Assembly: GCF_026151205.1 (NCBI RefSeq)
Contig: NC_087082.1
Span: 3,947,408 to 4,011,407 of the forward strand
Direction of reading: 5' to 3'
DNA: 64,000 nt
Source of the DNA: Bolinopsis microptera
Lineage: Eukaryota > Ctenophora > Tentaculata > Lobata > Bolinopsidae
This document shows, piece by piece, positions 1 to 64,000 of the stretch. The position numbers were made by a program, and so were the translations under genes. A model generated the notes under the pieces. It ran no database searches, was not told the origin of the DNA, and worked only from the letters and a program-made list of their open reading frames with translations. Positions within the stretch are counted from its first letter, which is position 1. Every line of letters starts with the position of its first letter.

Positions 1-1409
1 AAATGTATATTCATTCATTTTCACATATATTTGCCGTCGAAACGAAACGAGCACTCAGCATCATGGACATGTCACATTATCCATTTTTGGTTTTCCTTGA
101 AATATCCCCATCGTTTTTCGAAATCAATGAAACAAGAAATTTTCAATGAAACAAGAAATTACATTTTAGCACATTTTACAGACTAAATTTATAACAATAA
201 AAATGTAATGCTCATTTGGTGTATGACTTTCTGTCATGTCCTTGAAGCTGTTAATTGGGTATTGTAATCGGACAGGCAACTAAAGTGGCAAGAAATGTGC
301 GGGCCTGAAAGCTTTTGCCCACACCGAAACGTTAGTCCGAATTTTTGACTCTCTCTTTTCGATTCAATCAATTAATTGAGCTAAAAGAAATCGTGAACGT
401 TCACGTATTAATTTTTTCTCACTCAAATAATATACTCCATGGAACAGGTCACCCGTATAATTTTATTTCGCAAATAAAATTTGGGCAAATTTTGCCACTG
501 TATTATTTGCCTATGGAACTAAAGGGTTACTCACAGGACAAGACTTGGAAAACACTAGCCTAGGGGAATTTAGTTGAGATTTGTGTGACCAGCCAGTTAT
601 AATTTTTGGAAAATAACATATATGCAGTCAAAATCTCTTACGGTCCAATCAAGCAGGGCGTGGTTATGTTGATTAGTTAATAACGCACGTTTTAGCTTTC
701 CTCGCAAACGCATTACACAATTGTGGTAAGGTCCCTAGGTAAAATCACTTGAACACCTTTCAGAGAAATGCTGCAATTATTGGGGATGTTGCCTGTCCGA
801 ATCTTCTTCTTTGTAAGATCATTGTAGAAGTGTGTGAGCGCACTACCAGTGTTATTAGCCATTCATGGAACAATCCCATAGGTTAAATAGTCAAGGATAC
901 AGATCTGTCACCACTAAACATTTCTTTAAAGAGCATCAAATTATATTTTATGCTTTCGTCATTTAGGGACGTCATGTGCCTTCTTTCCTCCACTCTACAA
1001 CGGGAGTTTGCTAAAAGCCAGGTTGAGACTCCTACTACTGATAGACTTGCTTGGTCAGATATATTGACATACCTACAATACTTTAAATTTGTCTTGTTAT
1101 TACTGGTATTTGAAATGAAATATAAAATCGTTTATTAGTGTAGGGAATGACACACGTATATAGATCATCTGGTCTGCCTTGGACGAGTAAAGGATTCCAA
1201 GTCGAACCAAAGCTGTTCATTAAAATCAAACCACTTGCTATCCAGTCACAAAAAGGCTATAAAATCAGAACCAGGTAGTTATCAATTTATTCAACTTTAT
1301 GTATGAATAATACACCTATTTATAAGAATTCCTTTATTCATATTTCAATTACAGATCAGAAATTAACCCTCATTTCAAATCAATTGTTTGGTCATTACTT
1401 ACAATAACA
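1..1409. other. 5' flank of the CCDC60-like gene
   Basis: AT-rich sequence with no open frame that looks coding on either strand. The short open stretches here lack splice sites, codon bias or recognisable motifs. It must contain the promoter and 5' UTR of the gene whose first coding exon starts at 1410, but I see no convincing TATA box or initiator. A short tandem duplication (caatgaaacaagaaattt, near 126-160) is the only internal repeat noticed. Confidence 0.5.
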
Positions 1410-4400
1410 ATGACCAGATCTGAACAACAATACTCGTGTGCTGATCGACCAAGAGACCAAATATTTAAAGATAACTATGACAGGAGACAGTTCCAGGTAT
1501 TAATTCTCTCTATGTTTATAAGTCTATAATTTGTGCTGCTGTGAATTAGTTAAAACAATTCACTTGCAATTGTTGTGGAAAATGTTGACATTAGAACTTG
1601 TAATACTGATACCATGTTGAATGATTGCAATAATTGCTCATTTAAGCAGTTTCTGTTATTTATACTTACTTATAGGTATTATGTATATTATATAATTATC
1701 TGAAATAAATGTCACATAATAATGATGATGAACAATGATGATTGGCACTATAGTAAAATAGTGCTATAATGATCGTTTGACAGATCATGATATTTATGAT
1801 TTGATTTGCTTAACAGGTGAAGAAGTGTGGCTACTGGTCCGATATCTCTAAACCGTACCGGCCTGTGGGGGACGTAGAACTCGACACAAGAATGCTCCTA
1901 CTCAGAACTCTGGACCAGCAAGATCCTTCCTTAAATGTTCGTAGCTTCACTTAATCTTAACCTCCTACGAGATTTGTTCATGATGTTTTCAGCGCCACAA
2001 TTGGTGATAGTACACTGCTATTTTAAGTTTGCAAAACTGCAAAGAAGGCAAGAGAATGTAAGAAGCAGAACTCTTAACATTAAAAAAAAGCATGATTGAT
2101 TGTGGTTTCCGATTGGAAACATTTGGCTCATATTCTTTCAAAGATCAAGTTTATACGGGGGAGTTTATTGTCTAGCTTTGGAACCGAAAGGATTTTAAAT
2201 TACTCTTAAAGACGTAGATACCATAATATGAATAACGATCATTTAGGATTATTCAAAGGATACCTCGAAGCAAATAAAAAACATGGGACAACACAAAAGA
2301 CGAGAGCGCAAATCCTTTAAGGTAAACATTTAACTACTTAACCTTACTAAACATTTCCTCTGACAATTTTTTTACAATGGTGATTCTTAATTTTCAATGT
2401 TATTAAATTATTAATAATTGTTGTTAGTTAAAAGACGTGTCGGAAAAACAAGAACCATACTGCCGTAAAGCCGAGATGATAATAAGGCACGAGTTGAACG
2501 AAGGGAGAAACAGAATGGCGGTTGTAAAGTCCGGGAGTAACTTCTTCGATGTTATCAAGTCCGAACAGAAGGCTAAGGTGTGTACCTATAAAGATGTTAA
2601 ATGTCATGATGGATTTTTGGATCATTCCTACCACTTATAAGTGTCCCCTACAATCCTACAAACCTGATTAGTTTTTATTCCCGATGGAACTATGGCAACT
2701 TGCCTTTTTGTTGGACGCTGGTAGTAATGATCTGAAAGAATCACTCAGTTTAACTTTACTGGTGTAAAACTAATTCCCTTGAAAATCCATGCGAGCAGAT
2801 GTGTTGTGATTTAAGTTTTTAAAATGTCTGCATCCGAAGTTCGGATAAGTTATAATTTGTAAAACCTGACCCGTAAACTAATCTCAACGTGATGTTTTGT
2901 CTTTGCAAATACTTGAACAGGCAACTAATGGTCAGTTTTACAAAATGGCCAGTTTTACGCAAAGTAGATCTACATCTGACCACAATCGCACTAGCAACCG
3001 AGCTGTTGAGCTTGCGAATGTTTGTGGCGAGTGATTTCAAATAAACAAAATAATTGTCTTTGAGAATCTGCTCGGTTTTTTACTCTATCATGAAATTTAC
3101 CAACTCCCATTTGTATCACAAATTACTATTTTGAAGCACAAAAATGGGTTGTTCATTATGTAACCCTCGTAAATTCAAATCCCTCAATTATTTAATGGAT
3201 ACTCTACTGTGCACCTATTGAATTGCTAATAAGCATTGATGAATGGGCAGCAGACACTGGCGGTCTCGGTCTGCACAATCACACAGAGAATTGTAAACAG
3301 AAGCTGGACTGCCACTTTGAGTTTATAATATAATCCATACTGTACACCTAATTTCCGAAGAAAATAAAGAAACCTTCTGCTGAACTACAAAATTTGAGTG
3401 TTTTAAAAGTGTTTCAAAAGTCATTTTAAACGGCCATGTTCCTGATACTAGTAACGTTATTGCTATTTCACTTGTACAGAGCATGTTAAGCAAAGGGACA
3501 CGCTGACTTTATACAGAAGCAACTGTCATGCAATGTCTAAATCAATAGATCGGCCAGTTATCTATGAATGCCTGCTCCATCTCCAGGATTAGTACTATGC
3601 TCATATATAACGAAAGTTTAAATAAGATTTAGAAATTAAGAAAGAGGATTCATGCTTTACGAGATGTGACACGCCGCCACTTGTCTCGTTTATAAAACGT
3701 ATTCTTAGAAAGAATTAAAAACCTGCATTTCTGTGACAGGAAGACGCGATAAAAGCGGAAAAGAAGCCGACATATTCGAGGGAGAATTGGAGACCGGCGC
3801 AAGTGGCCGACGGTTCAGACGAGTAAGTTGTTCCCCTCAACATTCCCCGGAAATTATTATAGTTCCCCTCAACATTCCCCCGACATTATTATAGTTAAAA
3901 CCGCTTAATTTCCGGCTTTTCTGCCTGGTGCAGTGGAAGTAACCTAACATAGAGTAGACCTAATTTCGGAGCAACGTATCCGCTGTGATATTGCGATTTG
4001 TTAAACAATAGTCAGGATGTAAACTACCTCACCATCACAATCTCCCCACTATTAAGGTCGAGCGAGGATGACTCTGAGGGAGAAGAGGGCGCGTTGTGTT
4101 GGGAGGAGAACTCTAAAACTGACTACTGGACCTCACTAGGAATACCCTCTCCTGCCCCATCGTATGTGGTTACTGGTTAAATCTACAGTTAGTTTTGCAT
4201 CTATCGTCATTGGTCTCAGTACATAAAGCTAGGAAATATAATAACAACAAAGTGAAATAATGACACATTCCAATACTCGGCTGATGGTTAATGGCTGCAT
4301 TTGTCAGGACTCCCAGCAGAAGACGAAGCAGCGCAAAAAGCAGACGATCATTAGCTCCACAGCCTGTATACTTCGTGTCGACATCTTCTAGGTACAACAT

Positions 4401-7400
4401 TCATTTTAAAGGGTCGTCAGGATACTAATCACTGTACTACTAATCACTGTAAAAAGTAAGGGTTTTACAATGTAAAGAATTATAGCAAGCGTAGAGACGT
4501 CCTGTACGAACCGTAAGGCTAAGGTCAGGGCGGGACAATTTGGATATATTTGTAAACCGTGATCAATCGAGATGAATTTAGGGTAATATTGTGTAATATG
4601 AAGGTAGTGATTATAATAAGGCGGTCGTGGTATCCAGTATGTGACGGTAGTATTTTGGGTTAGTACGAGGTGCTTTGTGGGACTGTTCAGAGAGGGCTAG
4701 AATTACTAGCTGATGTTGTGGCTAGCTGCGGACAATGGCGTGGCTATCGACGGGATAGTGGGGGATTGTTGAGAGATTGCTAACAGGGAGTGGAATATTG
4801 TTTAGACTATCGAGGGTGAGAGGAAAAGAGGGTTAGCTTTTTGGGATAGGTGAGTGACAGTTTACCCGATCGAGAGGTGGGTCATTTTGATACCGGGCAG
4901 GTTCGGGAGCTAGAACCTGTTAAGACAATGGAAACCTCGTTATCACGCTCGTTTCCATTGTCCAAGCCCTTAATTAAATACGAATAAACTTCGAACCGGG
5001 AAGCAAGTGTCCACTGCTTACATATTTTTAATCGCAGATGGTAATTATTGACATTGCTTCTATAATTCTAAATTTAAAAATACACACAGTCCTATACTTC
5101 AAATTCATCTCCAAATTTACCCTAAAATAAAGAATACAGTTTCTGTACATACCATATATTTCAGTTTTTTTACTTCGTGCATCAAATTAATTACTAGAAT
5201 ATATTTAATATTATATTTACCACAACGTTTGGACCAATATTTGTAGTGGTGATTACTGAAATCATCAACGGATCATGTACCGTTGATTAATATTATATCA
5301 ATATATAATATGTTGATTAATATTATACAGACGGAGCAGTGATCAGATAGTAAGGCATCGTCACTATATAAGGGGGGGGGGGGGGGGGGGTCACTACATT
5401 GGCGGACGTGTCACCCCCCCCCCCCCCCAACATTCCTCAAGAAGACCAAAGAGTTCTTTCCGACTTAGCGATGGATTGATTACAGGATCGAACTATCTGT
5501 CTTCAAATATGCGAATAAAGTAGCTGGGAATTACATATTATATCCAGATATAATAACCCCAGTACGGCTCTCTGGAACCCTGTACACTATCAAATATTAT
5601 ATATTAACTTTTACTTAACATACCATCAACATACCAACAACATACCATCAACATACCACTAACATACCTGTCTCAAATTTGAAAGTGATTGACATGTTTA
5701 GTGCCCGTCACTGTTTAATCCCCCTGCCCACCGAGCAGTGCACATTCTGACAGATTTTACTTTGTTTAATATCAAGATTACAACTAAAGGGGTTTCCGTT
5801 TGAAAAGAAACTTTTATGATAATATAGGAAAGCCTGGTGACGTTATTTTGTTACTTTCCCGGCTTCCTTGTCTCACATCCTTTCATTTAACATTATAATT
5901 CCACAACCTTATACTAGTTTATAGTATGTTGTATATTTCAACATCAGTTGTGTTAGCTTTAAGATAGTGCTGCTGAGAGATCTTGAAAACTCCTGGTTGT
6001 CTTTATGGAAATTAATATTGCACGTATAATTATTAGTTACCTGTTACAGTAGTATCATTAACTAATTACAGTAGTTCAAGATTTAGCAAACTTTTAGGCT
6101 CTCCGCTATTTACTTGTTTAGCACCAAGGACACTTGGGTAATATTGCATTCTGTAACGTTAACAACGTGTGTTTCAGACGTATCTCTTAAAAGTGCAAAT
6201 TATTATTTGAATCTGTCAAATTTTTCTATGGTTGTGTTCATGGTCTGCTCCCAAACTTGTATTTGAAACTTTGAGAAGAAGCCCTTAAGATTGATGCTCA
6301 ACATCAAGTGGCTGCATTTCATATCCAACGATAACTTTTACAAGAATTGTAAGACCTTAATAAACTTACTGATCGAGAAGACTTATCTGGACGAACAATG
6401 TTGTGGTTACTGCCTGTAGCTTTAGCTTTGAGTTTGATAAATTATTAATACTACTAGATTTAGAAGCCCGGGGCGTCATACAATTAGTTTGTTTAACACC
6501 GTTAAGCCTGATTTGAAATTAAGATCAAGTCATAAATAACTTAATTAAGATTGTTCAGTTTATTGGTTTTATTTGTTTACTTTATTTTAAATAAAATTAA
6601 ATAGGAATTCTCAGTATTTATCCATGCACTGACCACATTGACGTAGGATCTATAGCTATTCATTTATTTATTTACAGTTTAATACATTTTGTCACATCAG
6701 TTCAATAATGTTACAACATTGGTTAAAGAATATGACCAACTGTTTAATATTTGGTTACAAGTGTATGTGGTCTATACAGGGCCAGAGTGTCTACTGTTGT
6801 TACTGTTGTTACTGTTGTTACTTTTGTGACTGTTGTTACTGTTGTTACTGTTGTTACTGTTGTTACTGTTGTTACTGTTGTTACTGTTGTTACTGCTGTT
6901 ACTGTTGTTACTGCTGTTACTGTTGCTACTGTTGTTACTGTTGTTACTGTTGTTACTGTTGTTACTGCTGTTACTGTTGTTACTGTTGTTACTGTTGTTA
7001 CTGTTGTTACTGTTGTTACTGTTGTTACTGTTGTTACTGTTGTTACTGTTGTTACTGTTGTTACTGTTGTTACTGTTGTTACTGTTGTTACTGTTGTTAC
7101 TGTTGTTACTTTTGTGACTGTTGTTACTGTTGTTACTGTTGTTACTGTTGTTACTGTTGTTACTGTTGTTACTGTTGTTACAGTTGTTACTGCTGTTACT
7201 GTTGTGACAGTTGTTACAGTTGTTACAGTTGTTACTGTTGTTACTGTTGTTACTGTTGTTACTGTTGTTACTGTTGTTACTGTTGTTACTGTTGTTACTG
7301 TTGTGACTGTTGTTACTGTTGTAACTGTTGTTACTGTTGTGACTGTTGTGACAGTTGTGACAGTTGTTACTGTTGTTACTGTTGTTACTGTTGTTAATGT

Positions 7401-10400
7401 TGTTACTGTTGTTACTGTTGTTACTGTTGTTACTGTTGTTACTGTTGTTACTGTTGTTACTGTTGTTACTGTTGTTACTGTTGTTACTGTTGTTACTGTT
7501 GTGACTGTTGTGACAGTTGTTACAGTTGTTACTGTTGTTACTGTTGTTACTGTTGTGACAGTTGTTACAGTTGTTACTGTTGTTACTGTTGTTACTGTTG
7601 TTACTGTTGTTACTGCTGTTACTGCTGTTACTGTTGTTACTGTTGTTACTGTTGTTACTGTTGTTACTGTTGTTACTGTTGCTACTGTTGTTACTGTTGT
7701 TACTGTTGTTACTGTTGTTACTGTTGTTACTGTTGTTACTGTTGGCTGTTATTCTTCTTTCTGTCCGGGAGAGTCAAGCTTCTGAGTATTTATAAATATA
7801 TATATATATAAATATATTATGATGCAGTAAAACTATTGTTATTTTCAAATACATCATGATTTCCAAGTTTTGAGGGGTTTCACCGGTTGTTAAAATACGA
7901 CTCAACTGAATATGAAGCCATGAATATAGAATAATAAGGTAAATCCCGACTCATCACGGAGTATTTGTTTTTCGGAAACGGGGTAAGTTTATAAAATATG
8001 TGCAGTCTGTACGGGGCCTTCGCAGACAAACACTGTCTACAGAGTTTAAAGTTGTGTATTCTGATGGGGAGGTGAGGTATAGTTTTTTGACAGGTGACAG
8101 TGAATCTGGGGTTTGATTGTTTAATAGTCGAAGCTGATTGGTTAATTTCTGTCACGTGTCAAAAGGATATGTTTCAACCACCCATCTAGTGTTGACCGTT
8201 ACGTACACTAATGCTAAATTGTTAATTTTTATCCGCTACTTTTCATTTACAATTAAGCAGGTAGGTTAGTGATCGCGAGATATTCTCCAGGATCTTAATT
8301 AATTAATTGGGATCTTAATTAAAGTTAATTAATGAAACACCTACGTTAACCAGGGACATAGCATACATCATATTGCCAACCCAATTACGTATTGTATCAA
8401 ATACAGCTGACTTTTCAAAATAACAATTACCATTGCGTACTGTCTGAGGTTGGGAATTAGTACATTACAACTAACTAATTGGGTTTACAGCAATTTCAAC
8501 CTTTCGTGCTGATTATCGCGGTGCAGTAATTCTAATTTGTGGTATTCTAAACCGACTATTTGTATTTCTTCCTAAACCATTACTCATCACCGCAATCACC
8601 ATTCACCAATAATTACGTTACTGGCCAAATTTTCTGTAATAAATATCGTAATTTTTTTCTGTTTATTTCCCAACTTGTCATTTTATTTCCGAGGTGTATT
8701 CCACTGTAAAACGTGAGTTAATTAACCTCTGATATAAATTTGTCAGGATAAACTTGTGTCCTGACAAATTATATAAAACGTCACACTTATCTTGTTGGAC
8801 AGTTCTTGGTTAACTTCAGTTAATAAATTTTACACAGTGCCGCTCTAATTATTTTCTTCTTCGGACAAATTTTTCTCTTTGTTTCTCTGATCTCGTTAAG
8901 ATAGATATCTTGATATGATCTCTTTCTGGTGATATGTTTCGTTCATCAGTCTGGCAGTTTTGGCTTTTCGTTTCCGTTATAATTTGACTGTTGTCGCCAT
9001 TTTTTAAATCCAATTATAATATCTCAACACAACGATAATCCCACGTTACAATACATTTATCCCAAACTCCGACGATAACTTAAAATATAACTTCACTGTT
9101 CTCCAGTGAAAATGGCAAAGTTCCTCCATTCCCACACGCTTCACGTGCTGCAGGTGTCGTACTACATCTTCGTTATCCTGTTCGGGACACTCGGCAACTC
9201 CTTCGTTATCTACGCCTCCTACTTTTACCGCACTTTCCAGATGGGTCGAACCACTGTCACCTTCATCCGACACATCGCACTTTGTGACCTGTGTTTCATC
9301 GTTATACCTGTCCTGCCCTCTCTCATCACCCACTTCAAGCAGGAGTATATATTTGGAGGATCTTTCTGTGTGGCGGAGATATTGATTCAGTCCACGATAG
9401 CTCTTGCACACATTTCGTTTGTGTGCCTGCTGGCACTGCACCGGTTAGGGCGTTGCGTGCGCCCGAACCGTGCGGCGCTGGTCACGCAGACAGTTGGATC
9501 AGTGCTGGTGGTGGGTGTTTATTTGGTCAGTATTTCTGTGGTCATGTTGACTTTGGGGCGGTCTTCAAATAAAGCAGATCAGGGGATCTGTAGAGGTTTT
9601 ATGGGTATGAGCGAAAGCAACATGTTGCACCACAATATGGACCATAATGTTTCAGGGAATGCTATGACAAACATGTCAAGTCATAATATGTCCGATATGC
9701 AGAATATGCAGGATATGCAAGAAATGGCTTCTTCAGAGGGAACTTTTAGACTGATGCATGGTGGGATGCAAATGGCAGAAAAATTAGACACAACAAATTC
9801 AACCGTTATGGCTGTTCCAGCAGAGTCAATCCAGCTGCTCCTAGCAATCCTTGTGCCTTTTATCGGAACAATCTGCGCTAACACTGCTATCTGGATAGTC
9901 ACATGTTCCCGATCCCAGAAGTTCAACTACCGGCCCATCATTACAGTCAGCGTGATATCAGTTCAAGTCATCCTGTCGTGGGTTCCCATGATGGTGATCC
10001 TGATCTTCAAACACTTCGAAGGAAACCAAGACAAACAATCCCACCTGGACCATCTATCCCTGAACCTGCACCTCCTGGGAATCATCACCAACCCCATAGT
10101 GTACACCATGTTCAGCCAGGGTTTCCAGAGCTTCCTGAAGCAGAAGATGTACGATATAATAACATGTTACGTGTGTCAGCCCAGCACTGACGAGTGTGTG
10201 GCTCCTGAAGCAGCGGTGGTGGTAAGGCGTCAGTCTTCTGCTCACGCCTGTGGGATGGTCAGTACGTCGCCTTCTATCAGGCTGTCTCTGAAATCCACAA
10301 CTATGACTTACTCAGGAGAGGGGACTCAAGGTAACCAGCCTTACAAACCACATTATTTAGACTCTAGCGAGGGTGCTCAGGGTAACCAGCCTTACAAACC

Positions 10401-13400
10401 ACATTATTTAGACTCTAGCGAGGGTGCTCAGGGTAACCAGCCTTACAAACCACATTATTTAGACTCTAGCGAGGGTGCTCAGGGTAACCAGCCTTACAAA
10501 CCACATTATTTAGACTCTAGCGAGGGTGCTCAGGGTAACCAGCCTTACAAACCACATTATTTAGATTCTAGCGAGGGTGCTCAGGGTAACCAGCCTTACA
10601 AACCACATTATTTAGACTCTAGCGAGGGTGCTCAGGGTAACCATGCTCACAGACCCCTCTTTTTGGGCGCTTCTATTGGTGTTGGATCTTCTGGGAGACG
10701 CAACTCTATTTGTTAATCAAACCAACTCTATTTTCTACCCTGAAGTCGCAACTCTCTTATTAAATACGCTACGTTGCTCAGTATACAAAGTTAGAGATGT
10801 TATCAGACTTGTAAGACTAGAGAAGGAGTTTTAATGAGGTTGTAGTGGAGCAGTATATGGGAAGGAAGGCAGTCCTGGGACGAATGTCTGGCGGCAATAT
10901 GGTGGCAATAGATAAATAGAGCATTGTTGACACCTGGTGTCCATTTGAAGCTCACCGCCATTTGAAACTGCTCCGTGCCGTTATAACCTTTATGTGCAAT
11001 GTGGTTGGTCACGTGATTACTTTTTGAGGAGGGACGCCAAGTTGTCCGGGAAAAGTTTTGGAGCAAATAAACAAGGTCGAAAACCAACCAAGTTAAAAAT
11101 TTAATAGATTTAATTTTGAGTCTATAATGTAATTTTAATATTAAGATGTGCTTGAATAGAGTTTAAATATCAGATAACGTATAAGAGTATTGAATTATTA
11201 ATACGTTTTATATCTTTATATAGAGTAGTGACCAGTTGTTTTATTTTCATTAATTTAGTGGCGTAGCGGCTACGAATTGTGATGGATTTGTCGTAATGTG
11301 TAAAAACTAACAATCATCAAATCAATTTTTGTAATAATAATTAGTAAATTTGAGTTGTTTTTCTCCTGACTTAGCGTGCATTAGCGAAGATTCAATAAAT
11401 ATTGCTTGTTGTTTTCATGCAGCTCGATCCTCCAAGTTTGATGTTCCTCCCACTTATGTAGATTCAGTAAATTTCAAAACAATTCTTCTGTATACAAAAT
11501 AAATCAAGCAAAAATCATCAACCAATCATAGTTATAATAATTTTCGGCAACAAAGTTGTCTTCCAAATTTAAATCATCAAATTTTTAAAAGTATCATGAA
11601 AATCTTGAAGAGGTTGCGGTATTCAGAATCGAGACAATGATAGAAACTAATACCTTAAAATAGCTAACGGATAATTTTAAAAACCAATCGAACAATCTTC
11701 ATAGAAAAACAAATAAAAAACAAGTCGTTTATAACCTGTAATAGGGTCACGATGTTTTCTTGGGGTACGTATCATGATGTACGTTGTTATGTGTCGTCTG
11801 TCTTTTAAACGTTTGTGTTGCCGCTCCATTGAGCTTGGAACACTGCTCATTTATTCACAAATTTAAGCGCGTCTACCTTATTATGGAAAGTTAAAGCGAT
11901 GGCAATTGAAGGAGTTGTTTGTCTTTGTAACATTGTAAGGGGGCCGACCAGGCAGTGGTCTAACACTTATAATAAAACCACGTAATTATAGTCTACAATT
12001 GCCGAGTTTTAACTACTAAGTGCAGTGAACAAACGCTTCACAGTCCATTTACCTTGCCAGATTGGAACTCTGCTGAACGTTACTGTTAATGTTATTATGA
12101 CTACCAGAGCTATGGCTGTTCATCTGGCCGACTTGTCCCCTACAAGCCCGACATACCACACTAAGTTTAGTCTTAAGAAAGCCTAGAAGTGACTTGTTGA
12201 AGACCGTGTACACCACGGGATTGCTGCACATGGACAGCAGCACCAGGTTAAAGGCTATCTCCTCTATCTTTGCGTAGTCGCTTACATTGCTGTTAGTGTT
12301 TTTTAGGATGTACTTCTGGAACATGTAGATGATGAAGGGGAGCCAGGAGACCAGGATGAAGCCGGAGATAACCGTCACGGTGATCAGGGGTCGCAGGTCG
12401 AACTTGTGGCTTGCCCGACATGCCAACACCCACAATCCAATGTTTGTAGCTATTGTTCCGATGAAGGGGATCAGCATTGCGAAGCCAACATGGATGAACC
12501 TTACTACCAGGACATCTTTTGGTGGGTTGTTAACCACAGCAAAACATCCATGACTACTTATCTCAAACTCACTTCCCTTCAGAGTCATATAGGTTAAAAT
12601 AACCTCAGCTGCTGAGATAACATAAACAACCAGAGCACTGATCTCAATGAAGATGGGCTGGAGAGAGAGGGTGGTGTGGGGCTTGTAACATCTTATTAGT
12701 CGGTGCATCGAGATCAGGAACACAAACTTGAAGTTAGCAGATGTCAGAGCGGGTCTGATGTAGGCGGTGTAGAGACACATGGCACACTCAGTCCGGAACA
12801 GACAGAGCTTACAGAGGTATGTGGAGAGAGCGGGAATGCCAAGGAAGAGGAGACAGAGCACATCACATGCTGTCAGGTGTTTTATCAGGAGGAGGGAGAT
12901 TCTGCAGGTGTTGGCGAGTTCTTTGTACGCTATAGCTGCGTATAAAACGAAACAGTTCCCCAGCAACCCCACTACCACCACTAGTATGTTGTAGGTTATG
13001 AGGAGGTAGAAGTCGAAGGTTTCGCCGTCTTCGCTGTGTTCTTCTGTGCAGATCTTCATGTGAGAACAGTTGAGGTGATGCATCTCACATTCTTTCATCC
13101 CTGTGATGCTACCTTGTAGGATTTATAATTATTCATTTGGGTCATGTGATAAATCGAGGGTCATGTAGTGGTCAAAAATGAGAATATCACTAATCAGTGA
13201 TTTATTTTTTTCCATGGTTTATTGTTGTACGGCCTACAAATCATCAAATAAAATAACACATGCGAATCTATAAATAAAAATAAAATACTTTAGCATAGGG
13301 TACATACAGAAACCAGATGCAAAATCTATTAAATATATGACGTCACGCTGTATAAAAACTGCTAAAATTACCCAGCGTAGCAGAGGTAATTCCCTCACCA

Positions 13401-16400
13401 GACAACGTATCACTATTTTAATTCTACCAGAGGTAAAGACTACAAGATGTGAAAATGCTGACGATCGGCCCAAGTTGTGCTGTAACTATGATCACAACTA
13501 GTTTTTATCCAACCACCCAGGTGTTACCTTTATGCGAGCTACAGAACATTGTTTTCATGAAAATTTATTTGCCTACTGTAAATAAAAATGGGGGTCGAGG
13601 TCAATAAATTTACGTTTTTTCAAGAGCATTATCCAATAATTAAGGGTATCAAGTAACAACTGTTGCTATAGGCTTAAACTTTGACGAGAAGAGGCAGGTA
13701 AAAAAGGCAGTACGTTATTCTGTACATAATATATCAATTGTCGATATCTGCATAATTTGAACCGACAGTATAACAATTAGATAACACACCAGTAGGCACC
13801 ACTGATAAAGAAGCAATTCAAATAATAATCTTCTGACGAAGACCCACAAATATAAAGAAAGACTACTAGGTTTAGTCTAGATACAGATACATGAAATGAG
13901 GGTTCAGTATTTAGTAGTGTGTATAACAATAATGGGCAGGAGACCTATATCTACACTAACCATGTGTAAATAAGAGACTAATTAAGCTCCCCTTCATCGC
14001 TCCTTTATTGCTGCATTATAACTATCTTTGTCAATAGGACGATCATAAACTGGTTTTTGTTATGGCACATCTGCTACGAAAGATATCCTTCATTAGTCGG
14101 TATCTAGTCTTACATTCCCCCTCAAACGAGCATTGCAACAAGTATTCAACCGTTACCAAGAAATATCAAACTCAAACAACAACAACATGGCAACATTAAA
14201 ATGGCAAGATGTTTCATAATCTCTAAGTAACTACATATGCTCATATGAGTAGCTGGAGCTTCTTAACGCCGCAGCAAGGTAGCTCACATTATGTAGTTAC
14301 GCTATAGCTTGCTCCACTGGTGATAGTACCTACAACTGTTGTTGTTAAAACTCACTTAAAAGCTTGAACACAAAGGAAGCTCGCTCTATTATTCTATTAT
14401 TCCACACGATCAGTGAACTCCTCCGGCCCCTTTTCAACCTATTCAACGTTTAAGGTTCAGTTTCGGGCGTCCTCTATACTGCCGGTCCCATTCAAGGTCA
14501 AAACCACGAAAGATCAGGCTTAAAGCAATTGCCTCTGTCCCCTATACACTAACACCCCACCTTCTGCCACCAGGCCCTAACAACACGAACAAGGCTAATA
14601 GCCACGTAGAACGTAGTCGACAACGAACAAAGGATAACCTGACCTGCAGTTTGAACAATAGGTCTGGGTAATGGCGCTCTTTTTTTGCTGAGTCCCCTTT
14701 TGACCTTGTATAATTTATGCATGTCCTGGTGTTTATGAAGTGTCCACATAGGTATATTAGTCTGAGAACCTTGTAGAGTTGTAGCCTTGCAGATGGATTG
14801 GACTGTATCTGTCACGTGACAGAGATTAGTTGTCTCGTTATTCTCTGTAGAATAGAACACTCGGAGGGCATTGATTTAATCAGAACGAACTGTGAATGTT
14901 ATTGTTAAACATCAGTTGGCGGGGAATGCGTTGTTGTTATTATTTTTGTTTCAATTTGCATCTGTACCGTACAGCCTTAGTGAGGGTACAACTTCTGGTG
15001 CTGTAATATTATCATGATGCGTAACCAGGTAAAAGCAAAAGTTGGTGCGACTAAAGACAAAAATGGGAAAATGTTGAAAACAGAAGCAAAAACTGAACAA
15101 GGCAGGTATGTTGCGTTGTTGAATTCAACATGACGTGTGCACGGCCACTGGAACTTCACTGTTTCTCGGTAAATCAGACTTTCCCAACTGCAAAAATGGA
15201 CACAAACCCTAGCTTGACAAAGCGGAAGCCTTTTATCTGCGATTAAGAAAAGTTACGGACAACATCAGTGAGGCTATGGGGACTACGTTAATGTGTTACC
15301 TAGATTCAATAACTATGGTTTGAATTATAACAGTACCAACACAAGAACCATCTACCTTTTGGGAAGCAAGGGTATAAAACTGTTTTACTCGAGCTAGATC
15401 GGCATTCTTCAACAGGCTGCTCTTTCAAATACAGAATGTAAAAATAATTGCAGTCATTAATATTGTAAAGAAACATCTCTTAGAGTCTTAGGTCACGATG
15501 TTGTATCAGTGAGAACAGGGTTGACTGAGGTCGTACAGCAATAAAGAACTGTGGTCTCATTGGCCCAGTCAATATCAGCTGTATGTTAATAAGATAATAT
15601 GTTAATAAGATAATCCCTTGACAGACCCCACGGCCCGCCCCTCCATAACATTAAACTAGCAACGCGCACAGAAGTAACGAATGTTTAACTGTATAATCGC
15701 CTGAAATATCAACCTGGAGCAACATTGAACTACTGGTAGCAGCTAACTTCACTGCCACTTTCGATCAGGAATTGATTAGTTTCCAGCTAAGGACCTCCGA
15801 CCTGCTATTTCGCAAGAACCTACAACGGTCTGAGAAGTGAGAACAAAGGGTGATTATATATTATAAGTCTAGGAGTGCGGTTAGGGTTGGCTGATTGGAA
15901 TTCTGGGAGGGTGAAGGGTTAAGGGCAGCATTGAAAAAGATGGATTTAGCAACTCGTGCTGGATACATTCATGATGGAGCTGCTGGTCATTGGTAAACTT
16001 GAATTATATTATAGATTGTTATCTAGATTTAAATGTAATGAAATTAAACAGGTAAGCTCTCTTGACTCCGCTCAAATTCCAAACGAATGATAACAAAAAT
16101 TCCACATTGTTAAAATTCCAGCTACAACAATAAGAAAAGGCACATCAAACAGTTGACCACATAGGACACTAGCCAAAAGAATTTAGTATACATAGAAGTG
16201 AATGAAATACCACAGCTCAAAATACCATGTGGTTAACCAGCAAGCATGACGACACTACTTAAATAGTATTGTCCGATAATGTTGTCGTCTCAGATCATTG
16301 AACATACCATTCCTTATTTTTATGTGTATTGTGATAATAGAAAAATCAGGTTGAGCCCCTTGATCCTTAACGACAATTTCACCTGTACGAGAACATTAGT

Positions 16401-19400
16401 ATTACACTACACAACAAATTCACTGCGACAGCTAAGACTCAGATATTGATGATGAAACCCACAATCCATTATCCGGTAAGGTAATATGTGTTTTAGTGTA
16501 CTACAGAGTGCACGTGTCGCGCTAATAGTTTACACGTGTGGAGGAAGGAGTGTTGCTATGGTAACCTGGGACTCTGGGAGCTAATTGTAGATAGGATCAT
16601 GTAGGGACGGCGAAATACAACCGTTGGTTCTGCCCGGTTGTGTACTCAAAGCTTCTCAGTGACAAGACATAAACTGTGGAAAATAGCAGGGATATAGCAG
16701 GGATATAGCAAATCTTGGCAACGTTTCAACAGCTCCTTTGATCTTACTATGTATAATGGGCCATTTGGCAGACCCTGCTAATTAAAATAATCACTTAGCT
16801 TCAAACCGAGAAGTGGTGAGCATGTTTATTCATTGATAAGATCTATCCTAGATCTGTTACACGCTTATCGTAATATGTAGATACCAGTTGAACTCTTTGT
16901 CCCTCAGTACGTGTTGTGATTATGCATTAATGCATTAGATCTACCAGGGTCAGGGAAATTATCAATTTTGTGAACTATTTTGAAGTAAAGTTTGATGTTT
17001 TCTAAAATTTAAAGATTGTGCAGGGTCGCCCCTCAGCTCTCAGCTCTCAGGAGGAACGATCAACTGTATTTAAATACCAAAATAAGCTAAGTTGATCATG
17101 GATGGTGCCTACTAAACTTCAAATTATCAAACTAAAGAAATGGAAAATGAGTTTTTCTGAAGTGCTGAAAAATTCGCTGACAGGAGAAGAAACTCAAAAG
17201 AATAACACCGCTGAGAAAAATAAATACAAACGAAATCAGGATACCAGGTTAATCAGGGTCCTCGGTAAACCGTGGTTTTAATTTACACTGAATGTATGTA
17301 AATTAGAAACACCCTGTATACCTTACGAGACATATTTAAATGGTACGAAAGTCGGTGGTTTTTCGAAAAAGACACCATATTTTCGGACCTAAATTTAGGC
17401 CACCATCATTATTTTCCCCAAATTATTTTTACGTATTTTCCTTAATTATGAGTTTATCGATTTACTATCAATCAATATCAATAAAGTAAGTTATAAATAT
17501 GATTCATCAAACAATTAATGAACACTAGTATTCGATCATGAATTGTTTTAAAAATGATTTTGGACACGTTCCAGTAAAAATAAGCAAGCTCTGTCACTAC
17601 TTTATTGGCCACGGCGGTGAAATTTCGGGATTAGTGCATCTAGTGACCTAGTGGAAGATAACAACACTGTCGGTCCCCTATACCCTCTGGAGGATTATAA
17701 GTTAAGTTGAGGCTTTCATTTTTGTAAAATAAGGAGATGAAAAAAATCCCCAAATACCATGATTTAATTTGGGGTACGAAATGTGACGGTTTTCGGTAAA
17801 AATTCTCATATTTTCGTTCCACAATCATCTAGGTCACCGGAATTATGTCTCGTAAGGTAATTGGGGTTCCAATACAACGGAGTAAGATAAATCAGGGTGG
17901 ACTATTTTGGGTCCGGGACTCTAGGGCGTAAGACTCTAGGGCGTGAGACTTTAGGGCGGCGCCCTAACCCTAACCATCACCCTAACCCTAACCCTAGACT
18001 ATTTTTGTTGTTAATACAAAGTACGGAAATAGAAAGTAGAAATAATCGATGTACAATAAGCAAAGGAAGAGGATAGGTTACAGATCATTGCGATTTCTTC
18101 AAAACACAATTGCCAAGTTGTCAAATATCAATCCTAATATTGAGCAGATGATTGCTCTATTATAAGGAGGGACCTCCCAAAGAGGACCGGATATTATTTC
18201 ACCCGTGAGACCGTGACTGGAGCATTTAAACAGTAACACCAAATGTAGATGATCAAATCTAGTACTTGTTACTGATGAACTATCCAGCAAATAAGCCTTA
18301 TATTACAGCCTGGACACTTTTATTGGAAGCTCTTGCGCGTTATGTTATGGAGCTACATTTTGACGAATGTCATGATAATGAGCATAAAAAATAGGGCAAC
18401 GAACGAATATAAGTTAAAACAGTATCATAGTAATACTGCTGTATTCGCATAATCTACGACCATATGAAGTGGGGTTTGTGACGTCATAAGATCTTTAGCT
18501 CCAGCAAATTTGACCCATCATTAGTTCTAATTTGCTGCCTGTTGAAAACATTACAGCAGTGTTTATCTATAAATCAACCCGCCAATCAAATTAATGGGAT
18601 ATATATCATGCCCTAATAAGGGCACAAAACAGTATTTTCTGACTAATCAGGAGCTGAAATTATTCTCAAGAACCGTGTCACCCTCTCTGAAGGCAAAACC
18701 GGAAGATTTGTAAACACGTCACACGATAAATTTCAAACATAGTCTCATCGTAATCTGGACGAAGAGATGGCTAAATTGTCTAAATACAATACATCTGGCC
18801 AGCAAGTCACGGACACCCCACTTCTTCCGCGACTTGCAGTTAGGTTTCATAACATATTATTATTGTAAACACTATAGCCATCTGTGAGATGAAAACTTGA
18901 AATTTAGGTAATCCCTCCACAATAGTATAAACTATAATGAAACGTAGAATATATATGTAATTCGTTGGGCTACTAATAACGTTGTATTTTCTAGTAAGGA
19001 TATTATGGTTTGGTACAGCTGCTGGTGCGCGTTAGTGATATTTTAATTGGTTAATTGATATTTTAATTGGTTAATTGATATTTTAATTGGTTAATTGATT
19101 CTCATCAGATTTGTTGTTGGTATTTCGAACTTTGAGTCAGCTATGAGCGGACCTGGTAACTATGGTAACACTGGTAACTATGGTAACACTGGTAACTATG
19201 GTAACACTGGTAACTATGGTAACACTGGTAACTATGGTAACACTGGTAACTATGGTAACACTGGTAACTATGGTAACACTGGTAACTATGGTAACACTGG
19301 TAACTATGGTAACACTGGTAACTATGGTAACACTGGTAACTATGGTAACACTGGTAACTATGGTAACACTGGTAACTATGGTAACACTTTGGTCGCTGAA

Positions 19401-22400
19401 ATGACGTAATCTTATCTGATGGGTGCAACTCAAGGACTGACTTAAACGATAAAATAACCAACTTACTAACAACCTAGTTGAGAAATATCCTCTTACTTGT
19501 AGTAATAGGTTGATGATAAGGGACCACCGCTGGATGTGATACCATCTGTAGTGTGACCAATAGAACCCGATATTACACGGTGCAAATGTAGGGGGCACTT
19601 CGTGCGACTGTATTAAAAACACGTACAAACAGATGATGCTGATAAGTAAGTGGTTCAACTTTTAATCGAGGGAATTTCTAGAGGAACCAGCTGATCATCT
19701 CGCCTCCGTAATAACCCTCAAGTATACGTGGAGTTAGAGCCCTGAATCACGGCTTAAGTGCGAATTTTAAAGATATACAGGTGTTCAGAATTTATCTATC
19801 TACGGATCTATTGATAGAGTTGGAAATAAAACGTAAACTGACAGGTGTACTTAAACTTAAAGCCTTCTTCCCATTTAATTAGTCACAACGCCCACTGTTA
19901 TATTATAGTCGTCGGGTACAGCCGTATATTGATAAGAAAGTTATAATTACTATATATTATCAACTTATCAATCTTCGTTTAATTGCCCATTATAATATCA
20001 TTGTATGCAAGGTTATTATTTTTCGGGTTGATGCAAAAAAAGGTCGGTCATTACTTTGTCGCTCTTGGGCCTTGAAAAAAGTGGTATGATGATATTATAA
20101 TGCTCTTACTATAATAGTCACGTTAACCTACCATTAAATTTACAATACAATAAATTACAAAATACAAAAGTTTTAGAAGGTCTAAATTAATTAAATCTAT
20201 AAATGTTGTTTAGCTAAAAAACTGGAGCTACCTCCTGAAGCAGAATAATTATAAACTGACAACAGTTCATATCTACATTACCGACATATTTCCTTATCAC
20301 CAGTACGTACTACGTGCCTTGAACTAACACAGAACTACAAACAAATGGCGGTCCATCCAGGGGGATAAGTCTCCACAGCTCATGATAAGATCACATCAAA
20401 ACAGAAAATAAGTAGTAGACAGTGGGTATACAGAGTGGTAGATTGTAGGTATGCAGTGACCGTAGGGTTTCGCCTCCAGAGTGGTAGTCACCAGGGTTAA
20501 CGCTAATTGTCGGGGTTGATAAAGCTGTAAAGAGGAGGGGAAATAACCGAATAACCGTGTCGCCGTGGACAGAAGATAAGGAAGATTACTATTCAGCCCG
20601 TAGACTGCATGTAGACTATCCACGGGGAGAACAACAATGAAAGTCTGATAGGTCACATCTTATAAACAGGTTATGGTAGCTAACAGGGAAATTGGGTGTA
20701 TTGGGTTTTTAGATGTAGACTAAATACGAGCAACAAGGGCAAAAGTTATTTATACACACGTACGTGTAAGAAATTAAAGAAATATTGATAATTATATCCG
20801 ATGTATGACATCGAATTATATTAATATCACCAATGATATATCAAACCCAAATTCCTAAATTCCAAGAGTGCAGAGTGCACGAAGCGTCAAGTTGCACACA
20901 GACATGCTCTCCACTACTACTAAAAGTAGCACACTTGAAGCGCCGCATTGAGCAGTGTGCTTAGTGCGACATTAGTTTCTTTGTTTACTGCACCAGTACA
21001 ATGAACTAAGGATTATGATGTCGCTCTAAGTGGGGAGGGGTGCTCCTAGTCAAGTAGTTGAAACGAGCCTTGTTAATGTGTTAATCAGACATTGTGAAAT
21101 AGTTGCGAACAGTGTTAATAGTTAAACGAACGTTTTTCTTCGACGGACCAAAATGTGATCAGCCCAAATTAAGAAATTATAAGCAGAGGACTAATTGTTC
21201 AAATGAGCGCTACTCACGAGTTTCAAAGAAATTTGATTTATCGGATATGAAATATGAATAAGCCGCAATTTGATTTGTTGGTTGCATTCTAAGTAAGTAA
21301 GTAAGAGCTTAAAAGCGGTTATACTCTTTCGTAAGGGCTGTAATCACCTCCAGATTGCAGGTTTTTTCAACCATGTCGAGGCGGACAAGGTTCAGGAGAT
21401 CACTTACTCCACAATGGCATCTAATACAATACAAATTCTACTGGTGCACCGGAGAAGTGAAGTGTGAACCCTATATTTTATTCTGACACGTGTTGACAAA
21501 CGATCAGCTTTCCGCAGCAGCCAATAAGATATTCGAAACACTGTCACGTGTCAAACGAATTTGGATAACCTCCACATCAATGTCCAGATCTATTATATTG
21601 GACATTTGAGATAACTAAGAAGTAGGTACAGACTAAGCAACCCCAGTGCCATTGGAATAAACGACAAAATTTGTTGAGATCAGCTGCACATTCCACAATA
21701 GATTATTGCAATAGACTCAGTCAATAGAGTCAGTCAACAGACTCAGTTCAATTTATACAGCCTGATTTGAGTTATTATTGAAAACTGTTTCTTTTGTAAT
21801 CTTAATGACTTTGATTAACAAAAATATGTTGCATTATGGTAGATAACAAATTCATGTCTCTGTGTGTTGAGGACGATTTGACCTTCGGCGGTTTTTGGAA
21901 TAAAAAAGATAATTTACACGAATCCACTTTTGAGAAAATTTAAAATAAAGTCAGAAATTTTAATAGAAACTTCAGATTTTCTTTCCTTGCTTATGAAACA
22001 GTAGATAAAATGACCGTATCGACAATAACCATATCTAAAATGTTATTTTTCAGTGTGATAAGAACACAATTACAAGTGTTACGGTGGTTTCTTGAAGCTA
22101 TGAGGAGTGATAACTCTACTCTTATGGTTCCTATTACTTCCGCTTGGGCTTACAAGTAAGTAAAGTATGTAAATTGCCAAAATATCCTGTAGTTTCCTTG
22201 CAGCGACATAAATTATGAACGATCTTACGATTTTACTCTAATAAGTTGAAGAAGACGTTATCTTTAAGTCGGAAGGCATCATATTTCTATTTCATCACTT
22301 TTTTTCAGCTTTCGCATAGTCAAGTATTCCTAAAATTCGGTTCATCGAAAGTTTTCATCAAAGCAATAGCAGTTCATCTATACTTTATTATTTTCTAAAA

Positions 22401-25400
22401 TTACAGTCTTTAGTGGTTGCTACATATATTATATCTACGTCATGACAAGTGTTTACCGCATTCCGTTACCATGGAAGAGGTAATTATATATCACTGAATA
22501 TATTGTCTGAGATAATCAAATATAATACCCAAGTGCCCCTTAACCATGATTTATCATCGCAGTACCTATGTTTGTAGGCTTCGTGCCAAACCTAGAAGTG
22601 TCTAGGTTAGTGATTATTGGTAGGTCGTTCTTATTGTTTAGAATCCGTATGTCTGACCGAAACAAACGGGAACTTTCTAAACTAAGGATTGATCTGGTTT
22701 ATATCCCCAAACAGCATAACATATTAATATTCAATTTCTCTTATGATGGCCATAAACCTAAATACATTAAAAACGATTTGCATCGAGATATCTAAAAGAA
22801 TGGACGTTATAATATCGACGAAAACGAGAGTTTCAAAGCCCTCCACAATTTTTCATTGTTGTAAAACTGACAAGCACATACTCAGAACAGTGATCACGTG
22901 TTCTCAATTAACCTTATTTTATTTTCACTATTTAAATTATAGGGTAAATGGTATAGAACTTGAAGTATCTGCACAGGAAAAAGATTTGGGGGTTATTACC
23001 CATAGCTCCCTGCTTTGGAACGAACAGATCAAAGCATGTATCGCTAAGGCAAATCGTATGATTTGTTGGATTGTAAGGAATTTAGTTATTAGAGAAAAGG
23101 TTGTTATGATTGCTATATATAAAGCTTTAATAAGACCTCATCTTGAGTATTGTGTCCAATTGTGGAATCCACCTGCGGCTCATGGAAGTTGGGGGACTGT
23201 TTTGGAGCTGGAGAGCGTCCAGAGGCGGTTTACCCGTCTGATTGATGAGGTGGGTACTCTTCCTTACAGCCGTAGACTGGAAATCCTCAATTTGACAACG
23301 CTGGCAGAGCGGCGAATACGTGGGGACCTTATTGAAGCTTTTAAGGTTATTAATGGTATGACTGATTATGGTTCAGACATGTTCAGACCAAGCAGATCAG
23401 GTCTTAATCTGGTTTCATCCAATAGATGTAGTAAAAGTGTGACAAAGGTCAAGAATATCCAGAAGTCTTTTCTCCCGGAGCGAGTTATTCCATATTGGAA
23501 CAAACTCCCTCCGGACGTCAAGAACTCTGTGACAGTTTTAGGTTTTAAAATTAAATTAGAAGGATATAAGATAGATATGATTTCTAAAAGTATTACAAAT
23601 GATTGCTTTTTTTGGAATGTTTCTAATGAAGTTTTAGTAAGAATTGAGGGAGCCAGTTATGTCAGTAATAAAGAGAAACATAACAATTATCTTTGGTTCC
23701 ATCCTTATGTGGCAAAGAAGCGTTTTATAAATCTTTATTCCACTGGGAAGTTTTTAAAATAGGATAATGTTTTTGATGAAATTGTTTTTAAATATTGTAT
23801 TTGATAATTAATTAATGTTGGTGGGGAAATATTTATTATATATTTTTTCACACAGTGCGATGATAGTTTGTAGACATGTGTGATGATGTGATGTCATAAA
23901 TTTTACTTTACTTTACTTTTACTATGTCAGAAGTATTTAAATAATATTTTTACTTCTTCAGTCAACGTTTAAAGAATCACTTGAATCTTGAAAGGTGTTC
24001 TCAATTTATTCCATTGGACTGCACACCTCCACTTCTGTTTGATACTCATAACAATTTTCATTGGAGATATTATTATACTTCTTTACACAGACAGCACATG
24101 ATCCAGAATGGCTCCTGTATAGTTCCCATGGTTACCGTATTAATCAAAGTGATGAATTTGTGACTGGGAGAAAGCGTGCTCTATTTGTCAAGATTTGTTG
24201 GCAATAATTGAATCGATAATCGCGATGCTGACGGTAACCAAATAACATATAATGCTTAATGCACTTGTAATTGAATGGGTAATCAGGTTTGTCCCATGTG
24301 CGTGATTAAGCCAATTAGACAGAGTTTTGAAAATGTGACTTATGAAGGACGCGAAATTCAAAAGCATGAATTAAGTGAAAACACGGATATCGTCACTCCT
24401 TGGATGCGCGCGGCTTCTAGTCTAGTTAGATAAACATATCATGTGTGTTGCGCGGCTCCTTTGTGTACATTGTTTTGGATAAAGTTGAATTGATCCATCT
24501 TAAGTTACAAATGAACTTGTTCACATAATCGTGATTAGGTCTAAAAACGTAAGCATTGTATTAGACAAAATAAGGTATTAATTTCGTATAAGGAAATATA
24601 AATTCATCATATTAACACGTCTCTCTTGTTCAGGACGAGCGAGTCTAATTCCACTCTCGAGTCAAAGAAGGTCACACAGTCAAGGTGGAAAAGTTTCATC
24701 AAATCCAAACATCCCAACTCCAGTGTGAGGCCCAAATCTGCAGCTACAGTCGCCGCTATCTCCACCTCCGGTATTAGATTTCTCTTTCCCTGATTTTAAT
24801 TTGTTGTAATTTTATCATAAATTAATAAATAATGAGTAATTGAAAAAGATATGGGCAAGAATTATTTCAAACAATATGGATGGAGGTCAAATATTATAAA
24901 TAAATATTATAAATTACAGGGACCCCAAAACAAGGAGAAGAGTCTACGGAACAGAAGGAAGACCAGATGCCAGCATCTCTCCTTCACACTGTGCACAACA
25001 CTGGTCAGGACAGGGATGTTAAGAAGAAACCTCTGAAACGACCCTCAACTAGCCCAGGTAATACAGCTTTGTAGCTGTTTAACAGGGCAGGGACAGAAAC
25101 AGTGAAATCATTGCGTACCTTGGGCCTTAAACCTTATATGACTCATTTGAAATTTGCAGTATTTGATTGACTAACTCGTACTAAATTTCTAAATCAGAGA
25201 GTTTATTAGCGGAAGATTCAAAGATTTGGTGCAGTCTTACAGTCGTATTTCAAAATACATTACTTTATGGTATTAGTCTAACAACATTAATTTACAATAT
25301 TTATCGCCCATATAGCCCGACAACTATGTGGAATAGATAAGAAGTTGTCACTAGGTTACGAAACCAGAGTGTAAGCCCCTGCTGAACCCAAACTAAGTCC

Positions 25401-27828
25401 TACAGTTACTATTACTATACAATATCACTCCCCTAGGTTGGATTGGTTCGAGTGCGGCAGCAGCAGCAGGCACGCTCTCTCCGACTGATATGCGCTCTAA
25501 GTTCTGCACTGTGGCAGAGAACAAAGCTGAGTCCCTGACTCAACAGCTTGCCTCCATGGAGCGGAGCCGGTCAACTGCCTGCAGGAAGAAGTTTACTTCA
25601 CTTGAACTTACTGGTTCGTAATTATTAATTAGTTCAGAAATAATCCTTTGATACCATGGTATTAATAACAGTTTTATTAATAACCTAATCAAAGATGATT
25701 TCTCTTGGAGAATTTCTCTTTAGACTCTTAACTTGCGAACAAATTGAAGCAGCAAACTTTAGGCTAGAAACTTTATTGAATTGAAATAATCATTCCACGT
25801 AACAACGTCTTCTTCAGTTCTGTAATAAAATTGTTAAACATGTGTAAAAATTAACGACGGAAAGAAATTTAAAATAACATTAAAACAAAAACAGAGAAAT
25901 AAAATTTACGAAATATGACCCAAAAAAATGTAATTGCAAAAAATGTCAAAACAACAAAAAATACGACAAGAAGAAATGTAAGCTAATACAACTAAATACT
26001 GTACTACTCATGATACTAAACTAATTAGTAAACGTAAAACTGGTTGTTCAGAATTCACAGTTCATGTGTAAAAACTAATGATAAAATCAGCACTTACACA
26101 TGTTTAACAATTTTATTACAGAACTGAAGAAGACGTTGTTACGTGGAATGATTATTTCAATTCAATAAAGTTTCTAGCCTAAAGTTTGCTGCTTCAATTT
26201 GTTCGCAAGTTAAGAGTCTAAAGAGAAATTCTCCAAGAGAAATCAAGTTCAAATGCGACTCATAAATATAGCCCCCTTGAACTACTAATCAAAGATATTG
26301 ATAATATTATTTATAGCAATGATTGATAAAATCAATGATTTTATTTCCTTTTCGTAGGAGAAGTAAAAATTAAATCTGAGCTTATGTGGTATGGTTGCTA
26401 CACAATTAGTACAGAAATAATCCTTTGATATTATCATTGATTACAATTATCCTTTAATACAAATTAATAATACTGATAGTGCTAATTTTTGCAGGAGTGA
26501 TTAACAAAGATCTCCAGGATATGAGAGCCAGCGTTGCTCTGGACACTGAGGACACTGCTAGACGTAAATATTAAATTAATATTAATCATAATAATAACAT
26601 TTTTATTATCTACTTTTGTAATACCATAATATCTGTCACCCGTTAGATGTCCACTTTTTGCATTGCAGTTGTCAGTCTCCTATGATCTAAATATAGTTAT
26701 TGAATTTACTCAAAAATCAATGCAACCTTCGAATTTCACTGCCAGTGCTATTCTTATATTCAATATCAAAACAGTAATAAGAAAGTGACTCCTCGCCAGT
26801 CAATCCACGCCAGTCAATCTGGTGTTTGGTTCATTCATAGTTTGTCTGGTGTCTGGAATGAACTGTCCTTATAAGGTGGCTACTACATTTTAGTAATAAT
26901 AAGACAATATTATCTTATTGTTATTTGGTAACTAAGACTAAATTTTCCAGGTAAGATCATGTACAATTTTCATTGGTTTGACGACCTCTTAGCTGATCTA
27001 CCTTGTGCTAGAGACGATCCCAAATATCTCTCTGCTCTTCAGAAACTTTATGGTACTTTTAAATTTGTTTTGTATTATGATTATATTCATAATCATATTT
27101 ATAATTACATTAATAATCATATTTATAATTATATTTATATTTATATTTATATTAATTATAATTATATTTATATTTATATTTATACAATCATATAATCATA
27201 ATATCATAGAACAAATGAGTTCAACTTCAATTTTCATACTATAGCAATTTTAACTAAAGCAATCATCAGGAACTTAGATTAGATCTAAAAATATTCTCTT
27301 AATTTTAATCACATAATCATATTTCCTTCATAACATGTACACATTATTTGTACATAGTTTCCTTGCTATATCATTATATTACCTTAAATTTGTGTCTTAT
27401 GAATTGCACTTAAGTCATTTCAGCGCTGTCGCAGTCACAGCAAGCCCTAAAACGGTACACAAAAGAACGGTACTTCTCGATCATTCTGACTCTGAGAGAG
27501 TGGGAATTGCAGCTAGCCGAGGTTGCCAGCGTCTCCAAGGTGGGTATCTCCAACCAATCAGCTCGTCTTAATCTTCACAGTTATATAGACTGGAATCTTC
27601 CACGGACAACTAAGTGTGATATTTTTCCTGTCACTGTCACCACTATGTCCACTGTGTGTCACTCCGTCATTTCCTTGTCACAATGTCACTGATTCTGCAG
27701 CTAATAAAGAAGTTGAATTTTTGGCAGCTGTCATCCGTCTAATGAGCTATTCTACTTCAGTTTATACGAGAGAGGATTATATTTCTACCGGAGGCGGAGT
27801 ACAAAGAATGGTACCACCAATGTTATAA
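1410..27828 (+). CDS. CCDC60: CCDC60-like (DUF4698-type) protein, 14 exons
   Basis: Exons by position: 1410-1496, 1817-1936, 2247-2321, 2428-2577, 3740-3822, 4057-4161, 22054-22155, 24634-24770, 24920-25057, 25437-25613, 26495-26563, 26951-27052, 27424-27543, 27701-27828. All junctions are GT-AG and agree in phase, and the joined length (1593 bases) is divisible by three, giving about 530 aa; the human family member is about 550 aa. Family assignment is from remembered similarity to human CCDC60 along the length: AEMIIRHELN and VVKSGSNFFDV (about residues 108-136), VLRWFLEAM (about 215), MRSKF (about 352), HWFDDLLADLP (about 422), LREWEL (about 470) and REDYIS near the C terminus. A Ser/Thr/Lys-rich low-complexity stretch (about 245-335) separates the conserved parts. 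CCDC60 is expressed in ciliated tissue but its molecular role is unknown. The fifth, sixth and last junctions are supported mainly by phase. Exon 13 could instead end at 27539, which gives a shorter C terminus. Exon 2 uses a weak donor (AAT|GTTCGT). Confidence 0.72.
3838..3897. repeat. Two-copy tandem duplication, about 32 bp
   Basis: A 32-bp segment starting gttcccctcaacattccc and ending in attattata occurs twice in succession with small differences. It lies in intron 5 of the CCDC60-like gene just downstream of the donor at 3823. No function is visible. Confidence 0.8.
5372..5428. repeat. 19-bp G run and 15-bp C run facing each other
   Basis: An uninterrupted run of 19 G (5372-5390) is followed after 23 bases by 15 C (5414-5428). 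The pair can fold into a G:C hairpin, and the G run alone can form a quadruplex. Homopolymers of this length are also typical places for sequencing or assembly error, so the exact lengths are unreliable. Confidence 0.8.
6792..7744. repeat. Array of a 9-bp unit, TACTGTTGT, about 950 bp
   Basis: About 105 near-identical copies of a 9-bp unit (CTGTTGTTA in another register). Variant units (CTGCTGTTA, GTGACAGTT, TTTTGTGAC) recur in blocks, which shows local re-duplication. The whole array lies in intron 6 of the CCDC60-like gene. All three + frames are open only because 9 is a multiple of three and the unit has no stop. I do not regard the resulting poly-Leu, Val-Thr or Cys-Tyr peptides as genes. 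Confidence 0.95.
9112..10716 (+). CDS. Rhodopsin-like GPCR with Met/His-rich loop and repetitive tail
   Basis: Intronless reading frame of 534 aa starting at the ATG at 9112 (context AAAATGG). It has seven membrane segments: TM1 with GTLGNSF (about 25-31), TM2 with LCDL (57-60), TM3 with Cys86 at its start and HRLGRC (110-115) where DRY is usual, TM4 about 125-148, TM5 with LVPFIGT (247-253), TM6 with SWVP (289-292), TM7 with NPIVY (327-331). Cys86 and Cys160 can form the usual TM3-loop 2 disulfide. Extracellular loop 2 is about 75 residues and very rich in Met (14 in residues 164-221) with five His and several N-glycosylation sequons. After TM7 the cytoplasmic tail carries a 17-residue repeat (about seven copies). 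The ligand is unknown. The gene is nested in intron 6 of the CCDC60-like gene on the same strand and is paralogous to the GPCR at 12049-13098. A possible acceptor (TTCTCCAG, ending 9106) suggests an untranslated 5' exon. Confidence 0.88.
   Translation: MAKFLHSHTLHVLQVSYYIFVILFGTLGNSFVIYASYFYRTFQMGRTTVTFIRHIALCDLCFIVIPVLPSLITHFKQEYIFGGSFCVAEILIQSTIALAHISFVCLLALHRLGRCVRPNRAALVTQTVGSVLVVGVYLVSISVVMLTLGRSSNKADQGICRGFMGMSESNMLHHNMDHNVSGNAMTNMSSHNMSDMQNMQDMQEMASSEGTFRLMHGGMQMAEKLDTTNSTVMAVPAESIQLLLAILVPFIGTICANTAIWIVTCSRSQKFNYRPIITVSVISVQVILSWVPMMVILIFKHFEGNQDKQSHLDHLSLNLHLLGIITNPIVYTMFSQGFQSFLKQKMYDIITCYVCQPSTDECVAPEAAVVVRRQSSAHACGMVSTSPSIRLSLKSTTMTYSGEGTQGNQPYKPHYLDSSEGAQGNQPYKPHYLDSSEGAQGNQPYKPHYLDSSEGAQGNQPYKPHYLDSSEGAQGNQPYKPHYLDSSEGAQGNQPYKPHYLDSSEGAQGNHAHRPLFLGASIGVGSSGRRNSIC
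10320..10670 (+). repeat. 51-bp coding VNTR in the GPCR tail
   Basis: Five or six almost identical 51-bp units (17 residues, SSEGAQGNQPYKPHYLD) with one degenerate unit on each side. The near-perfect identity, down to single synonymous differences, points to recent expansion, so length is probably polymorphic. Each unit brings Ser and Tyr that could be modified in a receptor tail (inference). Confidence 0.95.
10717..12048. other. Spacer between the two convergent nested GPCR genes
   Basis: AT-rich sequence holding the 3' ends of both GPCR genes, which face each other tail to tail. An AATAAA is present near 11394 for the + gene. No coding frame, RNA gene or mobile element was recognised. Confidence 0.5.
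12049..13098 (-). CDS. Rhodopsin-like GPCR, nested, opposite strand
   Basis: Intronless 349-aa frame. Membrane segments: TM1 with LLGNCF (45-50), TM2 with ACDVL (77-81), TM3 ending in MHRLIRC (131-137) instead of DRY, TM4 about 148-172, TM5 with LIPFIGT (209-215), TM6 with SWLP (251-254), TM7 with NPVVY (293-297). Cys105 or Cys108 before TM3 and Cys185 in loop 2 can form the usual disulfide. The N terminus is short and has a Cys/His-rich stretch; loop 2 is short, unlike the + strand paralogue. Shared signatures HRLxRC, PFIGTI, SWxP and NPxVYT show that the two receptors arose by duplication. The intracellular tail is Ser/Asn-rich. It lies inside intron 6 of the CCDC60-like gene in antisense orientation. 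Ligand unknown. Confidence 0.9.
   Translation of the reverse strand: MKECEMHHLNCSHMKICTEEHSEDGETFDFYLLITYNILVVVVGLLGNCFVLYAAIAYKELANTCRISLLLIKHLTACDVLCLLFLGIPALSTYLCKLCLFRTECAMCLYTAYIRPALTSANFKFVFLISMHRLIRCYKPHTTLSLQPIFIEISALVVYVISAAEVILTYMTLKGSEFEISSHGCFAVVNNPPKDVLVVRFIHVGFAMLIPFIGTIATNIGLWVLACRASHKFDLRPLITVTVISGFILVSWLPFIIYMFQKYILKNTNSNVSDYAKIEEIAFNLVLLSMCSNPVVYTVFNKSLLGFLKTKLSVVCRACRGQVGQMNSHSSGSHNNINSNVQQSSNLAR
17957..17997. repeat. Interstitial CCCTAA (telomere-type) repeats
   Basis: Six CCCTAA/CCCTA units, one interrupted by a degenerate ACCATCA, follow the palindrome GGCGCC. Just upstream are three related AGGGCG-containing units on the other polarity. CCCTAA is the complement of the animal telomere repeat TTAGGG. 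The patch is short and degenerate, so it is either an ancient interstitial telomeric site or a chance microsatellite. Confidence 0.7.
19035..19100. repeat. Three copies of a 22-bp AT-rich unit
   Basis: The unit gatattttaattggttaatt occurs three times head to tail, close upstream of the 18-bp array. No promoter or other function can be argued. Confidence 0.85.
19154..19388. repeat. 18-bp tandem array, 13 copies
   Basis: Thirteen virtually perfect copies of GGTAACTATGGTAACACT. There is no spacer between units, so it is a minisatellite and not a CRISPR array. It lies in intron 6 of the CCDC60-like gene, about 2.7 kb before exon 7. The Gly-Asn-Tyr reading frame through it has no independent support as a gene. 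Confidence 0.95.
22925..23925 (+). mobile_element. 5'-truncated LINE fragment (reverse transcriptase C-terminal part)
   Basis: From about 22925 the frame encodes the region downstream of the catalytic fingers and palm of non-LTR reverse transcriptases: a KDLGVI segment, then ALIRPHLEYC...WNP, ESVQRRFTRLI, YSRRLEIL, a basic RRIRGDLI stretch, and YWNKLPPDV; it stops at 23760. This order is characteristic of Jockey/CR1/L2-type elements. The catalytic (F/Y)xDD region and endonuclease are absent, so the copy is dead on arrival, as expected for 5' truncation. The 3' end carries ACTTT-type short repeats (about 23903-23922), a common LINE tail. The element sits in intron 7 of the CCDC60-like gene in the sense direction. 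Confidence 0.8.
25696..26245. mobile_element. Fold-back DNA transposon with 152-bp inverted ends
   Basis: The first 152 bases (25696-25847) are the near-perfect inverse complement of the last 152 (26094-26245). Ends read TGATTTCTCTTGG and CCAAGAGAAATCA. The about 245-bp middle is A-rich and non-coding, so this is a non-autonomous element. A 12-base direct repeat, CTAATCAAAGAT, occurs just left of it (25685-25696) and again 40 bases to its right (26285-26296). That could be a footprint of the insertion, but the spacing is not that of a simple target duplication. It lies in intron 10 of the CCDC60-like gene. Confidence 0.85.
27070..27190. repeat. Low-complexity TATTTATAATTA tract
   Basis: About 120 bases of TATTTATA/TAATTA-type simple sequence, immediately after exon 12 of the CCDC60-like gene. 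Two frames are open across it only because of its composition. Confidence 0.85.
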
Positions 27829-28973
27829 CCACCGCTGATTGATTGCGGAGTATATGAGCTGATGCTGCAGATAAGATCGCTGGTTTCACTGCTGAAAATG
27901 TCCGCTGTTGCTATCTTTTAATCTTCTTTAGCCTCTCAGAGTGGTTCTTTAAGTTTCGCTGGTGCTCTTTTAGCTGGTTTTAATTTCTGTTTATATCTAG
28001 GGTAACTTTACTGTTTATGAAAATAGAAAACTGTAGGTACAGTGAATATAACTTGAAGCTTACTGTATATATTCACCACGGCATTTCCTCTTTGAAATAT
28101 CTCAAACCACTTACATTATAACGATAAAGTGGTAATGTTACCGCTAAAGTGGTTATTCGACCACTAATATTGTAATGTGTACTAAAATACTGTGACCAAA
28201 GCCGATCATTAAGCTTTTAAATGAAACTGTCCTGGCACAATCTGCTTTATATTTGAAATATTATTTAATTTTGACGGGTTGCAAGCGTTCAGTTTCAGAT
28301 AGTTTATTGTTAGATCTTTATTTGAGCATGGTTAAATGTTTTATTTATATTATTTGTCCGTTGTAAATATGTATGTCGACTTTCAGATTATTGTACATTT
28401 AACCTGCTGTATATCATTTCTCCGACTTGCTTTAAAGTTTACCGGTCATCAACTCGTAGGTGTTAAAACGTTACAACACACTAACATTAAACTTTTCTCC
28501 TCCCACCTCTAGTTGTGCCAAAAGCGTTGGCAACACGTGATTCACAGTCGTTTCACGGTTGTTTCACGGCCCTTCCACACGCGTTTCAGGCTCGTTACCT
28601 GGCAACTGGGATTCACGCCAGTGGCGCGTCTTTCACATACCTGAGCCGCAAGGTTTTCAGACTGTCGGTTTAACACACTTTGACTCTTTGTAATGTCAGC
28701 AGCCATTCCCACCTGTCAGCAGGTCCCATACCTAGAGCAGTCACGTGACCACAACCTGGCCGCTCACAGGTCCACATTCTTCGTTTATCTCACGTGATTG
28801 GTCAAATATAGTATTACGTTAAACTGGAGTATATTATTAGTTTTTAGGGTGTACGACCTTAACTTCGTGGCGATATAACCTGTTTACTTGGCGGTAGATT
28901 GTAGGCTCAGAACCTTGAGAAGTACTTCCCAACCGTTGCCTATATCCCGTATCTTCATATCTACAGACTGAGA
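27829..28973. promoter_or_regulatory. Intergenic region with three CACGTGA boxes before a candidate first exon
   Basis: The left part holds the 3' UTR of the CCDC60-like gene. The right part is locally richer in GC and contains three CACGTGA motifs at about 28530, 28742 and 28793, the last followed directly by TTGG (an inverted CCAAT). CACGTG is the E-box bound by bHLH-zip factors. Together with the ATG-plus-donor segment at 28974-29015 this looks like a promoter. The reading is an inference from composition and motif clustering only. Confidence 0.4.
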
Positions 28974-31900
28974 ATGGTGGAGCTTGACAGTCTCTACCAC
29001 TATGTCTATACCAAGGTTAGTAGTATTATATCTGACACTTTGTTCCAATTTTATGTTTAAGAATTTCGCTTTTCAAGCACTTTGAGACTATAATATTCGG
29101 AATTTTTGCGAGATAGATTTTAATTGCCAGATTCCTGCAGATGACGCATAATAAAAGGCATTTTGTTACATGTAGTAGCCGGTTAAATTAAACAGTGGCA
29201 GGATTGTTACCCAGCGAAGGGTAGTTTCAAGATTTATAAGACTTCCACCGGCTCATGTTGTACTGATTTGCCCGTGTCTTTCACTTATTAAAGTCGCTAT
29301 TAATAGCCATTTCCCACAACATGGCTTTGCTGTGTCTAAAATCTGGACCTCTTGTGGGCTTGACAAATCTAATCGATTACCTTAGCATTTACCTGAGCCA
29401 CGTTTGATTGTTAGACTGCTTACATAGTTATGGACCTGGCGGGACGCTGTGTTGATAAGTCCTTATAATAACATGCTTTGCTTGCAGTACAAAATCAGTA
29501 GTCTGTATTAAACGACACACATACACTGTCAGCTGTTTGAGCGACTAACTCTACCTTCATTGAATTGTTCATACAAAGAGACACACTCGGGTGTTTTGTC
29601 TCTGTTTTGTCTCTGTTTTGTCTCTCTTTTGTCTCTGTTCTGTCTCTGTTCTGTCTCTGCCTTGCCTCTGTCTCCACCTTTCTTGGACCTTTCTACCATT
29701 TTGGCATTTTTCTTCACGGACGTGCCAAGTTTTCTTCGTTGTTCATTGTTCATCTCATTTTCCAATGCATGGCTTTTCTGTTCCCGTCCGTACAACTGAC
29801 TGATGATTTTTTGGAGCTTCCATTTTTTCGTATATATATACAGAGAAAATATGCATTTATTTGTTCGGGATTTCTTACTTTTTGCCCTCTCACTATTCTG
29901 ATTATTATATTTATACTTATCTTCGCTTACTTAAAAATCTCAATTAGTTACCTTGATCGTTGATGAATATCGGATATACAAATCGTTAACGTGTCGTTTT
30001 TCCTTCGTACACGAAGCACAATCCTCTAAACTTGTAGGGCATCCCCACGGTACACTTGCTAGGCTATGAAATGTTTACTTCTAACAATTACTACGATGCC
30101 GTCGATGCCAATCAGTCACGTGGGCACTAATTACAGCTTTATTTAAGCTTAACCTACCGAAAGTCAGTGCCACTGTGGTAACCGTTAGTCCACTAGATGG
30201 CATAACTTTACCGACTGTTTTATGTGTGACTATCTGCTCGAAATTGAGGTCACCACAATATTTGTTGCATGTGGAAACCGTGTTATTCGTGTTTTGTGTT
30301 GTTTGGTTTGAAATTATATTCTTGTCCAAAAAGTCGCTGTTGCACTCAGGCTTAGATTAATCTTTAAATTGTGTTCATTGTTAGTTGACGGAGCTAGTCG
30401 TGCATAGGAGAGCTATTTGGACCTCGAAGGAGTGGATATTAGATTTTGGCGGGCTATAAATATTGTTCTTGCATTTATTTCTTATAACCTGTACTTTATT
30501 TCCACAAATTATGCATACATAAACAATATTTAGACAGTATTGGACTGTATGAGACAGTATTAAAACAATTATAAATCTCCAATAGCAGATTTTCAAAATG
30601 TACACAATATGAAGTTCAATAATCGGTCTTTACTTAAAAGATTATTACTTTCCCTTCTCAAGAAACAGGTAACCTAAAATATAATCCTGCAGTCTATTGT
30701 ATCAGTCTATCCTGCTTGTTGTTCATAATTTTTTTCTGACCTTGACAATATAAGAGCTATGCCTTAGCCTATCATTCAGCCTGTAGCAATATATACTGCA
30801 ATGTCTCATTCTATTGTCTACTCTCATGATGTCTCGTCTTTGTAGTTAATCTGACGAGTCAATACAGTATCTCTGATTTCTGGACATGATCACTATTAAT
30901 TCGGTTCACGAAGTCAGTTTAGAAAAGTGTGCTGCTCTATCATAGCCCCTGGCCTCCAACATTGCCCCCTATGATATGCCCCTGGCAGAGCCTGAACTCA
31001 AATACATCACGTCAATAACTTAAACTACATATCCTCACATTACACCGCACCGCATGAAGTTAAATGTAAAATGTAAGCCATTGGCCGTATTGTAGAACTC
31101 TATCAAAATTACTGGGGCGGTACCCTTTCTAATTCTATGTGTTATGTACTTCGTCACATGTTGCTTTGTTTTCTCTTGTTCGATCGTATGTAGTACTCGA
31201 GTACCACTCGAGTAGTAATCGAGTACTCGAGTATTACACGTACTTATTGCAGCTCCAAATGTACCATGATATGTATCTTTACTGGATCAGTACTTCCAGT
31301 TGAAGCTGAGTTAGAGTATTACTTCCAGTTGAAGCTGAGTTAGAGTATTACTTCCAGTTGAAGCTGAGTGGTGCTTCAAGCTGTACAGTACTCATACTGG
31401 TCTACGTGATAGTTGATACGATCTTTAGAGTCGTGGGTCCTGGTCTCGACTATGTCGAAACAGCGACAATTAGTAACATTTATTACAAATTATAGAATTA
31501 AACTTGTCAATCTAACCAACTAAAGATCTAATGTCAATGACAAATTTCGAGCTTCATTACTTTTTCAAACGAATAAAGGCAATTAAATCTCACAACTAAA
31601 TCTCACAATGAGCGTGGTACACGGGTTTACAATGGATCAGAGCTGCGACCAAAAATGTGTTTGAATGGGCTGACAAAGTGACAAGTATGAATTAGGGATG
31701 AGTAACAATCGGGACAGCTTGAAGGAGATGGCGCGACATTGCATGATCGGGGTGGCAGTCAGTTACCCCTCCATATCTGAAAATACAACATTTAAGAAAT
31801 TTACTCCTGAAAAATTAACGTGACTTGCTGAAACCTAATAATAAGCTTACAATGCCTGCAGAGATTACTGTGTTGCGAAACAGTTTGTGAGTTTGTATTT

Positions 31901-34900
31901 AGTGATTAAATGCAATTTTAGTGGGAGGCCGACTTCCAGGCCCCCTCATTACTAGGGGGCCAGGGAGATCAGATCATGTCACTAATTAGTGACGTATAAT
32001 TAGTTCCGCGGAATTTCAATTCTATTTATTTTGAACAGATGATAGAACTATCAAGATAGCACTATAACCTTCATGTACGTTGTTGTTGTCACGGACCTGA
32101 CCGATAACTTGTAATTATATGGGTAACGATGCGACTTCAAATCTCAAATCTGATTTATTAGAGAAAGCTAATTTATGCTCCTGGACTGTATTTAGATATC
32201 TGATGCAAATAACTAAATTATAACTCTATTTAACTCAAGTTAATTAAACATAATTGCATCTTATTGGGTTAAGATCTCATGTCACAAAGTAATAGATCTT
32301 ATTATTTCCTCATAAATTCATAACGTCGTTCCGAGACCACGCAGTAGACATCTTGAATTCCTTTAAATACCTTTAAATGTGATTCGTTGTCACTATTGGA
32401 TCCAATGTCTCCGTTTCCTTTTCACTTTTCTCCTGACCTCCACACAGACCGAGCATGTTTGCTCCTCATGACCTCATAATTGCGCTATTTTTTACGGCGA
32501 TAATAAGAAAAGTTAGCGTGGTAGGTTCTTCGTCCTCTCATCGCATAATGTGTGTTCTTTCCATTCGTGAAACTGAAACCATTGACAGCTTTGTATCGTA
32601 TAAAATCAGTCATCAGATACGTTCGCTCACCATATCCAACACACTCCAATTATTCTCTGGATATTAGAATATTTACCGCTCCTCCCAGTCAAACCAGGTG
32701 AGTATAACGTGTCACACTCCATTGGCGACAATGGAGGAAGTGAGAGAGTTAATTCAATTTGTTGTGATTTGTTCTCGAGCAGCTGTTTTAATCGCGTTCC
32801 ATTTCCGGTTGTGCCTGATCGAGCCAGTAACATTGCAACCAGTCTGCTGCTCAATCTCCGGACAAAATTTCACATTTGTCACCGCGCTGTCGTCAATCTC
32901 CGGGGAGTATTCCACTTTTTTATACTGTTATTCAAGTAAAGTCTCCCTCCCTCTCCGTCAAAATATCTACTCATTTCCTACTTCTTACTTAGGGCTAGAG
33001 TAGGTGTGAGGCCGAGATCTTGCCAGCCAATTTGATCATCAGTTGCAGATACCATTTTAGCTTGATTATGGCTGATATATAGTGTATGGCTTATATAGTG
33101 TATGCATATATTTTTTAATCAATCATCATCTTCAAATCAATTTTTAAACATTTCATTTCTAAACAATAATAATGGCAAATATAAATTTATCTTCATTCGA
33201 ATTAAATCATATGGTAAAAGATTTAATTGAAATACGAATAGATTACTACGTATGTGATAAGGTTTTAAATTGACTATCAGCATTCAGCCTTAGACGCAAA
33301 ACCTGCCATAATAGATTGGCAGCGGCAATTGCTGGAAGGGGCCTCATAAAGAGGGCCATAACTGCCGAGAGTTACGAAGTCCTAGCAGTTATTATAATAT
33401 ATTATAATTATATGGTGCAAAGGAGTTAAGCGAGGATGGCGGATGTGGTAATATAGTAATTATACACCATAAAAACATAAAGAGGACTATAGTCCTCTTT
33501 ATGTTTTTATGGTGTATAATTACTATATTACCACATCCGCCATCCTCGCTTAACTCCTTTGCACCATGAAAAATGGAGATCATTCATTGGCATCAAGACG
33601 TCTCATCTAATCTTAAGGTTTCTCAATTCGCACTATGTAGGTAATGGTATCTACATTTGAATAAATTCATTTGGGCAGTGTCGATTTCGAAATGATTTGG
33701 AAATAACTCCGCTCCTGGTTCAGCTTGCTCCCAATCCTTACTCATACTATTCAGCGTGATGATTTATTGATGACCAGTTCAAAATAATACGTACCAGTTT
33801 GAAATATTTTGAACAATAGAATAATTTCAATCTGTCTCGATCTCCTATAACAATAAGATCACAATACACGACAGATCAGAATTTATTACATATTTTACTT
33901 AACCTAATGTCTGTAATTTTAACTTAATACCTTTGTTATTTGTAGCTTACTTTTACGACCTAAATTTTGAAATTTTATATTTTCAAGGATTGCAATTGAT
34001 CACTCTTGAAAGTCGCGAAGCATATGATGATGGAATAATGGGCTGAATTAGCCTGCTTGTATTCAATGCGTTGTTTCATCAAATTTTCTTAACAATTTCT
34101 AAATTATAATTGTTTAAGTATCTCTGACGGCCGATCATATGCCACTATGATAGTAGCGTATGATACTAAAAATTAGCCTGCTTCAGCTTGTATTCAATGC
34201 ATTGTTTCATCAAATTTTCTTAACAATTTCTAAATTATAATTGTATAAGTATCTAGCTGACAGCCGATCCAGTGGCATAACGAAAGGCCCCGCCGACCCC
34301 GCTTTCCGGGGGGGGGGGGGGGGGGGGGGCAATCTTAAGGGGGCGCCAAATCGTCGTTCGAATGTGAGACAATTTCGAAAAACTTAACTACGGTACTAGC
34401 AAAACTGCGCGTTTTTATCTAGAACATCTTTTTTAGAGATTTTACCGGCGTATCGTCTAAAATCATCTAATTTGTTTAACTTCAAGGAAGGGTGCCGAAA
34501 GGGGAGGGGGCACCAACAGGGGGGGGGGGCGGCGCTTTTTCAGCGGGGGGGGGGGGGGGGGGGCCGGGGGCTAGGCTAACAGGCTACGTTACGCCACTGA
34601 GCCGATCATATGCCACTATGATAGTAGTGTATGATACTCAAAATTCCAAGCTCGGAACAACTCCCCTCTCTCTCTCCAGTGATAATGCTTTTTTCGTCGA
34701 CAACATCTGTTGTTATTTTCTTTGCTTCCTCTACACATCAGCCAAATTTTCTTTATTACACGTACAACGCAGCTCCATAACATGCAGCTGTGATAGCGAA
34801 ATTTTCAGGGAACCCTCTACAACTAGCTTGTAATGGTGGATCACTTCTGAGATTTTTACCAATAACCTAGATTAATATTGCCCCGAGCTGAAACTTCAAT

Positions 34901-37900
34901 CATATCAAGCTAACGTGCGGGGCCGGTACTGACTCTCATGTCATTGGCTCCTTTACAAGCTTCAAAACAGTATACGTCCGCGTTGAATCTTGCGTGTCCT
35001 CAGATTTACACGTTGATTGGCTGGTTTCGCTAGGGTACTTCAAGTTTAAACACTGTCAATAGTTGAGCTCGTTTTGGTTGGTATTACTTCGTGAGGCCTG
35101 TTGAGTAGGTGCTCATACCAGCACTATTGGTAATAGTTCTCAGTGGTGTCATTTCTTGCGAGTTCAATTATTCGTAGATTAAGTTTCAAATTGGCTGGAT
35201 GAGTGTGTCGGTAAGTTCACTATCCAATGACATGGATTTGTTTCCAAATTATTTAGATGTTATCTCGTTTGCTCGGCAGAGGTTTTTAACCCAATAAGCC
35301 ATTGATTACTTCCTGGTTATGATGTAAAACACAATTAATATATTTCCGCATTGGAAAATTAACGTATCACGTAAAAATAGAGGATCTAGCTGAAAGATGA
35401 TGACATTACTTAATTTGATTGATATTATCCTTATCTTTAGATACATACAGTACTCGTCAATCTTAATTGATATGTAATGCATATCAATTAAAATTGACGA
35501 GTACTGTTAATAAGTAATTAATTATTTGCTGGACGGAACTAGTTAGAAACTATGTCTCGATATCTTGGCATCATTCTTTAGTTTCGTTTACTCATTCCTT
35601 TTGTATTTACCGATTAATTCCTTTATTCAACGCTGTGAGATCTGTTTCTTACCATATCTCCAAAAATCTCCCCAAGAATCCCACCATCGTTAGAGAACCA
35701 TCTGTTAAATCACTGTAAGTTTAATGATAATATAAATATCATGAATATGATACAAAACATGTAGGTCCTAAATTTTAGGAATATACATTACACATTGTAT
35801 GAATATATACATTTTTATCACGTATATAGGGACAATATGATTTCTCTTTATATAACTCGTTCTGTTTATTACCACCTCTCCCGTAAACTTGTTCTCTCCA
35901 AATTTGCATCTTTGTCAGACGCACCCCGTGAACAATTGTACAGATTGCTTGCTGTGCTCTGGTGCAATCTACTCCTCCATCGTATAGTTAAGCCTAGCTA
36001 TTATCTTAAAGCTTTTACCCTGTACCCGACTAATCAGGTAGAGAGGTAATAGAGCCAATAGTTGTGCAATGTGCAATAACATGTAGGGATCGCTGTCTGT
36101 TTCGCAACGCTACCGCATCTTTATATGCTTATCCCGGGGATCTCGATTACAGTGTTCGTAGTGATTATACTTCAAGTACTTTAAGTGATTCATAGGCAAC
36201 TCGTGTAAAATGGCACGAGTTTAAACTGCCTGACCCGTTTTAAGAACGATACAGAATTAATGTATTCCAGTGCCCAGGCTCCTTTGACGCTTCTTTTACA
36301 ATAAGTTTTGTGTAAGAAAATAGATCCTGAAAAGAGAGAAAGAGGGGGGCCTGCACACGGTGCACAATGAACATGAGTACATGAGTACATGGCTGTTCTG
36401 GTGGCCTTTATACAAGATTTGGAGGGGCCGGGGACAAATACCACCTTGTGCTCTCCATCAAAACTATTACATACTCATGATGTAATAGTTCTTTACGCCG
36501 CCCAAGTTGTATATAATTGCCATACCCTTCAGCTCATGCCTGTTACCGCCTGGTATACTCGTTAATCGAGGTCGGGGACCTGTGAGTGTAATCAAGTTCG
36601 GGGACCTTTAAGTGTAATCAAGTTCGAGACCTTTAAGTGTAATCAAGTTCGGGGACCTTTAAGTGTAATCGAGGTCGGGGACCTTTAAGTGTAATCGAGG
36701 TCGGGGACCTGTGAGTGTAATCAAGTTCGGGGACCTGTGAGTGTAATCGAGGTCGGGGACCTGTGAGTGTAATCAAGTTCGGGGACCTTTTAGTGTAATC
36801 GAGGTCGGGGACCTTTAAGTGTAATCAAGTTCGGGGACGTTTAAGTGTAATCGAGGTCGGGGACCTTTAAGTGTAATCAAGTTCGGGGACCTTTAAGTGT
36901 AAACAAGTTCGGGAACCTTTAAGTGTAATCAAGTTCGGGGACCTTTAAGTGTAACCAAGTTCGGGGTCCTTTAAATGTAATCAAGTTCGGGACCTTTAAG
37001 TGTAAACATGTTCGGGGACCTTTAAGTGTAATCAAGTTCGGAGACCTTTAAGTGTAACCGAGGTTGGAGACCCTGTAACATTTTAATTTAGATAACACCG
37101 CAGCTTAAACGTAACGTACTGTATGTCACGATTTGTTATTGGTACATTGCAATCTTGGTAATGAAAGCAAGTTTGATTGATAACAGTAAATAAATCCAAC
37201 ATCTCATTAGTGTTAATGTTGATTGTTGATAGAAGCTGTGGTTCTTGTTTTGTTTGTCGCTGTATAGTCGGCGACCAATTCTTTGTTTTGTGCTCATCTT
37301 GAATCTTCTATCTCATTCGTAATGTAATAATTATAGTATTGTATAATTTTAATCGCGATGAATTCATAACAATAATTAAAAGCAATATATAGTATGTTTC
37401 TTAAACATAATATATAATAAGTCATTTATGAAAACATTTATTACATGAAAAATTCAATAATCTAATAAAACATGTTTAAAGAACACATTTATTCACTTCA
37501 TTTGCTTGCTTACACTTTAACATCGCTTGCATGAATTAATTTTAAACAGTAATATATGCTTATTGTGTACTTTATCGGAATTGCCTCCGGCACTAAATAC
37601 AAATTTAATCTCAATTTCTTTAATTTTCTGGAGCGAGTATCACCTATCAAGGTCCAAACTGGAAACAGGCGCGACACCGGCAAAAACACCTAGAATAAAT
37701 TATATTACTAATAACGCTATATAATAGACTAATACTATTATCGCTTTACCATGATCAGTAATTTTTCGACACAACGCCACGTTCCGTCTCCACCAACACT
37801 GCGGCAGTTAATGCGAAAATTGCATTTACCCTCAAGGCAAACTAAATTTGTTGTGTATATTTATCTATTCCGCGGCAGCCGAGACACGACATGGTAATGC

Positions 37901-38037
37901 ACTGTTTTGCTTTATTCTTGCCATTGTAAACTTCTGTTTGTCTGGTTTGACTGGAGAAGGAAGCTGTTCGAGGAAAGCTCGCCCTCATCATGATGTTCAA
38001 TGAGCTTGAAGATGAGTCTGTCTCGGAGGTCTCGACT
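28974..38037 (+). CDS. Candidate 5' exons of a split gene of unknown function
   Basis: Four segments look like exons. 28974-29015 begins with ATG (MVELDSLYHYVYTK) and ends at AAG|GTTAGT. 35640-35714 has an acceptor on its left and ends at CT|GTAAGT. 35830-36037 continues it in phase 2 (the bases CT plus G form a Leu codon), encodes an amphipathic and partly hydrophobic stretch around LLAVLWCNLLLHRIV and ends at CAG|GTAGAG. 37957-38037 encodes KEAVRGKLALIMM then an acidic stretch and ends at ACT|GTGAGT. The last three agree with one another in phase and with an acceptor at 42893. The first (phase 0) does not fit the second (phase 2), so at least one exon is missing or the first is unrelated. 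They may be the 5' part of the tandem-domain gene beginning at 42894. No family recognised. Confidence 0.33.
31302..31370. repeat. Three tandem copies of a 29-31-bp unit
   Basis: The sequence acttccagttgaagctgagt followed by tagagtatt repeats three times; the third copy diverges at its end. No associated gene. Confidence 0.85.
33412..33567. repeat. Perfect 156-bp palindrome without spacer
   Basis: Two 78-bp arms are exact inverse complements, meeting at GGACTA|TAGTCC (centre between 33489 and 33490). The outer ends read ATGGTGCAAAGG and CCTTTGCACCAT. No mismatch was found when the arms were compared base by base, and the flanks beyond do not match. Perfect palindromes of this size are unstable in genomes and in cloning, so this is either very recent or an inverted-duplication artefact. 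Confidence 0.95.
34046..34643. repeat. 125-bp tandem duplication, second copy split by a transposon
   Basis: A 125-bp segment starting aattagcctgctt is present at 34046-34170 and again from 34171. The second copy breaks off after AGCCGATC at 34269 and resumes at 34600 with the same eight bases. The uninterrupted first copy therefore serves as a pre-insertion reference for the hAT-like element. Confidence 0.85.
34270..34599. mobile_element. hAT-like MITE with 8-bp target duplication
   Basis: A 330-bp insertion with ends CAGTGGCATAACG and CGTTACGCCACTG (12 of 13 inverted matches), flanked on both sides by the 8-bp duplication AGCCGATC. An 8-bp duplication and CAGTGGCG-type ends are the marks of hAT elements. 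The interior has no transposase and contains several long G runs (about 34309-34329, 34521-34529 and 34546-34563). Confidence 0.9.
35447..35507. repeat. Hairpin with 27-bp arms
   Basis: Arms beginning ACAGTACTCGTCAAT and ending ATTGACGAGTACTGT pair over 27 bases with one mismatch, leaving a 7-base loop. It is AT-rich with no poly-U tract or nearby gene end, so a bacterial-type terminator is not meant. It may be the relic of a small inverted-repeat element. Confidence 0.85.
36575..37072. repeat. 26-bp minisatellite, about 19 copies, two unit types
   Basis: Units of the form GGGGACCTTTAAGTGTAATC followed by AAGTTC or GAGGTC. The two ending types and the CCTTTAAG/CCTGTGAG variants alternate in an irregular order, and some units have lost a base (25 bp). 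No frame runs through it. It lies between two candidate exons (35830-36037 and 37957-38037). Confidence 0.9.
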
Positions 38038-41000
38038 GTGAGTTTCCCTCTATTCTGGATTGGTTGCATATTATTAAGACTAATTGATTATACAATAATT
38101 GTTTAGGCAGGTTCATTATTTTGGGCGAGGCTTCGCGAAAGTAAAGTTGAAACTGTCAGAAATTGCGATTAAACAGTAAATTTGGATTTTACCTCTCCTT
38201 CAAATACTGTCTAGTGCGTTGTGGCCACAAAAAGTACTAAGTAATTTAAGTACTAAGTAATTCAAGTTAACCTGATGTTAATAAACAGTTCATTACTAGG
38301 GTACACTGGGTAGTACAGTTAGTTTTCAATGTCATACGTCCGTCTCAATTTTCTCAGCCAGATCCAGTGCTACTGATTCTAACTAAATTAGCTGCCGAAA
38401 GACACAATTTTGGCGGCGAAAATTTTGTGAAATTATATGTTAATTAGAATTTGTCATTATCATGCAGTCTGCCAGTACATTTACAAGTACAAACACGATG
38501 GCTCAAATGCACATATCGGACCTGCTGAAAATAAGATTAGAATTATCTTGATCTTCCTACTTGTTGTGGGCAACACATTTAGCTGCTAATAGAGATGTTA
38601 TCCATGTCACATGTCCACTTAGTTAGTTAGTTAGTTAATTCGGGCCCGTCCCCAGTTTGAATGGTAATTGCTTATTCTCGCGTTGAAACTCAAAAACCTC
38701 CGATAAGTTAAATCGTAAAAAATTTGCATGAAGTTCTATGAAATTTAATAAGTTACCGATTAGATAAATCAGTACATCGAAAAATGCAGGCGATGTTACC
38801 ATTTTTAATCATTTTTAAATCGGTTTTACTGTATTTGTACCTCCCACACATTGTATACTCTGCTCATGAATGTCCATTGTCCAATGATAAGCACCTTATC
38901 ACTCACAGATGACAGTAATGCGATTGTTAACTAAAATTATCTAACTGTTCTTAATTTTTTCTGGTCAAAACGTTACTTCGTGTAAATTATTTTTGATAAT
39001 GCATTCACACCTGGGAATATATTACATGTATTCTTAATTTTATCATGCCATGTATATGTAATAGAAATTAATACATCTTACGTCTATATATGTTTATTAC
39101 TTAAAAATATGCTACGACTGACGTATTGTAGTGTATTAAATATTAGTGTATTTGATTTTACTATATTGTATCGAGTCACTTGTTATCGCCTGATTCATGA
39201 TCTCTGCGCAGCTCTGATGATACACTCTGACAGTAACATATTCTCTCCACAATCATCATTACCTCACGTCATTAATTAAAGTCACAGGAAATATTAATAA
39301 TATATGTATCTTATCCTCATGTGTCCCAGCTCCAGCAATATACTACAGCATTGCTTATAGTGTTACGTTATATCACTATATTAGTATCTAGTTCTCTAGT
39401 ATACACTCTCAGCTACTCAGACCAGAGACCTGGCACTTTACCTCAGTTCATTATTCTCTCTAGCTGTACGCTGCACTTAATGCTATTTTGTTGCTGTGAA
39501 CCTGAATATTTCTATTGTTAAACCTACAATTACATCACGTACAAGATAATTAGTTGCCATCCTCGCGACGTGTATGTGCCCGTAATCTGACAGTTTTGTA
39601 TATTGTTACCCGGAGGTATGTTTGTTGTTTCGTGTGATGTAGCGGAACCCGTAAAATTCCCGGAGGCAATGCACACTAGTCCAGACCTGACTGTGAGTTG
39701 CTAAGTGGCGTGAGCTCATCGGCCAGGCTCGTCAGTTAGGCTCGCTGTAAATCATTTTTAACTTTGCCGTGACTGGTTTTCGAGGTCGTTCAACGTTATT
39801 GGTGGTTGGTTATGTTTTAAACTCGGGGCTGCACGCCTTTTATGTTGCTTTTCCCGAAGCTTGCTGGTAATATATCATGTAGACTTTACTGACAAACGCA
39901 ACGCCAGTTTTTAAACTGGATCCCTTTTAAACCCAACCTGTATTTCGAATTAGTGTCTTTTGTGATTCATTTATCCTATTACTTACACATTTGTAATAAC
40001 GAGATATATCATGTCAGTTCGATCAGGTTTCCATGGTTGTCGTGGGAAGTTAAGTGGAATCGGATTACAGATCAAGTGTGTTACCATAGGAAATTACTGA
40101 GAGTACCCCCTACAAACGGGCCATGCTAGATCAAGTAAATAAAGAGATAAAGGGTCGTGTTTTTTTATTGCTGCATTGCTACCATGCCAGCTAATTGGTT
40201 TGATTTCCAATGAGTTTTTAGGCTAGCTATCTTTTTGCGTCAAAGCACAATGTGGCTCTTTGCCATTTTGAGTTTGCATTATAGCTGTTTTGGAATATAG
40301 GAATTATAGTATTAGGGAAAGAAATGAATGATAACCTTTCCCTACAGGCTACAATCTACATGTCTTCTTAGTGATGATGTAATTTGTTACCACTATCCAA
40401 TAAGCCCAGCTGGGCTAAATAAAGAAAATGTGTTGTTAAGTTATGTTGTTAAGATATACTGCTGAATAGTGAATATACATGCTTAAAGTAAACTGCTTTA
40501 CATTAACAATATATATGACTTATATTGATGTACTAAGTTGGTGTGCCATGTACATGTTTTCACCGGTTTTGCTGCATGATTTTCCTTGAAAGATTAGAAT
40601 GCTTGGTTTATAATTCATATTTCTAACTATTACCTTTTAAACAAGGTCTTAATGATCTATTAAAAAGTTGTATTAATGACTGTAAGTTAAAATTGTCTCC
40701 GAAATGACTTCAATGCTCCTCACTCCACTACATATTTTTCTTCGATGTTTGGTGGCAATTTAAGGATGAGGCAAGATGTCTTACAGTTACAAGAATTTTG
40801 TAATTGATATAACCACTACCCAAGTATGAAAAACATCTCATTTCACTGCATTTCACTAGTTGATGATCTCTGTATATTACATTTCACCTTACTGTAAAAG
40901 TGTGATCTGGATGAGAAGAACGGACTAGGCACACTTTTGAATTCGACGGTATCATATAATATAACTTATTTTTAAATTTGTATTGAAAGTACAGTCTGTA

Positions 41001-42893
41001 AATGAGTGTCAAACCTGTGATTGAGTATCTATAAATAGAATATAGATATGCATACAATATGCATATAGTAACATACGACTTAGTATTTACTTCTGTGTGA
41101 CACTCGACCCTCCGTTTTAACATTTTACCTCTTACTTTGGCCCTTGACTCAAATCCTTGACCATTTATAACCCAACCCAATTACTTAAACTTTCATTTAC
41201 TTGTCTCTCTGAAGTTACCCAATTCTTGTAACAAGAACTTGTAACAAGAACTTGTAACAAGAACTTGTAACAAGAACTTGTAACAAGAACTTGTAACAAG
41301 AACTTGTAACAAGAACTTGTAACAACTTAACAAGTACTTGTAACAAAGTGATGAGTTGAATGTAGAGGGATGAAAGCTTCTATCTACAGGTCGCGCGTCC
41401 CCCATCTTCCCCCTCCTCCACAAATACCGAACTTTTCATCACTTAATAAAGTTGCATGGGTGAAATATAAAAATAGAGGTTATTTTAGATTGGTTCAATG
41501 TTGTAAGTTGTTACGGAGGCTGTTATCATGTCAGAGGTAAGCAGTAAGAGGTAATGATTCGATTTTGTTTATAAAATCATCTCAAGGGTAAATTTTTGCA
41601 CTTTGGGAGGTGATTTGTGGGGAAGAAGGAATTTGGGTGACGAGGTGCCGAACAGTGTGGAAACGGGAGTGCTTCCCAACACTCGATAATGAATACTTTC
41701 TTGGACAGGATAATGATACATAATGATACATCATGTTCTAAAGCTCATTTAATTTTGGCATTGTATTGCTGCCTTTGTCTACCCGAGCAGGTGATGCTCG
41801 AGTAACAATAATAGTACATTTCACCGGCTTCAGTCAGACAGTCAACAGAAATTCATGTCACAATTATAAAAGGCGATCAGTCTGGCTATTGTTTTCTTGT
41901 CAATAAAATGGTGTATGCTGCTTCAACTTTTTCACGGTAGTTGGTTTGAATGGTTGGTTCGTGTTTTCGCGAGTGCTTCAAGGTATTTGTGCTTGATTTC
42001 CGTGTGGCTCGCCCTTCTGCTTCTTTGGCATGAATTTGTAATGCATGAAACGCTTTTGTATGGTAGAAATCCTCTTTTATAACAAAGTGACCATCAATAA
42101 ACATTCACCGAATCAAAGTTGTTCTGCTGAATTATTTTGTCGTTCTCCAAAGGAACAAGATTAAGTGATTAAATTATAACTTTAAATTACTCAATTTAAA
42201 ATCTCTTTCAGTGATTCTTATCCCGTCATGGCACCCGACAGTTTGTCACTTGTTTTATTACATTTTCACCAAGATTTATTAAAGATCAGACTTGGTGGTT
42301 CCTGTATATAGCAGTTTAAAATATATTTTTTTTAGAATGATCACAATCGCCATGGGCGGCTGCTATGCCATGAGTTGCTTTTTGCTGATGTTTTCCTTTT
42401 GGCATAATATAATTTTCCTATTGTCTGCAATTTTATCAATTTAAACTGTTTTGAGATGCTTCCATCGTATATGCTTGGAATACAGCAAATGGCTCATTTA
42501 AATTGCCGCATGCAGTTTAATGATATTCTGTTATATTTGACCAATATACGAAACAGGAGTGGTGAAGCATCAGCCAACCCATTTTGTAATGAATTATAAG
42601 GTGTCAAACCATGTGCCTGCATGGAGCTGGACATTTGTTTTTTAAACTTAATTGCATTAAAACTTTAAACGTGTCGAGAGCTCATACATGGTGAAAACTC
42701 TAAAATTGCGGTACATCTTTGAAATGAACGTTTTCGAAATATCGGAATTCTGCTAGAATTATGCAGTCAGCAGAATTGAGGAATAATCTTTTTCTGGGAG
42801 CCTACAAATTTTAAACCTTAAAATTAGCTTATGTTTCTTACCAAACCGGCACATGATAATAGCGTCTCCAAATCATTGACCACCATCTTCCAG
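38038..42893. other. Non-coding stretch before the tandem-domain gene
   Basis: AT-rich sequence, possibly a long intron. It holds a run of TTAG units (38619-38637), a 13-bp array (41219-41345) and no frame I can support. The open stretch at 41886-42104 (-) is Lys-rich but has no motif, start context or neighbouring exon. Confidence 0.5.
41219..41345. repeat. 13-bp tandem array, partly palindromic unit
   Basis: Nine to ten copies of AACAAGAACTTGT. The core ACAAGAACTTGT is almost its own inverse complement, so the array can fold in many registers. The last copies are irregular. Confidence 0.9.
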
Positions 42894-45800
42894 GTATGCA
42901 GTATGGGAGTGACGACCTCGTCCCTGGATCTCCCCCCTGCAGAGGATTACCTTACCCAGTGTTGCCTGGCAATCAGAGAATGTTCATCCATCCGTCTTAT
43001 TCATGCTCCCAAGGAGCTCAAGGAAGTCGTCCAGCGAGCTGTTGAGAAACACTGGTCACCAGGTTTGTTGTGTCAATTTTATGGAATTTTTGGTAATGCG
43101 GTGATTCTTACTGTAAATTCTTGACACATTTACAGCACCGAGATTCGGTAAATTCTTTTAATTTTTAAAACGAAGGAAAAGTTTTGTAATTTCATGTTCT
43201 GATGCTATCCCTGACTTGATCACTGTCTATCTTTAGGCGGTTCTAAGATACTAGAGACAGATACACTATGGGAGTATCGGCTCAAGGGTCTGCCATTCTG
43301 GAACTCTTTTTCTCATCAACGATCCCTTCAGGTAAGTTAGAGGAAAAAATAATACATTGCTAAATTTAATTAGATGATAGCTCAACGGCTGACTGAATTA
43401 TCAATTAGGAAACCATTGACAGTTCTATTTCGACTGAATACAATATTTCAAGGTTTCCAAATGTTGAATTCCAGACTAACTTTACAAGTTTAAAGTTACA
43501 AGTTTGTAAATAACCACAACTACTTCCCACAGGTGCACTCTCTAATCTGTTACATGTTGGACGAGATGCAGGTAGCTGGATGGGACGTCCAAACTGCCAC
43601 TGACCTCTCCCGCTGCAAGGACCTGTCCACTTTCTTCTTAAAACGACGTACCAAGGCCATGACTGATCGTGACGATCCGGTTCGTGGGCGACGAAATGTA
43701 AATAGCGGGGACGGTAAAGGAGCATGAGAGAACAGCACGCAGGCGCTGTCGGACCTGCTCTACAATTACTCATGATTCTGAGCTGCAAGCGCTACTACTT
43801 TTTGTGCATCGCCATCTTAACTTGATCTAACTTTTTTAGCATAATCCTCCAAACTAATCCTTGATCATTGAATGATCTGCTAACTTTGATCAGATCTGAT
43901 CTGATCTGATCGATCTGATCGCTATTTATTATCTGCATCACTATTACAACCCTCTCTTACGAAACGAAAAATCCGAAATTCTACCATGAGCCAGTGCTCA
44001 TGGCCCAAGTTGATCAATAGCCCTTATCTCTCATACCTCCTCTATTCGAGGCGAAATCCCACGCTTTTAGGGATCGTTTACATATCACGTCAGTAAGCCT
44101 CCCCTTTAACGTTCCCCCTCTTTAAGCATATTTACACAAAGCTATCGTGTAAATAATAAAAGATATGGCATTATCGTCAGTTTCCCCCCTTTTCAACCCC
44201 CTCCCTCTGCCTCGGTGCTGACGTAATATGTAAACGATCCCTTAAAATTGAATGAAAGCCTTCTTATCTAATCTTTTTTAATACTCTATCTTTTGATTTG
44301 ATCTATTTTAAACCTCTGCGGTGCTTAACATAACCTCATGCTTGTATGGCTATTCTTTTAACCTCACTCATCTATGTCTAAAATCTTACCTGAACAAGTT
44401 GATCCGACGTACCGTGTCTGGTACTGTGATAATATCAAGCTAGGATATCAGTCCATTACACCATGTTCGTATTACAGAGAATGATGTTCAGCGCAACTCT
44501 AGCGGATAAGAACAAAGTGTATGTGGTTAACGCCCCCAAACACGTGATAAACCAACTGTATACCATCTTTAGCAACCACTGGTCTAAAGGTAAGATCCTG
44601 TTAATGATGCTAATGATCGTGCTAATTAGCTAATAACACAGCTAATTATCCTGCTAATTATCCTGCTAATTCTGACAAATAAACAACTTACATTTTGTCA
44701 TTCAGACCCTCCTTCCATCACGTGACAAATAGTTAAACAGTACAGCTGTTAAATGTTCTGTATCTCACACTGAGAAGAAAGTAATGAGTAAATAAGGAGT
44801 ACACTAGGCTGATACAAGTAACCACAAGTAACCACAAGTAACCACAAGTAACCTCAAGTAACCACAAATTAACACTTCATAATGACAGGTGTCCTGAGGG
44901 TATCCAGGAACAAATATGGAACAATATTCACGCTGAAGGGGGAACCTTGGTCGGATGGGAAGTCTGCCTCAATCCAAGCTAGTTCTCTGGTCCACCGTCT
45001 TGTCTACACCATTGGTAATGAAGTGACTATTTATTATCCTAGTAAAATAATAGTCGTGTTGTTTAATGTAGCCTTAACTATAAATATTTATTCAACATTT
45101 AAAGTTAAGGCTATTTTTGGTGTTTATGCAATTCAGGATTGTACTAAAATACATATTATTTTTCCTGGCATTGGGTTTTTGCACTAACCAACGGTTGAAC
45201 TAACACGGCTGTTGTAGGTGATGACATTTCATCAACTAACACAGCCTTTATTAGGCTTACTTGGCTGGGACGTGAGCACTATAGCCCGAGTCAAGAACTT
45301 TAGGGATACCATATTCTTCAAGCAGAAGAGAATGAAGAAATTTGATGATCTTGTCGGATGCTTCCTTTCTATCAGTTTCTACGGTAAGGCAACACATTTC
45401 AATATTCTTGGAATTACCTGGACCTTTCCATTTTAAATTCAACATTTGAGGAAAATTTCTATGGAAAATCTAACCTTCGAGGAAACCTTTTTAGTGTACC
45501 ATGCAATACGAACTGAAAGAATTTCAATTTACAACCCCGAGTTTATCGATATAATGTTAATCATTATGACCGGACCCGTGTTCAGGCAAAAACAGACTGA
45601 GGCTGATTCACTGCAGTGACCCAAATATACAAAATGATATTGAAAACTTCATCAACCAAAGTTGGGAACCAGGACTGGAAGGAACGAGAAAAATACACGG
45701 CACTATTGAGTTCAGGGTAGGTCATTCTTATTAATCAGATCAATTAATCGTTAACTGTGATCTGTAAGGAGTGGTGGTATTTTGTAAGCAGACGTCTGTT

Positions 45801-48729
45801 TTGACTTTTAAAGTGCCGAAATGTCTACTTTTAGCTACCTTTTGTAATGAACCATTTAGTAATCTGTCGTCAGAGAGGAAATGTTTTATAAGGATCCTAT
45901 TCCTATGGCCGTTAGAAACTTTTTTATGAATGTATTTTCTCATTTACTGACTGCCGTATTTTTACTCAGCTGAATGGGAAGCCGTTTTGGTCGGACAGTA
46001 CGGATGGAATTGACAGCAAATTACTGATCTGTGCTCTGCTGGCTATGCTTCAGAAGAAAGGGTTCGTAACAATATATTACTAGAGTTGAGTCACTAGGAC
46101 ACTAGATATTATAGGATATGGACCTGTAGTAATGACTGCTAGTTAGAAAAATGTTGCATTTCAGTACTGCTGCGAGCGGTACGGTGTCAAAACCTTTCAA
46201 ATTCTACCCAATGGAGTGATACGACAATGCACTGAACACGTGCATCCTGCAATGAAAATAATATAATATTTTGTATAACAAACACTGCTGATGAAGCCTC
46301 ACAGTATTTACATTGAACAGGTGGAGGATTCACAACTTTATCAGTGCGACCAGATCTCTCGAAAATAAGGGAACACTCCTGTTCAAGAAGGAGGCAAGTT
46401 CCGACGTGTCCCCTATGTGCATATCTTTTGATGATGAGGTCAGTTTTTGAACAAAACATTCTTTAAGTCGTCGTTTTGCTCTCTTTTGATGGAAAATTAC
46501 AAAAGAGAATACGTATAGATCTGTCAATTCCTTAAGAAAAACTGAATCGGAAACGTCTCTGATAAAAATGACTGTATTTTCAGGATAAATTACGTCTCAT
46601 CTCGGCTACTGATGATGTGAAGTGTACCGTCAGGACTGTCATTACACAGAGACTTGGAACAAATGGCATCGTCAGGGAGGGCAACTTCAGGTGGGTCATT
46701 TGGGATATTATGATTAATGGATCAACTTAATAAGATAACTTTATAACTTCGTATCACAGTCTTATTCATTAAGATTGTGATACGGACACCATCCTACAGT
46801 TTCCAGTGTCTTTTTCGCGTGTGTAACATAAAAACGTTCAGGAACTGTTGGGAGTTCAAGTTGCACGGAGCCCCCTGGACTGGTTTATCTAGTGACGAGG
46901 GTATCAAAGTCAGGTCTCTTCTAGCTCACATTCTGCAGGTGAAAACTAAACGAAGCTTGTTGTATTTTTTTATTTCAGTGACCTCAGCTGCCGACTCCAT
47001 CTAACATAAATTTTACTTCCCTTCGCAATCAATTTGACTGTCGAACTCAACGTGATTTCTAAATTAACCGTCCTCTATTTCAGAAACTGTCATTCAAAGG
47101 CTGGCACGTGATGACGTCATTCGACGTGTGCTCGAAGATCATCAAGAGCGACGACAGACATCCTCAACCGCTGGACGCCCAGAGCTGGTACCTGTGCAAG
47201 AAGGAATCTCTGGGGATCATGTTCGATAAATGGAAAAGTAAGGCTTTAGCTCCGAGATTAGAGAGAGAGACGGACCTGAGTAAGGCTCATGTGTATCATG
47301 TGGTGTATCATGTGGTGTATCACGTGTAAATTGTGACGTCATCACGTCATGTTGTGACGTCATGTTGGGGTTGGTTCATAGAACCTTACACATTGAGACT
47401 TGTTCTTGAGTTCAGCATATTTGATTAATGTTTCCCAGTGTCACCTAATTTCGTGTTAAGGTAATAATATATTGCAAATGTTGTCTAGTGAGTTTTTTGT
47501 CCGATAGAAGTGGATTTAAACAGATTTTGATGCCCCGGGTATAAGGGTTTTAAATCTCTTAACAATTCTGGTCTCAATTCATCTTGGTTCCTTTAGTTGG
47601 GAACCAAGATAGTTATTGACTAATATGGTTATAGAAATAACTAGGCGATTTGCATTTCATTAAATTCTTTATTCTGGAGACATTTCAGCTAAGAGTTTAG
47701 AATCAGGGTTCTGCGCCAATTGTGAGTTGAGTACGTCACCGAAAATAATTTTCATGAGTTAGATTTGTGATTGTGTTGTGGTAATATGTGGGTGGTGTTT
47801 GTGATGGCTTTCCCATAATTCGCTGTGCTAAACTTGAGATTTCAACGGAAGATTCCCTGATAATGCACGTTAGGTAGCGCAGTTGGTTAGAACGCCAGCT
47901 TTGCAATCGTGAGGTTGCGGGTTCAAATCCCACTGTCTGCCTGGTCGTGGGGTGAGCGTCGTTGACGTTTAGCTAAGGATCCTGAGTGGTCTATGCAGCC
48001 CCCCGGTCTACTCAGCCGAATACTCGAGAAATCGGGTGTGAGGGTTAAATGAGGAGCTGCACATTGCAGCAAAGTCTCGGGCGAAGAAAGTATGGTACAC
48101 ACTACCTTAACCGTCACTGGCTAAAAACAAATCCTTCGGCTTCCTGTAATTGGCTGGTTGCACTTGTGTAACAATAAATGTGGCTGTTGGAATACTCCGA
48201 AGTAAAATAAGTGTCTTGATTAAAAAAAAGTTAGATATCTGAACAAACACAACTGGTCATAGCATATCTAACGTAACCATTGGGTCGGTTTGGAGCCATT
48301 AGGGGCTGCCAAAGGTGTCCAGACTCAAGTATATCATCTAGTATGGTAGTGATATGGGATGAGTTGCGAATTTATTTCTCCACTCAAAACGACAAACGGT
48401 TGCACTTGACTTTGTTAGTTGATTACTAACTTGACGCGCTTATGAATGATTACTATTACTGACTTATTCTACTTACAGGACAAGCTCTAGAAAAGAGAGA
48501 CCAACAACTGGACAATGAGCTTAAGCAGCTCTTACAAGACCTACAATACTACAAAACAGACCAAATATTTGAGATTCCTCCAAAAGTTTCAACCAATGGA
48601 CAAAACATACCACAGACCTTTATTCACAATGCCATTACAAAACAAGTTTCTAATCACGCCTCTAAACTTAACATGGCCAGACTCATGAGTGCTACAGAGC
48701 GACTTTTTGGACTCCCCGGACGTCATTAA
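42894..48729 (+). CDS. Protein of four tandem about 110-residue domains plus helical tail
   Basis: Exons: 42894-43062, 43237-43331, 43533-43697, 44478-44589, 44889-45014, 45255-45383, 45586-45716, 45970-46061, 46321-46438, 46584-46690, 46842-46938, 47084-47237, 48479-48729; about 581 aa, all junctions in phase. Each domain has three parts: xRLIxxxxxx...HW(S/E)PG, then (E/F)xLxGxPxW, then S(L/k)Lx..L...GW(D/H/R)V/I...DL/DVxxx...(F/L)xK. Examples are WEYRLKGLPFW, FTLKGEPW, EFRLNGKPFW and EFKLHGAPW, and VAGWDV, LLGWDV, KKGWRI and FKGWHV. Each unit is spread over three exons, so the gene grew by duplicating an exon trio. The tail from 48479 is hydrophilic and helix-forming, ends in FGLPGRH, and is followed by AATAAA at 48850. 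Weak points: the left end (ATG at 42831 or 42903, or an acceptor at 42893) and the donor at 43698 (AAT|GTAAAT); if that is unused, unit 1 stops at 43727 and is a separate gene. I do not recognise the family. Confidence 0.68.
43885..43922. repeat. GATCT-type palindromic short repeat
   Basis: Six GATC cores in about 38 bases (GATCAGATCTGATCTGATC and on) in the intron after exon 43533-43697. It is a self-complementary microsatellite. Confidence 0.85.
44070..44241. mobile_element. Harbinger-like MITE, 172 bp, TTA duplication
   Basis: Inverted ends of about 24 bp, GGGATCGTTTACATAT on the left and ATATGTAAACGATCCC on the right, each followed inward by a CACGTCAG or CTGACGTA stretch. The element is bounded on both sides by TTA. 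A TWA three-base duplication with GG-starting ends is typical of PIF/Harbinger elements. There is no coding capacity. It lies in the intron between units 1 and 2 of the tandem-domain gene. Confidence 0.82.
44642..44875. repeat. Short tandem repeats in an intron
   Basis: Three copies of GCTAATTATCCT (44642-44672), and further right five copies of a 10-bp unit AACCACAAGT (44818-44870), directly before the acceptor of the exon at 44889. The second tract takes the place of a normal pyrimidine tract. Confidence 0.8.
47868..48135 (+). mobile_element. tRNA-derived SINE
   Basis: The head has a good RNA polymerase III A box (TAGCGCAGTTGG, 47874) and B box (GGTTCAAATCC, about 47920) at tRNA spacing, with a loop TTTGCAA that would give an Ala UGC anticodon. 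The acceptor and anticodon stems do not pair, so it is not a working tRNA. A body of about 190 bases, starting around the GTGGTCTATGCAG segment, follows. On the reverse strand the head reads GFEPATS, a well-known signature of tRNA-type SINEs. It sits in the last intron (47238-48478) of the tandem-domain gene. Confidence 0.8.
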
Positions 48730-48849
48730 TAAGACTGACTTTATAGATCTGAACTTGGGTTTGACAAACATTCTGTGACTTGCAGTTATTTAATTTAACG
48801 AAATTATGAATTCTGAGATAACCCATTTTAAAATTGTTGTGTTAGTCTA

Positions 48850-48855
48850 AATAAA
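48850..48855 (+). terminator. Poly(A) signal AATAAA
   Basis: Canonical AATAAA 121 bases after the stop codon of the terminal exon at 48479-48729. It supports that exon being a real 3' end. The alternative 3' segment at 48925 lies beyond it. Confidence 0.6.
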
Positions 48856-48924
48856 GTCTAGATTTTTATAACATGATATTAATATTATTATTAGTTTTAA
48901 ACCTAAAGACACATTAATTTTCAG

Positions 48925-49527
48925 AGAACGCTGACGTAGAGCCCTCAAAGAACAAGAGATCAAGTGCAGTGAACAACAACTCTTCCTCGATAAAGGACTA
49001 TGGGGTCCCCGCCGGAAAAGTCAATTCCTGACGACCCTTTAGGTGAACAAGAATCGGAGCTGTCTGCTGAGATCATGAAACAAGTCATGAAACAGGACTT
49101 CTGTATACCAACAATAGAAAGGAGCGAAGCTGCTCCCTCCCCTCTCCTCGAATCCCTTAGGACAGATGACATGACAACCCCCGAGTCTTCTCTTACTAAC
49201 CTGATAAGGGACATGAAGTGCGAGGTGGCTAAGGAGAAGAGACTTCTACCAAAGGAGCCTCTACCTAAGGATCTTGATATTCCTATTACCACTTTTATTG
49301 AAACAGTTGACGCTGACGACTACGAAAAGGACCTGGATCATTTGATTATTGAGGAGGATTCGTTAGAACCGGTTATGTGTAGTCTGACTAACGACCGTTT
49401 GGTGCCCTACGATTGTAAAACTATTTCTCCGTGTCCTTCAAATCATGACGAATTCGAGATTCCGGAGATTCTTGACGACATCATCAACACGATTTATTCC
49501 GATCCGCCTGTTTTTGATAAGAAATGA
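48925..49527 (+). CDS. Alternative 3' segment or separate small gene, acidic Ser/Pro-rich product
   Basis: Two overlapping frames. From the acceptor ending 48924 (ATTTTCAG) a phase-1 frame, which fits the donor at 47238 as well as the 48479 exon does, encodes NADVEPSKNKRSSAVNNN and on, and stops at 49027. In another frame, an ATG at 49000 opens a 175-residue acidic frame (EIMKQVMKQ, then TFIETVDADDYEKDLDHLI, then FEIPEILDDII), ending at 49527. The two frames meet in the run GGGGTCCCC (49001-49009). A one-base length error there would make a single continuous exon; that is a hypothesis. Otherwise the 49000 frame is an independent small gene. No family recognised. Either reading gives the tandem-domain gene a second possible C terminus. 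Confidence 0.5.
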
Positions 49528-51708
49528 GAAAGAGATAGAGAGTGAGATCAGCTTTAGCCAGTCACAGCCTGGTTGTACCTATTTTATAGTGTTGGGAGTC
49601 TTCATGGAAATTTACATGTGACATTTGAGCATGGCTGAGTCTGAAATATGATTGGGATCATACGTTTTTATCTTTCTGCTCGATATATAGAGTTGAAATA
49701 TTTTCAATAGTTTTAAGTCATATTGGAGATCAATTGCATGTACAGAGGATTTGAAAATGGTTGATGTCCGATGTCAAACTCTGGCTTTTAGGTTTCTAGG
49801 TGATATTACCACGTCTTTTAGTTTGAAGTGAACATTGACTTGTTAGATTTCATGTGATCAGTCAAGTATTATATCAGAACATTTCCCTTCACAGTCTTGT
49901 TACACTTTCAAATCCCTAAAAATTATCTCTGCTCTGTCTTCCCACGGTATACGCCACTTGGACTGTTTCTATCATTGAAACCAGACTGATTAGTACTTAC
50001 ACACAGTACAATTGCAACAATGGAAAAATGTCAATTCTGCTCGCTTTGGACAATTCAATTCAGACCGAATGTGTGACTGGTTCACTTGAACAAGATACTG
50101 AGAGCAGTTTGAGAATATGTCGGCGGTTCTGGGATCTAGTCAAAATAGGACACATATTTGGAGTCGACTTGTTATTTTGGTATTTCAGTCCAAATTTTTA
50201 TACCATGCTTTGGAGTATAGATATGATAAAAGTACAATGGGCCCATGATTTTCGAAACACATTCTCATGTATATCGTTTGTCTTGATTGTATATTTTTCA
50301 AATGGCCTGATTGAAACATGCATATATTTTTAGCCTTGATAGTTATCTCGTCTATTTTGGTTCTATTCATTTTGTTTCTAAAATTCTAATCACAAATGTT
50401 TTAGTTTCTGAAAAAAAAATCGTTGCGATAACAGTGATTCTCAATGTACAACAATCATGAACAATAATATAACATTTTAAAGGGCTGTTAACATATCATC
50501 AGACTAATGGGTTTGAGGTTTAGGGATGGTTGCTAACAACAAGGATGGGGTTCAGTTGTGAGAGCTCCTGATTTCAACCAAATCATACATAATTTAATAC
50601 TGTGCCGAAATCTGTCGAAATCTCTTTGGGTTGCTTACGGAAAATCTAGCGTACAATGAATCATCAATTGTTGAAGAATGGGAAAAGTTAGCGACAGAAT
50701 TCATTCTCGGTATCATCTATCGAGTTTGCGAACGGTAATTTAAGTCAATAAATATCATTTCTTTTTGTTTGGAAAAGCTAAGGAGACACTGGCACTACAC
50801 TGGCCACGGTCAACTCTACTATATACCTAATTTTGATTTTGTTAAATAATATAATCCTTTTTGTTACCTAAGGGTCCTTTACAAATTCAATTTGTAAACC
50901 TGAGAACTTTCATTGAGAGTCGCTCCCATTTTCAGTTTTGAAGATGAAATTTCCATATTTCCTCAATTTTACAGTTTTTACTGAATTTCTCACCCGCAAC
51001 CAATAAGTCAGTCAACTATAAATGGCAAATGACACGATTGAGATTCTAGAATAGAAGTTTGATTTCTGCCGGAGGAAGGTTCACTGCAGAAAGTTTAACA
51101 AAATTAAAATGCATATTTCCCAATTTCTGTCCCATTTCACATTTTCCGTTTTCGAATATGTTTTCTCAACACAAATTTAACAGATTGGATAGACTGTTTG
51201 CCCAAATTGACGTACCGGAAGTCAAAATCCGAAGAAAATTGAAGAAACATATTGTCCCATTTTCATTCTAATTTTCAGTTTTTAATTCCGTTCTTTTCAT
51301 TTTGGGACAATCTGTATACTGTACTAGACTGCATCATGCAGTTGCATTGGCGCGTGGTTTAAGGGATTGTTTGCGCGCGCATAAATTTATCATCGCGGGT
51401 TACATAAAGTTACCCAGCTATCTTTATTTTCAAGAGATCTAGTCATATTTCTCAGTCTTTCGAACTTCAGAGTCGTTAGGACATTGCTGAAAAGCAAATA
51501 TTCGAAAGTACACGTGCAAACTGGACAAATTACCATGCCAACAAATGTATTGTTTGTTAAACGCACGTTTAATTCTGTAATCTGGCTATCGACCAAAGAA
51601 ATCTGCACGTGCACGATGCTTACTGTATATAAAGGCCATGACAACACACATTCTCTGTCTTATTTCCATTACTCAATTCTTTCCTTTCATAAACAACGAA
51701 TTATAAAG
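49528..51708. other. Intergenic region; promoter of the small membrane-protein gene at its right end
   Basis: AT-rich, with no supported gene. Two open stretches (50028-50333 and 51059-51271, +) have no motif. The right end contains two CACGTGCA-type boxes (about 51512 and 51606) and a TATA box (51626-51634). Confidence 0.5.
51626..51634 (+). promoter_or_regulatory. TATA box, with CACGTG boxes upstream
   Basis: TATATAAAG lies 75-83 bases before the ATG at 51709, the right place for a start of transcription near 51657. Two CACGTGCA motifs lie 20 and about 115 bases upstream. This arrangement is why the ATG at 51709 is preferred over the in-frame ATG at 51484, which is upstream of the TATA box. 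Confidence 0.65.
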
Positions 51709-52233
51709 ATGGAAATCATTGCAATAATGTTTCTGATTGCTATGGTGCTACTTGGCATCATAACGATGGGAGGAGGAACAGCAGTGTTCTGTTGTTTTGG
51801 CTGGGAAAGGAGCTTTACTATCAGCTACGCTAGCAAGCTGATGGAGGAACTCCACTATCTTGAGGAGAAAACCCGACAACGATACATGATGTTTGCCCGC
51901 CTCATCAATACGGTGGCAATCAAGGTGAGCGAGGAAGCCGCCGAACTTCCATCGACCATATATTTGAGAAACAACTCAACATTAGTTGATTTGGACAGAT
52001 CGAAGAAGGACAACTGTAGTGAGGTGGGTTGCCAGACCACTAGGGTAATAGATGCCACTGCTAATCACCACAATGATTCGGTTGTGATTGACATCGAAGA
52101 TCCAGCCGAGGAGTGGGAACGGACTTACGACTGTTCACCAACTAATGCGGACACCTGGACTAGAGTCCGAAACTTTTACAGTTTCCGGATGTCTAAAGAC
52201 TATGACTTTAGTAACTTCAGCTTTGGAGTATAA
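51709..52233 (+). CDS. Small N-terminally membrane-anchored protein, unknown family
   Basis: Single-exon frame of 174 aa. Residues about 3-24 are a hydrophobic segment (IIAIMFLIAMVLLGIITMG), then GGGTAVFCCFGW, which fits either a signal anchor or a transmembrane helix with adjacent Cys that could be palmitoylated. Residues about 40-70 are predicted helical and charged (MEELHYLEEKTRQRYM). The rest is hydrophilic, with Asn/Asp/Ser-rich stretches, an acidic VVIDIEDPAEEWE and an aromatic C terminus (FYSF, DYDFSNFSFGV). There are two Asn glycosylation sequons (NNST, NCSE region) if the C-terminal part is outside. The start is chosen from the TATA position and the hydrophobic segment. A 31-bp minisatellite begins in or just after the 3' UTR. 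Confidence 0.7.
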   Translation: MEIIAIMFLIAMVLLGIITMGGGTAVFCCFGWERSFTISYASKLMEELHYLEEKTRQRYMMFARLINTVAIKVSEEAAELPSTIYLRNNSTLVDLDRSKKDNCSEVGCQTTRVIDATANHHNDSVVIDIEDPAEEWERTYDCSPTNADTWTRVRNFYSFRMSKDYDFSNFSFGV

Positions 52234-52256
52234 ATCTAAAGTTATCGACTTTATTT

Positions 52257-52665
52257 TACACTACGTCTTCGGACATTTATAATTTCATTTAACACCACGT
52301 CTCCGGACACTGATTTTATTTTACACCACGTCTCCGGACACTGATTTTATTTTACACCACGTCTCCGGACACTGATTTTATTTTACACCACGTCTCCGGA
52401 CACTGATTTTATTTTACACCACGTCTCCGGACACTGATTTTATTTTACACCACGTCTCCGGACACTGATTTTATTTTACACCACGTCTCCGGACACTGAT
52501 TTTATTTTACACCACGTCTCCGGACACTGATTTTATTTTACACCACGTCTCCGGACATTTATGATTTTATTTTACACCACGTCTACGGACACTGATTTTA
52601 TTTTACACCACGTCTACGGACACTGATTTTATTTTACACCACGTCTCCGGACATTTATGATTTTA
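52257..52665. repeat. 31-bp minisatellite downstream of the small membrane-protein gene
   Basis: About thirteen copies of a 31-bp unit (CACCACGTCTCCGGACACTG then ATTTTATTTTA), the first 25 bases after the stop codon at 52233. Internal units are nearly identical; the first and the last few have variants (TCTTCGG, TCTACGG, CATTTATG). Each unit has TCCGGA and can pair with its neighbours. It is probably transcribed as 3' UTR unless polyadenylation comes first; no AATAAA precedes it. Confidence 0.92.
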
Positions 52666-54507
52666 TTTTATTCTATTTTAAGTCCGTTTTACGGCCCATG
52701 CAACACGTTGCCTCTGGGTCACAGTGGGGGGAGCAAGCTCAACTGCTTGCTCTTCGTGCCAGCCTCTTAGCTCTATTAAACCCTGTCGAATGACAGGATT
52801 TGACAGGACTAGGGGTCCCACTGCCGCGGATCTGATCCGGCTGATGATCCTGGAGTGCGGTCAACTCCATCCCTACTCCCCAATGTCCCATTAATGAAAA
52901 AAACATAGAAGTAAGTGCCCTCTACGACAGACAAGTGATAAACAAGAACTTCTAAGAAATCAGTTTACTTCAAGTTAAAAAGTTTTGTGTTTTGCAGTTT
53001 TTGGATGTACATAGAAGCTCATGATATGACTCAGCACCATTGACCATGCCATAAACATGTGGCTTGATAATTTCAATGTTTGGGCAATCATTAGTTCACA
53101 TCAATCAGGTGGCAGAATTACAAATTTACAACAATTTCTGAAGCAGCAGAAAAATTTTCAGCTGCACCCCTATCTTAATCTTGTTAACGAAAATCGCTGA
53201 TAAATCGATTTAGGGCAATGATCAAATCATTTTGGCTCGATAGTTTAATTGCAAAGTTTTTGATTCTAGGATTCAACCGATAAAAATGTGATATTTGAGG
53301 ATGGTACTGAGATAACTTGCACTGTGTTGCAAAAAGTCAGGTACTGAAAGTTAGATAATACCAAGAAAGCTTTGATAAACGGAAAATCATCAGAACAGAA
53401 GGGAAGGAGACATTTTGGAAAATTTTTGAATAGAATCTTTTCTGCCGTTTCCTTGAACGAGATTTTACAGTTTTGACTGACCAATCAGTGAGGTCAGTGT
53501 GAAGGACACAAGTCACCATCGAGGTATTGGATGCTAAATATCCGGAGAAAACTTTGATGAAAGGAAAATTATGAAAATGTCCTACCGGTAGGACATTTTT
53601 CTCCGCGACCAAATTTCACTGTTTTTACTCAATTTTTCTTGAATGACCAATACCTGTAGATCTACACAATTTCTAGGTTGGTGAAACCAAGGAGCTCAAT
53701 ATATAATCCCTTCGGTAAAACAAGAAACTAGGATTGTCAACAAAAATATAATGTTACCATAAAATACTATGTACAATAATAATAATATTAATTAAAGACA
53801 CTGTCTTGTAAAACACAGCTTAAAGCATTTATAAACATCGATAGTAAACACTACTACTACACAATAATTGAAAATATTTTACCCCTCAATTCCACAATCA
53901 AGGTGAATTAGATAACCAGCCTCTAAATAAGGTACTTCTGAAAACTAAACCTAAAGTCAGAAGCCCAATTACAGCTAAAATTATCTTCTTTTTTATGTCA
54001 AAACGAGATGAATTGCACATTCCAGCTAAGTTGTGGACTATCGGGAGTGTAATCAAAGGTTAAAGATTAAAGGAGCTCTCGTAAAGTCATTGTCAGAAAC
54101 TCAAAATTCTAAATTAAGGTTTAAACATCATCTAGTCAAATAATATTCTCTGTGCAAAAAAAGGTCGTAAAGATCTTTAAAACGCATTACTAGATACTAT
54201 CTATATTTAAGGGAAAATTAACAGAAAATGAACAGAAAATGAACAGAAATGAACATAAAATGAACAGAAAATGAACATAAAATGAACAGAATCAATGTTA
54301 GACCTACTGTACAGAACGGTAAGAAATGAAAATCCAGAAATATTTTACATGATATGAACACACAGGCACTATTTTACACTGAATATTAACAAGTATGGAT
54401 TATAATGCTATCTCTACAAAAATATCTCCGTCGTCTTTGAGCCTGTCTCTACAAAAAAATGTCACTGTGTACCACACTGTTCCTACAAAAAATATCCTTG
54501 TGTTTGA
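52666..54507. other. Intergenic region
   Basis: No gene supported. It holds a moderately GC-rich segment (about 52690-52890) with a GAGCAAGC/GCTTGCTC stem that resembles a repetitive element of unknown class, a perfect 26-bp palindrome AAAATGTCCTACCGGTAGGA... (53574-53599), and a tract of GAACAGAAAAT-type units (about 54222-54290). The right end is the 3' flank of the antisense SAXO gene. Confidence 0.45.
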
Positions 54508-57500
54508 CTAAGCCACGGTAGGTTGAACGACCCTTGCAGCAGATAGCTTGTTATTAACAGAGCTGTTGTAGAATTTGTGGCCTGATTTGAGTAGGTCGGG
54601 TGTGGGTGGGAGGCGGGGCACAAGGCACACTGTCCTCTCTTTCTTCTTGAAATCTCGCTGAGGAGGAGAGATGGTTTAGAGATTTTGAGGTGTTTCGAGA
54701 TTTGGAGATAATTATATTAATATGAGATATATTGAGTGAGTTTATAGATTTCTTAGAATGACAGAATAAATTAGACTTGTGTGAAAGTCGTTTATGAATA
54801 TTTCTAATCAAGAAAGTTCCACAGGGTTCCAGAACAACAGAGCTGAACTTACCGAGTAAGTAGTTATCCCATCAAGAGGTTTGTCTGACTTAGTGTAAGT
54901 GTTGGGGGGAGCGAGAAGCCCGGCTGGCAGTCCTGCACACTCGTTGTAGTGCTCCTGATAATTAACAGTTTTATCACGTGATCAAACCATCTGCATTATC
55001 CACCGAAAGTTGGGTGCTGTACTTTATTGTAATTTACCAGACGGCAACAGGCAACTTATATATCATAACAAACGTACGAGGTCCAATTTGCTCTCATACC
55101 AACTTGCCACTAACCATCTGCCGACTAACCTTGTAAGTACTGAGACCCTGACTAACCTTGTAAGTACTGAGACCCTGACTAACCTTGTAAGTACTGAGAC
55201 CCTGACTAACCTTGTAAGTACTGAGACCCTGACCAACCTTGTAAGTACTGAGACCCTGACTAACCTTGTAAGTACTGAGACCCTGACTAACCTTGTAAGT
55301 ACTGAGACCCTGACTAACCTTGTAGATACTTAGACCCTGACTAACCTTGTAAGTACTGAGACCCTGACTAACCTTGTAAGTACTGAGACCCTGACTAACC
55401 TTGTAGATACTTAGACCCTGACTAACCTTGTAAGTACTGAGACCCTGACTAACCTTGTAAGTACTGAGACCCTGACTAACATTGTAAGTACTGAGACCCT
55501 GACTAACCTTGTAAGTACTGAGACCCTGACTTACCTTGTAAGTACTGAGACCCTGACTAACCTTGTAAGTACTGAGACCCTGACTAACCTTGTAAGTACT
55601 GAGACCCTGACCAACCTTGTAAGTACTGAAACCCTGACTAACCTTGTAAGTACTGAGACCCTGACTAACCTTGTAAGTACTGAGACCCTGACTAACCTTG
55701 TAGATACTTAGACCCTGACTAACCTTGTAAGTACTGAGACCCTGACTAACCTTGTAAGTACTGAGACCCTGACTAACCTTGTAAGTACTGAGACCCTGAC
55801 TAACCTTGTTAGTTCTAAGACCCTGACTAACCTTGTAAGTTCTAAGACCCTGACTATTGACTAACCTTGTAAGTACTGAGACCCTGACTAACCTTGTAAG
55901 TACTGAGACCCTGACTAACCTTGTAAGTACTGAGACCCTGACTAACCTTGTAAGTACTGAGACCCTGACTAACCTTGTAAGTACTGAGACCCTGACTAAC
56001 CTTGTAAGTACTGAGACCCTGACTAACCTTGTAAGTACTGAGACCCTGACTAACCTTGTAAGTACTGAGACCCTGACTAACCTTGTAAGTACTGAGACCC
56101 TGACTTACCTTGTAAGTACTGAGACCCTGACTAACCTTGTAAGTACTGAGACCCTGACTAACCTTGTAAGTACTGAGACCCTGACTAACCTTGTTAGTTC
56201 TAAGACCCTGACTAACCTTGTAAGTACTGAGACCCTGACTAACCTTGTAAGTACTGAGACCCTGACTAACCTTGTTAGTTCTAAGACCCTGACTAACCTT
56301 GTAAGTTCTAAGACCCTGACTATTGACTAACCTTGTAAGTACTGAGACCCTGACTAACCTTGTAAGTACTGAGACCCTGACTAACCTTGTAAGTACTGAG
56401 ACCCTGACTAACCTTGTAAGTACTGAGACCCTGACTAACCTTGTAAGTACTGAGACCCTGACTAACCTTGTAAGTACTGAGACCCTGACTAACCTTGTAA
56501 GTACTGAGACCCTGGAAGGGTGGTGGTGTGGTCCTCACGTGGTAGTCCTGAGCTGGGGTGGCTGGTTTCACATTCCATCCCTGGAATGTATCTCGGTGGG
56601 TCGTGCTTGTTGCCATGGCACCAGAGGGACGTCTGTACTCCAGTCTTGGCTTGCAACTCACCTTTTGGGGGTTTACAGTTAATCTCTGAAAGATCTCCAT
56701 TCATAACTATCCTATATTTCAGTTATCTATTACTATTAATTAATTGTCATCACTGTGACCGTTACAAACGTCAGAATGATAAAAACTAGCAATCAGTCAC
56801 AAGTGTGAACCCTACCGGTCGAGCGGTTTTAGCCCCAAAGTCGTCCCTGTAACAAGTCTTACTCTCCAGGGGACCATCTGGAGGAATGTGAGCAGAGGGG
56901 ACCCGCTGTTTGGGGGGAGCCACTGGCCACGCTACAAAGTTCTCACGGAATGTAGTTGAGCTATGGAGATAAGAAAGTTGTGGAATGTTGCAAGATCTGT
57001 TACTAAATGACCATTTTTAGGTCGTAAAATCAGATTAATTAAAAAATTAACCAATTAAGAAATTAACATAAGATTTAAAAGTGTGTTATTTACCCGTAAA
57101 ACTCGCCCCGTTCCATGTTACCCTGCTGAGGTAGACAAGGTGATGGTCGTCTAGTTGGTCGACCAGTGAAGTCATTCTGGAAGGTGGTCGTTCCTGTTTT
57201 ACCCGTTGTGGGCACAAACTGTATCGACTTTCTGGGATGTAATGATAATACTAATGATAGTATACAATTAGGGGAAGTAAAATTCGAGGCATTTATTTGG
57301 CAGTTATTTAATCACTGTGAAAACACGGTGTAGAGATGAAAAATTCCAGCTTTGTCCAATTCAACTAGAAATTGTGTCTCGATTCTCAAGACGAGAACTT
57401 AGCAGAACGGGGCAAAATCCTCAACCCAGCTGAAATAATCACTAACCTGACACTTTTCTTGGGTAGGTCCCAGGCAGCATAGTCGCTCTTGTGATTTGTT

Positions 57501-60500
57501 AGTCCGTCCATGGGTACGGTGGGTTTCTTGTATTCTCGGTGCGGGGTGTAACTAGAGCGGGGCCGTGCGTGGTATTCTACATAGTCTGACTTCTGGGTTG
57601 TTGAACCTATGTGAGGAGGGTTCATGTATTGTGTGCAGTAAGTTCTCATAGGTTTGGTTTATTGTCAATTTTTACTATATTTAACTGGATATATATGAGA
57701 ATATGCAAGTTTGCAGGAGTGCAGTCAGATAAAGTCTTAGATTAGAAATCCTCTCTATTATATGTACGATTTAAAAAAGACCAAAGTTTTGCTATTAATT
57801 GGCGATGGAAAAAAAGGTCGTTGAAATGATGTAAATTGTGGCATAGCAGGGAATCGAATAGCAATTTAAACCCTATTATATATCGAAAGAAAAATTAATG
57901 ATAAAACTAAAAGCAGTATTCCTCGTCAAAAATTCTCGCCTAAAGCCAAGAAAGATTCGTAACAAAAGAAAAATGAGCATCATCAATATATGATCTAAGA
58001 TTTTAAGACAGATTAAACGAAATAGTTGGATAGAACCCAGTTTATGAATGACGTTACTTCGAATAATAGAAACATGTAATGACTATGAGATTCTTGAATT
58101 AGGTTTCAAAAAGCCTACTAAATAAAATGTTCATCATAGTACAGGCGTGAGGCGACGACACTACGACTAACGGTTCTTGGTAACGATAGGCACGCATTTA
58201 ACATACCAAATAGTCGCATGCTGTACCAGTCCCATTCGTTGAGTTATTCTTCGTAGTTGTTCGTACATACTTATTGATTATCAAAGCTGCTAAAAAAAGG
58301 TTCTTCTCGCACTTATACCACTTATGTATTTATAATCTGACAGAGGCACAAACATTATGTTTATTCTTATTTCTCTCATTATTTTTGATTAGTCATGGTT
58401 TTGGCAGTGACATACTTGCTGTTAATAACGTTGAGCACGACCACATTTATGATACAATCATCTGCTAAAAACATACCTTGCCAGATACGTGGCTCCAATA
58501 TAGTGTCCCCAGTATTTTCTCATCTAAAAGCGACAAGCAAATCAACAAATAACACTTCATCTCCACTCCCAGTGAGGGCAGTGTATTTAAGTGAAGCTAG
58601 AAGTTTTTACCTTGTTAAAAAGGTTGCGCTCTTAACAAGCAGCTATTCATTTTGATTTTTAAGCTCTAGACAGTTTTTTTTTCGCATGTTTGCTTGTTAA
58701 AATTAGAATTTTCGTGATGTGAAGTTGCGACAGATGAAAGGATTATTTTCCACAGAATCAAGAACGATGGCGATTGTTCAAATTTATGCGGACTAGCTTA
58801 GATTGACGAATTAATAAAACTCATGTTCTTGAGATCATGTTAAAAAACAAATGCAATTTTTAATCAATATTATAAGCTTTTGCTTCAGGACATTTAAATC
58901 CATAGATAAACGATAAATTCAATGCTTTTTATCAACATACTAGGCATACTTTATCTTCAATACTAACTACCTTACTCGGGATTATTATAACCGGGATAAA
59001 GTGGTGGGTTTTGGAAGATTCCGCCATATTTTTCCCGGTCAAAAATTTTACCAGTCATAAAAAAACCCGCCGACTCAGATTATGGGGTTCCAAGGGGGTG
59101 GTGATCATCATATTTTACCTGAAGTCTCATATGTGCTAAAGAAGACTTTTGAAGCAGTGGATGGAGGGCTGTAACTTTATTGGCGGTTGCTACCATAATT
59201 TCGTTATAAAAATCACAATTTGGTTATAGAAATCAGATTTCAGGGTGGACCGTGATTCTCACTTTTCTTGCCCATGAAGTGAGTAAACTGTGCCACTATT
59301 TCATGGTCCACGGTGGATTGATTACTGGAGCAGTTGAAGATGCAAAGCCAAGACATTCCCCAATACCAAGCGGTGGGCAGGAAATTAAGCTCCGGCTGAC
59401 CTTCAGAGCAGTAGCCCCATTAGCGGACAAAATGAAAGTCTTGTTAAGACAACAATGCAACTTCGAATTTGACGGTCAGCAGCAGGGGGATATCAATAAT
59501 GATAATGGAGGGGACATTAGCGATAATGAGAATGAGAATACGCTTTAATGAAGATTTGACTTATTATTGCTATAGATTTATTTTCCTTTAAATACTAGAC
59601 GTGTCTGTTTTTTCTATTTCTGAGTAATATCAGTAACTGTAAATTGAAATAACTTCTTTAACAAGTAACAAAAACAGAAATTTCGGTTGAAAATTTGTTG
59701 ACCTCTGAAAAAAAACTTGAAAGGTCGGCCACCGGTAAATACATGACCGGGATAATTTGGCGGGTTTTGGGAAATTCCGCCATATTTTTCCCGGTTATTG
59801 ATTTTCCCAGTCATAAATTAACCCGCTATAATATTCCCGAGTAAGGTAGGTGAGATTTGCACTGAATTTTGAGTGACGCAAAGAATACGTAAGAAGAATA
59901 CGTCAGCAGAATATGTTAGAATTTAATACGTTAAAAAGTACTCACTATCGAAAGGGCCTGGCACACACGTCAAACTGCTGTAATCCCCTGCTGGGGTGAC
60001 CTTGTCAGCGTGTTTCAATGTGTAGTCAGCACGGTGGGATGTCAGCTCGGATATCTTGCCAGGATTCCGGTGTATGGACATCTCCTGGGGTCGGGACAGA
60101 CATCGTGTCAGAGATTTGTCTCATTTTATTTCTAAGATATTTTTTCTGATGAAAAACAGAATATCTTAGTATCTTATAAATTAGGTAAGTTGCAGTTTTA
60201 CATCTCATTAAATATGAAGATTTTGCTCACAGGTCGTTTGGATTTAGTGGGCACGTGGTCGTGTTTGACGAAGTGGTCTCGTACTGTTGTGCTGCTCTCC
60301 AAGTGGCACTGCGGAGGGTACCCAAACCTGAAGCAAGGGTATTTTAACTGAAACATTGCAGACAAAAGGGAATTCGGTAATTTGGCTGTGGATGTACTTA
60401 AGGGACACTGAAGGCACGGATAGCACACACGCACACTTAAGGGACGTTTAAGGCATGATTAATATACGGACTCCTAAGGTAAACTTAATCGTGCCTTATT

Positions 60501-61146
60501 CGTCCCGTAAGTGTCCACCGACAGATTTACCGAATTGCCTAACCACATATTGTGAAGTAAAAGCTTGGCATGTTTTTGTATCACAATCACAATCACTCAA
60601 AAATAGCATATAGTAAAGTGGGTACTGTATGGCATCACCACACCTCAAAAAGTTAATAATAAATTCCAAATAAACTATTTTTAATAACCTGTTTTTCTCT
60701 TTGCATGGGAGGATGAACCTGGTGAGCGATGTATGCTAGATTAGTAGTTGTGTCTTTTGAGAACGGAGATGGGTTGGGATTCAATACCACCTGTAATTTA
60801 CAGTTAATTAATTAAAACATAATCATACATTGTGATGTAAGTTCAGCCAACAAAGTAATAAAGATACCCATAAAGAAATCTTTATATAAAGACAAAAAAG
60901 AGAGACAAGTACATTTTAGAAACAAATTTTAAAATTATCTATATGTACTTCAAAAACAATCACATAAAATAATAAACAATCGCATAAACAAACGAACAAA
61001 CGAACAAACGAACATGGGAACAAACCTGAGGTTTGATTGGCATGGCCCGTTCCGCCGATTTTCCAGTGTAAACATTTTTATATTCTGTTAAAAGACACTG
61101 CTTTTCCACTTTAGGTTTGGCTGGTGAGTGCGGGCATCTGTGTCGA
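54508..61146 (-). CDS. SAXO: SAXO/FAM154 axonemal microtubule stabiliser, 5' end missing
   Basis: Exons in transcript order: 61146-61026, 60790-60689, 60327-60231, 60084-59946, 57606-57447, 57231-57094, 56960-56816, 56685-56494, 54954-54853, 54657-54508 (stop TAG). The first recognised exon begins RHRCPH, then KQCLLTEY, the conserved N-terminal region of SAXO1/2, in a phase that predicts Gly before it as in the family motif CGRHxCPH; the exon carrying the start was not found. At least eleven Mn modules (T.[YF]..[DE][YF] type) follow: DGLTNHKSDYAAW, DSSTTQKSDYVEY, GTTTFQNDF, GSTTFRENF, ATSTTHRDTF, QGLSTYKEHY, DGITTYSRDF; the C terminus has GHKFYN. These modules bind axonemal and centriolar microtubules in known SAXO proteins. 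All junctions agree in phase except exon 2 to exon 3: the GT donor at 60688 is phase 0 but exon 3 needs phase 2; a GC donor (AT|GCAAAG, exon end 60705) would fit. Confidence 0.82.
55127..56516. repeat. 27-bp array of a duplicated 5' splice site, about 51 copies
   Basis: On the - strand the unit is CAGGGTCTCAGTACTTACAAG plus GTTAGT: 21 bases of exon end and 6 bases of intron start of the SAXO exon 56685-56494. The copy next to the exon is the authentic junction; the others fill the intron (56493-54955). Nearly every unit keeps AAG|GTTAGT, two have the stronger AAG|GTAAGT, and each ends in TCAG|GG, an acceptor-like string. Unit variants (GTAGATACTTAG, GTTAGTTCTAAG on the + strand) recur in the same order, including two TATTGACTAACC joints (near 55852-55865 and 56320-56333), so blocks of about 470 bp were also duplicated. 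On the + strand the units read LVSTETLTN, which I do not regard as a gene. Confidence 0.95.
57650..59945. other. Long intron of the SAXO gene
   Basis: The intron between SAXO exons 60084-59946 and 57606-57447. The left part is AT-rich without a supported gene (the open stretches at 58274-58468 and 58395-58655, +, are not convincing). The right part contains the TA-flanked element at 58970-59846. Confidence 0.6.
58970..59846. mobile_element. TA-flanked inverted-repeat element with a 98-aa reading frame
   Basis: An 877-bp element with inverted ends CCTTACTCGGGATTATTATA and, reading inward on the other strand, CCTTACTCGGGAATATTATA; flanked by TA on both sides, the Tc1/mariner-type target. Inside each end an about 80-bp sub-terminal segment (CGGGATAA...CGCCATATTTTTCCCGG) is repeated in direct orientation, so the right end also carries a copy of the left's interior. 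The middle holds an open frame (59252-59548, +) with HEVSKLCHYFMVHGG, then LRLTFRAVAPLADKMKVLL and an Asn/Asp-rich end. It has no DDE signature and could be a captured host fragment. The host is an intron of the SAXO gene. Confidence 0.75.
60368..60540. mobile_element. Small imperfect inverted-repeat element
   Basis: The first about 50 bases (GGAATTCGGTAAT..., then ACTTAAGGGACACTGAAGGC) pair with the last about 50 (ending TTACCGAATTGCC) with several mismatches. A second ACTTAAGGGAC copy lies inside. No target duplication identified. It is in the SAXO intron between exons 60790-60689 and 60327-60231, the same intron whose splice phase is not resolved. Confidence 0.6.
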
Positions 61147-64000
61147 CTGGGGAAACGGGAAAATTTTAGAAGTTAAACACTAAACAGGTAGTGAAAGTAA
61201 AATTTAATTAAATAGTAAAACTTAAAGTGCATTTGGTGAAACAGAAGTAAAGGGTAATGTGAAATTGTTTAAAATGTTTTGATTTGGCTCGGTAAAAATA
61301 TTTTGTCTCGTTTTCTGAAGAAACCAGAGGCTGTATGTTTTCAGCCAGGATGTTACCTAGGTATTGAAACTACGTAACAGTAGGTAAATAGATAGCTACT
61401 TACTGCTCAGAACTTAGGAATAAGTTACATTCATTGGGGCAGATGCCTCTTAATTTCAAGAGGTTGTTGGAGGTTTTTAACGACAAGAGGAAACATTAGT
61501 TCGTTATTGGACCAACTATTCTGTTCTACAGTAAGTGTGTGAGTGTACATGTCAGCACACGTGACATGTGAGCACACGTGACCGAAGATTAGTATGTAAA
61601 ACCACATAGCCACAATACGTATAAACTCACGTTTAATTATGGAGATCTTGCTTGTGGTGTGCTTTGAAAGCTGTAGTCTGACTTTTAAAAACCCTCAGCA
61701 AGTAGCAACCCATATTATGAATCTTTAGAAAGATTTAGAGAAGTTCTTGGACAGTGTTTACTAAAACTTTCCAGGCACTGGAGGAGTGTTTGTGATGCCA
61801 AATTACACAGATATAATAGTGGTAGGATCGCTGGTAAAGTCCCACTACGTCTCTTAGTTCATTAGTCCAAAACTCATCAAAACCAACAAATTCTCATGGG
61901 ATAAAGAGACGATCTGTTTATTGAAATAGACTCATTTTCCCAGGATGGTAGTTTACCGGAACAACACCGTACACTGGAGATTATTTAGTCTTACATCCTC
62001 TTCTACCGTTCACATGGCCTCGGACCACGGATATTGACCGTAAAGAAACATTTGTGATGATGATATTATGCAATCATATCGCCAGCAGGTCAACTCGTTC
62101 AGTAGTTCCTAACTACAACCTAAGTTGAGCAGGAGAGTATTAATATTTGATGAAAGCGTCACGTGTTAGTCACGTGTTAGTTTGAAGTGGTTGTCATGAC
62201 AACATGGACAGCAGCACAATGTGCACAATGTGTACTGACTGTATTGAAGTGATACAGCAGTGATTGTATAGCAAGCATGTCCGACAATTGACATGTTTGT
62301 GTAGACTATATTGCAGGAGCTGCTCAACTTTTTAATATTAATAATGGAGTAGTTTTTCATCTTGGACCATGTTTTTGGGGGAATTGCCACAAAAATGGAC
62401 GAAAGTGGGGTTTTCGAGCAAAACCTGAAATCAACTTTTGGATCTTTAAGCCAAAAATAAGAGCTCTTGGACCATAATACTGTAATATTAAAATAAGAAA
62501 TACTCGTATGTGTACGGTGTACCAATGATATTCCTTTAAAACATCAGCGCACACTCGTCAGTTTAAAAATTACATGGGTCCCTAACCAACGTTTAGAACA
62601 ATCCCATTACATATTTAACTGCATTAGTTATCTGGGTTATTCGTCGATAAAACAACGTAAGAATTATGAGAATAATTTGGACATTTTCCAACTTTAATAA
62701 AGAAAGATTTGAGATCAAATCGGCCATATTTTACCATCATTTCATAGCACAGTAGCGATTTAATTGGTTCTAGTGGATAGTTGCTGCAGGTAACCATGGC
62801 AACATTTACTAACACTCTCACTTCAAGACCACCTGCGCCAGCACGAGTTACTAGTTCTCTTACTTTCTGTTGACATGCTTAATTACTTAATTGACTTACT
62901 AATTGCTCTCTTCATAGCTTTAGTAATAGCAAGGTGATTAGGGAGTCTATCAGGAGCTATTTTAGCCAATTAATTACTCATATTGTCGGATGTGTTCAAC
63001 ATATTTTGCAGTAAGAAAACTCACTTAATATATCAAACTTGATTTTGTTCAATGACTGCAGTACGCGTTGCCACGACAACGTATATATCAAACCGTAACC
63101 TAATACCTAGTATGAACATTGAGATTTGTCACCATGGTAACCATGTGAACTAATACAGTATGACACTATTCGGATATACAACTAAACTTCTCCGCTGGTA
63201 ATTTTGTTAGTGATTTCATAGAGATAGATTCGATGAAATATAGTAATGGAAAAGTAAATCGGTTTTGTCGAACTTTCATTAGGGGTAAGAAATTCGGGAA
63301 CGGGTGATTACTTTCCTCATTAAAATTCAGTCACTAAACATCGACACTAAATCTTATATAAATTCCAAGGAAAGAAATATTAAAGTACTGGGAAATTCAG
63401 TTTTACAGGTCCCTATTACCCAATTACAATCCATCCTGTTTACAGTTCCGCATTATTAGGATGAGAGAAATATATTTATCTCATATTCATGAAAAGAACG
63501 AATTAAGTTATTTGCCATTCGATTTCGTACATTACGAGAATACAATCATGATATGTCACTGTAATGACGTAAAGACAATAAAATAATAATTAAATAGCAT
63601 GTTTAACCTAACCCAAGTAAGATTATTTTCCTAAACTTTAATATCCTCAACTTTAATTAAAAGTTCTACTTTTATCGAATAAATAAGAGTTAGGCACTGC
63701 AAGTCGTTTATAAAGATCTTTAATCTGTATCTAATAATCAAGATACCATGGCTCAAAGATCGATACCTCACAGAATCCTTCACTGCATTCCATTTTCCAA
63801 AACTGAACTATTATAAATTTAAATCCCGATAATAACGCCACGTTAATTCTTTAATTAAAAGCCCGCTCAGAACATCACAACAAAATCACGAGATTCAAGT
63901 TTTTAATGAGTCCTTGCTTAGTGCTTACTGAGGGGACCCTGGAGAGGGTTTAAAATCACAATTGTTATCACATCAAACTACAGTTCCACAAATCTCAATG
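61147..64000. other. Right flank, probably first intron or promoter of SAXO
   Basis: No gene supported. The SAXO family motif requires an upstream exon ending in Gly (GG|) with a Cys-rich start; I could not find one here, so it may be past the right edge. CACGTGA-type boxes cluster at about 61557-61572 and 62159-62174, which could mark a promoter. The rest is AT-rich. Confidence 0.4.

Follow-up and report, generated by a model that had tools for sequence, protein, structure and literature searches.

The window analysed here is a stretch of 64,000 nucleotides of the Bolinopsis microptera genome (NC_087082.1, positions 3,947,408 to 4,011,407). On its minus strand lies a gene that codes for a cilium protein, SAXO, and one intron of this gene is largely occupied by a minisatellite whose unit straddles the 5' splice junction of that same intron. 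The features concerned are listed below in window coordinates; a slash in a motif marks a splice junction.

54508-54657, minus strand: last SAXO coding exon, RDFKKKERT...VVQPTVA stop (read by eye)
54853-54954, minus strand: following SAXO exon, EHYNECAGLPAGLLAPPNTYTKSDKPLDGITTYS
54955-55122, minus strand: intron sequence not covered by the array (168 nt), including the acceptor TTATCAG
55123-56514, minus strand: 27-bp junction-spanning tandem array (TRF, unit division); 56514-56494 are 21 exon bases, the remainder is intron
55832-55865, minus strand: unit 24, identical in sequence to unit 7
56298-56331, minus strand: unit 7, with a 7-bp insert and an in-frame TAG at 56322-56320
56332-56493, minus strand: units 1-6, the only ones wholly readable in frame (VSQGLSTYK six times), flanked by donors 1-7
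56494-56685, minus strand: SAXO exon of 192 nt, ending in QGLSTYK, phase 0 (sequence, profile and structure-sequence alignment)

The original prediction had assigned the gene, the exon and its frame from the letters of the sequence, and the assignment stands. The protein, spliced by eye, matches the SAXO1-2 profile PF05217 with an E value of 1.3e-17 and 64.4 bits (curated cut-off 26.5); a search of the unspliced genome with this profile found no match. When the two exons flanking the array are joined at donor 1, the exon-proximal donor, they align with the solved SAXO1 chain 8ou0_D at a whole-sequence E value of 2.5e-5, and the pairing of exons 56685-56494 and 54954-54853 is credible on these alignments.

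The intron is 1539 nt long, its 3' end reads TAATTATCAG, and the next exon starts with GAGCACTAC. Tandem Repeats Finder (TRF) describes 55123-56514 as a single array of period 27, with 51.0 copies and 94% matches, which covers 1371 of the 1539 nt (89%). Each unit consists of 21 bases matching the end of the exon followed by the intron start GTTAGT, so that the unit does straddle the junction as predicted, and the expected number of about 50 copies proved accurate for the assembly: dividing the array at the splice junction yields 50 units downstream of donor 1 (48 of 27 bp and two of 34 bp) and 51 donor positions. Most of these positions, 46 of 51, read AAG/GTTAGT, and the two AAG/GTAAGT copies noticed earlier are there as well; two others read AAG/GTTGGT and one AAT/GTTAGT, leaving the signal AAG/GT intact at 50 of 51. 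The commonest unit sequence is shared by 36 of the 50 units, and several variants are ordered in a pattern along the array. Both 34-bp units (7 and 24) carry the same 7-bp insert, AATAGTC, and the identity of these two units suggests block duplication within the array.

Tandem arrays may be assembled wrongly, and the real copy number could in principle be very different from that of the assembly. We regard such an artefact as highly improbable, given the patterned order of the unit variants and the occurrence of such arrays at several loci; the copy number could be off, and the array itself would stay. A search of the genome (264.65 Mb) for the unit with up to three mismatches returned 51 matches, every one of them inside this array, and the reversed pattern returned none in the same search; the array is therefore not a product of chance, and by this search it occupies one locus in the genome.

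Other repeats occur in the window. At 10318-10643 a 51-bp (17-codon) unit is repeated 6.4 times within an apparently coding open frame on the plus strand (GAQGNQPYKPHYLDSSE...); at 19153-19388 an 18-bp unit is repeated 13 times, also on the plus strand and open after an ATG (MSGPGNYGNTGNYGNT...); and at 52250-52670 a 31-bp array lies soon past the stop of a plus-strand frame ending in ...DYDFSNFSFGV*.

Reading frame and donor choice in the SAXO intron

Since 27 bases are nine codons, each successive donor adds one VSQGLSTYK, and donors 1-7 of the 51 maintain the frame into the next exon. The first in-frame stop had been predicted after about seven units; it is a TAG within unit 7 (56322-56320), reached after six complete VSQGLSTYK repeats and past seven frame-keeping donors. 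The other 44 donors break the frame or run into this TAG. The SAXO1 alignments bear on which donor is the ancestral one: in six of six local alignments to 8ou0_D the K/E junction appears without an insert, although each stretch is weak on its own and the six represent different repeats of this one protein. As the aligned SAXO1 repeats have no insert at K/E, donor 1 is probably the ancestral, conserved SAXO junction.

It is conceivable that donors 1-7 are used alternately, giving SAXO isoforms with zero to six extra VSQGLSTYK half modules, so that splice-site choice would set the length of a linker. The open frame through units 1-6 and the frame-keeping donors are what one would expect of such a device, which could involve no donors beyond 2-7 and which nothing but the open frame of the array favours. 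An insert would, however, split the TYK/EHY spacing, which is free of inserts in all six SAXO1 alignments, and units 1-6 have the same sequence as the commonest unit, so that they show no sign of special constraint. We consider this linker quite unlikely; if it existed, ciliary peptides VSQGLSTYKVSQ and VSQGLSTYKVSQGLSTYK would be expected.

Donors 8-51 might instead be used in some transcripts, which would meet the TAG and be degraded, the length of the array thereby setting the level of SAXO. That 44 of 51 donors lead to a stop, and that the donor sequences are nearly equal, would fit such leakage. The amphioxus arrays described below were, however, reported to occur without aberrant mRNAs (PMC3087553, PMC3902484), and we judge leakage of this kind unlikely.

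The unit ends had also been read as potential acceptors, and 50 CAG/GG strings were indeed counted inside the array. Micro-intron or recursive splicing from an AAG/GTTAGT donor to one of these strings would excise pieces of 9 nt plus multiples of 27, which seems implausible, and the unit is without a clear pyrimidine tract; such splicing is barely conceivable.

Junction arrays elsewhere in the genome

Three donor-like words, AGGTAAGT, AAGGTTAGT and AGGTGAGT, were searched for as spaced triplets over the genome, giving 958, 555 and 812 matches, respectively, against 0, 38 and 192 for the reversed words. These counts are of overlapping triplets, so that large arrays dominate the totals. Dinucleotide-matched controls, which cover AGGTAAGT and AGGTGAGT of the three words, gave 662 matches for AGTAAGGT against 958 for AGGTAAGT, and 1388 for AGTGAGGT against 812 for AGGTGAGT. 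A preference of arrays for donor words, which do look enriched over the reversed words, was thus not upheld against the stricter, matched controls. By that measure arrays show no clear excess of donor words, and minisatellites are simply common in this genome; the matched control words are found in arrays just as often, so there is no need to postulate that donors were targeted.

The flanks of individual loci were read by eye, not blind, among the first 100 places listed for each word, which lie on the first contigs. Arrays at a donor junction in the sense of the motif were seen at two of the five loci listed for AAGGTTAGT (L014, L015) and at six of the ten listed for AGGTGAGT (L024-L029), with L030-L033 left without assignment. 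Read in the orientation of the motif, none of the seven independent arrays listed for AGGTAAGT, whose nine loci were all inspected, lies at a donor junction. Two of the seven, each present in a pair of paralogs (L005/L006 and L010/L011), read as donor-junction arrays on the opposite strand, with GTACTT donors; the unit of L010/L011 starts at the first intron base and includes no exon copy. The array at L008, from the same search, lies at an apparent acceptor, and L007, L009 and L012, which are counted within the seven, have no junction assignment. Among the remaining AAGGTTAGT loci, the array at L016 abuts a first exon, and no exon was seen in the flanks of L017 read by eye. A contrasting case is L018, where a 13-bp unit, ATAACTAACCTTT (sense AAAGGTTAGTTAT), repeated about 236 times, fills an intron of the proteasome subunit gene PSMB4 from 84 nt past its donor to 15 nt ahead of its acceptor; in the fetched piece, AAGGTTAGT occurs 167 times in the sense orientation.

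None of ten control loci, five of the eight listed for AGTAAGGT (L019-L023) and five of the six for AGTGAGGT (L034-L038, the sixth being L009), carries a donor-junction array. Two of the ten lie near acceptors. At L038, an array spans the acceptor of an importin-9 exon (E = 7.3e-17), its unit including the acceptor CCCCAG/GTGTATA; the 142.7 copies of 31 bp reach the edge of the fetched piece, so that there are at least 142. At L019, a 33-bp intron array ends shortly upstream of the acceptor of a frame that reads NGGPLCRLSECIQASVDDFKAANEDNDDLPSASPQ. Of the AGGTAAGT arrays, that of L013 is interrupted by a non-LTR retrotransposon, whose long open frame (3052-6702) has a 34-bp array on either side, both built of one unit.

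The support for genes at these loci is uneven. L026 encodes a ubiquitin hydrolase (USP; UCH E = 3.5e-15, exons joined by eye), the array exon contributing about 12 residues to the match. L014 encodes an EF-hand protein of the CIB or calcineurin-B type, with CIB2 as its best PDB match (E = 5.5e-10), calcineurin B scoring nearly as high as CIB and the Pfam EF hand falling below its cut-off. L028 is DPH2-like (TIGR00272, E = 2.1e-7, 30 bits against a whole-protein cut-off of 184), and searches of Pfam and PDB with it gave no match. The array exon of L024 is a Sushi candidate below cut-off (E = 0.024), another domain of that strand has an E value of 7e-5, and at L015 a RhoGEF domain lies on the same strand (E = 3.6e-8, in two pieces parted by X). 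Scanned alone, the array exons of L015, L025, L026 and L029 had no convincing Pfam match, the exons of L005/L006, L010/L011, L007 and L008 had none in Pfam, and that of L027 is too short for a scan. The assignments at L025, L027, L029, L005/L006 and L010/L011 are based on an open frame and an acceptor, and for the two pairs also on the near identity of the paralogs.

We compared the donor arrays as a class of 11 independent arrays at 13 loci, with exon frames set by eye. The number of donors per array ranges from 3 to 51, and the sequence ahead of the donor is identical over 21 (SAXO), 26 (L024) and 29 bases (L005). Copy number differs between paralogs (37 against 26 in L005/L006, 28 against 3 in L010/L011), so that the arrays may change length fast. 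The unit length is divisible by three in two of the 11 (SAXO and L014), and in seven no donor but the first preserves the frame, the exceptions being SAXO (7 of 51 donors), L014 (5 of 6), L024 (3 of 29) and L027 (2 of 10). The divisible unit of L014, with five of its six donors in frame, is one further point for an alternately spliced linker; two in 11, however, does not exceed a third, and together with the seven arrays in which only donor 1 serves, these frames argue against a designed linker.

The original prediction had offered two readings, a linker or Mn-module dosage encoded by splice-site choice, and a neutral expansion that the spliceosome ignores. The latter is better supported, because the SAXO1 spacing fits donor 1, 44 of the 51 donors would break the frame or run into the TAG, and in nine of the 11 arrays the unit length is not a multiple of three; nothing beyond the open frame favours the former.

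Origin of the array and its relation to known systems

We think it likely that the SAXO array is a neutral minisatellite seeded at the junction, with the exon-proximal donor in use. A 27-bp piece across the exon-intron junction would have been duplicated in tandem and would have grown through slippage or unequal exchange and through block duplication. Because the duplicates of a donor land on the intron side, such growth could be tolerated: the array would be wholly intronic, the spliceosome would nearly always take the exon-proximal donor, and the surplus copies would be removed with the intron. If used, donors 2-7 would insert multiples of VSQGLSTYK, and donors 8-51 would yield a premature stop. 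Genes of the DPH2 kind, to judge from their predicted frames, could hardly tolerate such arrays unless the exon-proximal donor were used.

Several points weigh on the other side. The 51 donors are nearly alike, and donor 1 does not stand out as more exposed when the RNA is folded locally (its unpaired probability is 0.060, the median 0.094). In classical experiments in which a donor was duplicated, it was often the copy nearer the intron that won, whereas a neutral junction-seeded array needs the exon-proximal one. Four of the 11 arrays (SAXO, L014, L024 and L027) have at least one later donor in frame, and donor words do outnumber their reversed forms in the triplet search. Since the identity ahead of the donor extends over 21 to 29 bases and donor 1 of SAXO is no better exposed, a mark of donor 1 would sit farther upstream, or in its position or order.

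Amphioxus "mirage" minisatellites, as described in two reports (PMC3087553, PMC3902484), are tandem duplications across 5' or 3' exon-intron boundaries in Adh3, globins and troponin C, with similar repeats in PGBD5; many copies retain AG/GT, their length varies, and regular splicing was reported undisturbed. The mirage of BflGb6 has six and three units in two haplotypes (PMC3087553). The SAXO array is like these in that its unit spans the boundary and its copies keep the splice signals, and it belongs to the mirage kind; it differs in its ctenophore host, in its 51 donors and in being known here from the genome alone. A ctenophore host is also made likely by one glutamate receptor of this genome, searched from among the 32 matches listed: it scores highest with the Mnemiopsis iGluR ML032222a (208 bits), ahead of a kainate-like protein (179 bits) and of kainate receptors (159 bits). 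The literature on ctenophore minisatellites or tandem repeats, introns, splice sites and mirages, covered in part, held no earlier report of such arrays. In human segmental-duplication genes, variable internal tandem repeats of about 30 bp lie at exon-intron boundaries, and in paralogs these are reported to alter splicing and to be able to form new introns (PMC2812944). The minisatellites are similarly placed, whereas the donor-1 junction of SAXO fits the SAXO1 spacing instead.

Tandem duplication acting on intron structure is also the force shared with intron gain. Such gain has a model based on tandem duplication of AG/GT (PMC3087553). Both splice sites of the new intron then come from the duplicated segment, and in SAXO the acceptor TTATCAG/GAG is not part of the array but of a different sequence of 168 nt. 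As far as can be seen, the array thus enlarged the intron rather than creating it. Intron gain through tandem genomic duplication has been described (PMC4974935).

How one 5' splice site is picked from a row of identical ones is a long-standing problem, commonly approached with a few engineered copies. The genes described here, whose natural arrays hold from 3 to 51 donors with identity over up to 29 bases ahead of the donor, offer a test of how a start is chosen among equals, in which the unit lengths would mostly expose a wrong donor choice as a frame shift. It may be, and we put this a little short of even, that arrays at donor junctions, and at acceptor junctions too, form a regular class present in dozens of genes or more, housekeeping genes included ("dozens" being extrapolated from six arrays for one motif among ten loci on one contig), and that the spliceosome picks the exon-proximal site among up to 51 near-equal donors of equal local context by exon-side or positional information and not by the donor as such. 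If so, this genome would be a large natural assay of the rule of donor choice. The SAXO array further suggests that mirages, described in amphioxus, would extend to a distant animal lineage.
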